A stretch of DNA of 56,250 nt from an uncultured Flavobacteriales bacterium (lineage in GTDB: Bacteria > Bacteroidota > Bacteroidia > Flavobacteriales > BACL11): NCBI GenBank assembly GCA_913031595.1, contig CAJWCP010000006.1:1-56250 (forward strand). Direction: 5' to 3'. The notes beneath the pieces were generated by a model, which ran no database searches, had not been told where the DNA came from, and saw nothing but the letters and a program-made list of their open reading frames with translations. Of the stretch, positions 1-56,250 are shown one piece after another. Position 1 is the stretch's first letter. Every line of letters starts with the position of its first letter. Position numbers and translations under genes: made by a program.

Positions 1-473
1 TACAGAATCCAACAGGTTCGGATTGGCAGTCAGCAGGAGGTTTTGGAGTATTCTATCCAACCTTTACTAGGAATAAGAATGGTTTAACACCAGGAGAAAC
101 TTATAGAGGACAGTCAAGAACATGGTGTGATCCATCCGGAGGTCTTTATCGTGCAGATGGTTGGACACCACTTATTTTCTGGACACAGCCTACTGTGGTT
201 AGAGAAGGAGGAGGTCAGTCTATTACGAATTTAGATATTTACCCTAATCCATCTAGAGATATATTTAATATATCCTTTACTTCAGAGGATAAGCAAGATC
301 TACAGCTTAGAGTGTTGAATATGGTGGGAGAGGAGATACTATTAGATGATATGCAACAGTTTGTAGGAGAGTATGTTAGATCGATTGATCTAAATAAACA
401 CTCAAAAGGAATATATCTATTAGAGATCATTACAGATAAAGGAATAATTAATAAGAAATTAGTATTACAGTAA
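1..473 (+). CDS. C-terminal part of a secreted protein with T9SS type A sorting domain (5' end outside window)
   Basis: Frame is open from base 3 to the stop at 473; 'NLDIYPNPSRDIFNISF...LRVLNMVGEEI...GIYLLEIITDKGIINKKLVLQ' is a typical type A sorting domain. The ORF-track start at 195 is internal. Confidence 0.85.
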   Translation, partial: QNPTGSDWQSAGGFGVFYPTFTRNKNGLTPGETYRGQSRTWCDPSGGLYRADGWTPLIFWTQPTVVREGGGQSITNLDIYPNPSRDIFNISFTSEDKQDLQLRVLNMVGEEILLDDMQQFVGEYVRSIDLNKHSKGIYLLEIITDKGIINKKLVLQ

Positions 474-488
474 TAGTATTAAGATTTA

Positions 489-3400
489 ATGAGGCATTTA
501 TTTTTCTTTATTTCAGTTTTATTATGTTCTAATATAATTGCTCAATCATATAATGATGGGCCAATTGATTTACAGGTAAAATTAAGAGAAGTACAAGGTA
601 ACTTTACAGCAACAGATGAATCTTTATTAGGTATCGGTTTTGCGCCTGATGAATTAACATTTAAGATTTGGGCGAAAGACAATTTAAACACTTTTAGCTG
701 GACTGGGGGTAGTTGTTTACAAGATTTGAACTTTAATCCTACACCAGGAGGTTCAAATTCTATTGATTTTAACAATATTTTTGCATCTTTTAGTTTTCCT
801 ACTTCTATTGTACCACAATATTTAGATTTTAGAATAGATGCATGGGAAGATGATTTACCTTCTGATCAATTAATAGGTTTTTGTAATACAGGAACTTCTT
901 GTACTTGGAATGATATGGAATGTTGTGGTGTTTATCTTTTTGGACTTTGTATTGGTATTGAGACAGGAGATGATTATAGGTGTGATGCGAATCCTTTTTA
1001 TCAGGGACTAACATATAGAAGTGGACCTCCTTGTCAATGGTATAGCCATGGTTATATTAATGGGAGTGGCTGTATTAATCCAAGTTCACAGTCAGGACAA
1101 CCTAATACAGATGGGTATTATCAGCCTCATATAGAAACCTTTTGGCGTTATACAAAAGGTACATCTTTTGGTAATGCAATAGATTTAGGCGTACTAACAC
1201 CAGGTGTTATTAATCATTTTAATAGTAATGAATGTTATACAGACAATTATCCTTACAGTAGTGGTAATGATGTTATTTATTCTTTTACCGTTACTAATCC
1301 TACTGGAGTTAATATTTCTGTTTGTGGGAGTAATGGTGCGCAATTTGATAGTTACTTATATTTAGTTTATGATACTACACTAACAGCTATCGCAAGTAAT
1401 GATAATAATTGTGGTACTCAATCTGAAATTTTTACGTCATTATGTGATCCAGGAACTTATTATATAGTAGTAGATGCTGTAACTAGCTCTGAACTAGGGA
1501 CTTTTACTCTTTCTTTAACTGAGGATGCTAGCTTTAGTTTTAATTCTCAGATTACCACACAAGATGTAAGCTGCGCAAATGGTAATGATGGGCAAATAAA
1601 TGTTAATTTATTAGGTAATGGGGGGGAAGCTCCATATACTTATAATTGGTATGATATTAATATGAATCTTATTGATTCAACTATCTTAACTACAAACATT
1701 TCAGATTCACTTTTTGCATTAGACACGGGTATTTATATTATAGAAATTATTGATGATAGAAATTGTATTTTATTAGATACAATCTTTTTAGATTCATTAG
1801 CTTCTCTTTCCCTGGAGGTTACACCTATTAACCCAACTATTTGTGAAGGATCTAGTATTAATCTTACTGTTTCTGGTGCCTCAACATATACCTGGTCTCC
1901 CTCTACTTCTTTAAATACTAATTTAGGAAGTATTGTTCAAGCAAGTCCTCAAATATCTACTACTTATTCTATTATAGCTCAGGGTGTTAATGGGTGTGAA
2001 GATACTATTCAGGCGGATGTTAGTGTAATTCCTGCTCCAACATTATCTGCATTTCCTACTTCAGTAGAGATTTGTCAAGGAGATTCTATTTTTGTATTCC
2101 TTGCGGGGGCTGATAATTATACTTGGACTCCTAATAATGCAATTAATTCAATTAATAATGATACTGTTCTTTTATATCCAGTTAATAGTCTTACATATTC
2201 CATTATGGGAGCTAATTCATTTGGATGTACCTCTATTTTGCAAGTACCGGTTACAGTACATACAAATCCTAGTGTTAATATAAATGCTTCATTAAATCCT
2301 GTATGTTTAGGAGAGATATCAATTTTAAATGCAAGTGGAGCAAATGTATATAGTTGGCAGCCTTCATCTTCTTTAAGTCTTACTACGGGTAGTAATGTTT
2401 CAGCAATGCCTAGCTCATCAACTACTTATTCAGTTATAGGTACTGATTTAAATAACTGTGCTTCCACGGCTTCGATTACACTTAATGTGAATCCTCTTCC
2501 TATTTTAAGTGTTACTCCAACTACTTCTACAATTTGTGAAGGTTCTAATGTGACGCTTAATGCAACAGGTGTATCTGATTTTATTTGGTCTCCTGCTTTA
2601 GGATTAAATACTACTGTTGGGTCATCTGTTATTGCTAGTCCTACTATTACTACGATTTATTCTATTACAGGTACGGATATAAATGGTTGTTCAGATGTAA
2701 TTTCTACAGAAGTTAATGTAGATCCTAAACCAAATATTATTTTAACTCCTCCTAATGCTGATATTTGTATAGGATCAAGTATTAATATATCTGCTTTTGG
2801 CGCAAATACATATAGTTGGACTCCTAATTTTGGTTTAGATAATACTAATACACAAAGTGTTATTGCGAATCCTACTTCTTCTACAAATTATACAATTACA
2901 GGAACAGATCTCAATGGATGTACTAATTCAGCTAATTTTCAGCTAAATGTTGGAATCAACCCTAATATATCAATTACTCCTGTGAATCCAATAATCTGTG
3001 AAGGAGAGAATATTAGTTTAAGTGCTAGTGGAGCAAGTCAATATACTTGGAGTCCAGATATTAATTTAAGTGCAGTAAGTGGTATTATGGTTAACGCTAG
3101 TCCAGATGTTACTACTACTTATACTTTAGTTGGTATGGATGATATTGGTTGTAGTGATAGTGTAACTACAACAATAAGTGTGAATTCACTTCCTTCCGCT
3201 CAAATACAGAATAATAATGGAACTACTATATGTACTGGAGATTCTGCTATTGTGGTTGTTGATGTTAGTGGTAATCCTCCTTGGATTGTTTCTTATGCAG
3301 TGAATGGGGTTTTTCAGCCTTCCATTACTTCTATTTCAAACCCTACAATAATATTGTCAGATATTGCGGGAGAGTATACAATTCCAAGTATTACAGATGC

Positions 3401-3968
3401 TAATGGGTGTAGTAGTCCAGGAATAGGATCGTTAATATTAGATGTTGTAAATACACCTGTTGCGAATTTTGATTTATCTCCTCAACCTGCAGATGTTTTG
3501 AACTCTGAAATTTCTTTTTTCAATAATTCTATTTTTGCTGATACTTGGTATTGGGATTTTGGAGATGGTTTTTCAAATATTGAAGATTACAGTCCTCTTC
3601 ATTCTTACTTTGAACCTGGTAGTTATCAAGTGACTTTGGTAGTTACAAATGGTATATGTAGTGATACAGTACAACACCAATTAACAATTGATCCAGTATA
3701 TACTTTGTATGTTCCTGATGTTTTTACCCCTAATAATGATGGGTTAAATGATATATTCTTACCAAAAGGACAGTCAATATCTAAGTTTGAGATGAATATA
3801 TATAATAGGTGGGGAGAAGAAGTGTATTATACGGATGATATTAATTTAGGATGGGATGGTAAGATAAAAAGTGAAAAGATTGTTACAGGAGAATACTCAT
3901 ATATTATTAATATTATTGATGATTTAGGTGTATTTCATTCTATAAAAGGTAAGGTGTTACTTAATTAA
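489..3968 (+). CDS. Large secreted repeat protein: signal peptide, tandem Ig-like repeats, PKD domain, gliding-motility-associated C-terminal domain
   Basis: Repeats of 'ICEGSSINLTVSGASTYTWSPS...TTYSIIAQGVNGCED' type, PKD 'WYWDFGDGFSN', C-terminus 'VPDVFTPNNDGLNDIFLPKG...MNIYNRWGEEVY...GWDGK' (CHU_C-like). Confidence 0.88.
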   Translation: MRHLFFFISVLLCSNIIAQSYNDGPIDLQVKLREVQGNFTATDESLLGIGFAPDELTFKIWAKDNLNTFSWTGGSCLQDLNFNPTPGGSNSIDFNNIFASFSFPTSIVPQYLDFRIDAWEDDLPSDQLIGFCNTGTSCTWNDMECCGVYLFGLCIGIETGDDYRCDANPFYQGLTYRSGPPCQWYSHGYINGSGCINPSSQSGQPNTDGYYQPHIETFWRYTKGTSFGNAIDLGVLTPGVINHFNSNECYTDNYPYSSGNDVIYSFTVTNPTGVNISVCGSNGAQFDSYLYLVYDTTLTAIASNDNNCGTQSEIFTSLCDPGTYYIVVDAVTSSELGTFTLSLTEDASFSFNSQITTQDVSCANGNDGQINVNLLGNGGEAPYTYNWYDINMNLIDSTILTTNISDSLFALDTGIYIIEIIDDRNCILLDTIFLDSLASLSLEVTPINPTICEGSSINLTVSGASTYTWSPSTSLNTNLGSIVQASPQISTTYSIIAQGVNGCEDTIQADVSVIPAPTLSAFPTSVEICQGDSIFVFLAGADNYTWTPNNAINSINNDTVLLYPVNSLTYSIMGANSFGCTSILQVPVTVHTNPSVNINASLNPVCLGEISILNASGANVYSWQPSSSLSLTTGSNVSAMPSSSTTYSVIGTDLNNCASTASITLNVNPLPILSVTPTTSTICEGSNVTLNATGVSDFIWSPALGLNTTVGSSVIASPTITTIYSITGTDINGCSDVISTEVNVDPKPNIILTPPNADICIGSSINISAFGANTYSWTPNFGLDNTNTQSVIANPTSSTNYTITGTDLNGCTNSANFQLNVGINPNISITPVNPIICEGENISLSASGASQYTWSPDINLSAVSGIMVNASPDVTTTYTLVGMDDIGCSDSVTTTISVNSLPSAQIQNNNGTTICTGDSAIVVVDVSGNPPWIVSYAVNGVFQPSITSISNPTIILSDIAGEYTIPSITDANGCSSPGIGSLILDVVNTPVANFDLSPQPADVLNSEISFFNNSIFADTWYWDFGDGFSNIEDYSPLHSYFEPGSYQVTLVVTNGICSDTVQHQLTIDPVYTLYVPDVFTPNNDGLNDIFLPKGQSISKFEMNIYNRWGEEVYYTDDINLGWDGKIKSEKIVTGEYSYIINIIDDLGVFHSIKGKVLLN

Positions 3969-4016
3969 ATTAGTATAATTGCATTTTTATTTGGTATTAT
4001 TTTGTGAGTTTATTTT

Positions 4017-4520
4017 ATGAGTGGTAAAGTAAAAATATTAGATATAGAACAGGTTAATCAAAAAATAAATCGATTAGCTTGGCAAGTGTATGAGCATAAT
4101 AATCAACAAAAAGAAATTGTAATAGTTGGAGTTGATACTAGAGGTTTAATTATTGCGAAGGAATTAGCAAAAATTATAAAGAAAATATCTCATTTAGATA
4201 TTACAATTGGACATTTGAAAATTGATAAAAAATCCCCTTATAACAATCCTATTGATCTTAATTTGTCTTCTGAGGCTTATATCAATAAAGTAGTTGTTAT
4301 ATGTGATGATGTATTAAATTCTGGTAAAACATTAATCTATGCTGCAAGATACTTTCTTAAAATACCACTTTTAAAGTTGTCTACGGTTGTTTTAGTAGAT
4401 AGAAATCATAATAGATATCCGGTTAAATCAGATTTTGTAGGCTTATCATTAGCAACTACTTTACAAGAATATGTCAATGTTACCTTAGAAGGTGCTGATC
4501 AAGGGGTTTATCTCTCTTAG
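4017..4520 (+). CDS. PyrR-like / phosphoribosyltransferase domain protein
   Basis: PRPP-binding motif 'VVVICDDVLNSGKTLIYAA'; 'VGVDTRG' segment. Confidence 0.75.
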   Translation: MSGKVKILDIEQVNQKINRLAWQVYEHNNQQKEIVIVGVDTRGLIIAKELAKIIKKISHLDITIGHLKIDKKSPYNNPIDLNLSSEAYINKVVVICDDVLNSGKTLIYAARYFLKIPLLKLSTVVLVDRNHNRYPVKSDFVGLSLATTLQEYVNVTLEGADQGVYLS

Positions 4521-4991
4521 GGTCTCTTGAATACTTTTATTCTGAATATTTATTGTGTATGTTGCTGTTTTATATATTTTTTCTCTTTCTATAAGTTCTA
4601 ATTCTATATATTTTTTTAGTTCAGGTCTATTTAATTTCTTGATGAGAGGTCTTTTTTTTTGTGTGTTTTCAAGTTTAGTTAAGAGAGAATTAATAGAATC
4701 TTTTAGGTAAATACTTATACCTGTCTTATTAATATATTCCATATTATTATTAAATATAGGAGTTCCTCCTCCACATGCTACAATTTCATTTTGTTTAATC
4801 TTTCGTAGAGTTTTTTTTTCTAATTCTCTAAAATATTCCTCTCCTTTTTCTTTAAAGATATTATTAATGGTTTTTTTTTCAATTCCCTCAATGATTTTAT
4901 CTGTATCTATAAATTTACGATTAAATTTAGTAGCTATCTCTTTTGCTATTGTAGATTTTCCTACTCCCATGAAACCAATAAAATAAATCAT
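4485..4991 (-). CDS. aroK: Shikimate kinase
   Basis: P-loop 'IYFIGFMGVGKSTIAKEIA', 'FIDTDKIIE', 'VACGGGTP'. Confidence 0.88.
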   Translation of the reverse strand: MIYFIGFMGVGKSTIAKEIATKFNRKFIDTDKIIEGIEKKTINNIFKEKGEEYFRELEKKTLRKIKQNEIVACGGGTPIFNNNMEYINKTGISIYLKDSINSLLTKLENTQKKRPLIKKLNRPELKKYIELELIEREKIYKTATYTINIQNKSIQETLREINPLISTF

Positions 4992-5115
4992 AATACTTTA
5001 ATTTAGTGTCATTGCAAATAAACATAATTTAGACTATAAATCATATTAATATTATTTGAGTGTTTAATACATTAAATTAATTTTATAAACCAACATATTG
5101 GAATAAAGAAAGTAT

Positions 5116-5123
5116 TATATTTG
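5116..5123 (+). promoter_or_regulatory. Bacteroidota-type -7 box upstream of tRNA-Lys
   Basis: TATATTTG matches TAnnTTTG, 13 nt before the tRNA. Confidence 0.5.
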
Positions 5124-5136
5124 CTGCCAATTTAAA

Positions 5137-5209
5137 GACCTGGTAGCTCAGTAGGTAGAGCATCTCCCTTTTAAGGAGAGGGTCCTGGGTTCGAGCCCCA
5201 GCCAGGTCA
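5137..5209 (+). tRNA. tRNA-Lys (TTT)
   Basis: GACCTGG...CCAGGTC acceptor, anticodon loop CTTTTAA, T-loop GGTTCGAGCCC. Confidence 0.95.
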
Positions 5210-5215
5210 CATTAT

Positions 5216-5234
5216 ATCCCGCATTAGGCGGGAT
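5216..5234 (+). other. Stem-loop between tRNA-Lys and tRNA-Leu
   Basis: Perfect 7-bp stem ATCCCGC/GCGGGAT with ATTAG loop; no clear T-run follows. Confidence 0.5.
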
Positions 5235-5254
5235 TATTTGTATATGTTTTATTA

Positions 5255-5338
5255 GCCCAGATGCTGAAATTGGTAGACAGGCATGATTGAGGGTCATGTG
5301 TTCAGATGAACGTGCGGGTTCGACTCCCGCTCTGGGCA
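5255..5338 (+). tRNA. tRNA-Leu (GAG)
   Basis: GCCCAGA...TCTGGGC acceptor, anticodon loop TTGAGGG, long variable arm, GGTTCGACTCC T-arm. Confidence 0.93.
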
Positions 5339-5350
5339 CTTAATTAATCT

Positions 5351-5674
5351 TTATCCCCCAACTTTTTTACATTTATATCCCTCTTCTTCTAATATTTTAA
5401 TTACTTCACTTCTAACATTTCCTTGTATCAGTATTTCTTCTTTCTTTACACTTCCTCCAACACCACATTGTACTTTAATTTTTTTAGCTATTTTTTTTAA
5501 ATACTCTTTAGATCCAGTAATGTTCCTTACTATAATTATAGTTTTTCCATGATGTTTTTCAAGACAAACTGCTAATGTTTGTTCTTTATTTGCTGTGTTA
5601 CTTGATGGGTTATCATATTCATATTCAAAATCTGGATTAGTGGAATAAATTATCCCTTTTCTTTTTTTATTCAT
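5351..5674 (-). CDS. SUI1/eIF1-like translation initiation factor (YciH family)
   Basis: 'AVCLEKHHGKTIIIVRNITGSKEYLKKIAKKIKVQCGVGGSVKKEEILIQGNVR' is the SUI1 signature. Confidence 0.85.
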   Translation of the reverse strand: MNKKRKGIIYSTNPDFEYEYDNPSSNTANKEQTLAVCLEKHHGKTIIIVRNITGSKEYLKKIAKKIKVQCGVGGSVKKEEILIQGNVRSEVIKILEEEGYKCKKVGG

Positions 5675-6524
5675 TTGGAGTTAATATTTTTAATGTTTTA
5701 GGAGATGCATTAATAACTATGGGTTGATCTACTTGTAGAGGTTCGCCATCTATGTGTATTAGTTTTTCTTTAGTTATTATTTTTATTTTTTCACATTTTA
5801 TAGTTTGAACGTATTTAGACATGTGTAGATTACCTTTAAATAATTTCATAAGAAATAATGGGATTCTCCATTTAGCAAATTTTTTTACAATAATAATATC
5901 TACTAATCCATCTGTTATTTTAGATAAAGGAGATATACATGCATTATTTCCATATTGGCTTGCGTTTGCAAATGCGATCATATATGCTGATATTTTTTGG
6001 GTTTGATTATTATATTCTAATACATATTCTTTTGGTTGGTAAGAAAGTTCTTTAATTATTAATTTCATGTAATTTATAAAACCTCTTTTATTAAGTCTTG
6101 AGAATAGATTTGCAATATGTGCATCAAATCCAATGCCAGAAACATTTACAAACGGTATTTTATTAATAGTACAAGTATCAATAATTTTAACATTCTTTTT
6201 TTTTAGTTGTTTTACTGCCTCTTTAGGAGATGAGAGCATTCCAATATGCAGAGCAAATCCATTACCTGATCCGCAAGGAATTACGCCTAACGCTGTTTTA
6301 GTGTTTATAACAGACTCTAGGCATTCATTTACAGTGCCGTCTCCTCCAACCGCTATAATTGTCTGATATTGTTTATTTACAGCCTCAAGGCTTAATTTTT
6401 TAGCATCACCAGGTTTTTTTGTTTCTACAATATCATAATTTTTAAAATGTTTAGCAATATGTTTACTAATACCTTTTTGTTTTCCAGTGCCTGCTATAGG
6501 ATTTATTATAAATCTAGTTTTCAT
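5667..6524 (-). CDS. Diacylglycerol/lipid kinase family protein (YegS/BmrU-like)
   Basis: 'FIINPIAGTGKQKG', 'IIAVGGDGTVNECLESV', 'LGVIPCGSGNGFA'. Confidence 0.88.
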   Translation of the reverse strand: MKTRFIINPIAGTGKQKGISKHIAKHFKNYDIVETKKPGDAKKLSLEAVNKQYQTIIAVGGDGTVNECLESVINTKTALGVIPCGSGNGFALHIGMLSSPKEAVKQLKKKNVKIIDTCTINKIPFVNVSGIGFDAHIANLFSRLNKRGFINYMKLIIKELSYQPKEYVLEYNNQTQKISAYMIAFANASQYGNNACISPLSKITDGLVDIIIVKKFAKWRIPLFLMKLFKGNLHMSKYVQTIKCEKIKIITKEKLIHIDGEPLQVDQPIVINASPKTLKILTPNE

Positions 6525-8343
6525 AATGCATTTTATTTTGCCTTATTCTATGGTTATAATCTTGTTTTATGGCTTTTAGTTTATTTATATATTTCTCTTT
6601 TATTATAGTTTTTTTATTTAATTCCCAGTTGCTATATTTTTGATAATTTTCTTCTTTATTTTTGATAATTCCTTGTGGGGTAATGAAGTAATAGTTCTCT
6701 TGTAATTTACTTATTGCCCATTGTTCTTCGCTAAACATAGATTTCCCAAAAGAAAAGAAAGGTTTTGGATAGTTAATGAGATCTAATACTGTGGGCATAA
6801 TATCAATTTGTTGTACTATATTATTGTTTACACCTTGTAAACTACTATCTCCTTTAAATAGTATCATAGGAATGGCATATCTACCTATTTTATTTTTATA
6901 TTTATTATTATATTTTCTTCCTGCTGTATGGTCAGCAGTTATAATAAATAGAGTGTTAGAGAACCATTTTTCACGTTTTATTTGATTAAAAAATAATTTC
7001 ATGGCATAGTCACTATATGTTATAGTTTCTAATATTCCTATTTTATTAGATTCAGGATTATGATCTTCTGGTAGTACATATGGAGGATGAGAGCTTAATG
7101 AGAAGAATGTACTAAAGAAAGGTTGTTTCTTATCTTTTAGTTGATTTGCAAAATATTTCATAAATGGCACGTCAAATATTCCCCAAGAACCATCAAAATC
7201 AGTCTTATTATTATATTCTTCTAAACCATAATAATTCTGAAATCCTGCTTTTTTACAATAAGCATAGAAACCCATTGTTCCTCTGTGTCCTCCATGATAA
7301 AAAGAGGTGTGGTAACCTTCTTTATTTAATATACTGGCAAGGCTTTGAAATTTATTTTGCGCATATTCAGATGTGATAAAAGGTTCATTCATTAATGTCG
7401 GTATGGAAGCAGTTATTGCTGGCAAGGCTTCTATAGATTTTAAACCATTCGAAAATGCATTTGTGAAAACTAAGCTTTTTTGGATTAAACTATCTAGGAA
7501 AGGAGTGTGTCCTTTTTCTGAATTATAATAGCCGATAAATTCTTTTGAATAACTTTCCATTATTATAATTATTACATTTGTTTTATTCTGATCTTCATTT
7601 ATGAGTTTATTTTTATGAATAGGAGAATAAATTTTTTCTATTTCTTTTTGAGTATAATATTCATGTTGTGGTAATTTTTCTGAATCCAATGAATGTATAA
7701 TACAAAAAGGAGTATTTAGTATTAGTGAATTATTTTCTGATTGAGTTAATTCTCCTGCATTTATTGGTTTTATTGGTTTTAATTGTAATCCTCCTCTAGC
7801 GCTTATTATAACTAGAATTATTCCTATTATCAGATACATAATAGATTTAGGAATAGATACTATATTATTTTTAGGTATTTTTTTAATTCTTAATATTATC
7901 CATATTTGTGCTATTGAGAATAAAGTAATTATCCAATATTCCTTTATATATATAGGAGTTATATTTATTACATCTTCTCCTAATTGTATTAGTTCTAAGA
8001 AGTCGATTGTTGATCTTTTTTGTGTAAATCTAAAATATTCAATATCAATATTATTTAGTATTAAGAATGGAATATTAGTGGTATAAAATATCCAATTAGT
8101 AATTTTTTGATATAATTGATGAGTTCTTATATTAATAGGTAGAAGTAGTAATATTAGTAAGGGAATGTTTATATATGCTATTACAGAAAGGTCAATTCGC
8201 ATACCTTCTATTATTTCAAAGATGTTAGTTTCAGTTAAACTGTCTAGATTATTATAATAGAAGAATATTCTACTAAAAGTATATAAAGCTATGAGGATAA
8301 CAATTCTTTTTAGATATGTCAAGAAATAAGCTAGTTCTTTCAT
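6514..8343 (-). CDS. LTA synthase family sulfatase / phosphoglycerol transferase-like membrane protein
   Basis: N-terminal TM helices, then 'VIIIIMESYSKEFIGYYNSEKGHTPFLDSL' and 'NTLFIITADHTAG'. Confidence 0.85.
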   Translation of the reverse strand: MKELAYFLTYLKRIVILIALYTFSRIFFYYNNLDSLTETNIFEIIEGMRIDLSVIAYINIPLLILLLLPINIRTHQLYQKITNWIFYTTNIPFLILNNIDIEYFRFTQKRSTIDFLELIQLGEDVINITPIYIKEYWIITLFSIAQIWIILRIKKIPKNNIVSIPKSIMYLIIGIILVIISARGGLQLKPIKPINAGELTQSENNSLILNTPFCIIHSLDSEKLPQHEYYTQKEIEKIYSPIHKNKLINEDQNKTNVIIIIMESYSKEFIGYYNSEKGHTPFLDSLIQKSLVFTNAFSNGLKSIEALPAITASIPTLMNEPFITSEYAQNKFQSLASILNKEGYHTSFYHGGHRGTMGFYAYCKKAGFQNYYGLEEYNNKTDFDGSWGIFDVPFMKYFANQLKDKKQPFFSTFFSLSSHPPYVLPEDHNPESNKIGILETITYSDYAMKLFFNQIKREKWFSNTLFIITADHTAGRKYNNKYKNKIGRYAIPMILFKGDSSLQGVNNNIVQQIDIMPTVLDLINYPKPFFSFGKSMFSEEQWAISKLQENYYFITPQGIIKNKEENYQKYSNWELNKKTIIKEKYINKLKAIKQDYNHRIRQNKMHYEN

Positions 8344-8460
8344 TTAATACAACCACAATTATTGTTTTCGTAATTTTCGTTTGATTTTTGGAGTTTCTTA
8401 AATAAATAAAAGGCTGCTAAGAGGCACATTAATGCTAGAGCTGTTTCTTCCCATGTCATA
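8340..8460 (-). pseudogene. Small Cys-rich membrane ORF with an apparent single-base frameshift
   Basis: The minus strand reads MTWEETALALMCLLAAFYLF* then, one base offset, KKLQKSNENYENNNCGCIK*. The second stop overlaps the ATGA start of the sulfatase gene. Confidence 0.4.
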
Positions 8461-8493
8461 ATTGTTGTTTTTTTTACAAATTAAGTAATTATT

Positions 8494-10500
8494 ATGGTAC
8501 TTTTGAATCAAATTTTATTATTGATGAAATTTAATCGAAAAGATATTACTGATAGTAAGCTATTAGAGCTATATAAGCAGTTATTAACACCAAGATTAGT
8601 AGAAGAGAAAATGCTTATCTTATTAAGGCAGGGTAAGATTTCAAAATGGTTTTCTGGAATTGGACAGGAAGCAATATCTGTTGGGGTTGCATCTGCTTTA
8701 GAAAAAGATGAATATATACTTCCTATGCATAGGAATCTAGGTGTTTTTACTACTAGAGGAGTATCATTATATCGTCTTTTTTTACAATTTCAAGGTAAAG
8801 AAGGGGGGTTTACAAATGGACGTGATCGTTCTTTTCATTTTGGAACTAAAGAGCAACATATTGTAGGTATGATTTCTCATTTAGGTCCTCAGTTAGGTGT
8901 TGCTGATGGTATATCATTGGGTAATAAATTAAAAAATAATAATAACTTGACAGTCGTTTTTTCAGGAGACGGGGGGACTTCCGAAGGAGATTTTCATGAA
9001 GCTTTGAATGTTGCTTCAGTATGGGATTTGCCGGTTATCTTTATTATTGAGAATAACGGTTATGGTTTATCTACTCCTAGTTCTCAGCAATTTAGGTGTG
9101 AAAAGTTTTCAGATAAGGGAGTAGGTTATGGTATGGATGCTTATACTATAGATGGAAATAATATTTTAGAGGTCTATAAGGCGATAAGTGAGCTTAAGAA
9201 AGAGATTTCTAGAAAATCGAAGCCAGTAATATTGGAATGTGTAACTTTTAGAATGAGAGGTCATGAGGAGGCTTCAGGAACCAAGTATATACCTAGCGAA
9301 TTAATGGAAGATTGGGCAAAAAAAGATCCAATAGATAATTATGAGGCATTTTTATTAGATCAGAAGATTATTATCCAAGAAGATATAGAATTAATAAGAA
9401 AAGAAATTAAAGAGGAGATTAATTCTGCTTGGAGCAAAGCAGATAATCAACCGAGAATTACCCCTAATTATGAAAGAGAGGTTAAAGATATATTTAGGCA
9501 AGATTCATTAGAAATTATTAAGCCTTCAGATTCTGTAAAAGAAAAACGTTTTGTTGATGCTATTACTGATGCCTTAAGGCAAAGTATGAAAAAGCATGAC
9601 AATTTGATATTAATGGGACAAGATATTGCTGAATATGGAGGTGTTTTTAAGGTTACAGATGGTTTTCTCAAAGAATTTGGTCCAGAAAGAGTAAGAAACA
9701 CACCTATATGTGAATCTATCATTGTAAGTGCTGGTTTAGGCTTATCAATAAATGGATATAAATCAGTTATTGAAATGCAATTTGCTGATTTTGTGAGTTC
9801 AGGTTTTAATCCAATTATTAATAATTTAGCAAAAACACATTATAGATGGGGAGAAAATGCTGATGTTGTTATTCGAATGCCTACTGGTGCTGGTGTTGGC
9901 GCTGGACCTTTCCATTCTCAATCTAATGAAGCTTGGTTTACACATACTCCAGGATTAAAAGTTGTTTATCCTACTTTTCCTAATGATGCAAAAGGGTTAT
10001 TGATATCGTCAATTAATGATCCTAATCCAGTTATGTTTTTTGAGCATAAGGCTTTATATAGAAGCTTAAGCGGTGAAGTTTCTGATAATTATTTTACTTT
10101 AGAGATAGGGAAAGCAAATCTTCTTAAAGAAGGGGAAGATGTAAGTATTATTACTTATGGTATGGGAGTTCATTGGGCTTTAGAAGTGTTGAATGATAAT
10201 TTAGAGATTTCGGCTGATCTTATTGATTTAAGAACATTAATACCTCTAGATAAGGAAATGATATTTGATTCTGTTATTAAAACTGGAAAAGTGATTATTT
10301 TACATGAAGACTGTATTACTGGAGGATTTGGAGCTGATTTAGCAGCAATAATCGCAGATGAATGTTTTGAATACCTAGATGCACCAGTAAAAAGATCAGC
10401 ATCAATGGATACGCCAATTCCTTTTTCTTATGAATTAGAGAATCAGTTTTTAGCGAAGGATCGTTTTAAAGATCAATTATTAGATTTATTAAGATATTAG
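8494..10500 (+). CDS. Fused E1 alpha/beta 2-oxoacid (branched-chain type) dehydrogenase
   Basis: TPP motif 'VVFSGDGGTSEGDFHEALNVASVWDLPVIFIIENNGYG' and beta part 'LMGQDIAEYGGVFKVTDGF...MQFADFVSSGFNPI'. The start may be an internal ATG. Confidence 0.9.
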   Translation: MVLLNQILLLMKFNRKDITDSKLLELYKQLLTPRLVEEKMLILLRQGKISKWFSGIGQEAISVGVASALEKDEYILPMHRNLGVFTTRGVSLYRLFLQFQGKEGGFTNGRDRSFHFGTKEQHIVGMISHLGPQLGVADGISLGNKLKNNNNLTVVFSGDGGTSEGDFHEALNVASVWDLPVIFIIENNGYGLSTPSSQQFRCEKFSDKGVGYGMDAYTIDGNNILEVYKAISELKKEISRKSKPVILECVTFRMRGHEEASGTKYIPSELMEDWAKKDPIDNYEAFLLDQKIIIQEDIELIRKEIKEEINSAWSKADNQPRITPNYEREVKDIFRQDSLEIIKPSDSVKEKRFVDAITDALRQSMKKHDNLILMGQDIAEYGGVFKVTDGFLKEFGPERVRNTPICESIIVSAGLGLSINGYKSVIEMQFADFVSSGFNPIINNLAKTHYRWGENADVVIRMPTGAGVGAGPFHSQSNEAWFTHTPGLKVVYPTFPNDAKGLLISSINDPNPVMFFEHKALYRSLSGEVSDNYFTLEIGKANLLKEGEDVSIITYGMGVHWALEVLNDNLEISADLIDLRTLIPLDKEMIFDSVIKTGKVIILHEDCITGGFGADLAAIIADECFEYLDAPVKRSASMDTPIPFSYELENQFLAKDRFKDQLLDLLRY

Positions 10501-10600
10501 CTAGATATTATATTGTTTCTCTTACTCTTATCTAGGGATACTATCTGAAATAATTTTACGATATTTGCATCCTTATGAAGATAGCAACGTAAATTATTAT

Positions 10601-11365
10601 ATGAAAAGCAAGGGAACCTTAAATATCTATAAATTATTTTGTTTAGGATTAATATTTTTATTTTCTTCTTGTATTACAAATGAAGATTTAGAATATATTC
10701 GTTTAAATAAAGACAGAGATAACTTTGATCTTATTAAAGATGATTATTATCTTCAAAAAGGAGATTTACTTTCAGTACAGATTAGTACTGTTACAGAGCA
10801 ACAGCATGACTTCTTTAATAAGGAACAAACTTCTAATTCACAATTAATGATACAGAATCCATATTTATATGGTTATTTGATAAAAGATGATGGTTTCTTA
10901 GATTTACCTTCATTTGGGAGAGTACAAGCTGAGGGTTTTACTTTAAGAGAGCTTGAGAACATAATAAAACAGATTGCTCTTTCTTATTTTGAACAGCCTG
11001 TAGTAAAATTAAATATTATTAATTTTGAGATTAGTGTTCTTGGAGAAGTAAATAATCCGGGTACATATAAAATAGTAAATCCTGATGTTAATATACTATA
11101 TGCATTAAGTTTAGCAAGTGATATAACACAATTTGGAGATAGAAAAAGAATTAAGATAATACGACAAGAGAATGAAATAAATAAGGTGTTTTTCGTAGAT
11201 TTAACAAATCAGAATATACTCAATAATCCTGATTTTATGCTTCAGCCAAATGATATTATTTATGTTTCTCCTTTAGAGAAGAAGTTTTATACGATTAATA
11301 ATATTTCTAATGCAGTGTCATTATTATTGTCTACAGTGACAATATTTCTTTTACTTAATCAATAA
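10601..11365 (+). CDS. Polysaccharide export outer membrane lipoprotein (Wza-like)
   Basis: Lipobox 'LFSSCITN', 'LQKGDLLSVQIST', SLBB-like 'SVLGEVNNPGTYKI', 'LQPNDIIYVSP'. The ATG at 10601 gives a signal peptide; the ORF track starts at 10565. Confidence 0.88.
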   Translation: MKSKGTLNIYKLFCLGLIFLFSSCITNEDLEYIRLNKDRDNFDLIKDDYYLQKGDLLSVQISTVTEQQHDFFNKEQTSNSQLMIQNPYLYGYLIKDDGFLDLPSFGRVQAEGFTLRELENIIKQIALSYFEQPVVKLNIINFEISVLGEVNNPGTYKIVNPDVNILYALSLASDITQFGDRKRIKIIRQENEINKVFFVDLTNQNILNNPDFMLQPNDIIYVSPLEKKFYTINNISNAVSLLLSTVTIFLLLNQ

Positions 11366-11368
11366 TTT

Positions 11369-13741
11369 ATGAGTATGAAGAATCAGTTTGAAGATATTAT
11401 AGATTTTCAACAATTTCTTTTAAAGATAGCGAGAAATTGGTTTTTAGTTATTGTAAGTTTATTACTTGCTTTGATTGTTGCATTTGCTATTAATAGATAT
11501 TCTCATGAGAAATATTATTCTGAAACTTCCATTTTAATTAAAGAGAATAATAGCACACTTACACCATCTGACCTTTTATATGAAAACTCAGTAAATTCTA
11601 AAAAGAAGAGTTTAGAAAATAAGGCACTCATATTGCGTTCCTACCCTCTATTATATAAAACAGTTAAGGATTTAAATTTTAACATAGGTTATTATATAGT
11701 TGGGAATATTATGGTGACAGAGACTTATATATCACCTGTTATATTAGAGTCTAATGACACTGAATATTTAACAGGTAAATCTATATTAATCAATATAATT
11801 AATGCTTCTTCTTATTCATTAATGTTTGAGGGAGAAGAGAATAGTAGGGAGTATAAATTTGGGGAGGTTTATTCTTTAAAAGACAGTGAAATAAAAATCT
11901 CTATTAATGCTAAGTACCCCTTTATAATATCAGATGGTAAGATTGCATTTGACAAGATTCCTGAGACAATTATTAGGTTTAAGAGTTTAAAATCACTTGC
12001 TCTTTCTTATCAGAATAAATTAAGAATTCAACAAAAAGATAGAGAATCTACGGTAATTAATATTTCTATTTTAGAAGAAGATCAATTAAAAGGTGTTGTT
12101 TTTCTAAATAAATTAACAGAAAATTATATTAATTATGAGATTGAAGAAAAAAATATTGCTGCAAATAATACTGTTAGTTTTATAAATGATCAGCTTATTA
12201 AAATGAGTGATTCTCTTGCGTTACTTGAAGCACAGATAGAGCAATATAAAAATAATAATCAAATTACTGATTTAAGTTTAAAAGCACAAAGTATCTATAC
12301 GAATATTGTAACCCTTGAAACAGAATTAGCAAAAAATAAGGGTATGCACAATTATTATAATTACTTAGATAAATATATAGATAAAGGTAATGATATTGAG
12401 GGGATTTCTGTTCCAACTGCATTTGGTGTAAATGATGAATCTTTAAATACTATTATTAAACAATTATTAGATATACATATTAAAAAGAATATATTAGAAG
12501 ATGGTGGACAAGTTAATAATCCTGCCATTGCAAAGTATGATAGACAAAGTAAACAGTTACTATTAAACTTAAAGGAAGTGATTAAGACTAGTAAAGAAGC
12601 TAATAATTTGATAATTAATGACCTTAGAAGAAGAATTCGTAATATGGAATTATCTTTGAATGATATTCCACAAGTTGAAAGAGAATTATTGAGTATAGAA
12701 CGATTACAGTCTATTAGTGAGAATATCTATATATTTTTATTAAAAAAGAGGGCAGAAGCGAAAATCACATCTTCTTCTAATGTTGCAGATAGTAAAGTAT
12801 TAGAGCCTGCTATTTATAATGTGAAAAATCCAGTGTTACCAGATAAAAGAAAGAATTACTTTCTTGCATTTCTAATCGGTTTATTAGCACCTATTTTGTT
12901 TTTATTTATTAAAGAGTTGCTTAATGACACTATTGTTACAAAAGTTGATCTTGAACGCATTACTAGTATTCCTGTATTAGGGGTTATTGCTAGAAATTAT
13001 AGTGGTAATATGTTATTGTCAGATCAGAATCCAAAATCAATAATTTTTGAGGGCTTTAGAGCTTTAAGGTCTAATCTGTCTTTTTTAAAAGAATCTACTT
13101 CTGAAAACAAAGTATATCTTGTTACATCATCAGTTAGTGGTGAAGGAAAAACATATATAGCAGAGAATTTAGGTATAGTATTTGCTAAAACAGGAAAGAA
13201 GACTATTATTGTTGGTGCTGATTTAAGAAGACCAAAGATTTATTCTGACTTTAATTTAAATAATAAAAAAGGGATTTCTAATTATGTTCTTCATAACTTA
13301 GATTTAGATCAAGTGATATTAGATTCTAGCATTCCCAATTTAGATATATTGGTTTCAGGGCCACTTCCTGATAATCCAGCAGATATATTATTGACAGATC
13401 AATTTAAAAACCTTATAGAAATATTAAAGAAAGAGTATGATATTGTTATTATAGATACTCCACCTTTAGGCCTTGTTGCAGATTCCCTTACTTTAATGGA
13501 TTATTCGGATATTAATCTTTATGTTGTAAGACAACATTATACAAAGAAAGGTCTTTTATCTTACATTGAAGAAATGAATAAGAATAAAAGAGTAAATGAT
13601 TTACATATTGTATTAAATGATGTGCAAGAAGGTTCTGGAGCATATGGCTATGGTTATGGCTATGGTTATGGCTATGGTTATGGCTATGGTTATGGCTATA
13701 GTACTGATACCGATGTACAATATTTTAATGAAATAGATTAG
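11369..13741 (+). CDS. Wzc-like polysaccharide co-polymerase / BY-kinase
   Basis: Wzz region, 'VTSSVSGEGKTYIAENLGIVFAKTGKKTIIVGADLRRPKI', 'YDIVIIDTPPLGLVADS', Tyr-rich (GY)n tail. Confidence 0.92.
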   Translation: MSMKNQFEDIIDFQQFLLKIARNWFLVIVSLLLALIVAFAINRYSHEKYYSETSILIKENNSTLTPSDLLYENSVNSKKKSLENKALILRSYPLLYKTVKDLNFNIGYYIVGNIMVTETYISPVILESNDTEYLTGKSILINIINASSYSLMFEGEENSREYKFGEVYSLKDSEIKISINAKYPFIISDGKIAFDKIPETIIRFKSLKSLALSYQNKLRIQQKDRESTVINISILEEDQLKGVVFLNKLTENYINYEIEEKNIAANNTVSFINDQLIKMSDSLALLEAQIEQYKNNNQITDLSLKAQSIYTNIVTLETELAKNKGMHNYYNYLDKYIDKGNDIEGISVPTAFGVNDESLNTIIKQLLDIHIKKNILEDGGQVNNPAIAKYDRQSKQLLLNLKEVIKTSKEANNLIINDLRRRIRNMELSLNDIPQVERELLSIERLQSISENIYIFLLKKRAEAKITSSSNVADSKVLEPAIYNVKNPVLPDKRKNYFLAFLIGLLAPILFLFIKELLNDTIVTKVDLERITSIPVLGVIARNYSGNMLLSDQNPKSIIFEGFRALRSNLSFLKESTSENKVYLVTSSVSGEGKTYIAENLGIVFAKTGKKTIIVGADLRRPKIYSDFNLNNKKGISNYVLHNLDLDQVILDSSIPNLDILVSGPLPDNPADILLTDQFKNLIEILKKEYDIVIIDTPPLGLVADSLTLMDYSDINLYVVRQHYTKKGLLSYIEEMNKNKRVNDLHIVLNDVQEGSGAYGYGYGYGYGYGYGYGYGYSTDTDVQYFNEID
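13642..13699 (+). repeat. 12-bp in-frame tandem repeat (tatggctatggt) encoding the GYGY tail
   Basis: About 4.8 perfect copies; translates as GYGYGYGYGYGYGYGYGYGY. Confidence 0.95.
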
Positions 13742-13746
13742 CAATC

Positions 13747-14619
13747 ATGTTAGAAGAGTATGTTCAGCCAAATGTTATAGCAGAAATAGGGTGTAATCAT
13801 AAAGGTGATATGGTTATAGCAAAGCAATTACTTGATGTTGCTGCAGAATCTGGCGTTCAGATTGTTAAGTTTCAGAAAAGAACGAATAGAGAGCTTTTAA
13901 CAAAAGAACAATATAATGCTCCTCATCCTAATCCTATTCATGCATATGGTATAACTTATGGAGAGCATAGGGAGTTTTTAGAGTTTGATTTAGATCAACA
14001 TAAAGAATTAAAATTATATGCAGAAGATCTTGGAATGATTTATTCTAGTTCTGTTTGGGACGTTACTGCAGCTAAGGAGATTATTTCGTTAAAACCAGAC
14101 TTTATTAAAGTTCCTTCAGCATGTAATAATCATTTTAAGATGTTACAAGTATTAAGAGATGAATATAATGGACAAGTTCATATATCATTTGGCATGACAA
14201 AAAGAGAGGAAGAAGAGGAAATAGTTTGTTTTTTTGAAAAAAATAATCAGTCTAACAGATTAGTGCTTTATGCTTGTACTTCAGGTTATCCTGTTCCTTT
14301 TAATGATGTATGCATGCTTGAGATATCTAGGCTAAGGAAGAGTTTCTTAGATAGAGTTGCTGCAATTGGATTTTCGGGTCATCATTTAGGTATAGCTATT
14401 GATATTGCAGCCTATACTTTAGGAGCAAATTGGATAGAAAGACATTTTACATTAGATAGGACTTGGAAAGGCACTGATCATTCTGCTTCATTGGAACCTG
14501 CTGGTCTCAGAAAGTTGGCACGTGATCTGAAGGCAACATATAAGTCATTAAGATTTAAAGAATCAGAAATATTAAATATTGAGAAAGAGCAAAGAGATAA
14601 ACTAAAATATAGAAAATAA
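13747..14619 (+). CDS. NeuB-family nonulosonic acid (sialic acid/KDN-type) synthase, short form
   Basis: 'VIAEIGCNHKGDMVIAKQLLDVAAESGVQIVKFQKR', 'GFSGHHLGIAIDIAAYTLGANWIERHFTLDRTWKGTDHSASLEP'. No C-terminal SAF domain visible. Confidence 0.88.
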   Translation: MLEEYVQPNVIAEIGCNHKGDMVIAKQLLDVAAESGVQIVKFQKRTNRELLTKEQYNAPHPNPIHAYGITYGEHREFLEFDLDQHKELKLYAEDLGMIYSSSVWDVTAAKEIISLKPDFIKVPSACNNHFKMLQVLRDEYNGQVHISFGMTKREEEEEIVCFFEKNNQSNRLVLYACTSGYPVPFNDVCMLEISRLRKSFLDRVAAIGFSGHHLGIAIDIAAYTLGANWIERHFTLDRTWKGTDHSASLEPAGLRKLARDLKATYKSLRFKESEILNIEKEQRDKLKYRK

Positions 14620-15761
14620 TGAGTGTATTTGCTTTTGTTCCTGCTAGAATTGGTAGTAAATCTATACCTGAAAAAAATATTAAATTATTTTGTGGTAGAC
14701 CTCTTATTTTTTGGAATTTAAAAGAATTACAAGATTCTAATGTAGATAGAATCGTTGTTGCTACTGATTCTTCTAAGATAAAAGAGATAGTAAGTTCTTT
14801 TAATTTCTCTAAAGTAGAAATATATGATAGAAACTCTGATAATGCACAAGATAATTCTTCTACTGAATCTGTAATGTTAGAATATATTAATGCCTCTAAG
14901 ATAAATGATAATGATACTTTTATGCTGGTTCAAGTAACCTCTCCATTTACAGAGAAGGTTCATTTTAATGAAGCATTAGAGCTTTCTAAAAAGTATGATT
15001 CTGTATTAAGTTGTACTGTCGGCAAGCAATTTCTTTGGAAAGAAGAGGGAGTCGCGTTAAATTATGATATAAATAATAGACCAAGAAGACAGGATTATCA
15101 AGGTCATTTAATTGAAAATGGAGCATTTTATATTAGTTCTGTATTAAATATAAAAGTTAATAGTAACAGAATATCAGGTAAAATAGGTATTTATCATATG
15201 CCAGACTATAGTAGTGTAGAGCTTGATGAACCTTTAGATTGGCTAGTCGCAGAATTTTTAATGAAGAAATATGTCCTAAAAAATAAGACTTATAATTTTT
15301 CTAAGATTAAGTTGTTTTTATCAGATGTTGATGGAGTATTAACTGATGCTGGAATGTATTATACTGAGAGTGGAGATGAGTTTAAGAAATTTTGTACTTA
15401 TGATGGTATGGCTTTTCAAATTCTACAAAAGACGGGTGTTAAGGTAGGTATTATAACATCAGAAGACATGAAATTAAATAGAAGAAGAGCTGCTAAACTT
15501 GGTTTAGATTTTGATTTTCATGGTGTGAAGGATAAACTATTTACGATAAAGGATTTATGTGAGAAAGAGAAAATTTCTTTAAATGAGATTGCTTATATTG
15601 GTGATGATATAAATTGTTTTGAACTTTTATCTAATGTTGGATTTCCTGCTTGTCCAAGTAATGCAATACAAAAGATTAAAGATATTCCTAATATTATTAA
15701 TTTAAACGCTAGAGGAGGGGAAGGAGTTGTTCGAGAGTTTATTGAGAAAATATTATCTTAA
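14619..15761 (+). CDS. Fused acylneuraminate cytidylyltransferase (NeuA-like) and KdsC-like HAD phosphatase
   Basis: N-term 'FVPARIGSKSIPEKNIKLFCGRPLIFW'; C-term 'IKLFLSDVDGVLTDAGMYY...AYIGDDINCFELLSNVGFPACPSNA'. Confidence 0.9.
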   Translation: MSVFAFVPARIGSKSIPEKNIKLFCGRPLIFWNLKELQDSNVDRIVVATDSSKIKEIVSSFNFSKVEIYDRNSDNAQDNSSTESVMLEYINASKINDNDTFMLVQVTSPFTEKVHFNEALELSKKYDSVLSCTVGKQFLWKEEGVALNYDINNRPRRQDYQGHLIENGAFYISSVLNIKVNSNRISGKIGIYHMPDYSSVELDEPLDWLVAEFLMKKYVLKNKTYNFSKIKLFLSDVDGVLTDAGMYYTESGDEFKKFCTYDGMAFQILQKTGVKVGIITSEDMKLNRRRAAKLGLDFDFHGVKDKLFTIKDLCEKEKISLNEIAYIGDDINCFELLSNVGFPACPSNAIQKIKDIPNIINLNARGGEGVVREFIEKILS

Positions 15762-17152
15762 TGTATTTTAATTCTCATGATTTGTTAGAATTAGAGGATT
15801 ATCTTAAGCTACATAATATTCCAAAAGATAAGGTTTGTTTAGTGGGTAGTACAACTTTGTCTTTAATAGGAGTTCGAAAACATAACGATATTGATTTTGT
15901 ATTACATTCTAGTTGTCAGTATTGTAAACTGTCAGATCATATGTTTATTGAGAGAGTAAAGTCTCCTTGGTCTACTTTATTTTCAGATGATCAGTTAATA
16001 GAGAATGCTGATTTACATATTTTGTATAATGGAATTAAATTTGTTATTCCTGAGTTAGTTTTTCATAAAAAAGTTTGGCATAATAGATTAAAAGATCAGT
16101 TTGATATTGCTGAATTACAAGAATATGCAAATATGCATAAAAGTTGGAATTGGGAGTTATTACAAGGCTCTTTACCAGCATCTTCTTTTTTGCAAGATTT
16201 TCTAAAGAATTTTTGTAATAAATTAAATGTTTGGAAGAAGAAGATTAAGGTATTGCTTAGGAGAGGTGATTTATATAAATATGAACAATTAGTTCCAACA
16301 TCACATTTATTAGCAAGACAGTTCTTAAATGAATCATTTAATCGTTATGATTTAATTGTGCGTTATATGGCTATTTCATCATTTTTAAATAAAGATGATT
16401 TTGGAATTGTTTTATATAAGAAGATGCAAGATAAAAGAGCAGCATCTCGATATCAAAACCCTTGGCGTGTTTTTTGTGACTTAATTATGAATATAAAAGA
16501 TAATGGTTATGATATGAGTAAGCCTATTTTAGTTAATAATGACTTACATCTTATTGATGGTGCACATAGGTTAGCTACAGCATTATACTTTCAACAACCA
16601 TTTATTCCTATTAGTATTAATAAAAAGCTTTCTCCTTCTTTTTTTGGTATAGATTGGTTTTCTAATAATTCGTTTAATAATGCTGAATTAGATGTTATTG
16701 AAGAGTGTAAAAGAAAGGTTTTTTTGAAGAATTATTTGTATTTTGAAGTTGTATTATGGCCACCTGTTATAGATTATTTTGATGATATTGAGAAATTTAT
16801 AGCAAAAAAGTTTCATATTTTTTCTTCATTAGACTATAATAATATTATAGATTTTCATAAATATATTCGAGATCTATATCAAATAGATGATATTCGTGAT
16901 TGGAAGGTTAATCTTAAAATAGAAGCAATGGATATTTTTCCTAAACGTATTCGTATTATTAAGATAGAGATACCTAACCCTAGGTTCAGATACAAGGATA
17001 ATGGTAAGATTATTTCGATGGTAGTTGAGGAGTTGAAAAAAGATATAAGATCAAAGTATAAATCTAAAGTGAATAATTATTTTCATGATATTATAATTCA
17101 TATAGGAGATAATTATTATCATTCTCAGCAAAGCAAAAAAATACTTATATAG
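15761..17152 (+). CDS. Nucleotidyltransferase-fold domain fused to a ParB/Srx-like domain and an unassigned C-terminal region
   Basis: NTase-like 'VCLVGSTTLSLIGVRKHNDIDFVL'; ParB-like 'PILVNNDLHLIDGAHRLATALYF'. Confidence 0.6.
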   Translation: MYFNSHDLLELEDYLKLHNIPKDKVCLVGSTTLSLIGVRKHNDIDFVLHSSCQYCKLSDHMFIERVKSPWSTLFSDDQLIENADLHILYNGIKFVIPELVFHKKVWHNRLKDQFDIAELQEYANMHKSWNWELLQGSLPASSFLQDFLKNFCNKLNVWKKKIKVLLRRGDLYKYEQLVPTSHLLARQFLNESFNRYDLIVRYMAISSFLNKDDFGIVLYKKMQDKRAASRYQNPWRVFCDLIMNIKDNGYDMSKPILVNNDLHLIDGAHRLATALYFQQPFIPISINKKLSPSFFGIDWFSNNSFNNAELDVIEECKRKVFLKNYLYFEVVLWPPVIDYFDDIEKFIAKKFHIFSSLDYNNIIDFHKYIRDLYQIDDIRDWKVNLKIEAMDIFPKRIRIIKIEIPNPRFRYKDNGKIISMVVEELKKDIRSKYKSKVNNYFHDIIIHIGDNYYHSQQSKKILI

Positions 17153-18280
17153 ATGTTAAGGAAAATGTTTAATATTATTAGATCATTTCTCTTTTTTTTA
17201 TCTACATTAATTAGAAAAAAACAGTACGATGTTATTTTTTATTATCCTCAGCATTTTAATCGGAGTTTAGATGGGGAAAATGTATTTTTTAAAGATTTAT
17301 TATTAACTTGTGTTAATAATAGAATTTCTTATGTAATTTTTGAAGAACCTGATTTTACAACTAGTAGTAAGAGAAGTAGTGTGGCTATTCCATTTGATTT
17401 CTTGTATCTATTGATAGTTTTTTTACGTAAAATATATGGAGTAAGTTTATCTCCTGTATTAAAAGATCAGAAGATAGGTCGGATAATTAATAAATTATTC
17501 TTTAGAAGAATCCATTTTAAAAAATATATTACAATTTCTCAGAGTATGTTAAGTGTTTTTAGAGGGATCAGAGAGGATGTGGAGTTATATGATCTTCAAC
17601 ATGGAATTATTTATAATAATAAAAAGAATTATTTAGTGAACGGTATAGCAGATGATAATTTAGTTTTAAATGATACACGTTTATTAGTTAATGGTAAGGG
17701 TTATAAAGATTTATTGATTTCTAATGATAGATCCGATTATTTTAAAACACATACATTTATTCTAGGTAGTCATATATTCTCTTCAAAGATTTCTCATGTC
17801 AATTTTAATAATAAGATATTAATTACTCTTCAATTTACACGTGATCATTCAGAGCAAGAGAATAATGTTTTACTAGAAGAATTAGAAACATTTATATTAT
17901 CATTAGAAGGAGTGATGTTTTATTTAAAACATCATCCTAGATTTAATAATGAAGTAGATTTGTCAAATATTTTTTCTTTACCAAATGTGTGCTCTGCTCC
18001 TATTTATTTGAACGAATGTTTTGAGGTATGTAGTTTACATGCCACTTTTTATTCTTCATGTGTTTTTGATGCTGCTATTTCAGGTATTCCCACTGTATTT
18101 ATTAATTCTATTATTAATTTTAATATGTTTAGTGATGATTTTGGATATCCTTTCTCTAATTCTGTTTCTGATTTTAGAGATTTAATTGTTTATCAAGAAT
18201 CTTCAAGATTAGTACAAGAATGGGCTTCTAAATATTATATGCCCTTTAATCAGTCAGACTTTATAAAATTAATGAAATGA
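17153..18280 (+). CDS. Putative GT-B glycosyltransferase (sialyl/Kdo-transferase-like motifs)
   Basis: 'DLQHGII', 'LKHHPRF', 'HATFYSSCVFDAAISGIPTVFINS'. Confidence 0.5.
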   Translation: MLRKMFNIIRSFLFFLSTLIRKKQYDVIFYYPQHFNRSLDGENVFFKDLLLTCVNNRISYVIFEEPDFTTSSKRSSVAIPFDFLYLLIVFLRKIYGVSLSPVLKDQKIGRIINKLFFRRIHFKKYITISQSMLSVFRGIREDVELYDLQHGIIYNNKKNYLVNGIADDNLVLNDTRLLVNGKGYKDLLISNDRSDYFKTHTFILGSHIFSSKISHVNFNNKILITLQFTRDHSEQENNVLLEELETFILSLEGVMFYLKHHPRFNNEVDLSNIFSLPNVCSAPIYLNECFEVCSLHATFYSSCVFDAAISGIPTVFINSIINFNMFSDDFGYPFSNSVSDFRDLIVYQESSRLVQEWASKYYMPFNQSDFIKLMK

Positions 18281-19314
18281 AAAGGGTAAGAGTGTTTCTA
18301 GGAGGGTTTATTAATTATACAAATGCTCAAAATTTAAATTGTAGATCTATTGCTAATTATTTAGATTCAGGTAAATTTGAGGTATATGCTTTAACTGTAT
18401 ATTCTGGAAAGAGAGAAGATTTTAATTTAAGCACTTTTAATTGTTTTTGGCCATTTAGTATATCAAGGCATATTGGTTTTTTATGGGGTATTATTAATAG
18501 TGATATTATTTATCTTCCAAAACATATTGATACCCCATTTTGGGTATTAAGGTGTGCTAAATTCTTAAAGAAACCTGTCTTTACTACAATTGAAGGGAAT
18601 GTGATAGATCAAGATCTTCCGAATTTAATATCATTGTTTGGTGATACTTATAAGATGCAGAGTTATTTCAAAGGAATTCATAAGATATTTGGTATTACTC
18701 AACATCTTATTAATCAGACAAAGAAAGTGATTAATATTGAAGAAAAGGTATTGTCCTTAGGGGTCAATTTATCTGGTTTTGTTAAACGGTTGCCAAAAAA
18801 TCTTAGTTCAGTTATTTTTATTGGAAGTTTAATACAAAGAAAACGAGTTGAAGAGTTTTTAAGATTGGCTGCATGTTATCCAGATATTTCATTTCATATA
18901 ATTGGAGATGGGCCTGAAAGAAATAATTTGAAAAGAAAGGCAACTAAAAATGTTATTTTTCATGGTTTTTTAGAGCATATCCAGATGAGATTAATATTGA
19001 AAGACATTGATTTAATGTTTCTGCCTTCTAAGTCTGAGGGTTTTCCTAAAGTTATATTGGAAGTTGCCTCAGCAGGAATTCCTTCAATTTTATATAACAC
19101 TTATGGTGCTTCTGAGTGGATAGATCATGCATTTGATGGATTTATTATTAATGATTTTGAACAGGTTAGAGAGGTTGTACGTCAACTAATTACTGATCCT
19201 GTATTACTTAATTATGTGTCAAATAATGCATTAAAGTTGGCTGAAAGATACGATTGGAGAAATGTTATTAAGGATTGGGAGTATGTAATTGATAAGCTAT
19301 ATAATGAAAGATAA
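18277..19314 (+). CDS. Glycosyltransferase family 1/4
   Basis: 'VIFIGSLIQRKRVEEFL...IIGDGPERNNL...SKSEGFPKVILEVASAGIPSI'. Confidence 0.85.
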   Translation: MKRVRVFLGGFINYTNAQNLNCRSIANYLDSGKFEVYALTVYSGKREDFNLSTFNCFWPFSISRHIGFLWGIINSDIIYLPKHIDTPFWVLRCAKFLKKPVFTTIEGNVIDQDLPNLISLFGDTYKMQSYFKGIHKIFGITQHLINQTKKVINIEEKVLSLGVNLSGFVKRLPKNLSSVIFIGSLIQRKRVEEFLRLAACYPDISFHIIGDGPERNNLKRKATKNVIFHGFLEHIQMRLILKDIDLMFLPSKSEGFPKVILEVASAGIPSILYNTYGASEWIDHAFDGFIINDFEQVREVVRQLITDPVLLNYVSNNALKLAERYDWRNVIKDWEYVIDKLYNER

Positions 19315-20461
19315 AAAATATATTATTATTTCTCCTTTATTTCCTAGTGATAAGAGTCATGTAGGGAGTTATGTGTATGATCAAGCTAAAGCTTTGGTAG
19401 ATGTAACAAATTATGATATTTCTATTATTAAAGTAGTATCTTTTTTTAATTTTCAGAGTGATTATAAGTTTAAAGGAATTAATGTTAAAATATTTAAAGT
19501 ATTAGATTTTCCATTTTTTATTTTTCCTGGAATATTTCATTGGATTAATTCTTTTAGAATAAAGAGATTCTTTAAGACACATAAATTAGATTGTAATTTA
19601 GAGATTATTCATGCGCATGTATGCTACCCTTCTGTTTATTTAGCAAATGTAATATCTAGTATTGTAAATATTAAGGTGATAGCGCAGCATCATGGTATTG
19701 ATGCGTTACAATTATTAAATTGTAGATTTAATTTTTTTAGGAATATTCAAAGAAGGTTTCTTAAAAAACGTTCTTTATTAGAAATTAATAAGGCAGGTTT
19801 AAATGTCAGTGTGTCTGAAAGAGTTAGAAGAGAATTAAGAAGTTTTAAGCATTATTATCCTAATACTGAGTATATTTTATATAATGGGGTAGATACTACA
19901 AAGTTTTATAATAAGAAGAAATTAAAACATAATAATATGTATGTTATTGGTTGTATTGCTAATTTCTGGAAGATAAAAAATCATATAAGTTTAATAAAGG
20001 CTCTGGAGTTGATAGTTCTAGAAGGTTTTTATGATATTAATCTTAGATTAATAGGTTCAGGTAGAGAATTGTATAAATGTAAAAAATATGTGCAGGATAA
20101 TAATCTCACTTCATATGTTCAATTTGAAAATGAACGTTCTCATAAAATGATTAATAATTTTTATAATGAGATAGATTTATTTGTATTACCTTCTTATTAT
20201 GAAGCCTTGGGATGTGTTTTAATGGAAGCTTGGGCTACAGATACACCAATATTGTCAATTAAGAATCAAGGTATTGAAGAATTAATACCTAAAGAAGAGC
20301 ATCAAAATTTATTAGCTGATGAAAAATCTCCAAGATCTTTAAAAGAAAAGATTATGGGAGAATATAATAGAAGAAGAAACTTTCCTTTTAACAATAAATA
20401 TAATATTCAGAATACTATAACAGATTTTATTAAATCTTCATTTTTCCAGTCAGATGTATAA
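19304..20461 (+). CDS. Glycosyltransferase family 4
   Basis: 'IIHAHVCYPSVYLANVI...IAQHHGIDAL', 'LPSYYEALGCVLMEAWATDTPI'. Likely start MKDKKY at 19304. Confidence 0.85.
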   Translation: MKDKKYIIISPLFPSDKSHVGSYVYDQAKALVDVTNYDISIIKVVSFFNFQSDYKFKGINVKIFKVLDFPFFIFPGIFHWINSFRIKRFFKTHKLDCNLEIIHAHVCYPSVYLANVISSIVNIKVIAQHHGIDALQLLNCRFNFFRNIQRRFLKKRSLLEINKAGLNVSVSERVRRELRSFKHYYPNTEYILYNGVDTTKFYNKKKLKHNNMYVIGCIANFWKIKNHISLIKALELIVLEGFYDINLRLIGSGRELYKCKKYVQDNNLTSYVQFENERSHKMINNFYNEIDLFVLPSYYEALGCVLMEAWATDTPILSIKNQGIEELIPKEEHQNLLADEKSPRSLKEKIMGEYNRRRNFPFNNKYNIQNTITDFIKSSFFQSDV

Positions 20462-21059
20462 TATATTTAGATTTCTTGAAGATAAGAATATTTCATATGC
20501 CATTATTGAAGGGGATAATGATTATAATGGAATTAAAGAAGAATATGTTGATTTTAAACAAGATATTGATATCATTCTTGACTGTAAGCCGTCAAGAATA
20601 ATCAATAATTTAATGTCCAGTAATGACTTTAATTACTTAGAGAATAATTCCTTTTTTTCAATCTTAGATAATTTAAGGGTTGATTTATATTTCCAGAATA
20701 TTAATGTTGGTTATTATCATTTTCTAAGAGTTAGACCCTTGGCTTATAAGCATAAAAGAATCTCAGAGCAAGAATATGTTATTTATCAATTAATAGATCC
20801 GTTAATTAAATTCTCTAAGTATGAGGAGCGGCATAAGCATCGTTTAAGAGCATATTTTGAGCGAGAAGAAAATCAGGAGAGTATAAGAGAAGCACTGTCA
20901 TGTATAATAGGAGATACATTAGCTAAGTATTTAATATATAAGATTTTAGATAATGATTTTGCTTTATCCTTATTATTTATTAAAAGATGTAAGTTTAGGA
21001 TGTTATTTATAAATGGTAATTTTGTGAGAATGATCAAATCAAGAATATTTAGATGGTAG
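20454..21059 (+). CDS. Nucleotidyltransferase-like protein
   Basis: 'YVDFKQDIDIILD' (DxD-like) followed by 'LRVDLYF', resembling a minimal NTase fold. Confidence 0.4.
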   Translation: MYNIFRFLEDKNISYAIIEGDNDYNGIKEEYVDFKQDIDIILDCKPSRIINNLMSSNDFNYLENNSFFSILDNLRVDLYFQNINVGYYHFLRVRPLAYKHKRISEQEYVIYQLIDPLIKFSKYEERHKHRLRAYFEREENQESIREALSCIIGDTLAKYLIYKILDNDFALSLLFIKRCKFRMLFINGNFVRMIKSRIFRW

Positions 21060-22150
21060 TTAGTTATAAACATAAAGACACTTGTTTTCGACTTTCAGTT
21101 CTTGAAATAGCTAATCTTAATTTAAGAAGAAAGATATCTAATTCTTTGTTAGAATTTTTTCAAGGGTTTGAGAAAATGTCTAATGGAAAGGATGCTCTCG
21201 AATTTCTTTTTACTGATAATATAGATTTATTTGTTGTTGATCAAGATTTCGTAAGGATAAAAGATATAAGAATTGGATCAACACAGACTTATTTTCATGA
21301 TAATGAATTGAATTTCTTAGTGAATCATACAAATCCGTATAAGATAATAGTTAATGTTGAAGATAATGATACTTTTCTTTCTTCTGTTAGAGTTTTTAAT
21401 AAAGCTTTTAAAACAAATATAGATTTACAAATTACAACTTTTTATTATCGTATTTTCTTATTATTCTCTCAGTTATGGAATTTAGAAAATAAGTGTAGCT
21501 ATATTCATGCTGCTTCTGTTGAGAAAAATAATCGAGCTATTTTATTCTCAGCAGATTCTGGAGTTGGTAAGAGTTCTTTATTATTACAACTTTCCTTAAA
21601 TAAAGGTTATAAGTTTATAGCTGATGACTTAACAATATTATCTCAGGATGGAGAAGCTTTTTTTCAGGGTCGTTCAATTAGTATTAAACCTTATCATCTT
21701 AAGTTTTATGACTTTTTATTAGATAAAATTAATATGAGTTGTATGCAAAAGTTGCAATGGAGAATTGTTCGTGATAATAGATTAACTTTTAGAATACCAC
21801 CTAAGAAGATATTTTCTGATATATCTAATGGTTGTAAGATTAATAGGGTTATACATCTATGTAATTCTACTAAGCAAGAATTTATGATCAAGGATATTAA
21901 TGCTAGTGAACTTATTAAATATACTATTCCTATTTTAACAAATGAATTCTTTCTTGCAAATAATAACTTAGATAAGTTATCTTCTTTACCTGGGTCTTAT
22001 TTTGTGTCAACAAATAAGATTTATACTGATTCTAAAGAAATATTTTCTAATGCTTTCAAGAAAGTAGATATTAAGTTAGTCTTTGTGCCATATAAATCTA
22101 GTCCAGTAGAGTTATTTAATTTTCTTAACAGGGAAGGATGCTTAGATTAA
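21053..22150 (+). CDS. HprK-related / PEPCK-like P-loop kinase
   Basis: 'YIHAASVEKNNRAILFSADSGVGKSSLLLQLSLNKGYKFIADDLTIL': Walker A plus HprK-like 'ADD' segment. Confidence 0.7.
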   Translation: MVVSYKHKDTCFRLSVLEIANLNLRRKISNSLLEFFQGFEKMSNGKDALEFLFTDNIDLFVVDQDFVRIKDIRIGSTQTYFHDNELNFLVNHTNPYKIIVNVEDNDTFLSSVRVFNKAFKTNIDLQITTFYYRIFLLFSQLWNLENKCSYIHAASVEKNNRAILFSADSGVGKSSLLLQLSLNKGYKFIADDLTILSQDGEAFFQGRSISIKPYHLKFYDFLLDKINMSCMQKLQWRIVRDNRLTFRIPPKKIFSDISNGCKINRVIHLCNSTKQEFMIKDINASELIKYTIPILTNEFFLANNNLDKLSSLPGSYFVSTNKIYTDSKEIFSNAFKKVDIKLVFVPYKSSPVELFNFLNREGCLD

Positions 22151-23583
22151 TTATAAGGCAATCGAATTGGGGAATCATGGGTGCAATATTTGGTTTTGCG
22201 ATAGGATTTTTTATAAAAATATATTTGATTGGCATTGTGACTCTTGAAGAATGGGGGAAATATGCAGCTGCTCAAACTTTCAGCTCTATTTCAGAAACAA
22301 TTCTTTCTATAGGTATCCCATATATTATTATTCGATTTTTCCCTTCTTTTATTGAGAATAATAAGGATAAGGCTAGTAGGATTGCTAATCTTTTTATAAG
22401 ATACGCCCTGATTATCGGCAGTCTCTTTTTAGGGGTAATTTATTTTTCAGCTGATTATATTAATGATATTCTATATGGTGAAATTGATGGTTTTAGTTGG
22501 ATATTATTTTTTATGTGCATACATATTCCAATTAGTCTTTTATTTGGAATTGTAATTTCATTATATCGATCTGTATTAAAAATTAAGGAGATTGTATTAT
22601 ATGGTACAGTAGTAGCAGTTTCATTAAGAGCTATTCTTACATTTATTGTTTTTCAATATACATCCAATATTATTCATTTTATCTTGATTGAGGTGCTAAC
22701 ACAAGTATTAATTCTTTTTATTTTATTATACCTGTTTAATAAGAATGAGTTCACATTATTTATTAAGTCAGATTGTAGAGAATTAACAGATGATAAAGAG
22801 ATTATAAATTATGGAAAAAAAATGTTTCTCACTTCTATTATCGCATTCATTTCAGGTAATGTATTAAGTTTTATAATTAGTATTAAATTGCCTTCTGCAG
22901 ACATTGGAGCGTATAATATTTTACTTACACTTACTGGCTTAACAACTTTCCTGTTAATTAACTTAAATAAAGTATTTGCTCCTGCAATATCTAAATTATA
23001 TGCTGGTAATAATCTTATTGAATTAAATGAATTATACAAGAAAACTACATTCTTTATTAATATTTTCACTATACCATTGATTGTTATTCTTACAATATTT
23101 TCTGATGAGATTTTATCTCTTTATACTTCAGAAATGTTAAATTATAAAAAGTATTTATTTTTTATGCTAGCAGGAGGATTATTGTCTTTAGCAGCAGGAA
23201 GTTCAGGTACACTTATGATTATGGCTGGGTTGGAGAAACAAAATTTGTATATACAATTTATTCGTTCTATTCTATTAATTATACTTTCTTTAATCTTTAT
23301 TCCTATTTTTGGTTTATATAGTGCGGTAATTTTATATGTCTCTTTTATGTTTTTTGTGAATTTGAGTCAGCTTATTTTTATATATAAAAATATAAAGATA
23401 TCTCCGTTTTCGAATGAATTAATATTTTTATTAATTATCACCTTTTTGGTTATGTATGTTGCTATTTCACAGGATTATGAGTTTAATCTATATCATTATA
23501 TTTTTTTACCATTTTGTGTATATGCAGGTTATTTTTTATTAATGTTTATTCCTCTTAAGAGAATTATTAAAGATTTATTATGA
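22138..23583 (+). CDS. Polysaccharide flippase (Wzx/MOP superfamily)
   Basis: About 12-14 hydrophobic segments; 'GIPYIIIRFFPSF', 'GTLMIMAGLEKQNLYIQF'. Confidence 0.85.
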   Translation: MLRLIIRQSNWGIMGAIFGFAIGFFIKIYLIGIVTLEEWGKYAAAQTFSSISETILSIGIPYIIIRFFPSFIENNKDKASRIANLFIRYALIIGSLFLGVIYFSADYINDILYGEIDGFSWILFFMCIHIPISLLFGIVISLYRSVLKIKEIVLYGTVVAVSLRAILTFIVFQYTSNIIHFILIEVLTQVLILFILLYLFNKNEFTLFIKSDCRELTDDKEIINYGKKMFLTSIIAFISGNVLSFIISIKLPSADIGAYNILLTLTGLTTFLLINLNKVFAPAISKLYAGNNLIELNELYKKTTFFINIFTIPLIVILTIFSDEILSLYTSEMLNYKKYLFFMLAGGLLSLAAGSSGTLMIMAGLEKQNLYIQFIRSILLIILSLIFIPIFGLYSAVILYVSFMFFVNLSQLIFIYKNIKISPFSNELIFLLIITFLVMYVAISQDYEFNLYHYIFLPFCVYAGYFLLMFIPLKRIIKDLL

Positions 23584-24431
23584 TCAAATATACATTTGCT
23601 TCTTTAGGTAAATTAGAAAGTGTTGGATTACGGGTAGGTGGAGCTGGATTAGGTAATATATTAATTCCTTGGGCTACAGCGTTAGTTTATGCTAAGAAAC
23701 ATAAACTATTGCGTATACAAACAACTTGGAGGACTATTAAGTTAGGGACTTTTATTAGAAAAGAAAGAGATAAAAGAATGTATTTAGACTTGTTTACTAG
23801 AGAAGAAGGAGTATCAGGTATTCGTAAATTCTTTTTGCTCAATTTTTCTAATCAAGTAAAAATATTTTCTTCTATTGCTAATTTATTTGAATCCTTTAAG
23901 GATCAGCATACGTTTGTAAGAGATGAATTATTGCAGATTGTGAATCCCTATCATATGAAGAAAGTAGAGTCATTTGATAGCAACTCTATTGCTTTGCATA
24001 TACGAATGGGAGACTTCTTAATTTCTAAAGATGAAACTTTGCTTAGAAACGGAGCATGGAATTATAGGATTCCATTAAGATGGTATATTTCTCTTATTAA
24101 GAGAATTAGATTAATAACAGATCTTCCTGTGTATATTTTTTCAGATGGATCTGATGAAGATCTTGCAGATATTTTAAAATTAGATAATTGTAAACGGGCT
24201 TACTTTGGTTCTGCAATATCTGATATGATTGCCTTAAGTAGATCTAGGTTATTGATTGCTTCTGGTAGTACTTTTAGTATGTGGGCTTCTTTTTTAGGTC
24301 AAACACCAACAATTTGGTTTCCTGGTCAAATGCGACAAGCATTAATCTTAAATTCTAATATTTTTGAAGGAGAGATTGATTATGATGAAGAATTACCCTT
24401 GAATGTGAAAAAAGTTTTTAATAATGATTAG
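23580..24431 (+). CDS. GT11-like (alpha-1,2-fucosyltransferase family) protein
   Basis: 'IALHIRMGDFL', 'VYIFSDGSDEDL', 'DMIALSRSRLLIASGSTFSMWASFLG'. Confidence 0.7.
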   Translation: MIKYTFASLGKLESVGLRVGGAGLGNILIPWATALVYAKKHKLLRIQTTWRTIKLGTFIRKERDKRMYLDLFTREEGVSGIRKFFLLNFSNQVKIFSSIANLFESFKDQHTFVRDELLQIVNPYHMKKVESFDSNSIALHIRMGDFLISKDETLLRNGAWNYRIPLRWYISLIKRIRLITDLPVYIFSDGSDEDLADILKLDNCKRAYFGSAISDMIALSRSRLLIASGSTFSMWASFLGQTPTIWFPGQMRQALILNSNIFEGEIDYDEELPLNVKKVFNND

Positions 24432-25554
24432 ATGGATTTTTAAATATTCAGCATGTCTTTTAATACTTAATACTATTATTTTATCTATTCCTCAGACATA
24501 TGTTCTTGGAAATCAGATATTTTTAAGCTTAATGGGTTTGTTTGCTATTCTGTTAATTTTAAATCCTAAGTCAATTAAGGAGGTTATCTTTCATAAAGCA
24601 TTCTCTTTTTTTCTTTTCATTAATATTATTAACATCATTTATTTTATACTCTTTCATAATTTTAGTGATATTGAGGCAATAAAGTATTTACTTGCAAGAG
24701 GAGTGCAGTTTTCTATTATATCTATTTCGGTATTTTTTCATTTAGATTTTTATAAATATAAATTTCCAGAGCTTTTAGTGAATATTACATTTATTTTATT
24801 TCTCATTAGTTTGTTTTTGTATCCAGATATTTTTTCTGGAAGATATAGTGGATTAATTTGGAATCCTAATATGCTTTCCTCCCTATCAGTTATTGTTTTT
24901 GCTTTACTTTTTCTAAGTGAAAAAAATAAAAGTAATTTAGATGTTTTTAAACTTTCTTTGTTCTTAACCTTTGCTCTTGCTAGCGGTTCAAGAGGGACCT
25001 TAGTGGCTTTATTTCTTATTTTTTTGTTAAAATATGGGTTTTCTTATAAAAATTTCTTTTTTGGTTTTGTTTTTATAGCAGTTTTTTTTCTAGTAAAAGA
25101 TTTCCAACTTGACACTAGTTTTAATCGTATTAGTAGCCAAACAATACTTAATGATAGAATATTACAATTTAAATATGCAATAGAATCAATTAAGAATAAA
25201 TATTTATTTGGTTATGGATTAGATAAATATGCTTATATTGATAAAAGTTTAGTGCCTCTTCATTTAAAAGGAGCTCTTATAGGAGCTCATAATGGTTATC
25301 TGGCTATTCTCACACAATATGGTATTATATTTGGGTCTATGATTCTTTTAATGATCCTTAGACAGTCTTATTTATCATATACTTTTTTTATAAATAATGG
25401 AGGGTATAGTAAAATTTTTATATTTATTATATTATATACTCTCATAGCATCTATTTATGAGTCTTTAATGGTAGGGATCAATGAATTTCACACGGTTCTC
25501 TTTTGGCTTTCTCTGTCTATAATTTCACTTTCAATATTTTATGCAAAACAATAA
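24424..25554 (+). CDS. O-antigen ligase/polymerase (Wzy-like) membrane protein
   Basis: Multi-TM; 'LASGSRGTLVALFLIFLLKY', 'GYGLDKYAYI...HNGYLAILTQYGIIFG'. Confidence 0.8.
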   Translation: MIRWIFKYSACLLILNTIILSIPQTYVLGNQIFLSLMGLFAILLILNPKSIKEVIFHKAFSFFLFINIINIIYFILFHNFSDIEAIKYLLARGVQFSIISISVFFHLDFYKYKFPELLVNITFILFLISLFLYPDIFSGRYSGLIWNPNMLSSLSVIVFALLFLSEKNKSNLDVFKLSLFLTFALASGSRGTLVALFLIFLLKYGFSYKNFFFGFVFIAVFFLVKDFQLDTSFNRISSQTILNDRILQFKYAIESIKNKYLFGYGLDKYAYIDKSLVPLHLKGALIGAHNGYLAILTQYGIIFGSMILLMILRQSYLSYTFFINNGGYSKIFIFIILYTLIASIYESLMVGINEFHTVLFWLSLSIISLSIFYAKQ

Positions 25555-26590
25555 TATTAAACTTATTGAAGATATCGAAAGATTTAAAGATCTTAAAGAG
25601 GAATGGGATCTATTATATAATTGTGCTCTATATCCAGTTTTTCAATCATTTTCATTTAATTATGCAGCGTGGCAATTTCAGCTTTCTGAATCAAAAAAGA
25701 ATCAGTTGAAGATTGTAGTTATTTTTAATGATAATCAGTTAGTTGCTATATTCCCTTTTTATTTGGATTCCAAAAAATGTTTAAGGTTTATTGCTGACAT
25801 ACATGTTGATTTTTGTGATTGTCTTACTAATAACACATTAATTGATTTTCAGGATGTTTATTTTTTTTTAGAAAAGAGAATAGGGTTTAAATCTATCAGG
25901 CTAATCAATATAGTAGAAGATTCAAATATTTATACGAGCTTGACTAGATTTAATTTTAAAAACAAGTTGTTTCTTAGTAGTACTGAATATTCGACTCTTT
26001 ATATAGAAAAGGGAGAATTTCCTTATAATGTACCTAGCTATCGATCCCATCAAAAGCATCGAATTAATAAAGCAGCAAAAAAACATTGCCTAAAAGAACA
26101 TGTCTTATTGACTTTTCCAAATGATGCCTTCCCAGAGAGTGACTTGATTAGATTGCGAGATATTATGATCCTAGGAGGGATAAGGGACGATAATTTTTTA
26201 GATAATAATTTTTTATTATTTATTAGAAAATTATATAATTCTAATCTTATGATGTTAGGGTGTTTAAAGCATGAAGGTCAGATACAAGCTATTAATCTAG
26301 TTCTTAAGAGATTAGACGGGGAACTTCTTTTTTGGATTGATCTATTTAATCAGGAGCAGATGATAAATATTGCTAACTATATTAATTTATTGCAAAAAAC
26401 TTCTATTGAAGATAATGCAAGAATTAATTTTGGTAGAGGTAGATATTTTTACAAGGTTTCAAATTTTGCTCCTTGCTTTAAACAGTTATATTCCGTTTAT
26501 TTGTTTCCCAACAGCTTTAGCAAGATGAGCTTTATTATATTTGAGCAATTTAGACAAATACTAAGGTTAATATATAAGAAGATAAGATAA
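25541..26590 (+). CDS. GNAT-family (FemAB/BioF2-like) acyltransferase
   Basis: 'EEWDLLYNCALYPVFQSFSFNYAAWQF', C-terminal 'INFGRGRYFYKVSNFAPCFKQLYSVYLF'. Confidence 0.65.
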   Translation: MQNNNIKLIEDIERFKDLKEEWDLLYNCALYPVFQSFSFNYAAWQFQLSESKKNQLKIVVIFNDNQLVAIFPFYLDSKKCLRFIADIHVDFCDCLTNNTLIDFQDVYFFLEKRIGFKSIRLINIVEDSNIYTSLTRFNFKNKLFLSSTEYSTLYIEKGEFPYNVPSYRSHQKHRINKAAKKHCLKEHVLLTFPNDAFPESDLIRLRDIMILGGIRDDNFLDNNFLLFIRKLYNSNLMMLGCLKHEGQIQAINLVLKRLDGELLFWIDLFNQEQMINIANYINLLQKTSIEDNARINFGRGRYFYKVSNFAPCFKQLYSVYLFPNSFSKMSFIIFEQFRQILRLIYKKIR

Positions 26591-27639
26591 TGAAGATTTT
26601 TTGCTACTTTGTGGAGCCTGCATCATATACAATAGATTTAGCAAATAATATATATGAAAAAAAGAATATAGATTATTGTTTTATTAATTCTACTACTCTT
26701 GTGCCTTCTAAGATTAATACTCAGAAAGACTTTTTAGATAATTTGGGGTTTATTTCAAGGTTAGTGTATGTATATAATATTTTTAGAAAGTATGATTTTA
26801 TTATTATAAATGGCTATAATAATTACCCTTTCTTATTATCTTTTATATTTAATTTATTCTCTTTTAAAAAGAAGTATATTGCTATAGAGTCTGATACTCA
26901 GTTAAGTGTTCCAGCTAATATTTTAAAGCGATTTTGTAAATGGGTTTATTTGTCTATTATTTTTAATCATAATTATATTTTTGGTTTTGCAGCAGGAAAT
27001 TTTTCACATAAAGATTTGTTTCGTAGTTATGGTATGAAAGAAGAAAGGATTTTTTTAATGCCATTAATGGTTGATAATCAGCGATTTTATTGTCATAATA
27101 AAGAGTTTTCAGATATTTTTACTTTTTTATATATAGGAAGATTAGTTAAGCATAAAGGAGTTGAAGAATTAATAAATATATTTAATTCTCATTTTATAGG
27201 AAAGAAGGCTGTTCTAAGAATAGTAGGTGGAGGAAAAGAAGCAGATTATTTAAATAAAAGATATGCTTCTGACCAGATTATATTTGCAGGTAAGAAATCT
27301 AATCATGAGTTAATACATGAATTACACTCTGCCTCTTGTTTTGTTTGCCCCTCTTTGTTTGAGCCTTGGGGTTTAGTTGTAAATGAAGCATTATCAGCTG
27401 CTTTACCTGTTATTTGCACAAAACATGTAGGAGCAAGTTCTGATTTAATTTTAGGTAAGAATACAGGTTTTATTAGTTGTGATATGAATGATTTTGGTAA
27501 TAAAATGTTAACACTCTATAATGATCCTATGTTGCTGAGAGAGTTTTCTAAGAATGCTAATTTTATGATGTTAGACAATTGGAATTACGATTTGTATTCT
27601 AATTGTTTAGATGATTTTATAGAGATTATTAAAAGATGA
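26590..27639 (+). CDS. Glycosyltransferase family 4
   Basis: 'FLYIGRLVKHKGVEELINIFNS...FVCPSLFEPWGLVVNEALSAALPVI'. Confidence 0.87.
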   Translation: MKIFCYFVEPASYTIDLANNIYEKKNIDYCFINSTTLVPSKINTQKDFLDNLGFISRLVYVYNIFRKYDFIIINGYNNYPFLLSFIFNLFSFKKKYIAIESDTQLSVPANILKRFCKWVYLSIIFNHNYIFGFAAGNFSHKDLFRSYGMKEERIFLMPLMVDNQRFYCHNKEFSDIFTFLYIGRLVKHKGVEELINIFNSHFIGKKAVLRIVGGGKEADYLNKRYASDQIIFAGKKSNHELIHELHSASCFVCPSLFEPWGLVVNEALSAALPVICTKHVGASSDLILGKNTGFISCDMNDFGNKMLTLYNDPMLLREFSKNANFMMLDNWNYDLYSNCLDDFIEIIKR

Positions 27640-28373
27640 ATGTATTTTCGAATATAAGAGTTTTTTTAGTTAGGTTTTATTCTTTTTTTCTTTCTAACAG
27701 AAAAAGTAAGGTTATTTTCTATCATGATTTACATTCAGATATAAAATATACTGACATGTCAACACCTCTAAATTTATTTGTAGAACATGTTAATATTATA
27801 CGCAATAGTGGTTATGAGATTGTAAATAAGATTAATAAGGAAAAAGGTCAAATTGAAATATCTTTTGATGATGGTTTCTTAGGTGTTTATGATAATATCA
27901 ATGTTATTAGGGATTTAAATATCCCTATTCAATTATTTGTTGTGTCTTCTTATTTAGGCCGAAAAAACCATATTAATAAAGATCAATTATTAGAATTAAG
28001 TTTATTGTCACAAGTAACTATTTCATCTCATACTCATAATCATTATAGATTAGATTCTTTACAAGAAAATGAGGTGCTTTATGATTTAGAAATGTCAAAG
28101 AAGGTTATTGAAGGCTTAATTAATGAGAAGATTGCTTCTATTTGTTTTCCAGAGGGTATATTTAATCTAAAAATTATAAATATTGCAAGAAAGGTAGGTT
28201 TTTCTTGTTTATATATTTCTATTCCTGGTTTTTATTCTGATTTTTTTCTACCTGGAGTTATAAAAAGAAGTCTAGTGCAGTTTGCTAGTGCTAATGAATT
28301 TAAAGCGATTTTAAGAGGAGGAGACCATATATTGTATTGGTGGTATAAATATAAGCATTATATACAGTCATGA
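27636..28373 (+). CDS. Polysaccharide deacetylase family protein
   Basis: 'IEISFDDGFLGVYDNINVI', 'VTISSHTHNHYRLDSL'. Confidence 0.82.
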   Translation: MNVFSNIRVFLVRFYSFFLSNRKSKVIFYHDLHSDIKYTDMSTPLNLFVEHVNIIRNSGYEIVNKINKEKGQIEISFDDGFLGVYDNINVIRDLNIPIQLFVVSSYLGRKNHINKDQLLELSLLSQVTISSHTHNHYRLDSLQENEVLYDLEMSKKVIEGLINEKIASICFPEGIFNLKIINIARKVGFSCLYISIPGFYSDFFLPGVIKRSLVQFASANEFKAILRGGDHILYWWYKYKHYIQS

Positions 28374-29527
28374 GAGTTGCTTTAATATCTTCTTCTTTTT
28401 ATCCTGCTACCTTTTATGGAGGCCCTGTTTCTGCTACTTGGGATTTATCTAGAAAATTGGGTGATCAAGGTATAGAAGTTTATGTTTCTACTACAAATGC
28501 AAATGGTAAAGAACGTCTTAGGGTTAAGACTAATGAGTTTATAAATAAGGGAAAGAATTTATTTGTTAAATATTATCATGAACAGATTATTAATCGATTT
28601 TCTTTTAAATATATATTAGGATTGTGGAAAGATATTGCTAAATCGGATCTTGTTTATATACAATATCTTTTTCATTATACGGTATTTTTTGCATTAATTT
28701 ATAGTTTTTTACAAAATAAAAAGATAATCATTTGTCCTAGAGGTAGTTTCTCTCATTTCACCTTACATTATAAGTGGTCTTTATTAAAGTCTTTATGGTT
28801 ATCTGTCTTAATTAAACCCTTATGTAAAGATGTATGTTGGCATGTTTCTTCTTATTTGGAAGAGCAGGATATTTTAAAGCTTTTTCCAAAAGCAGATATT
28901 AAAGTTATCAACGATGGGATTGATTATAATACATTTCAGGATATAGATAAATTAGATAAAAAGGAATTGCTATATAAATTTACTAATCATAACTTTGAAA
29001 AGATTTCACATATTTTTTTCTCGATGGGCAGATTGCATAAAATAAAAAGGTTTGATGCCGTTATTGATGCATTTGTTTTATTTTTAAATGATTATCCAGA
29101 TGCTAAATTACTAATTGCAGGTCCAGATGATGGTTGCAGGAATAATCTGCTTAAGCAGATCCAAGATTTACATTTGTCTAATTCTGTTTTCTTAATAGGT
29201 TCGCTAGATTTTAGGAGTAAATGTTTAGTTATGGGAAATGTAGATTTATTTATTTTAGCTTCTTATTTTGAAAGTTTTGGAATAGTTATTGCTGAATCAC
29301 TTGCTTGTGGAACTCCTGTTGTTGTTTCTAATAATACTCCTTGGAAAGATATAGAAAAAAATAAATGTGGTATTTTTACTGAATCTGAGTATGATGGTCT
29401 TTATTTATCTTTTAAAAGATTTTTAGATATGGAATTTGATAGTAATATGATTAGGAATTATGTCAGAGTAAATTATGATTGGCATGTAATAGTAAAAAAG
29501 TTTATTAATTTAATTAAGAGTCAGTAA
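28370..29527 (+). CDS. Glycosyltransferase family 4
   Basis: 'PATFYGGPVSATWDLSRKLG', 'FSMGRLHKIKRFDAVIDAF...LASYFESFGIVIAESLACGTPVV'. Confidence 0.87.
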   Translation: MRVALISSSFYPATFYGGPVSATWDLSRKLGDQGIEVYVSTTNANGKERLRVKTNEFINKGKNLFVKYYHEQIINRFSFKYILGLWKDIAKSDLVYIQYLFHYTVFFALIYSFLQNKKIIICPRGSFSHFTLHYKWSLLKSLWLSVLIKPLCKDVCWHVSSYLEEQDILKLFPKADIKVINDGIDYNTFQDIDKLDKKELLYKFTNHNFEKISHIFFSMGRLHKIKRFDAVIDAFVLFLNDYPDAKLLIAGPDDGCRNNLLKQIQDLHLSNSVFLIGSLDFRSKCLVMGNVDLFILASYFESFGIVIAESLACGTPVVVSNNTPWKDIEKNKCGIFTESEYDGLYLSFKRFLDMEFDSNMIRNYVRVNYDWHVIVKKFINLIKSQ

Positions 29528-31258
29528 GTGTATATTTTAGGTATTAATGCTTATCATGGAGATTCTGCAGCATGCTTATTGAAGGATGGAGTTGTAGTTT
29601 GTGCTACTGAGGAAGAACGTTTTAGGAGAATTAAGCATTGGGCAGGTTTTCCTAAAGAGGCTATAAAATTTTGTTTGCAGGATCAAGGAATCTCTATTGA
29701 TCAAGTTGATTACATTACTATATCAAGAAATCCTAAAGCTAATTTTTACAAGAAATTAGCTTATGTTTTTAGTAATCCTAGTCAGTTTTCTTTTGTTCTA
29801 GATCGATTAATAAATACTAATAGGATTAATTCTATTCAAGATGAATTATCAAGTTTATTTAATATATCTTCTTCTTTATTAAAATCAAAGATATTTAATA
29901 TTGAACATCATAGGAGTCATATTGCTTCTTCTTTTTTTGCTTCTCCATTTAAGCATGCAGCTATTTTATCTATTGATGGTTTTGGTGATTTTACTTCTAC
30001 AATGACGGCAGTAGGAAATGGTAATCAATTTGATGTGCTAGGTGAAATAAATTATCCTCACTCATTAGGAGTTTTTTATACTACTTTAACACAGTTTTTA
30101 GGTTTTTCTAATTATGGTGATGAGTATAAAGTGATGGGTTTAGCTCCTTATGGAAAGCCAGTTTTTATTAAAGATTTAGAGAAATTATTATTAACAAAAA
30201 ATGGATTTTTTAAACTTAATAGATCTTATTTTAGACACTTTAAAGAAGGTATAAATATGAATTGGAAAGAGGGAAAACCTGTTGTCGGTATTAATTTTTC
30301 AGATTCTTTGGTTGATTTGATAGGCAAGCCTAGAAAGAAAGATGATTCTATAGAACAGTGGCATATTGATTTAGCTTGTTCTGTCCAAAAGATTACAGAG
30401 GATGTGATATTTTATATTTTAAATTCTTTACATAAAAAGACAGGTTTAGATAATCTTTGTATGACTGGTGGTGTGGCTCAAAACTCTGTAGTGAATGGAA
30501 AGATATTAGCCAGAACACCATTTAAGAATATATATATACCTTCAGCTGCTAATGATTCGGGTACTTCTATTGGCTCAGCTTTATATTTATATAATCATAT
30601 TTTGCGTAAACCAAGGTGTGAAGCAATTAAGTCTGCTTCTTTTGGTAAAGAGTATTCAGAAGAGTATGTTAGATCTTTATTAGACGAAAAAGGCATTCTA
30701 TATAAGATGTTATCTGATAAAGAATTATTTAATATAGTTGTAGATAAACTTTTGGATGCTGGAGTTGTTGGATGGTTTCAAGGTAGAGCAGAATTTGGCT
30801 CTAGAGCATTAGGCAATCGTTCTATTCTTGTAGACCCTAGAAGAGCTGACGCAAAGGATTTACTTAATAAGAAAATTAAGAGAAGAGAAACATTTAGACC
30901 TTTTGCACCTTCCATTCTTAAAGAATATATCTCAGAATATTTTTTACAAGAAGATAATGCTTATTTTATGGAGAAAGTTTTTGAAATTAAAGAGGAAAAA
31001 CGTGACAAGATTCCTGCAGTGACTCATGTGGATGGCACAGGGAGGTTACATTCAGTAGATTCATCTATATCTCCTAGGTATTATCAGCTCATTCGTACTT
31101 TTTATAATAGAACAGATGTCCCTATCCTTTTAAATACATCTTTTAATGAGAATGAACCAATTGTTAATTCTCCTGAAGAAGCTATTGAGTGTTTTTTAAG
31201 AACTAAGATGGACTTATTGGTTATCGGTAATATCATTATAGAACGCTCTAATGACTGA
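29528..31258 (+). CDS. Carbamoyltransferase (NodU/CmcH family), GTG start
   Basis: 'YILGINAYHGDSAACLLKDGVVVCATEEERFRRIKHWAGFP', 'GWFQGRAEFGSRALGNRSILVDPR'. Confidence 0.92.
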   Translation: MYILGINAYHGDSAACLLKDGVVVCATEEERFRRIKHWAGFPKEAIKFCLQDQGISIDQVDYITISRNPKANFYKKLAYVFSNPSQFSFVLDRLINTNRINSIQDELSSLFNISSSLLKSKIFNIEHHRSHIASSFFASPFKHAAILSIDGFGDFTSTMTAVGNGNQFDVLGEINYPHSLGVFYTTLTQFLGFSNYGDEYKVMGLAPYGKPVFIKDLEKLLLTKNGFFKLNRSYFRHFKEGINMNWKEGKPVVGINFSDSLVDLIGKPRKKDDSIEQWHIDLACSVQKITEDVIFYILNSLHKKTGLDNLCMTGGVAQNSVVNGKILARTPFKNIYIPSAANDSGTSIGSALYLYNHILRKPRCEAIKSASFGKEYSEEYVRSLLDEKGILYKMLSDKELFNIVVDKLLDAGVVGWFQGRAEFGSRALGNRSILVDPRRADAKDLLNKKIKRRETFRPFAPSILKEYISEYFLQEDNAYFMEKVFEIKEEKRDKIPAVTHVDGTGRLHSVDSSISPRYYQLIRTFYNRTDVPILLNTSFNENEPIVNSPEEAIECFLRTKMDLLVIGNIIIERSND

Positions 31259-31988
31259 CACTACATTTTATGATATAACTCCTTTTAGTTATGGATATTC
31301 TTGTAAAGAAAGTATTATTCAGAATATGCATCCTTTACTTAAACAATTGATTCGTCAAAATAAGAATAAGTGTATGGTTGATGTTGGTTGTGGTTGTGGA
31401 CGTAATTTATTATATGCTTCTTCTTTTGCTAGTCAGTTAACAGGTATTGATTTAAGTATTCAATCACTAAATTTTGCTAAAGATTTTATAAAGAATAAAA
31501 ACTTAGAGTTAATAGTTGGTAATAATTTGGCTATCCCATTATTAGATAATACTGTTGATTTAGTGATTAGTGATGGAGTATGTCATCATACAGGAGATAC
31601 TGTTAAAGCTTTCTGTGAATGCATTCGTATTTTGAAGCCAGGGGGGACATTATATTTAGCTGTTTATAAGAAATATCGTTATTATCCACTTTTATATTAT
31701 GTTGTAGGTGGTTTTCTTAGATTAATTAATAAAATAAAATTAGGTAATTTTATCATAGAAAAGTTGTTTATTAAAATTCATTACCTAATGTATAGATTAT
31801 TTAAAGTGCAAAAATTCTCTATTAGTGAATCAAGGAATATTTTCTTTGATTATTTTTTAACTCCAATTGCCACGTTTCAATCTAAGAAAGATGTTGCTTC
31901 TTGGTCAAGAAATAATAATAGTACTATAGTTGATTATGATCGAACAAAGGGTAATTGCCATGTTTTTATAATTCAGAAGAATGAGTAA
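31251..31988 (+). CDS. Class I SAM-dependent methyltransferase
   Basis: 'MVDVGCGCGRNLLYASSFASQLTGIDLS', 'RILKPGGTLYLAVY'. Confidence 0.85.
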   Translation: MTDTTFYDITPFSYGYSCKESIIQNMHPLLKQLIRQNKNKCMVDVGCGCGRNLLYASSFASQLTGIDLSIQSLNFAKDFIKNKNLELIVGNNLAIPLLDNTVDLVISDGVCHHTGDTVKAFCECIRILKPGGTLYLAVYKKYRYYPLLYYVVGGFLRLINKIKLGNFIIEKLFIKIHYLMYRLFKVQKFSISESRNIFFDYFLTPIATFQSKKDVASWSRNNNSTIVDYDRTKGNCHVFIIQKNE

Positions 31989-32745
31989 AGAGCTTAAAAT
32001 AACTATTATTACAGTTTGTTTTAATAGTATTAAAACAATTCAAGATACTATTGATAGTATTAGAACTCAAGATTATGACAATATAGAATATATAGTCATT
32101 GATGGAGGTTCTTCAGATGGGACAATTGATATTATAAAGGAAAATTTAGATATAATAGATTATTATATATCAGAACCTGATCAGGGTATTTATGATGCAA
32201 TGAATAAGGGTATTTTAGCAGCAAAAGGAGATATAATAGGTATATTGAATTCTGATGATTTTTATCCTAATCAATTTATAATAAGTAATGTTATTAAATC
32301 TTTTAAAAGGGAAGATTGTGATGCTGTCTATGGCGATTTGGTGTATGTTGATGAAAAGAATACTACAGAGATTGTTAGATATTGGAAAGCAGGAAAATAT
32401 AATACAACTAAAATTAAGAATGGTTGGATGTTACCTCATCCTACTTTCTTTGTTAAGTCATTGATATATAAACGATTTGACTTGTATAACATTAATCTAA
32501 AGCAAGCGGCTGATTATGATATGATATTAAGATTGTTATATAAGTATAATATTGATGTTGTATATATGCCCATGATTCTTGTTAATATGCGGATAGGGGG
32601 GGTTAGTAATATGAATTTATTACAAAGATTAAAGGCAAATAAAGAAGATAGTTTAGCATGGAAGAATAATGGTCTTAGAAAACCATTTTTTCTACGATTA
32701 AGAAAGCCCTTGCAAAAGGTTCGGCAATTTTTTATAAAACCTTAA
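31981..32745 (+). CDS. Glycosyltransferase family 2
   Basis: 'ITIITVCFNSIKTIQDTIDSIRTQDYDNIEYIVIDGGSSDGTIDII'. Confidence 0.92.
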   Translation: MSKELKITIITVCFNSIKTIQDTIDSIRTQDYDNIEYIVIDGGSSDGTIDIIKENLDIIDYYISEPDQGIYDAMNKGILAAKGDIIGILNSDDFYPNQFIISNVIKSFKREDCDAVYGDLVYVDEKNTTEIVRYWKAGKYNTTKIKNGWMLPHPTFFVKSLIYKRFDLYNINLKQAADYDMILRLLYKYNIDVVYMPMILVNMRIGGVSNMNLLQRLKANKEDSLAWKNNGLRKPFFLRLRKPLQKVRQFFIKP

Positions 32746-32751
32746 ATACTC

Positions 32752-33315
32752 TTGAAAGTTCTTATAATAGATAATTATGATTCTTTCACCTATAATCTTG
32801 CTCATTATGCAAGTATTTTTGTAGATAGATTAGATGTTTTACGATCTAATTTACTCGATATTAAAGCTATTTCTTATTATGATAAAATTATTCTTTCTCC
32901 TGGACCAGGTTTGCCTGTTGAACATCCATTTTTGATGGAGGTTATAGATAAATATCATTCTAAGAAACCTATTTTAGGTATATGCTTAGGTCATCAAGCA
33001 ATAGCGCAATATTTTAAGGCTAAATTAGAGAATCTTTCTATAGTTAAGCATGGAGTCTCTTCTTTGATTTATAATCGAAAAAATTGTTATGTATTTAATA
33101 ATTTACCAGAAAATTTTAATGTAGGTCATTATCATTCTTGGATTGTTTCTAAAGAAAAAATGCCCGATTCTCTGCATATTACATCAACAAATAGTGAAGG
33201 GATAATAACTTCATTTACTCATAAAAAATTTGATTTAAAAGGAATACAATTTCATCCGGAATCAATATTAACTGATTATGGTAAATTGATGATGAAGAAT
33301 TGGATAGAACATTAA
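32752..33315 (+). CDS. Aminodeoxychorismate/anthranilate synthase component II (glutamine amidotransferase), TTG start
   Basis: 'VLIIDNYDSFTYNLAHY', 'ILSPGPGLP', 'ILGICLGHQAIAQYF', 'IQFHPESILT'. Confidence 0.87.
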   Translation: MKVLIIDNYDSFTYNLAHYASIFVDRLDVLRSNLLDIKAISYYDKIILSPGPGLPVEHPFLMEVIDKYHSKKPILGICLGHQAIAQYFKAKLENLSIVKHGVSSLIYNRKNCYVFNNLPENFNVGHYHSWIVSKEKMPDSLHITSTNSEGIITSFTHKKFDLKGIQFHPESILTDYGKLMMKNWIEH

Positions 33316-35792
33316 TTGTAATCTGGACTTAACCAATCTTTTCTTTTTTCAAATTTTAAGTCTTTTAATATTGAAGATTTGACACGAATTGTTAGCATGT
33401 AACTTCTATGAAGACCCATAGGAATCCAGTTAAATAACATTTCCCAACAGTGTAAATCTCTATATATATCTACTGAAGTGTAGGTTAATTCTTTTGTGTC
33501 AAAGTCATATCCTGAACGAAAACCTATTTTCCATTTAGGGGTAAGTTTTATATTACCTGAGAAATTAAGATTCTGTGTGGTGTCAGCAAATTCTGCTGAC
33601 CTATATCCTTTATCATATGTTATGGAATAGTTTGCTCTTAAGTCCCATGGGATTTCATAAAAATCTTCATCATCTTCTTTCTTAGATTTTTTCTGGTTTA
33701 TTGTTTTATTATTTAGATTTATTCCTATAGTAGAGTTTATAGATTTTAGTCTAGCTATTCTATTATTTGTATTAATTTCTAATTGATTAATATTTTGTGT
33801 CTGCTCTTTGTTTGTAGTATAAGGATCATATTGACTTGAGAAAGTAATATCAAATATGTTAAGTAATCTTGTTCTTGCATTAATATTTATTGTGCTAATA
33901 TTTAATGAGTCTTTAAATATATTATATGAACTGGAAATATTTAGGCTTTCTAATATCTTTACTTTTTTTATTTCTTCAGTAGTATCTTTTTTGCTCTTTA
34001 TTTTCATCTCAAGAATGTTGCCTAGGTTAAACCCAATTATTCCGTTTCTTCCTTTTGCAGGAGATCCAAATATGCCATTAGTCATTATAGAGTATTCTTG
34101 TATATTTCCTAATGTGTCAGATTGAACAGATTTATAATATCCGTATTTTTCATTTCCAAAATCAGGCCGGTAATTGAAAGAGATATTTGGTGTTATCACA
34201 TGACGTATAGCTTGTATTTGACCCTTAGACATCTGTATCAGTCCGTATATTTTTGTATTGATAGATGCTGAAAAAGAATAGTCATGCGCTCTTGTAAATT
34301 TATTTATTGTATCAGTAATAATTGAATTGCCATTCCAATTCTTTTCGATTTGTGAAAGATACCATCGTTCAGTAATATTTATTCTAGGGGTAAGTGTAAA
34401 ATGTTTTAATATTTTAACTGAAGTGCTAATAGGAATATTATGTTTCATTCCATATCGGAAATTATTAAAAGCTTCTTTTGTAAAAAGTATAGAATCAGCA
34501 ATTGATATACTGTTTTTTGTATTCATATTATAACTTACGCCAATCTTATGATACCAATTTTTCTTTATAGATTTTCCTATATTTTGAAATGGAAAGACTC
34601 TATTCATATTAAATGTGATTTCAGGTATAGATAGATTAATGATTTTAGTTTGAGTATTTTGATTATGCCTTAAGTTAGCAGATAAATTAAAAGGTGTCCC
34701 TATCCATCTTTTATTTATATTGACACTAGACTGAAATGTGTTTGTCAGATAATCATTAGCATTAAATGAATTATTTTTATGAAATGTACTGCTTCCTGCA
34801 TTTATGTTAGTGGAAAACTGTAGTGATGGATTAGCTTTTGGGTCTTGTTGGTGTCTCCAGCGTATAAAGAAGTCTCTTTTTATGCTGTAATCAGGAAATC
34901 CTTTCATACTGTTTATAATGTTCCCATAACTTAAATCTAGATTACCATTATATTTATATTTTCTTTTGTATCGTAGGTTAGAAAATAGAGACCAACTTCC
35001 TTTACTGTATATATCACTTTTAATACTAAGATCCATTTTATCATTTATAGTGAAATAGTATCCTCCTTGTTTTAGGAAAAAACCTAATCCTGCTGATTCT
35101 CCGTAAGACGGTATTATAATACCTGAGCTCTTTTTTTGATTATTTGGGAAATATCCAAATGGAAATAGGATGGGTGTTGGAATATTGAAGAATGTTAGAT
35201 ATGCAGGTCCGGTAATAATTTTCTCATTACCTATTATCTTAATTTTATTTGCTCTTATTGAATAATGAGGATGTTCTTTGTCACATGTGGTGTAATCACC
35301 TTTTTCTAAGTAAAATATCTCGTTTTCTTCTTTTTTTATAGTTTTTCCTAAAATGAATCCTTCTCCTTCTTTTTTAGATATTTGTTTGACATAAGCTTTT
35401 TTTGTTTTAAAATTGTATGTTATACTATGTGCTTTAAAGCTTTCATTTTTTTCCGTAAATATAGGGTGTCCAATCTTATTACCTAATGTATCGGTGGAAG
35501 TACTAGCATAAACAGTGTTTTCTTTCCAGTTAATTTCAATATAAGCAGCTGTTATAGTTATATCTTCGTATATTATTTTTGCTTCTCCAAATAAATATGC
35601 TTTTTGATTAACAATATTAATTTTAATAGAGTCCTTGGCAAATTTCTCTATCTTATTTTTAAAAGATTCTTCTTTATTATTGTTGTGTTTTATTGTATCA
35701 GCTAAATAAGTAATACTGTTTGCATCTGAATTATTAATAAATCTTGTTAATAAGAAAAAGAAGAGAAATAATTTTTTGGCTTTTATGTTCAA
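33312..35792 (-). CDS. lptD: LPS assembly protein LptD-like (OstA family)
   Basis: OstA-like N-term 'YLFGEAKIIYEDITITAAYIEINWKENTVYA', 'PTPILFPFGYFPNNQKKSSGIIIPSYGES', large beta-barrel region. Confidence 0.82.
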   Translation of the reverse strand: MNIKAKKLFLFFFLLTRFINNSDANSITYLADTIKHNNNKEESFKNKIEKFAKDSIKINIVNQKAYLFGEAKIIYEDITITAAYIEINWKENTVYASTSTDTLGNKIGHPIFTEKNESFKAHSITYNFKTKKAYVKQISKKEGEGFILGKTIKKEENEIFYLEKGDYTTCDKEHPHYSIRANKIKIIGNEKIITGPAYLTFFNIPTPILFPFGYFPNNQKKSSGIIIPSYGESAGLGFFLKQGGYYFTINDKMDLSIKSDIYSKGSWSLFSNLRYKRKYKYNGNLDLSYGNIINSMKGFPDYSIKRDFFIRWRHQQDPKANPSLQFSTNINAGSSTFHKNNSFNANDYLTNTFQSSVNINKRWIGTPFNLSANLRHNQNTQTKIINLSIPEITFNMNRVFPFQNIGKSIKKNWYHKIGVSYNMNTKNSISIADSILFTKEAFNNFRYGMKHNIPISTSVKILKHFTLTPRINITERWYLSQIEKNWNGNSIITDTINKFTRAHDYSFSASINTKIYGLIQMSKGQIQAIRHVITPNISFNYRPDFGNEKYGYYKSVQSDTLGNIQEYSIMTNGIFGSPAKGRNGIIGFNLGNILEMKIKSKKDTTEEIKKVKILESLNISSSYNIFKDSLNISTININARTRLLNIFDITFSSQYDPYTTNKEQTQNINQLEINTNNRIARLKSINSTIGINLNNKTINQKKSKKEDDEDFYEIPWDLRANYSITYDKGYRSAEFADTTQNLNFSGNIKLTPKWKIGFRSGYDFDTKELTYTSVDIYRDLHCWEMLFNWIPMGLHRSYMLTIRVKSSILKDLKFEKRKDWLSPDYN

Positions 35793-35835
35793 GACTTAAT
35801 ATTATATTTGTCTAAACTGTAATAGTAGAAATGTC

Positions 35836-37020
35836 GTGTCAAAATTAGACAATTTATATTATTTATTTCCCAAGAACGTAATTTCAATTTTTTTATTGAG
35901 TCTAATGACATTTCCTTTCTCCTTGTATTCTCAAGATAGTAAAGCAGATAATATAATAAAGAAGATTGTTATTGATGCGGGTCATGGAGGGAAGGATCCT
36001 GGAACTATGGGAACTAAAAGATATAATAAATATGAAAAGCATGTTGCCTTAGCTGTATCACTGAAATTAGGAGATTATATCTCTACTTCTTTTCCAGAGA
36101 CTGAGGTGATTTACACTAGAAAAAGCGATATATTTCTTGCATTAAATGAGCGTACAGAGTTAGCAAATAATGCAGAAGCTGATTTGTTTATTTCAATTCA
36201 TTGTGATGGTTTTACTAATTCAAAAGCATCTGGAGCGAGTGTTTTTGTTATGGGAACAAGTAAACTTAAAGAGAATATGGATATTGCTATGAGAGAGAAT
36301 TCAGTTATTTATTTAGAAGATAATTATCAAGAAAAGTATGAAGGATTTGATCCTAACTCTCCCGAAAGCTATATTGTATTTAGTTTAATGCAAAATACAT
36401 ATTTAGATCAGAGTCTACAATTAGCGGAAGCAGTAGAGCAAGAGTTTTCAAATAGAGCAAACAGGAAAAGTAGAGGCGTTAAACAAGCTCCATTTTATGT
36501 GATAAGTAGAACTAATATGCCTTCAATATTAATAGAATGTGGTTTCTTAACTAATCCTAAGGAAGAAGATTTTTTGCATTCTGAGAAAGGGCAAGATCAT
36601 TTAGCTTCCGCAATATTTGAAGCTTTTAAGAATTATAAAGAAACCGTAGAAGGCTTGCCTGACCAAACAGTTGATAAGAATAGTTTAACTTCGGAGCAAA
36701 AGAATAAAAAAACTATTATGGATGATAATAATATTTCAAAAGATAATAGAGTAGTATATAAAGTGCAAATAGGTACTTATTTACAGTCTATGTTAGGCGA
36801 TAAATTATTTCAAGATATTAAGGCTGAAGAACAGATTATTCATGATACATATAAGTATTTCGTTGGTTATCATGAGAAAAAACAAGAGATAGATAAACTT
36901 AAAGAGCAAATGAAAGAAAAAGGATTTAAAGGTGCTTTTGTGATAGCTTTTTATCAAGGAAATCAAATATCAACAAAAGAAGCATTAGATTTGCAAAAGA
37001 AATTAATTAGTTATGAATAA
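35836..37020 (+). CDS. N-acetylmuramoyl-L-alanine amidase, GTG start
   Basis: 'IVIDAGHGGKDPGTMGTKRYNKYEKHVALAVSLKLG', 'SILIECGFLTNPKEEDFL'. Confidence 0.9.
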   Translation: MSKLDNLYYLFPKNVISIFLLSLMTFPFSLYSQDSKADNIIKKIVIDAGHGGKDPGTMGTKRYNKYEKHVALAVSLKLGDYISTSFPETEVIYTRKSDIFLALNERTELANNAEADLFISIHCDGFTNSKASGASVFVMGTSKLKENMDIAMRENSVIYLEDNYQEKYEGFDPNSPESYIVFSLMQNTYLDQSLQLAEAVEQEFSNRANRKSRGVKQAPFYVISRTNMPSILIECGFLTNPKEEDFLHSEKGQDHLASAIFEAFKNYKETVEGLPDQTVDKNSLTSEQKNKKTIMDDNNISKDNRVVYKVQIGTYLQSMLGDKLFQDIKAEEQIIHDTYKYFVGYHEKKQEIDKLKEQMKEKGFKGAFVIAFYQGNQISTKEALDLQKKLISYE

Positions 37021-37969
37021 AGAATTTAAAATTGGTTTTGTTGTATTAATTGTATTAGTAATGCTAATAGTAGGAGTCAATTATTTAAAAGGATTAAATA
37101 TATTAAGTAGTAATAATAAGAAATATTATGCTCAGTATGAAGATATTGGTGGGTTGCAAGTTGGTTCTTCTGTTAGAGTAAACGGTTATCAAGTTGGAAT
37201 GGTAAGTGATATTGATTTGTTGATACAAGATAGACCGAGTTTGCTAGTCACCCTTATTCTTGATAAAGAATTTTCTATACCTAATAATTCAACAGCTAGA
37301 ATTGTTAATCAAGATTTAATGGGGACAAAGGGTGTCTCTTTGATATTGGGAGATACAGATGTGTATGTAAAGGTCGGCGATACACTTAATAGTAGTATTG
37401 AAGGTAGTCTTCAGGAAGAAGTTAATGCTCAAATTTTACCTCTTAAGAGAAAAGCTGAAGAACTTATAGGTTCTATGGACTCTCTTATGATTATTGTTAC
37501 TGCTATATTGAATAAAGATGCAAGAGCAAACCTTTCAAATAGTCTTAATAGTTTAGACAGGACTTTTGTTTTAATGTCTGAGACTATGCAAAGAGTCAGT
37601 GATATCGTAGGAGAAAATGATGAAAGAATTAATAATGTGATTATTAATTTAGAGTCTATATCAGAGAATATAAAGAATAGTAATGGAGCAATAGAGAATA
37701 CATTATCTAATTTATCTAGTATATCTGATTCATTAGTTAATACAGACATATCTTCTATTGTAGATAATTTTAATGCTATTACTCAACAAATTAATAATGG
37801 TCAAGGTAGTTTAGGATTATTAATAAAAGATGATAGAATGTATAATAATTTAGAGAGGTCTACAAAAGAATTAGCAGAATTAGTAGAGGATATTAAGAAT
37901 AATCCTAGTCGTTATATTAACTTTTCTCTTGTTGGAAGGAGTAGTTCTTATAAAAAGAAAAATAAATAG
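37013..37969 (+). CDS. MlaD/MCE family protein
   Basis: 'YYAQYEDIGGLQVGSSVRVNGYQVGMVSDIDL...LIVNQDLMGTKGVSLILG'-type MCE domain after one N-terminal TM helix. Confidence 0.85.
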   Translation: MNKEFKIGFVVLIVLVMLIVGVNYLKGLNILSSNNKKYYAQYEDIGGLQVGSSVRVNGYQVGMVSDIDLLIQDRPSLLVTLILDKEFSIPNNSTARIVNQDLMGTKGVSLILGDTDVYVKVGDTLNSSIEGSLQEEVNAQILPLKRKAEELIGSMDSLMIIVTAILNKDARANLSNSLNSLDRTFVLMSETMQRVSDIVGENDERINNVIINLESISENIKNSNGAIENTLSNLSSISDSLVNTDISSIVDNFNAITQQINNGQGSLGLLIKDDRMYNNLERSTKELAELVEDIKNNPSRYINFSLVGRSSSYKKKNK

Positions 37970-39282
37970 TGCTAACATCAAGTATAGTATTTACTCTTAT
38001 TTTAATCATTGCATTGGGTACTTTTGCTTATAATTTATATAGAATTATAGCAAACATAAGAATAGGGCGGGATCTTGACAGATCAGACAGAAAACCTGAT
38101 AGATGGAAGAATATGATTAGAGTTGCGTTAGGGCAGTCTAAGATGGTTAGAAGACCTATTGCTGGTATTTTACATATTATCATATATGTAGGTTTTATTA
38201 TTGTGAATATTGAAATGATTGAGATAATAGTAGATGGAGTATTTGGTTCTCATAGATTTCTTTCTTCTATCTTGCCAATAAAGTTATATAACTTTTTAAT
38301 CGCTTCTTTTGAGATACTTGCATTTTTAGTTTTAGTAGCTTGTATATTATTTCTTGTAAGAAGAAATGTAATTAGAATAAAACGTTTCTTTGGTAAAGAG
38401 ATGACTAATTGGCCAAAAACAGATGCTAATCTTATTTTAATCTTTGAAATTTTATTGATGTCTGCTTTTCTTACTATGAATGCAGCAGATAGTATATTGC
38501 AAGGTTTAAGCACCCATTATACTCATGTGGGTTCTTTTCCTGTTAGTCAGTTCATACTTCCAATTATTGATACTCTTTCTTATAATAATTTAGTCTTTCT
38601 TGAGCGTTTTTGTTGGTGGTTTCATATTATTGGTATTCTAGTTTTTTTGAATTACATATTGATATCAAAGCATTTGCATATTTTCTTTGCCTTTCCAAGT
38701 ACGTACTTTGCTAATCTTAATCCTTTAGGAGGTTTGTCTAATTTAGATAGTGTTACAAAGGAGGTGAAACTTATGATGGATCCTAACGCAGATCCTTATG
38801 CTCAAGCTAGTGACTCTACTAATATTTCTCCTCAATCTTTTGGGGCAAAAGATGTTGCTGATTTGAATTGGGTACAGCTTTTGAATGCATATAGTTGTAC
38901 AGAATGTGGTAGATGCACTTCAAATTGTCCTGCAAATCAAACCGGTAAGCTTCTTTCTCCAAGAAAGATATTGATGGATACTAGAGATAGAATTACAGAA
39001 TTTTCTTATAAAAAGAGAAATAAATTAGAAGATAATAAAACACTTTTAGGAGATTATATTACTTCTGAAGAAATATGGGCTTGTACTTCATGTAATGCTT
39101 GTACAGACTCTTGTCCTATTGAATTAGACCCATTGTCTATTATTATAGATTTAAGAAGATATTTAGTAATGGAAGAGTCAGCTGCACCTACTGAGCTTAA
39201 CATGATGTTTACAAACATTGAGAATAATGGAGCTCCTTGGCAATTCTCACCTGCTGACAGATTAAATTGGAAAGATGAGTAA
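37969..39282 (+). CDS. (Fe-S)-binding heterodisulfide reductase-related membrane protein
   Basis: Multi-TM, then 'CTECGRCTSNCPANQTGK' and 'CTSCNACTDSCPIELDP'. Confidence 0.88.
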   Translation: MLTSSIVFTLILIIALGTFAYNLYRIIANIRIGRDLDRSDRKPDRWKNMIRVALGQSKMVRRPIAGILHIIIYVGFIIVNIEMIEIIVDGVFGSHRFLSSILPIKLYNFLIASFEILAFLVLVACILFLVRRNVIRIKRFFGKEMTNWPKTDANLILIFEILLMSAFLTMNAADSILQGLSTHYTHVGSFPVSQFILPIIDTLSYNNLVFLERFCWWFHIIGILVFLNYILISKHLHIFFAFPSTYFANLNPLGGLSNLDSVTKEVKLMMDPNADPYAQASDSTNISPQSFGAKDVADLNWVQLLNAYSCTECGRCTSNCPANQTGKLLSPRKILMDTRDRITEFSYKKRNKLEDNKTLLGDYITSEEIWACTSCNACTDSCPIELDPLSIIIDLRRYLVMEESAAPTELNMMFTNIENNGAPWQFSPADRLNWKDE

Positions 39283-39305
39283 ATGATTATAAACATGATA
39301 ATATT

Positions 39306-39719
39306 ATGAAGTTATTAGAAAAGAAAGTAAATGGTGATTTTATATCTCCTGTTTTACCTGATAATATTAAGAATTATTTAATTGATATTGATGGAACAAT
39401 ATGTGATGATATTCCAAATGAGGAGCCTGAAAGAATGGCTACAGCTAAATTATACCCTGATGCATTAGAAACTTTGAATAGATGGTATGAAGAAGGCCAT
39501 TATATTACTTTTTTTACTTCTAGAGTGGAAGAACATCGAGAAGTTACTGAGATTTGGCTTAAAGAAAATGGATTTAAGTATCATGGATTATTAATGGGAA
39601 AACCAAGAGGGGGGAATTATCATTGGGTAGATAATCATATTGTCAGAGCGACTCGTTTTGATGGTAAGTTTACAGACCTTATAGATAAAGAAGTCACTAT
39701 TCAAGTTTTTAAATCTTAG
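39306..39719 (+). CDS. HAD-like hydrolase family protein
   Basis: 'NYLIDIDGTICDDIPNEEPERM', 'ITFFTSRVEEHREVTEIWL'. Confidence 0.72.
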   Translation: MKLLEKKVNGDFISPVLPDNIKNYLIDIDGTICDDIPNEEPERMATAKLYPDALETLNRWYEEGHYITFFTSRVEEHREVTEIWLKENGFKYHGLLMGKPRGGNYHWVDNHIVRATRFDGKFTDLIDKEVTIQVFKS

Positions 39720-39722
39720 TCA

Positions 39723-40499
39723 ATGGATGAGTTAACAGTAAAGACAATGGCTCAATTAAGAGCAGAAGGAAAAGAACCTGATTTCCTTTTTTGGGTAGGT
39801 AGCGCAGGAAGCTTTGATGATAGAGCAAAAAGAATTACTAAAGCATTTGTCCGAATAATGAATAAAGCAGGGGTTGATTTTGGAGTGTTAGGCACTGAAG
39901 AAAGCTCAAGTGGTGATGCTGCAAAGAGGGCTGGAAATGAGTTTCTTTTTCAGATGCAGGCTTTTACGAATATTGAGATTATGAATGGATATAACATAAA
40001 AAATATTGTAACTACTTGTCCTCATGCATATAATACTCTTAAGAATGAATATAAGGGTTTAGGAGGTAATTATACTGTAGTTCATCATACAGAATTTATA
40101 CTCAAACTTATTTCAGATGGTAGATTGATAATTAAAGGTGATTTGAGAGGTAAAAAAATAACATATCATGATCCTTGTTATTTAGGTAGAGCTAATAATA
40201 TATATAATCAACCAAGAGAGGTTATTAAATCTTTAGGGGTTGATATAGTCGAAATGAAAAGAAGTAAAAGAAAGTCTTTTTGCTGTGGTGCTGGTGGAGC
40301 TCAAATGTTTAAAGAGCCAGAGAATGGGACGCAGGATATTAATATTAATAGAACAGAGGAAGCTCTTGGATTACAGCCAGATATTATAGCTACTGGTTGT
40401 CCATTTTGTAATACAATGATGACTGATGGAGTAAAATCAGTAAAAGAGGGGGCTGCTGAGGTGTTAGACATAGCTGAGCTTATAGCAGATAATATTTAA
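39723..40499 (+). CDS. (Fe-S)-binding protein with CCG domain (HdrB-like)
   Basis: 'TYHDPCYLGRANNIYNQPREVI...SFCCGAGGAQMF...TGCPFCNTMM'. Confidence 0.87.
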   Translation: MDELTVKTMAQLRAEGKEPDFLFWVGSAGSFDDRAKRITKAFVRIMNKAGVDFGVLGTEESSSGDAAKRAGNEFLFQMQAFTNIEIMNGYNIKNIVTTCPHAYNTLKNEYKGLGGNYTVVHHTEFILKLISDGRLIIKGDLRGKKITYHDPCYLGRANNIYNQPREVIKSLGVDIVEMKRSKRKSFCCGAGGAQMFKEPENGTQDININRTEEALGLQPDIIATGCPFCNTMMTDGVKSVKEGAAEVLDIAELIADNI

Positions 40500-40966
40500 T
40501 GTTAGTTGAATTTGATAAAATATCAGATAATTCACGAATATGGATTTATGCCTGTGAAACAGAATTAACAAATAACCAATATGATTATATTTTAGAGAAG
40601 CTTTCTAATCATCTTCGTAACTGGGAAGCTCATAAAGTTCCCTTAATTGCTGGGGTTACAATTTTAGAAAATCATTTTATTATTGTTGCTTTAGATGATA
40701 GTAAAAATGGAGCAAGTGGCTGCTCTATTGACACACTTCAAAATAAAATACAAGAAATAGAAAAAGAGCTTTCTATTTCTTTACTTAACAGATTGAATAT
40801 ATTCTGTAAAATAGAGGGGGTTATAAAATGTATTCCTATTAATAAATTAGGAGATAATGCTAACAAAGAAACCTTATTTTATGATATTACAATACAAAAA
40901 AAGAGTAAGCTGTCTAATTGGTTAAAACCAATAGAAGAAGGTTGGTGTGCTTCTCTTATTGAATAA
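40499..40966 (+). CDS. Conserved hypothetical protein
   Basis: Complete ORF starting where the previous gene stops; no recognisable motif. Confidence 0.65.
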   Translation: MLVEFDKISDNSRIWIYACETELTNNQYDYILEKLSNHLRNWEAHKVPLIAGVTILENHFIIVALDDSKNGASGCSIDTLQNKIQEIEKELSISLLNRLNIFCKIEGVIKCIPINKLGDNANKETLFYDITIQKKSKLSNWLKPIEEGWCASLIE

Positions 40967-41013
40967 ACATCCTTTTTTCTTCTACTTTTTCAAGTAAATG
41001 TTTTTTTCTTTTT

Positions 41014-41823
41014 TTATCTGCAGGCCTCTTGTATTTTGATTAGTTTCATAAGCATATTTTCTAATTGACCTAAGTCAAGCATATTTTCTCCATCTGATTT
41101 TGCTTTTTTAGGATTAGGATGTGTCTCTAAGAATATACCATCAACTCCAGCTGCAATTCCTGCCTTTGCTATTGTTTCAATGAATTCAGGCTCTCCACCT
41201 GTTATACCTGTATTTTGATTAGGTTTTTGTAGTGAATGTGTTATGTCTAATACAATAGGTTTTCCAAATTTTTGCATTGTAGGGATAGCTCTATAATCTA
41301 TTATTAAATCTTGGTATCCAAACATGCTTCCTCTTTCAGTTATAATAATAGAATTATTATATTTTTTCACTTTATCTAATGCATGTTTTATACTTTCAGG
41401 AGACATGAATTGACCTTTCTTAATATTGATACATTTCCCAGTTTTTGCAGCTGCTACTAATAATTCAGTCTGGCGACATAAAAAAGCAGGTATTTGTAGT
41501 ACATCAACATATTCAGCTGCAATATTAGCTTCTTCAGCTGTATGTATATCAGTTAATGTAGGTATATTAAAGCGATCTCCTATGTTTTTGAGTATTGTTA
41601 ATGCTTTTATATCTCCAATACCTGTAAATGAGTCTAAACGGCTTCTATTAGCTTTTCTGTAGCTTCCTTTGAAAATAAAAGGAATTTTTAGTTTATTTGT
41701 GATTGTTGTAATTCTTTGTACAATATCTATTGTTATATCTTCTTCTTCAATAATGCAGGGTCCTGCTATTAAAAAGAAATTCTTACTTTTTTGATGTTGA
41801 ATTTTATTGATCTTGGCTAACAT
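41014..41823 (-). CDS. kdsA: 3-deoxy-8-phosphooctulonate synthase
   Basis: 'FFLIAGPCIIEEEDITIDIV', 'FKGSYRKANRSRLDSFTGIG', 'FLETHPNPKKAKSDGENML'. Confidence 0.93.
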   Translation of the reverse strand: MLAKINKIQHQKSKNFFLIAGPCIIEEEDITIDIVQRITTITNKLKIPFIFKGSYRKANRSRLDSFTGIGDIKALTILKNIGDRFNIPTLTDIHTAEEANIAAEYVDVLQIPAFLCRQTELLVAAAKTGKCINIKKGQFMSPESIKHALDKVKKYNNSIIITERGSMFGYQDLIIDYRAIPTMQKFGKPIVLDITHSLQKPNQNTGITGGEPEFIETIAKAGIAAGVDGIFLETHPNPKKAKSDGENMLDLGQLENMLMKLIKIQEACR

Positions 41824-41824
41824 A

Positions 41825-43051
41825 TTAAATTTTTGTGCTAAGTATTAAGTAAAGACTTAATGCATTGTGGTTTTCTTTTTTAAGGAATTGCTCTATATGA
41901 TTGCTTCCCAGTGTTATTTGGTGTGTTTTTCCATAAGATGCTGCAAGATGGAAATTAATATCTTGTGTATATCCGCCATATGATATCTTGGGAAAGATAT
42001 TTAGATACTTTGTTTTAAATACAGATTGTATATAATATAGTGGAGTATAATTTGATTCTATAATTCCATTTTCTATTTCTAATAAATTAACATCACTGTA
42101 TGGTTGCCATCTTGCAAATACACCTATGGTATATGTTTTTAGATAATTATTTTGTGTTTGGCCAGATACGGATAAATGTAATATTGCTGGTATATATGAT
42201 TTAAATGAGTTGTTCTTAGATTGAGGAATATCATCTATGAGATTATTTGCTTCTAGAATAGAATCATTAAAATCAAAAATATTATCTATTTCTATTCCTT
42301 GGAAATTAAAAGAGCTATCAGTGAAGAAAGTATTAGAAGATGTATTCCACATAATAAATCCTAGGTCTGTTATTGATAAATCTATATTTTTATTCTGGAA
42401 ATTAAAATTTAATCCAATATCAAATGCTATTCCATTACCATTATTTGTAAACAAAGAAAAATTCGATGTGTCAGTCATAAAGGCGTTAATATTGTAATCT
42501 AGATTTACTGAACTTCCGAAGGGAGCAGTATATAGATCTCCCCTTCTTATAATATATGAGAGATGATGATTTCCATTAAGAAATGAGATACCTGATTTGA
42601 TTTGCATATTCTTTATTTCTTTAGCATATGTTATTTTATATTGTTGGAAACGCTCAGCTCTAATATTTGTATTTGAAAAGTCTAATTTTTTATCCTGATA
42701 ATTATTGTTTCCTTCTAATGTAAGACGTAAAAAATCATTTGTGATCTTAGCATTTAATAAATTTCGATCTGCTACACTAAATCCAATATGCCCTTTTTTA
42801 AATTTATATGTTCTATTAATACTATTACTAAACTCAAAATTTATAAGGTTATTGTTATTATTTTTATTGATCCATTTTTCTTTCATTTCCGCAGTTATAT
42901 ATCCTCCATATAACATTGTTTCTAAAAAACTTTTATCTAGATTATTGCTTTCTATTATAAAATTTGTGTTCCAAGAGATACCATGATTATAATCTACAGT
43001 TTGTGATAAAGCACAAATAGGAAAAAACAATATAATTATCAGATTTCTCAT
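41825..43051 (-). CDS. DUF5723-like secreted/outer-membrane protein
   Basis: Signal peptide, beta-rich sequence; family name from memory. Confidence 0.5.
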   Translation of the reverse strand: MRNLIIILFFPICALSQTVDYNHGISWNTNFIIESNNLDKSFLETMLYGGYITAEMKEKWINKNNNNNLINFEFSNSINRTYKFKKGHIGFSVADRNLLNAKITNDFLRLTLEGNNNYQDKKLDFSNTNIRAERFQQYKITYAKEIKNMQIKSGISFLNGNHHLSYIIRRGDLYTAPFGSSVNLDYNINAFMTDTSNFSLFTNNGNGIAFDIGLNFNFQNKNIDLSITDLGFIMWNTSSNTFFTDSSFNFQGIEIDNIFDFNDSILEANNLIDDIPQSKNNSFKSYIPAILHLSVSGQTQNNYLKTYTIGVFARWQPYSDVNLLEIENGIIESNYTPLYYIQSVFKTKYLNIFPKISYGGYTQDINFHLAASYGKTHQITLGSNHIEQFLKKENHNALSLYLILSTKI

Positions 43052-45102
43052 TATTCTCCTATAATTCTACGAAAATTACCGCTTATTGTCATTTGAACAC
43101 TATAATCATTATATATTTCTATAAATTCTTCATTTGGAACAGTATTAAATGAAGCAATAGTAACTATTTTGTTAACTTCAGAGAAGTTATTGTATTCTAT
43201 TTCTGAATTAGTAATACTATTTTGTGTAACTATATTTTCATTATTAAGGGTAGCTGCTGTTATTATTGTGTTACCTAGAATTGTGTCAAGAATCATTTCA
43301 TTATCATCTATTAGTATGAGATGTATATTTGCATCTAATGGTAATCCATTTTGAATTGTAATAAATAACTGATCAATTTCTACGTCTTCTGGAGTGTTTA
43401 TATTTACATAAGTTGTATCTATTAATGTTAATTCATTAGCAATAAAGTTTAATGGTATTTCCATTTGTAATGATGCATTTACTGGATACTCTGGATATAG
43501 AAAGTCATCAATAGTAGTTTGGCCATTTGGATTAATATAGATATACGCATGTGTGTTAATATTATTAGGTAATATTTCTAGCATTTCATCAGCTGTAATA
43601 GTGATTTCTGTTATTGTTGGATTAATAGGGGGTAATGTGTTTGTGTTTAAAGATGCTCTATTTATTTGATAGGTATGACCTATTACAGAATTACCATCTT
43701 GATCAAGGTTGACATTTATGCTAGTGTTATTATTTGAAACGCTTAGATCATTAATCTGAAGATCTGCATCTACCCCTATATAATTTTCAAATCTTAATAG
43801 CAGCTCACTATCTTTTAGGTCGATATTTCCATTAGTTATATTATTGAATATTGTTATATTGGCATTTTCAGGACCTAATTCAAATGTGTCTTGCCCAAGA
43901 TAACCAATGGCATATTCTGGTGTTATGTCAAATTCAATAAATGAATAAAAACTATCTGTATTGTTGATAGTCTCTAGTGTTCCTGTAGAATCAATAAAGG
44001 TGTATGCTTCAGTATATATTGTATTGACTGTATCACCATTTATCCTTCCTTCTTTTCCGGTTAGGTCTAATTTATACCCTTCAAAATTAAATGTGAAAGA
44101 AGTAAGGTCTGTATTTATAGCTTCTGGAACAATCATCTCATTACTAGTAAAAGGTATGCCATTCTTTTTTAAAGAAGGAATATTATAAATCATTTTTCCG
44201 TTTGGTAATGTGCTTAATACATTTACAGTTACAGTTCCTGATTTAATGCCAATTTCTTTAATTTCAGCACCTCCCATATCAAAAGAGTGTTCTTTCAGAT
44301 TTTCTGTTAATTGTTGTTCTGGGAATATTGCAGTAGCTTCTGTAATACCAATATCAGATATATTCACGTTTGTAATTATTGCATCATCATAGTTTATTAA
44401 TACAGGGCCATTACTTGCATTTATATCCATATTATTTAGTATTGCTAAAAGGTTTTCATCAATTGTTTGTCCTCCAATGGATACACTATCAGAAACAACG
44501 CTTCCACTAGCTATTAATGGAAAATTAAAGGTTGCAATGATGTTTTGATTTATTGAATTTATTAGTGAGAGATTTATGTTTGATATATCAGTAGGGTATC
44601 CGTTATTTAAGGTTAGAATTAACATTCCTTTATATAATGTCATTGTTTGGAAATATTCAGTGGTGTTAATATTGATTGTGTCTCCGTTTGCTATATTTTG
44701 TATAGCAGGAATAGTACTAGTACTTCCATCAGGCAACAGTAAGGTCCCCCCCGGAATTTCCATTATTGCTTCCCCAATTGTTGCAGTATCAGAAATAGTA
44801 ACATCTGCAAAGCTTGCTGAATCTAAAGTATGTGTTTTTTCATCTGCAATAGCATCAATTTTAATTAGTGTATCTAGATTCATAGTAATGAATTCTTCTT
44901 CAAATATAAGAGAGATTAATCCTTCTTCATTTTCATTGATTATTACATTAGAATCAGATAATATATTATTAATATTTAATTCTGTATATGCTATAGGTGT
45001 AATCATATCTACTTCCCATTTAGGATTCTCTAATTCATGCTCACATGATGAGAATAGAATATATAAAAATATATATAATAATATGTGAGGAAGTTTATTC
45101 AT
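43051..45102 (-). CDS. Large lipoprotein of unknown function
   Basis: Lipobox 'LFSSCEHEL'; otherwise beta-rich, no recognised domain. Confidence 0.65.
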   Translation of the reverse strand: MNKLPHILLYIFLYILFSSCEHELENPKWEVDMITPIAYTELNINNILSDSNVIINENEEGLISLIFEEEFITMNLDTLIKIDAIADEKTHTLDSASFADVTISDTATIGEAIMEIPGGTLLLPDGSTSTIPAIQNIANGDTININTTEYFQTMTLYKGMLILTLNNGYPTDISNINLSLINSINQNIIATFNFPLIASGSVVSDSVSIGGQTIDENLLAILNNMDINASNGPVLINYDDAIITNVNISDIGITEATAIFPEQQLTENLKEHSFDMGGAEIKEIGIKSGTVTVNVLSTLPNGKMIYNIPSLKKNGIPFTSNEMIVPEAINTDLTSFTFNFEGYKLDLTGKEGRINGDTVNTIYTEAYTFIDSTGTLETINNTDSFYSFIEFDITPEYAIGYLGQDTFELGPENANITIFNNITNGNIDLKDSELLLRFENYIGVDADLQINDLSVSNNNTSINVNLDQDGNSVIGHTYQINRASLNTNTLPPINPTITEITITADEMLEILPNNINTHAYIYINPNGQTTIDDFLYPEYPVNASLQMEIPLNFIANELTLIDTTYVNINTPEDVEIDQLFITIQNGLPLDANIHLILIDDNEMILDTILGNTIITAATLNNENIVTQNSITNSEIEYNNFSEVNKIVTIASFNTVPNEEFIEIYNDYSVQMTISGNFRRIIGE

Positions 45103-45154
45103 GTTACAAATTTAGTTTAATGGTAAATTTATATTTTTTTGTTTTGGTATATAA

Positions 45155-45919
45155 TTAGATGATTTGTTTAATTAATTTTAATTTGTGTGTGTATTTATTA
45201 GTATCTATATTAAAAATACCTTTTTTATCAATCTTATCAATACGAACCTTCCCCGATGCATGTATTATCTTGTTTTTATTAAGTATAATACCTACATGTG
45301 TAACTTGATTATTATTGTTTTCAAAAAACGCTAAATCTCCTAAACAACTTTCTTCTAATTTATTTACTGTTTTACCAATTTCTGCTTGTTGATAGGCATC
45401 TCTTGGTATTCTTATGCCTTGTAAACGATATACCATTTGTGTTAGCCCAGAACAATCAATACCAAAGGGAGATCTGCCTCCCCACAGATAAGGAGCGTTT
45501 AAGTAAATTAAAGAATTTTCTATAATTTTTTTCCTCTTATTAGATCCACTAGAGAAGGAGCCGTTAAATTTATATTTTTTGTCTTCAATTATGATATATC
45601 CATTTTTATAAAATGGGAGTATAGATCCAATAACAATAGGTTGAGGTTCTTTTTTTTTGATTGATTGGATAATATCTGTAGTTATTTTGGTAGTCTCCTT
45701 TTCTATCTTATTATATGTTTCTTTTTTTATTTCAGTCCATTGTTTATTACATATCCATCCCTCATATCCATCATGTGATAGAGATATTTTGCTCCATTTT
45801 TTATCTTTTTTAAATATTTTGAAATGTTCTCCAAATAAGATTTGATTAATCATTTCTGATTTATCATTGGCTTCCTTTCTTATAGGAATAACAGAAAGTT
45901 CAGATATTCCATATAACAT
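45155..45919 (-). CDS. NlpC/P60 (C40) peptidase with N-terminal SH3-like domain
   Basis: 'YLWGGRSPFGIDCSGLTQMVYRLQGIRIPRDAYQQ', 'VTHVGIILNKNKIIHASG'. Confidence 0.9.
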   Translation of the reverse strand: MLYGISELSVIPIRKEANDKSEMINQILFGEHFKIFKKDKKWSKISLSHDGYEGWICNKQWTEIKKETYNKIEKETTKITTDIIQSIKKKEPQPIVIGSILPFYKNGYIIIEDKKYKFNGSFSSGSNKRKKIIENSLIYLNAPYLWGGRSPFGIDCSGLTQMVYRLQGIRIPRDAYQQAEIGKTVNKLEESCLGDLAFFENNNNQVTHVGIILNKNKIIHASGKVRIDKIDKKGIFNIDTNKYTHKLKLIKQII

Positions 45920-45924
45920 AAATC

Positions 45925-47103
45925 TTACATTAATTTAATTACCATTGCAGATGCTCCACCACCTCCATTGCAAATTGCAGCTGCTCCAATCTTACCACCA
46001 TTTTGTTTTAAACAATTAATCAAGGTTACAATTATTCTTGATCCAGAGCTTCCAAGAGGATGGCCTAATGAGACTGCTCCTCCATGTATATTTACTTTCT
46101 CTGGATTTATATCAAGAAGTTTTATATTAGCAAGTCCAACAACAGAAAAAGCTTCGTTTAGCTCAAAACAATCAATATCTGTAATTGAAATATTGGCTTT
46201 ATTTAATGCAATAGGTAGTGCTTTTGCTGGTGCTGTAGTAAACCATTCTGGTTCTTGAGCTCCATCAGCATAAGATATGATTTTTGCGATTGGAGTTATG
46301 TTTAATTCTTTAGCTTTCTCTAAACTCATTAAAATAACTGCAGACGCACCATCATTTAGAGTTGAGGCATTTGCTGCAGTGATTGTTCCTTCTTTTTCAA
46401 ATACAGGCCTTAAACTAGATACTTTTTCTATTTTGATATTTCTGTATTCTTCGTCTTCTGAAATTATTAAATTATCTCCCTTTCTTTGTGGGACTTCAAC
46501 AGAAATCACTTCATCTTTAAAAGCATTATTTTCCCATGCACTTTTACTTCTTCTATACGATTCAATTGCAAAAACATCCTGTTCTTCTCTAGAAAAATGC
46601 ATTTCTTTAGCACATTTTTCTGCACAGATTCCCATATGAACTCTGTTATATACATCGGTTAATCCATCATTAACTAAACCATCTATTAATTGCATATTTC
46701 CTAGTTTTTGTCCATTCCTTCCTTTTGCAAAGTAATGTGGCACACTTGACATGTTTTCCATACCTCCAGCAATAACCACATTATTATCTCCACACATAAT
46801 AGTTTGCGCAGCGATCATGATTGCTTTCATGCCAGAAGAACATACTTTATTGATTGTAGTACAAGGGACATTATTTGGAATGCCTGCAAAAACTGCAGCT
46901 TGTCTTGCAGGTGCTTGACCTAAGTTTGCTTGTAAAACATTACCCATAAAAACCTCATCAATATCATTATTATCGATATTAATTTTACTAAGTGCTCCTT
47001 TTATTGCTGCTGCTCCTAATTCTGTAGCAGAGACATTTGCTAAGCTACCACCAAAACTTCCCATTGGAGTTCTAACAGCTGATACTATAACTACTTCTTT
47101 CAT
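45925..47103 (-). CDS. Acetyl-CoA C-acetyltransferase (thiolase)
   Basis: 'VNKVCSSGMKAI'-type motif (INKVCSSGMKAIMIAAQ), 'NIHGGAVSLGHPLGSSGSRI', 'GAAAICNGGGGASAMVI'. Confidence 0.93.
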   Translation of the reverse strand: MKEVVIVSAVRTPMGSFGGSLANVSATELGAAAIKGALSKINIDNNDIDEVFMGNVLQANLGQAPARQAAVFAGIPNNVPCTTINKVCSSGMKAIMIAAQTIMCGDNNVVIAGGMENMSSVPHYFAKGRNGQKLGNMQLIDGLVNDGLTDVYNRVHMGICAEKCAKEMHFSREEQDVFAIESYRRSKSAWENNAFKDEVISVEVPQRKGDNLIISEDEEYRNIKIEKVSSLRPVFEKEGTITAANASTLNDGASAVILMSLEKAKELNITPIAKIISYADGAQEPEWFTTAPAKALPIALNKANISITDIDCFELNEAFSVVGLANIKLLDINPEKVNIHGGAVSLGHPLGSSGSRIIVTLINCLKQNGGKIGAAAICNGGGGASAMVIKLM

Positions 47104-47121
47104 ATAATAATTAAATTAATT

Positions 47122-48618
47122 TTAACTTTTAAGTCTTGGGTCAAGAGCATCTCTTGATGCTTCTGCTATCATGTTATAAATAGTGATTGTAATAAATATT
47201 GCCATACCAGGAAATATTATTAGCCACCACGCCTCTATATTCTGTCTTCCTAAATTTAATAATGATCCCCACGTAACAATATCTGTAGGAACTCCTATAC
47301 CTAGAAAAGATAGGCCTGCTTCAATTAAAATAGCTGAAGCAATACCAAATGCTATAGAGACAAATACAGGAGCTAGCGAATTAGGTAAAGCATGTTTGAA
47401 TATTGTACGTCTGGAAGAATAACCTAATGCTTCAGAAGCTTGAACAAATTCTAAAGAACGAATACGTAAAAACTCTGCTCTTGTAAAACGTGCGATTCTA
47501 GTCCATCCGGTTAGACCTATAATTACCATTACAATCCATAGGCTTCTTTCTACGACAGATGTTATAGTAATGATTAGTATTAATCGTGGTATAGAGTTTA
47601 ATAATTCTATTCCTCTTGAAACAAAAGTATCAACAGGAACTGTAACATCTTCTTTTAATTTACCTATCATGATTAGTTTACTGATATATCTACATACTAT
47701 GAGTATGCTTATTAGAACTAAAATACTTAGTAATATCTGTATAGAGCCACTACCAAATCCGTTGCTAAAACCATCTGCAATAACATATTTACGTTGACCA
47801 AATCCATAAAATAATCCTAGAAAAATACCTAGCAGAGAGAAATAATATTTAATTCTAGGCATCTTTAACTTATTATCACCAAAGAAACCTGCTAATGCTC
47901 CAAGTATGATTCCAATAATACTAGCAATTCCCATAGATACTAGGCCAACAAGTAGAGAAATTCTAGTTCCATGTATAAGGCCTGAAGCTAAGTCTCTTCC
48001 AATACCATCCGTTCCTAGTCTATGTCTGAATCTTTTAGGTATTTCTGTTATCTCTCCAGAAGGATTTTTATAACGTTGTTTGCCAGTAGGAGATACATAG
48101 TCTCTATTGTATCTATCCATAGATTTAGGAGAATATACTATTGGGGCCCAAATTACATCTTCTAAATTTAATTGACGCCAATCGGTAATATCGTATTGTA
48201 ATATTTGCACAAAATCTCCTTGACTATCGAAAATAGAATCAGTTCTAGTCTCATCTCCTAAATTTAATATCCAACCTATATTTGTTCCAGCAAAAGCAGG
48301 ATAAAGTTTATTTCCTTCATATTTAGCATAAAGAGGTTTGTCATTAGCAATATATGGGGCGAAAGATGCAATTAGAACTAATGCCATTAATAGATAAAGA
48401 CTTATTAAAGCAATTTTATTTTTTTTGAATTGATTCCATGCATATTTTGAGAATGAAAATTTTTGTTTTTCATTATTTTCTTTAATAACTTTCTTTTGTT
48501 TTTGAGAAGATTTTTTTGTAAATAATAATCCGTCTTCATATAAGCAGTATATAAAAAGTAAAAAGGATATAATTATTAATATATTCATGATATTATTTGT
48601 ATGAGATTCTTGGATCAA
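47122..48618 (-). CDS. Oligopeptide-type ABC transporter permease (OppC/DppC-like)
   Basis: 'RHRLGTDGIGRDLASGLIHGTRISLLVG', 'EFVQASEALGYSSRRTIFKHALPNSLAPV'. Confidence 0.88.
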   Translation of the reverse strand: MIQESHTNNIMNILIIISFLLFIYCLYEDGLLFTKKSSQKQKKVIKENNEKQKFSFSKYAWNQFKKNKIALISLYLLMALVLIASFAPYIANDKPLYAKYEGNKLYPAFAGTNIGWILNLGDETRTDSIFDSQGDFVQILQYDITDWRQLNLEDVIWAPIVYSPKSMDRYNRDYVSPTGKQRYKNPSGEITEIPKRFRHRLGTDGIGRDLASGLIHGTRISLLVGLVSMGIASIIGIILGALAGFFGDNKLKMPRIKYYFSLLGIFLGLFYGFGQRKYVIADGFSNGFGSGSIQILLSILVLISILIVCRYISKLIMIGKLKEDVTVPVDTFVSRGIELLNSIPRLILIITITSVVERSLWIVMVIIGLTGWTRIARFTRAEFLRIRSLEFVQASEALGYSSRRTIFKHALPNSLAPVFVSIAFGIASAILIEAGLSFLGIGVPTDIVTWGSLLNLGRQNIEAWWLIIFPGMAIFITITIYNMIAEASRDALDPRLKS

Positions 48619-50062
48619 CTACTGCGTATAGTAAATCTGAAACTAAATATCCAACCATTGTTAAGAACCCTACTAGAGTGAATACTGCTACAATCATTGG
48701 GTAGTCATAATTTAACACTGAATTATAGATCTCTAGACCCATTCCAGGTATTGAGAAAATAACCTCAATGATTACTGAGCCTCCAATAGAGGAAGGAAAA
48801 ATAGCTGCAAATACTGTGATAATTGGTAAAAGAGAGTTTCTTAATGCATGTTTAAGTATTACTTTATTTTCTCCTAATCCTTTTGCTCTAGCTGTTCTAA
48901 TATAATCTTGTGATACAATATCAATCATTCCAATTCTCATTATCCTACTAAGAAAAGCAAAAGATCCATATGTATAAGTTATTATGGGTAGAATTAGGTA
49001 AGGTGCTCGATGTTTTAGAGCATCCCAGTGCCACCATGACCAATTTGGATCAAAGCTTGAAGGATCTTGTATACCTGAAACAGGGAACCAGCTTAAATTA
49101 TCTGGATTGGCAAATCCTAAAAGAAGTAATAACCCTATAAAGAATGATGGCATTGAGTAAAGGATAAATAAAATAAGAGACATTCCTTTATCAAAGAAAG
49201 TGTCTTTTTTGTAGGCTGAATATATGCCTATTGGAATACTGACAATGTATGCTATTAATATAGAAATTACTGCTAAAGCAAATGATATGCCAATTTTGTT
49301 CCATATTTTCCGTGCTATTGGTTGTCCATCAATATAAGATTCACCAAAATCTCCTCTAATAACTCCTCTTCTGTCGTTTCCATTACCTACAAGCCATACA
49401 TGATATTGATTATTAAGTCCATACCATGCAATTGTTGGTATGAAGGTTTTCCATCTAGTACTTTGGGTACTTAATTTTTTGTAACAATCAACAACATAAT
49501 CAAAATCTTGATCTAATTCATTAAGAAAAGTATTGTCATTTAACAAATTTTCCATTTTTGTTAATTTGATGTCAATGATTTCTTTTTTAGAGGTTTCTAA
49601 TAAGCTACCAATTTCAAATCCAAATTGATTATTTACTTCAGTTATTTTAATTAAATCTTCTTGAGAGCTATTAATTTGTAAAGATTTTTGATTTTTTTCT
49701 AATTTTAGTAAAGCGTGATAATAATTTGAAACAGCTTGCCAGTTTCCAGATTGATGAGTTAGCGCTTTAAGGTTTGTTTTTTGGTATTTATCTTGAATCT
49801 TATGCAGTGTGTCAGAACTAGCAAGATTACTAATACTAACATAAAAAATAGGCAAATCCAACCCTAATTTTTTTCTTAGTTCTTGTTTAATTTTTTTTGA
49901 AGCTGAAGATTGTTCATCTGCAGAGCCTTCAGTTCCTGCTGCCTTTGATAACCTTTCTACTGGATCTGCTGGCGCCATAATGCTAATTATAAAAGCAATT
50001 AGTGAGATAGCAATTAGCATTGGTATAAAAGTAATTAATCTTTCTATGGTGTATTTAAGCAT
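48593..50062 (-). CDS. Oligopeptide-type ABC transporter permease (OppB/DppB-like) with long periplasmic insertion
   Basis: 'DYIRTARAKGLGENKVILKHALRNSLLPIITVFA', 'GSVIIEVIFSIPGMGLEIYNSVLNYDYPMI'. Confidence 0.88.
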   Translation of the reverse strand: MLKYTIERLITFIPMLIAISLIAFIISIMAPADPVERLSKAAGTEGSADEQSSASKKIKQELRKKLGLDLPIFYVSISNLASSDTLHKIQDKYQKTNLKALTHQSGNWQAVSNYYHALLKLEKNQKSLQINSSQEDLIKITEVNNQFGFEIGSLLETSKKEIIDIKLTKMENLLNDNTFLNELDQDFDYVVDCYKKLSTQSTRWKTFIPTIAWYGLNNQYHVWLVGNGNDRRGVIRGDFGESYIDGQPIARKIWNKIGISFALAVISILIAYIVSIPIGIYSAYKKDTFFDKGMSLILFILYSMPSFFIGLLLLLGFANPDNLSWFPVSGIQDPSSFDPNWSWWHWDALKHRAPYLILPIITYTYGSFAFLSRIMRIGMIDIVSQDYIRTARAKGLGENKVILKHALRNSLLPIITVFAAIFPSSIGGSVIIEVIFSIPGMGLEIYNSVLNYDYPMIVAVFTLVGFLTMVGYLVSDLLYAVVDPRISYK

Positions 50063-50068
50063 ATCCTT

Positions 50069-51841
50069 TTATTCTATTATGTTTGGAGCCATATTACTTC
50101 CAGAGCTGTTTCTTAATAAAAGATTATTAAGAGCAATTCCAGGTCTTTCAAAATATGTATTTAAATTGTCAAATCTTTTATGTAATGCAATTTTATTTTT
50201 AGTGCTATATAAAAATACATATGGTTGATCTTCATATATTCTTGCTTGTAATTTCCATAATGCTTGTGTGTGTTCTGTTGAATCTAATGAAGAATTTGCT
50301 AGTTTTATTAATGCATCACTTTCTGCATCTCCAAAGCCACAAAAATTTGACCCTTTGGATACCCATGATGAGGTATGCCATAATTGCATAGGATTAGAGT
50401 ATGATGCGCTACCTCCCCAGCCACCAAGCATTGCTTCAAAATTATGATCCATTGCATTTTTGTAAAATAACGTAAAGTCCATAGGAGTAGGATCAGCTAC
50501 TATACCAGCTTTGTACATACTTTCTTTTATCATTAAAACAATTTCTGTGGTGAGAGGGGATGACATGTAACTTAATCTAAATTTAAATGGTGTTTTAACA
50601 CCATTAATCATTTTATCTCTAATGTTATCTCCATCAGTGTCTACCCATCCTGCTTCAGTTAATAGTTCTTTTGCTTTTTCAATATCTAGTGGTATTAATT
50701 TAAGGGTGTCATTATACCAAGATTTAAGAGGAGATACTTGAGACGCATATCTATTAGCTTTTCCATGAGTCATGACTTCAATAATTTCATCTACAGGGGT
50801 TAGGTAAGCCATAGCTCTTCGTACTTTTTGATCAACAAAGAAAGGTTTATATTTTATGCCATCAGGTTTCATGTTAAGGCCAATATAGTTGTACGCATAT
50901 CTATCTTTAAATTCAGAGTGATAATTTTCATTAAAATACTCTTTCTCTTGTAGTTTCATTAATTTGATAGTTCCAATACGAGTTGTTGCATCTATTTCTT
51001 GGTTTTTTAATGCTAGGTATGTAGAGGCATCTTCTTTTATAACCCTAAAAATAATTTTATCTGGTAATGCCTGGTCGTAAAGAGATTCAGAGTTGCTTCC
51101 CCACCAATTTTCCTTTTTTTCTATGCTTATGTATTGACTGGTTACCCACTCTACTACCTGATAAGGACCTAAACCTTTTAGATTTTTTGGGTCATAACCA
51201 TTATCAGCATGATTATATTTATTAAACCATTCTGCTAATTCTTCTGTCTCTATTTTTTCTTTAAAATCTTCTAATAATATATCCTCAAAAGAAATTTCAT
51301 CTAGTATGCCATTTGGATCCCAATAGGTTTTTTGTTGCATACATATGCCAGAGAAAATATCTTTATTAGTATAATTAATTCCTTGTGCAACCATTGTAAA
51401 TTTAAGCGGATTATTTTTATCTATTTCGACAGATTTTATTACTGTTGAGTAATTAGATCTTATCTGAGCATTGTTAGTTAATGGGCATAGCATAATTTTT
51501 GTTGAGAACACTACATCTTCTGCGGTAAATGGTGTGCCATCATCCCAAGTAATACCTTCTCTTATTTCATAGGTATATCTTAATCCGTCTTCTGATATTT
51601 TTGCAAGGTTCTTCGTAAGTATAGGTGTATATTCAAGAGATTCTAGATCAAGTTTTGTTAATGTTTTTTGCGTGTATTCAAAAATAAAACTTCTCATTAC
51701 AGAGTTGTCATTGTAAGGATGTAGTCCATCAGGCTGTGATAAAATATGAGCAATAACAGTATTTTTTGATAAATCTCTCTTCTTCACACAGCTAGTTAAG
51801 ATAATTGAGATCAATATTAAGAAAAGTAATTTTTTACTCAT
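50069..51841 (-). CDS. ABC transporter substrate-binding lipoprotein (OppA/DppA-like, SBP family 5)
   Basis: Lipobox 'LTSCVKKRD', 'TYEIREGITWDDGTPFTAEDVVFS', 'RRAMAYLTPVDEII'. Confidence 0.88.
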   Translation of the reverse strand: MSKKLLFLILISIILTSCVKKRDLSKNTVIAHILSQPDGLHPYNDNSVMRSFIFEYTQKTLTKLDLESLEYTPILTKNLAKISEDGLRYTYEIREGITWDDGTPFTAEDVVFSTKIMLCPLTNNAQIRSNYSTVIKSVEIDKNNPLKFTMVAQGINYTNKDIFSGICMQQKTYWDPNGILDEISFEDILLEDFKEKIETEELAEWFNKYNHADNGYDPKNLKGLGPYQVVEWVTSQYISIEKKENWWGSNSESLYDQALPDKIIFRVIKEDASTYLALKNQEIDATTRIGTIKLMKLQEKEYFNENYHSEFKDRYAYNYIGLNMKPDGIKYKPFFVDQKVRRAMAYLTPVDEIIEVMTHGKANRYASQVSPLKSWYNDTLKLIPLDIEKAKELLTEAGWVDTDGDNIRDKMINGVKTPFKFRLSYMSSPLTTEIVLMIKESMYKAGIVADPTPMDFTLFYKNAMDHNFEAMLGGWGGSASYSNPMQLWHTSSWVSKGSNFCGFGDAESDALIKLANSSLDSTEHTQALWKLQARIYEDQPYVFLYSTKNKIALHKRFDNLNTYFERPGIALNNLLLRNSSGSNMAPNIIE

Positions 51842-51954
51842 AAATTTTTAAATAGGAATGCAAATATAACATTTGGTTAAAATAATATTGTAATAATTGA
51901 TTCTAAATTATTAAATAATTTATTGTTATAGTTTGTTAAACATTTAGATTAATA

Positions 51955-51962
51955 TACATTTG
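51955..51962 (+). promoter_or_regulatory. -7 box upstream of tRNA-Ser
   Basis: TACATTTG matches TAnnTTTG; TTTG-like -33 element in 'agtttgttaaac'. Confidence 0.5.
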
Positions 51963-51992
51963 CAATCCAAAAATAGTTTCTTTGAAGTTATT

Positions 51993-52079
51993 GGAGAGGT
52001 GCCGGAGTGGCCGAACGGGGCTCCCTGCTAAGGAGTTGTGCGCTTACGCGTACCGGGGGTTCGAATCCCTTCCTCTCCG
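51993..52079 (+). tRNA. tRNA-Ser (GCT)
   Basis: GGAGAGG...CCTCTCC acceptor, anticodon loop CTGCTAA, long variable arm, GGTTCGAATCC T-arm. Confidence 0.95.
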
Positions 52080-52081
52080 CA

Positions 52082-52107
52082 AAAATAAAAAGTTTACTTT
52101 TTATTTT
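52082..52107 (+). terminator. Likely bidirectional terminator after tRNA-Ser
   Basis: Near-perfect inverted repeat AAAATAAAAAG-TTTA-CTTTTTATTTT. Confidence 0.6.
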
Positions 52108-52124
52108 GGATTGTAAAAGTTTGT

Positions 52125-52132
52125 TAATTTTG
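52125..52132 (+). promoter_or_regulatory. -7 box upstream of tRNA-Pro
   Basis: TAATTTTG matches TAnnTTTG, followed by the same TTTGCAATCCAA leader as at tRNA-Ser. Confidence 0.5.
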
Positions 52133-52145
52133 CAATCCAATTTTT

Positions 52146-52220
52146 CGGGGTATAGCGTAGCCCGGTTATCGCGCCTGCTTTGGGAGCAGGAGGTCGCAGG
52201 TTCGAATCCTGCTACCCCGA
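52146..52220 (+). tRNA. tRNA-Pro (TGG)
   Basis: CGGGGTA...TACCCCG acceptor, anticodon loop with TGG, GGTTCGAATCC T-arm. Confidence 0.95.
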
Positions 52221-52267
52221 CTTTTTTCTCTTTATATTGTCCCATAAATTTTCTGTAAGTTTGTCGT

Positions 52268-53047
52268 ATGAGAAAACTATTACTACTATTACTATGTATT
52301 CCTTTTATTGGGTTGGGGCAACAAACATATAATGAGATGCTTAAACATGATGTTGAGTGGCAAATAACATCTTGTAATAATGGATGTATAACAGATGTTT
52401 ATTATATTGATGGTGATACTATACATAATGGATATAATTATTCTATATTAAATGGATATCATTTTATTTCAAAAACTTTTTGGTTAAGAGAGGACATTCA
52501 AAATCAAAAAGTATATATGTCGTTTGTATACAATAATATTAGAAAAGAAGTACTGTTATATGATTTTAATTTGGAAATAGGAGATTCAATTAATATTTCT
52601 AATCCTATTAGTCCATTTGTTACTAATCCAGGATATTATCATGTAGATTCATTAGAGGTATTAGAGCTACAAAATGGTTTGAATTATGAAGTGTTTTATT
52701 TGTCATCATTATCTGTAAATATTAATGAATCAGCTGTATGGATTGAAGGAATAGGCTCATTAAGTTTAATAAACGCTCCAGGTGGCACCCCTAATGTAAA
52801 TGGACCTGGAAAATTGAGTTGTTATTTTAATAAAGGAGATTTAGTTTATTCTCAATTAGATTCTATTAATACATGTGTTTTAGTTAATCAAGTCTTATCA
52901 TCAAAATTGTTGAACTCTAGAACTAATAGTCGTAAATTAATTAATATTATTGATAAACTTGGAAGAAAAACAACTCCAGTTTCTAATATTCTACTCTTTT
53001 ATATCTACAATGACGGAACAGTAGAAAAGAAGATAATTTTTGAATAA
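52268..53047 (+). CDS. Secreted protein of unknown function with short T9SS-like C-terminal tail
   Basis: Signal peptide 'MRKLLLLLLCIPFIGLGQ'; C-term 'LINIIDKLGRKTTPVSNILLFYIYNDGTVEKKIIFE'. Confidence 0.75.
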   Translation: MRKLLLLLLCIPFIGLGQQTYNEMLKHDVEWQITSCNNGCITDVYYIDGDTIHNGYNYSILNGYHFISKTFWLREDIQNQKVYMSFVYNNIRKEVLLYDFNLEIGDSINISNPISPFVTNPGYYHVDSLEVLELQNGLNYEVFYLSSLSVNINESAVWIEGIGSLSLINAPGGTPNVNGPGKLSCYFNKGDLVYSQLDSINTCVLVNQVLSSKLLNSRTNSRKLINIIDKLGRKTTPVSNILLFYIYNDGTVEKKIIFE

Positions 53048-53213
53048 ATTATTTTTAAAAGTAATTTCTAATCAAGAAATTCAATTAATTTTTTAAGTTT
53101 GTTTTAGTAGATTGATTAGCGGTGCAAAAGGCGGAGCAATTTTTAGTTTGAAAGCTTGCTGTAATCATGTAAAAAGGTGTTAGGTTGTAATCCTGCTACC
53201 CCGACTTTTTTTT
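53003..53213 (+). repeat. Modular repeat copy A (ORF 3' tail + terminator-like hairpin + conserved core + tRNA-Pro 3'-end fragment)
   Basis: Near-identical by eye to 54550-54758; ends in 'ggttgtaatcctgctaccccgacttttttt'. Confidence 0.9.
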
Positions 53214-53262
53214 CTTTTTTATGCCTAGCATAATACTTCCTTTTTTTTCTTTTCTTTGCTTT

Positions 53263-54594
53263 ATGAAAAAACTATTAATAATATTAATTTGTGTGCCTTT
53301 GATGGGTATTGGACAAGGATGGGAGAAAATTATTACTGAATTTCCTGGAAAAGGCTATTCAGTTCAACAAACAGTTGATGGCGGATATATAGTATGTAGT
53401 ACTCATGATAGTTACTCATGTTTAATCAAAACTGATTTTAATGGCGATATCCTCTGGAATAAATCATATGATTTTTATGATGAAAAATTTTTTTCAGTTG
53501 AAGAAACCACAGATGGTGGATATATAGTATGTGGATATACGAATGATGTTAATCAGAACTCTGATTATAATCTTTATCTAATGAAAACTGATGGTTCCGG
53601 TGATACCCTTTGGACTAAAGTTTATCCTGGAACAAATGGAGAAAGAGGCTATTCAGTTCAACAAACTACAGATAGTGGATACATAGTATGTGGTACAATA
53701 ACAGATTTAAGCAACCCCCTATTTAATCGAAATGATGTATATCTAATAAAAATTGATGCTAATGGTTTAGAACAATGGAGTCAAACTTTTGGAGGTATAA
53801 GACATGACTACGGTGAATCCGTTCAACAAACAATAGACGGAGGTTTTATTGTTGTGGGTACTCATCAAGTCTTTGATTCACTATCAAATATTAATAATGA
53901 GTTTACTTATCTTATAAAAACAAATGGAAATGGAATAGAACAATGGAATTATCTGTTTGCTGATACCATGTTTTATGGTAATGATTATTTTTTCATTTCT
54001 AATGGTGAATCTGTACAACAGACAGTTGATGGAGGTTATATAATATGTGGAAGCAGCGCTGACCTTGATATGTACGCTGGGTATATGTATGGAGATGTGT
54101 TTTTAGTTAAAACAGATGCTAATGGTTTAGAACAATGGCGTCAAACTTTTGGAGGTATAACTCATGATTACGGACTATCAGTTCAACAAACTTATGATGG
54201 AGGATATATTATTACTGGAACTACTGAATCTTATGGAAGTGGCGATAAAGATGTATATTTAATAAAGACTGATGGAAATGGGATAGAACAATGGACTAAA
54301 ACATTTGGAGGAACAAACGACGATAGGGGCAGGGATGTACAACAGACGGTTGATGGGGGTTATATAATATGTGGAGAAACAAGAACGTTAGCAAACGGGG
54401 ATCCTAATGTATTTCTAATAAAAACAGATGCTAATGGAAATGCAACATCAACATTCAATATTCCTATAAATTCAAACAGAGAATTAAAGAAAGTAGTTGA
54501 TATATTGGGTAGAGATATAAATCCTGAAAAGAACAAGCCTTTTATAGAAATCTACAATGACGGAACAGTAGAAAAGAAAATAATTATTGACTAA
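53263..54594 (+). CDS. Secreted seven-repeat (beta-propeller-like) protein with T9SS-like tail
   Basis: Signal peptide MKKLLIILICVPLMGIGQG (ORF track starts at 53221); seven 'SVQQTxDGGYIxxG...DVYLIKTDxNGxxxW' repeats; tail 'IYNDGTVEKKIIID'. Confidence 0.8.
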   Translation: MKKLLIILICVPLMGIGQGWEKIITEFPGKGYSVQQTVDGGYIVCSTHDSYSCLIKTDFNGDILWNKSYDFYDEKFFSVEETTDGGYIVCGYTNDVNQNSDYNLYLMKTDGSGDTLWTKVYPGTNGERGYSVQQTTDSGYIVCGTITDLSNPLFNRNDVYLIKIDANGLEQWSQTFGGIRHDYGESVQQTIDGGFIVVGTHQVFDSLSNINNEFTYLIKTNGNGIEQWNYLFADTMFYGNDYFFISNGESVQQTVDGGYIICGSSADLDMYAGYMYGDVFLVKTDANGLEQWRQTFGGITHDYGLSVQQTYDGGYIITGTTESYGSGDKDVYLIKTDGNGIEQWTKTFGGTNDDRGRDVQQTVDGGYIICGETRTLANGDPNVFLIKTDANGNATSTFNIPINSNRELKKVVDILGRDINPEKNKPFIEIYNDGTVEKKIIID

Positions 54595-54758
54595 ATTATT
54601 TTTAAAAGTATTTTCTAATCAGAAAATCCAATTAATTTTTTAAGTTTGTATTAGTAGATTGATTAGCGGTGCAAAAAGCGGAGCAATTTTTAGTTTGAAA
54701 TCTTGCTGTAATCATGTAAATAGAGTGTAGGTTGTAATCCTGCTACCCCGACTTTTTT
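54550..54758 (+). repeat. Modular repeat copy B
   Basis: Aligns end to end with copy A, including the tRNA-Pro 3'-end fragment at 54729-54752. Confidence 0.9.
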
Positions 54759-54785
54759 CTTCTTATAATTTTCATAAATTTTCTG

Positions 54786-54793
54786 TAAGTTTG
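54786..54793 (+). promoter_or_regulatory. -7 box upstream of the 54813 ORF
   Basis: TAAGTTTG inside 'cataaattttctgtaagtttgt', the same 22 nt as found upstream of the 52268 ORF (TAAGTTTG at 52256-52263). Confidence 0.5.
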
Positions 54794-54812
54794 TATATCA
54801 AAAAGATAATAA

Positions 54813-55238
54813 ATGGTAACAAAACAGACCATAGAAGAAATAATAGAAGATAAAAACATACATGCTATATACGGAGATATCCTAGGGGATATAGCTGGTG
54901 ATCTAGCGCAAGGAATCTATCAATCAAGAAATTCGGACGCCTTTAAAGGAGGAATAGTTATATTTGAGATATCTAGAGAAGATCTTATAAATAATCGAGG
55001 ATTCAACACTGGTGAATCTTGGAAAGAAATTGGTCATGTTAAATATGGTGATTGGGAAGGTCTAAAAAAAATAATAGGTGAAGAAGAAACTATTTTAGAA
55101 AAAGAAGAAAGTGAGATATATATAAAAGAGTTGCTAACTGATTCTGGATATGAGCAAGAATCTTATGACATTGGTCGTTCCTTGCTATATTGCGAGGGTC
55201 ACTTTATATATTCAGGAGTTGGTAATACAGCGGATTGA
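54813..55238 (+). CDS. Hypothetical protein
   Basis: 141-aa ORF with promoter-like upstream sequence and repeat-derived downstream sequence; no known motif. Confidence 0.55.
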   Translation: MVTKQTIEEIIEDKNIHAIYGDILGDIAGDLAQGIYQSRNSDAFKGGIVIFEISREDLINNRGFNTGESWKEIGHVKYGDWEGLKKIIGEEETILEKEESEIYIKELLTDSGYEQESYDIGRSLLYCEGHFIYSGVGNTAD

Positions 55239-55287
55239 TTTATTTTTAAAAGTTTTTTCTTATCAGAAATTCCAAATAATTTTTTAA
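55238..55287 (+). repeat. Modular repeat copy C, truncated
   Basis: 'tttatttttaaaagttttttcttatcagaaattccaaataattttttaa' matches the first ~50 bp of copies A/B, then diverges. Confidence 0.75.
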
Positions 55288-55538
55288 CAAGCGACAATTT
55301 TCATTACTTCACCATCCTGCCCCCAACTCAATTCTCCATCTTTTTCAAACTGGAAATATTTAGTTTGAAACTCATTCTCCCATCTAGGATGTGGATTTTT
55401 GAAATTAATTCGTAATCTGTCACTCCAAGTACATTCGTAAATTTCTATAGTTGCTTCATGTCCATCAACTATCACATCAATAGGCTCTTTTCCGACAGGG
55501 ATATCCTTTTCTGTTATTAATTTTCCGTTTTCATTCAT
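55284..55538 (-). CDS. Small hypothetical protein (84 aa)
   Basis: Complete ORF on the opposite strand beginning exactly where repeat copy C breaks off. Confidence 0.5.
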   Translation of the reverse strand: MNENGKLITEKDIPVGKEPIDVIVDGHEATIEIYECTWSDRLRINFKNPHPRWENEFQTKYFQFEKDGELSWGQDGEVMKIVAC

Positions 55539-55620
55539 AATTTAAGTTTGTAATAAAAAAGTATTAGGTTGTCTTCTAGTTCTTATTTCGAACTTTTTAG
55601 ACTAATTATGTAAAAAAATA

Positions 55621-56076
55621 TTAATCAAAATTAAACAGATCCTCTTTACTTGATTCTTCAAGTTCTTTTAATTTTCGCTTTTCTTCCTCTATTTTTCTTT
55701 TTCTTTCTTTTTCTTTCTCTTTAAAATCCTTGTATTGAGCATCTTTACTTCTAACAATATCTGCCATTTTCTTAACTGTTAGATCTTCTGGTATAAAAAA
55801 CATTTCATTTGAAATACTTTCTTTGTCATGGTACTTTTCAAATAATTTATGAGCTAACTCCTCAGTTCTTTCTACGTTATTTGTTTTGACTTTGATATTA
55901 ATTTTCCATCTTCCAGGCATAAATTCGTTTCTCTTATTAGCACTCTCTAATCTTTTAACAGCAGAGTCAACAGTTAGTCCAATTTTTACCATATTTTTAA
56001 TTCTGCTATTTTCAGCAAAATAAACTATTCCGGACTTTTTTCTTCTTTTTTTTCTAGCCATAAATTTCTTTTTCAC
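55621..56076 (-). CDS. GIY-YIG nuclease superfamily protein (T5orf172/MUG113-like)
   Basis: 'GIVYFAENSRIKNMVKIGLTVDSAVKRLESANKRN...ERTEELAHKLFEKYHDKESISNEMFFIPED' pattern; upstream TATATTTG-type -7 box on the minus strand. Confidence 0.65.
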   Translation of the reverse strand: MKKKFMARKKRRKKSGIVYFAENSRIKNMVKIGLTVDSAVKRLESANKRNEFMPGRWKINIKVKTNNVERTEELAHKLFEKYHDKESISNEMFFIPEDLTVKKMADIVRSKDAQYKDFKEKEKERKRKIEEEKRKLKELEESSKEDLFNFD

Positions 56077-56161
56077 AAATATATAAAAAAATTGAGAATT
56101 ATAAATAATGTTGATTGTGGTGGATGATTGATTTTAATGATTGTCTCAAATTGTATAAATA

Positions 56162-56250
56162 AAATTATTTTTAAAAGTTTTTTCTAATCAAAAATTCCAA
56201 TTAATTTTTTAAGTTTGTATTAGTAGATTGATTAGCGGTGCAAAAAGCGG
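56162..56250 (+). repeat. Modular repeat copy D, cut by the window end
   Basis: 'aaattatttttaaaagttttttctaat...aagtttgtattagtagattgattagcggtgcaaaaagcgg' matches copy B almost base for base. Confidence 0.9.

Follow-up and report, generated by a model that had tools for sequence, protein, structure and literature searches.

What are the two altered copies of a tRNA-Pro 3' end that follow the intact gene in the genome of an uncultured Flavobacteriales bacterium? In the window, by which we mean the whole stretch of 56,250 nt analysed here and which is also the whole contig, tRNA-Pro carries aggttCGaatcctgctaccccgac at 52198-52221. An earlier note on this DNA was exact in the letters and coordinates of two fragments (A, 53182-53205; B, 54729-54752) that both read aggttGTaatcctgctaccccgac, with GT instead of CG in the T-loop. 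A pattern for GGTTNNAATCCTGCTACCCCGAC, allowing up to one mismatch, has three matches in the source genome, whereas the reversed control pattern has none across all 52 genomes of the family, and the resemblance is therefore not a matter of chance. Neither ARAGORN nor Rfam finds a tRNA at A or B, and no intact T-loop with acceptor stem is present there. We consider it probable that the fragments are the right ends (attR) of units integrated at the 3' end of tRNA-Pro and mobilised by an arm-binding tyrosine recombinase.

The repeat behind the tRNA-Pro fragments

The 24-nt fragments are the mere tail of a repeat of about 157 nt, here called REP, a longer homology that the earlier note had overlooked. 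Copies A and B are 95% identical over 156 aligned nt, and two further, incomplete copies lie downstream (Table 1); any continuation of the array beyond position 56250 falls outside the assembled sequence. At the T-loop position, 68 of 80 REP copies (27 genomes) have GT and none has CG, the other 12 having GC, TT, AT, CT or a gap, whereas every tRNA-Pro found in the source genome and its relatives has CG. Thus, of the suspected rule that repeats always carry GT and the tRNA always CG, the second half holds throughout and the first for 68 of 80 copies, and the proposal that GT is an attP-like variant borne by an element end gains support. The idea that two independent tRNA fragments drifted to the same two bases has nothing besides the shortness of the match in its favour; it is refuted by the 95% identity of A and B over about 157 nt and by the prevalence of GT, and can be practically dismissed. 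In this respect the earlier note was right that A and B are not two separate captures of the tRNA. It had also named copies with the CG form as a sign of independent origin, and such copies do occur: exact CG cores lie outside the tRNA at 14 places (in G012, G013, G014, G040 and G047). However, the left flanks read, 13 of the 14, are not REP, so these cores leave the interpretation of REP standing.

Table 1. Features of the tRNA-Pro array in the window
Feature	Position	Strand	Content	Basis
tRNA-Pro(TGG), putative primary attachment site	52146..52221	+		ARAGORN; Rfam 69 bits; recombinase genes follow the tRNA in relatives
Core of tRNA-Pro	52199-52221	+	GGTTCGAATCCTGCTACCCCGAC	
Cassette 1	52222..53205	+	leader with promoter-like sequence, 259-aa ORF (52268-53047), REP A, GT core	
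REP copy A, probable element right end	53049..53205	+	GT core at 53183-53205	pairwise alignment to B (94%); 129-nt HMM from 79 copies
Putative arm-type sites in REP A	53120..53140	+	tandem CGGTGCAAA / CGGAGCAAT, period 12	motif match
Cassette 2	53206..54752	+	443-aa ORF (from 53263), REP B, GT core	
REP copy B	54596..54752	+	GT core at 54730-54752	alignment; 97-98% identical to a G047 copy
Putative arm-type sites in REP B	54667..54687	+		motif match
Cassette 3	54753..55287	+	141-aa ORF (54813-55238), then truncated REP	
Third REP copy	55240-55287	+	truncated after 48 nt	alignment
T5orf172 (GIY-YIG-like) ORF	55621..56061	-	within array region	domain search
REP copy D	56165..56250	+	cut inside arm sites by contig end	alignment

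How widespread is this repeat? By BLAST, REP is present in 37 of the 52 genomes of the source's Flavobacteriales family, often in arrays and with up to 17 matches per genome. A pattern for its middle part (up to two mismatches) matches 23 genomes, all within the family; 247 genomes sampled from other families of the order have no match. Public records with exact REP matches are nearly all titled as Flavobacteriales MAGs, with two titled Flavobacteriaceae and Crocinitomicaceae. A viral origin was also considered and set aside, the pattern having no exact match in IMG/VR. In a tree of the 80 copies, the nearest neighbours of A come from G013 and G029 and those of B from G014 and G047, which belong to other genera; the smallest clade with both A and B spans eight genomes with a node support of zero, and nearest neighbours alone were used. 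Across genera, the source genome and the relatives compared share 95-97.5% identity in REP, with 97.5% between B and one G047 copy, but 69-73% in coaD, and REP has therefore either been exchanged between genera or been held under strong constraint. All sequences compared are MAGs, some of them incomplete (the source MAG is 77% complete). Because A and B are each closer to copies from other genera than to one another, local duplication of A into B, one of the two origins that the earlier note had offered, is contradicted by both tree neighbours and identities, and its other suggestion, a shared element end, is supported.

Two other identities for REP were weighed. It is not a degenerate whole tRNA or tmRNA: it has D-arm-like letters (GTAGATTGGTTAGC), but the 5' acceptor stem is missing and neither ARAGORN nor Rfam gives a match. 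Alternatively, REP might be a regulatory or small-RNA element between genes for secreted proteins, with an incidental tRNA-like tail. The REP consensus does have a box, TAAGTTTG, ahead of the core block that fits TAnnTTTG, the -7 box of Bacteroidota promoters, and a T-run past the core; yet REP has no Rfam match, RNAalifold finds no fold for the consensus, and the occurrence of the same core and arm motif at the ends of recombinase-bearing elements would be left unexplained, all of which makes a regulatory identity very unlikely.

Recombinase-bearing elements and putative arm sites

In relatives, cores are accompanied by a tyrosine recombinase that combines three domains, Arm-DNA-bind_5, Phage_int_SAM_5 and Phage_integrase. 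An integrase gene lies beside the 3' end of tRNA-Pro in eight genomes (G029, G045, G015, G022, G032, G048, G049 and G050), with the start of one in G036, and none lies beside tRNA-Pro in the window. Recombinases of subfamily 1 start 326-330 nt past the core in eight elements, found at tRNA-Pro in G045, G029, G049, G015, G022 and G032, at a core reading GGTTTTAGTCC in G049:C4 and at the CG core that follows a G014 lipoprotein gene (G014:C24); a ninth gene of this subfamily, in G044, has a degenerate core at a similar distance. Those of subfamily 2 start 280-293 nt past the core in three elements, at tRNA-Pro in G048:C2 and G050 and at a REP core with GT in G048:C1. Since the distance is fixed in otherwise unrelated surroundings, the core marks an element boundary. 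The complete elements, which sit at tRNA-Pro or at other copies of the core, run from the core through the recombinase about 330 bp on and restriction-type cargo to a REP with GT core. Their distal ends consist of REP and a copy of the tRNA 3' end in G029, G045 and G014: two end in a GT-type core (G029:C4 152374-159738; G014:C24 31507-37054), and in the third (G045:C2, 116195 to about 121340) the end core is degenerate and reads GGTCGTAATCCTGCTACCACGAC. Cargo includes a C5 methylase, a type I restriction subunit, GmrSD and Schlafen/AlbA proteins, and conjugation genes were not seen in the stretches read. In the source genome, a 77%-complete MAG, no matching recombinase was found, just XerC/D-like proteins of about 297 aa, a point against the mobilisation proposed above.

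In lambda-type attachment sites, an arm-binding recombinase acts on arm sites at the element ends. A tandem motif with a 12-bp period, GGTGCAAA, is common to REP and to the left ends of all nine subfamily-1 elements. Its left-end version, CGGTGCAAAttcTGGTGCAAATTTT or a close variant, lies 138-141 nt past the core in all nine, and its REP version, CGGTGCAAAaagTGGTGCAAATTTT (B-type CGGAGCAAT), about 50-62 nt ahead of the core GGTT. Within 1.65 Mb, the tandem motif occurs 76 times in REP, nine times in left ends and once elsewhere, and its reversed control once; it is this joint count that carries the argument for arm sites, because alignments of single pairs of elements stay within the shuffle range for most pairs. 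The same tandem motif at both ends, together with a recombinase of the arm-binding type, would fit the lambda-type layout, and we infer that the putative motif is bound by the recombinase.

How might the altered fragments have come about? In the scenario that we envision, the core AATCCTGCTACCCCGAC is the substrate of an arm-binding tyrosine recombinase, such that each inserted unit would restore an intact tRNA on its left and leave its own GT copy of the core on its right. REP, placed just left of the core and furnished with the tandem GGTGCAAA arm sites, would make up the right arm of the element's attachment site, and the elements that encode the recombinase would bear the same sites at their left end as well. 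The window would contain non-autonomous units only, lined up like integron cassettes and presumably mobilised in trans by the recombinase. REP copies share their sequence up to ...AATCCTGCTAC and diverge beyond it; therefore, the junction lies at the T-loop or 3' of it. As to the exact crossover position, GT would be located either just outside it, or inside an overlap within the T-loop, with the tRNA kept at CG by selection. Comparison across the family, made at the level of sequence, thus shows REP as a family-wide element end with a fixed distance between recombinase and core, a shared arm motif and a fixed GT, whereas the mobility of the units would follow from this layout by inference.

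Cassettes, dispersed cores and chromosome order

Downstream of tRNA-Pro, the window runs gene, REP, gene, REP, gene, truncated REP, two ORFs on the opposite strand, and REP. The first ORF (259 aa) has a signal-peptide-like start and, by eye, a C-terminus of the T9SS-sorting-domain type, with no match in Pfam or NCBIfam; the second (443 aa) has a partial match to an SBBP beta-propeller, far below the cut-off. At its sdhB locus, G014 carries a homologue of cassette 2 (73% over 1.0 kb), and G013 shares 271 bp with a G029 unit at 94% identity. Such homologues show the same cargo at different places, as far as sequence can tell, and not active movement. In all loci read, 58 units lie between successive cores or REPs, with a median length near 1.2 kb, most of them without a recombinase and 44 of them with the longest ORF on the REP strand. 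Recombinase-less units have a core on both sides, REP on the right and no arm motif in the left leader; that the motif is present at the right end only is a further point against the mobilisation proposed above. The units of the window, composed of a gene, REP and core without a recombinase, look like non-autonomous cassettes.

Could the array instead be an integron-type cassette array in which REP serves as the attC site of an integron integrase? The array layout, the one or few genes per repeat, the prevailing orientation of repeats with genes (44 of 58) and some IntI-like proteins in relatives would agree with this. However, RYYYAAC/GTTRRRY boxes are absent from the REP consensus (by eye), no protein in any of the 52 genomes reaches the TIGR02249 cut-off, the cores match a tRNA 3' end, and an arm-binding domain, absent from IntI, is part of the recombinase at the core. 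An integron in the strict sense is thus highly improbable.

Several other recurrent sequences were seen in these genomes. Small secreted proteins of about 100-140 aa with ...NVSYASFPV... recur beside REP in many arrays (L043, L044, L045, L047, L104, L106, L118 and L319); one of them, when scanned, had no Pfam match. A different type of right end, with a conserved AAAATTTGATTTGTAGTTTTTAGTATAG before a CG core, follows three different sorting-domain genes (L107, L108 and L110). A second array (L127, G011:C53, 5-4018) has six tandem copies of about 51 nt that correspond to the 3' half of another tRNA-Pro(TGG)-like sequence, from the anticodon arm to ...CCACCTCGAC, with a terminator-like hairpin added; one or two genes separate the copies. 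Another repeat, GTGGACCTCTCGGTCCTTATTTCGAACTTTTTT, often comes after a CCCACTC..GAGTGGG terminator-like hairpin (L108, L110, L124, L042, L045, and the window at about 55580-55605), and TTATTTCGAACTTTTT occurs in 17 distinct contexts, with none for the control.

Many REP sites lie far from tRNA-Pro, and CG cores in relatives also follow coaD, sdhB, sucB, a carboxylase-like gene and a lipoprotein gene; both facts count against the reading of the fragments as attR ends of units at tRNA-Pro. Core copies follow the stop codons of housekeeping genes at L102, L104-L107, L111-L115, L119 and L322, and from genome to genome the right-hand neighbours of such cores have changed places between sites. No core separates coaD from the adjoining rdgB in G010, G002 and the source genome; in G015, the two genes are 30 bp apart, and the gap may contain a decayed core. 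The segment that separates the lipoprotein array from the sdhB array is inverted in G014, as was predicted from G012 and borne out by further sequence; it measures about 22 kb and lies between oppositely oriented core/REP arrays (L303 and L113 in G014:C24, compared with L104/L105/L313 in G012:C46), and G018 and G009 retain the ancestral neighbours of sdhB. sdhB itself is 94-100% identical across genera in G009, G012, G013, G018 and G038 (L273-L277) and only about 30% in other family members, so its horizontal transfer is possible, judging from these identities.

The inversion may be the product of either homologous or site-specific recombination. Both in vitro and in vivo, a tyrosine integrase of Thermococcus pTN3 inverts the DNA that lies between opposed, tRNA-derived att sites (PMC5495485), and represents a candidate mechanism, albeit an archaeal one and for an inversion that is known here from synteny alone. 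Conceivably, REP might have spread mainly by homologous recombination or gene conversion of the repeated ends, with site-specific recombination merely having founded the system. The 80-97% identity of the repeats would suit such a spread, as would the conservation of gene 5' and 3' ends (signal-peptide start and sorting-domain end), the truncated REPs (L106:6169-6222 and the third copy of the window) and a homologous origin of the G014 inversion. However, the fixed distance between recombinase and core, the shared arm motif and the preservation of the tRNA would be left unexplained, and we regard homologous spread as an unlikely main route, although it may act alongside. Beyond the reading of the fragments as attR ends, we tentatively entertain a bolder scenario, which we deem possible but rather less than even: a tRNA-derived counterpart of the integron, in which the recombinase captures and shuffles REP-marked single-gene cassettes in trans, the GT allele of the T-loop acts like an address and steers cassettes towards array cores and not the tRNA, and opposed arrays flip chromosome segments.

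Relation to known systems and implications

In Prochlorococcus, tycheposons are tRNA-targeting elements of marine bacteria with a tyrosine recombinase and variable cargo; we know of no single-gene cassette arrays with a shared right arm among them, a distinction drawn by description and not by sequence. The nearest precedent appears to be the ssrA islands of Dehalococcoides, where a mismatch between gene and repeat at a fixed position places insertion in the T-loop (PMC3146451). As in those islands, units follow a single RNA gene in tandem, and a copy of the gene's 3' end delimits each of them; just upstream of every repeat there is a conserved motif; a fixed disagreement between gene and repeat marks the element side; and recombination genes stand beside the left end in some units only (PMC3146451). 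However, the Dehalococcoides islands have a serine recombinase and a six-gene module, lie at a tmRNA gene and have no repeat farther than 100 kb from it (PMC3146451), whereas here we find a tyrosine recombinase with putative arm sites, tRNA-Pro, mostly recombinase-less units of 0.4-2.4 kb and repeats also far from the tRNA. The general process that matches by analogy is the site-specific accretion of CIMEs with ICEs and IMEs, in which units without a recombinase but with att sites come to lie in tandem at one target (PMC5704250). CIMEs, which stem from the decay of ICEs, retain attL as well as attR (PMC5704250), whereas the left end here has no arm sites. Like integron cassettes, the arrays line up small, promiscuous genes, mostly in the same orientation and each with a recombination site at its end; unlike them, they have no attC boxes, no IntI over the cut-off, a promoter-like leader of their own, and a duplex, tRNA-derived core with putative arm sites. 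The tyrosine recombinase with arm sites, the single-gene units and the dispersed cores set the system apart as a new variant. No description of it in Flavobacteriales was found in the literature searched, in which subscription papers are partially covered, and the cassette system of this family is apparently undescribed.

If our interpretation is true, then these abundant, uncultured marine flavobacteria with small genomes would possess an integron-like gene bank built from the ordinary parts of tRNA islands, in which genes for secreted proteins are common cassette cargo and restriction systems lie on the recombinase-bearing elements. REP provides a recognisable tag of 160 nt for finding such cassettes, and its copies are a candidate explanation for assembly breaks in these MAGs. 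The family may also offer a testable case of att sites that are scattered through a chromosome and reorder it.
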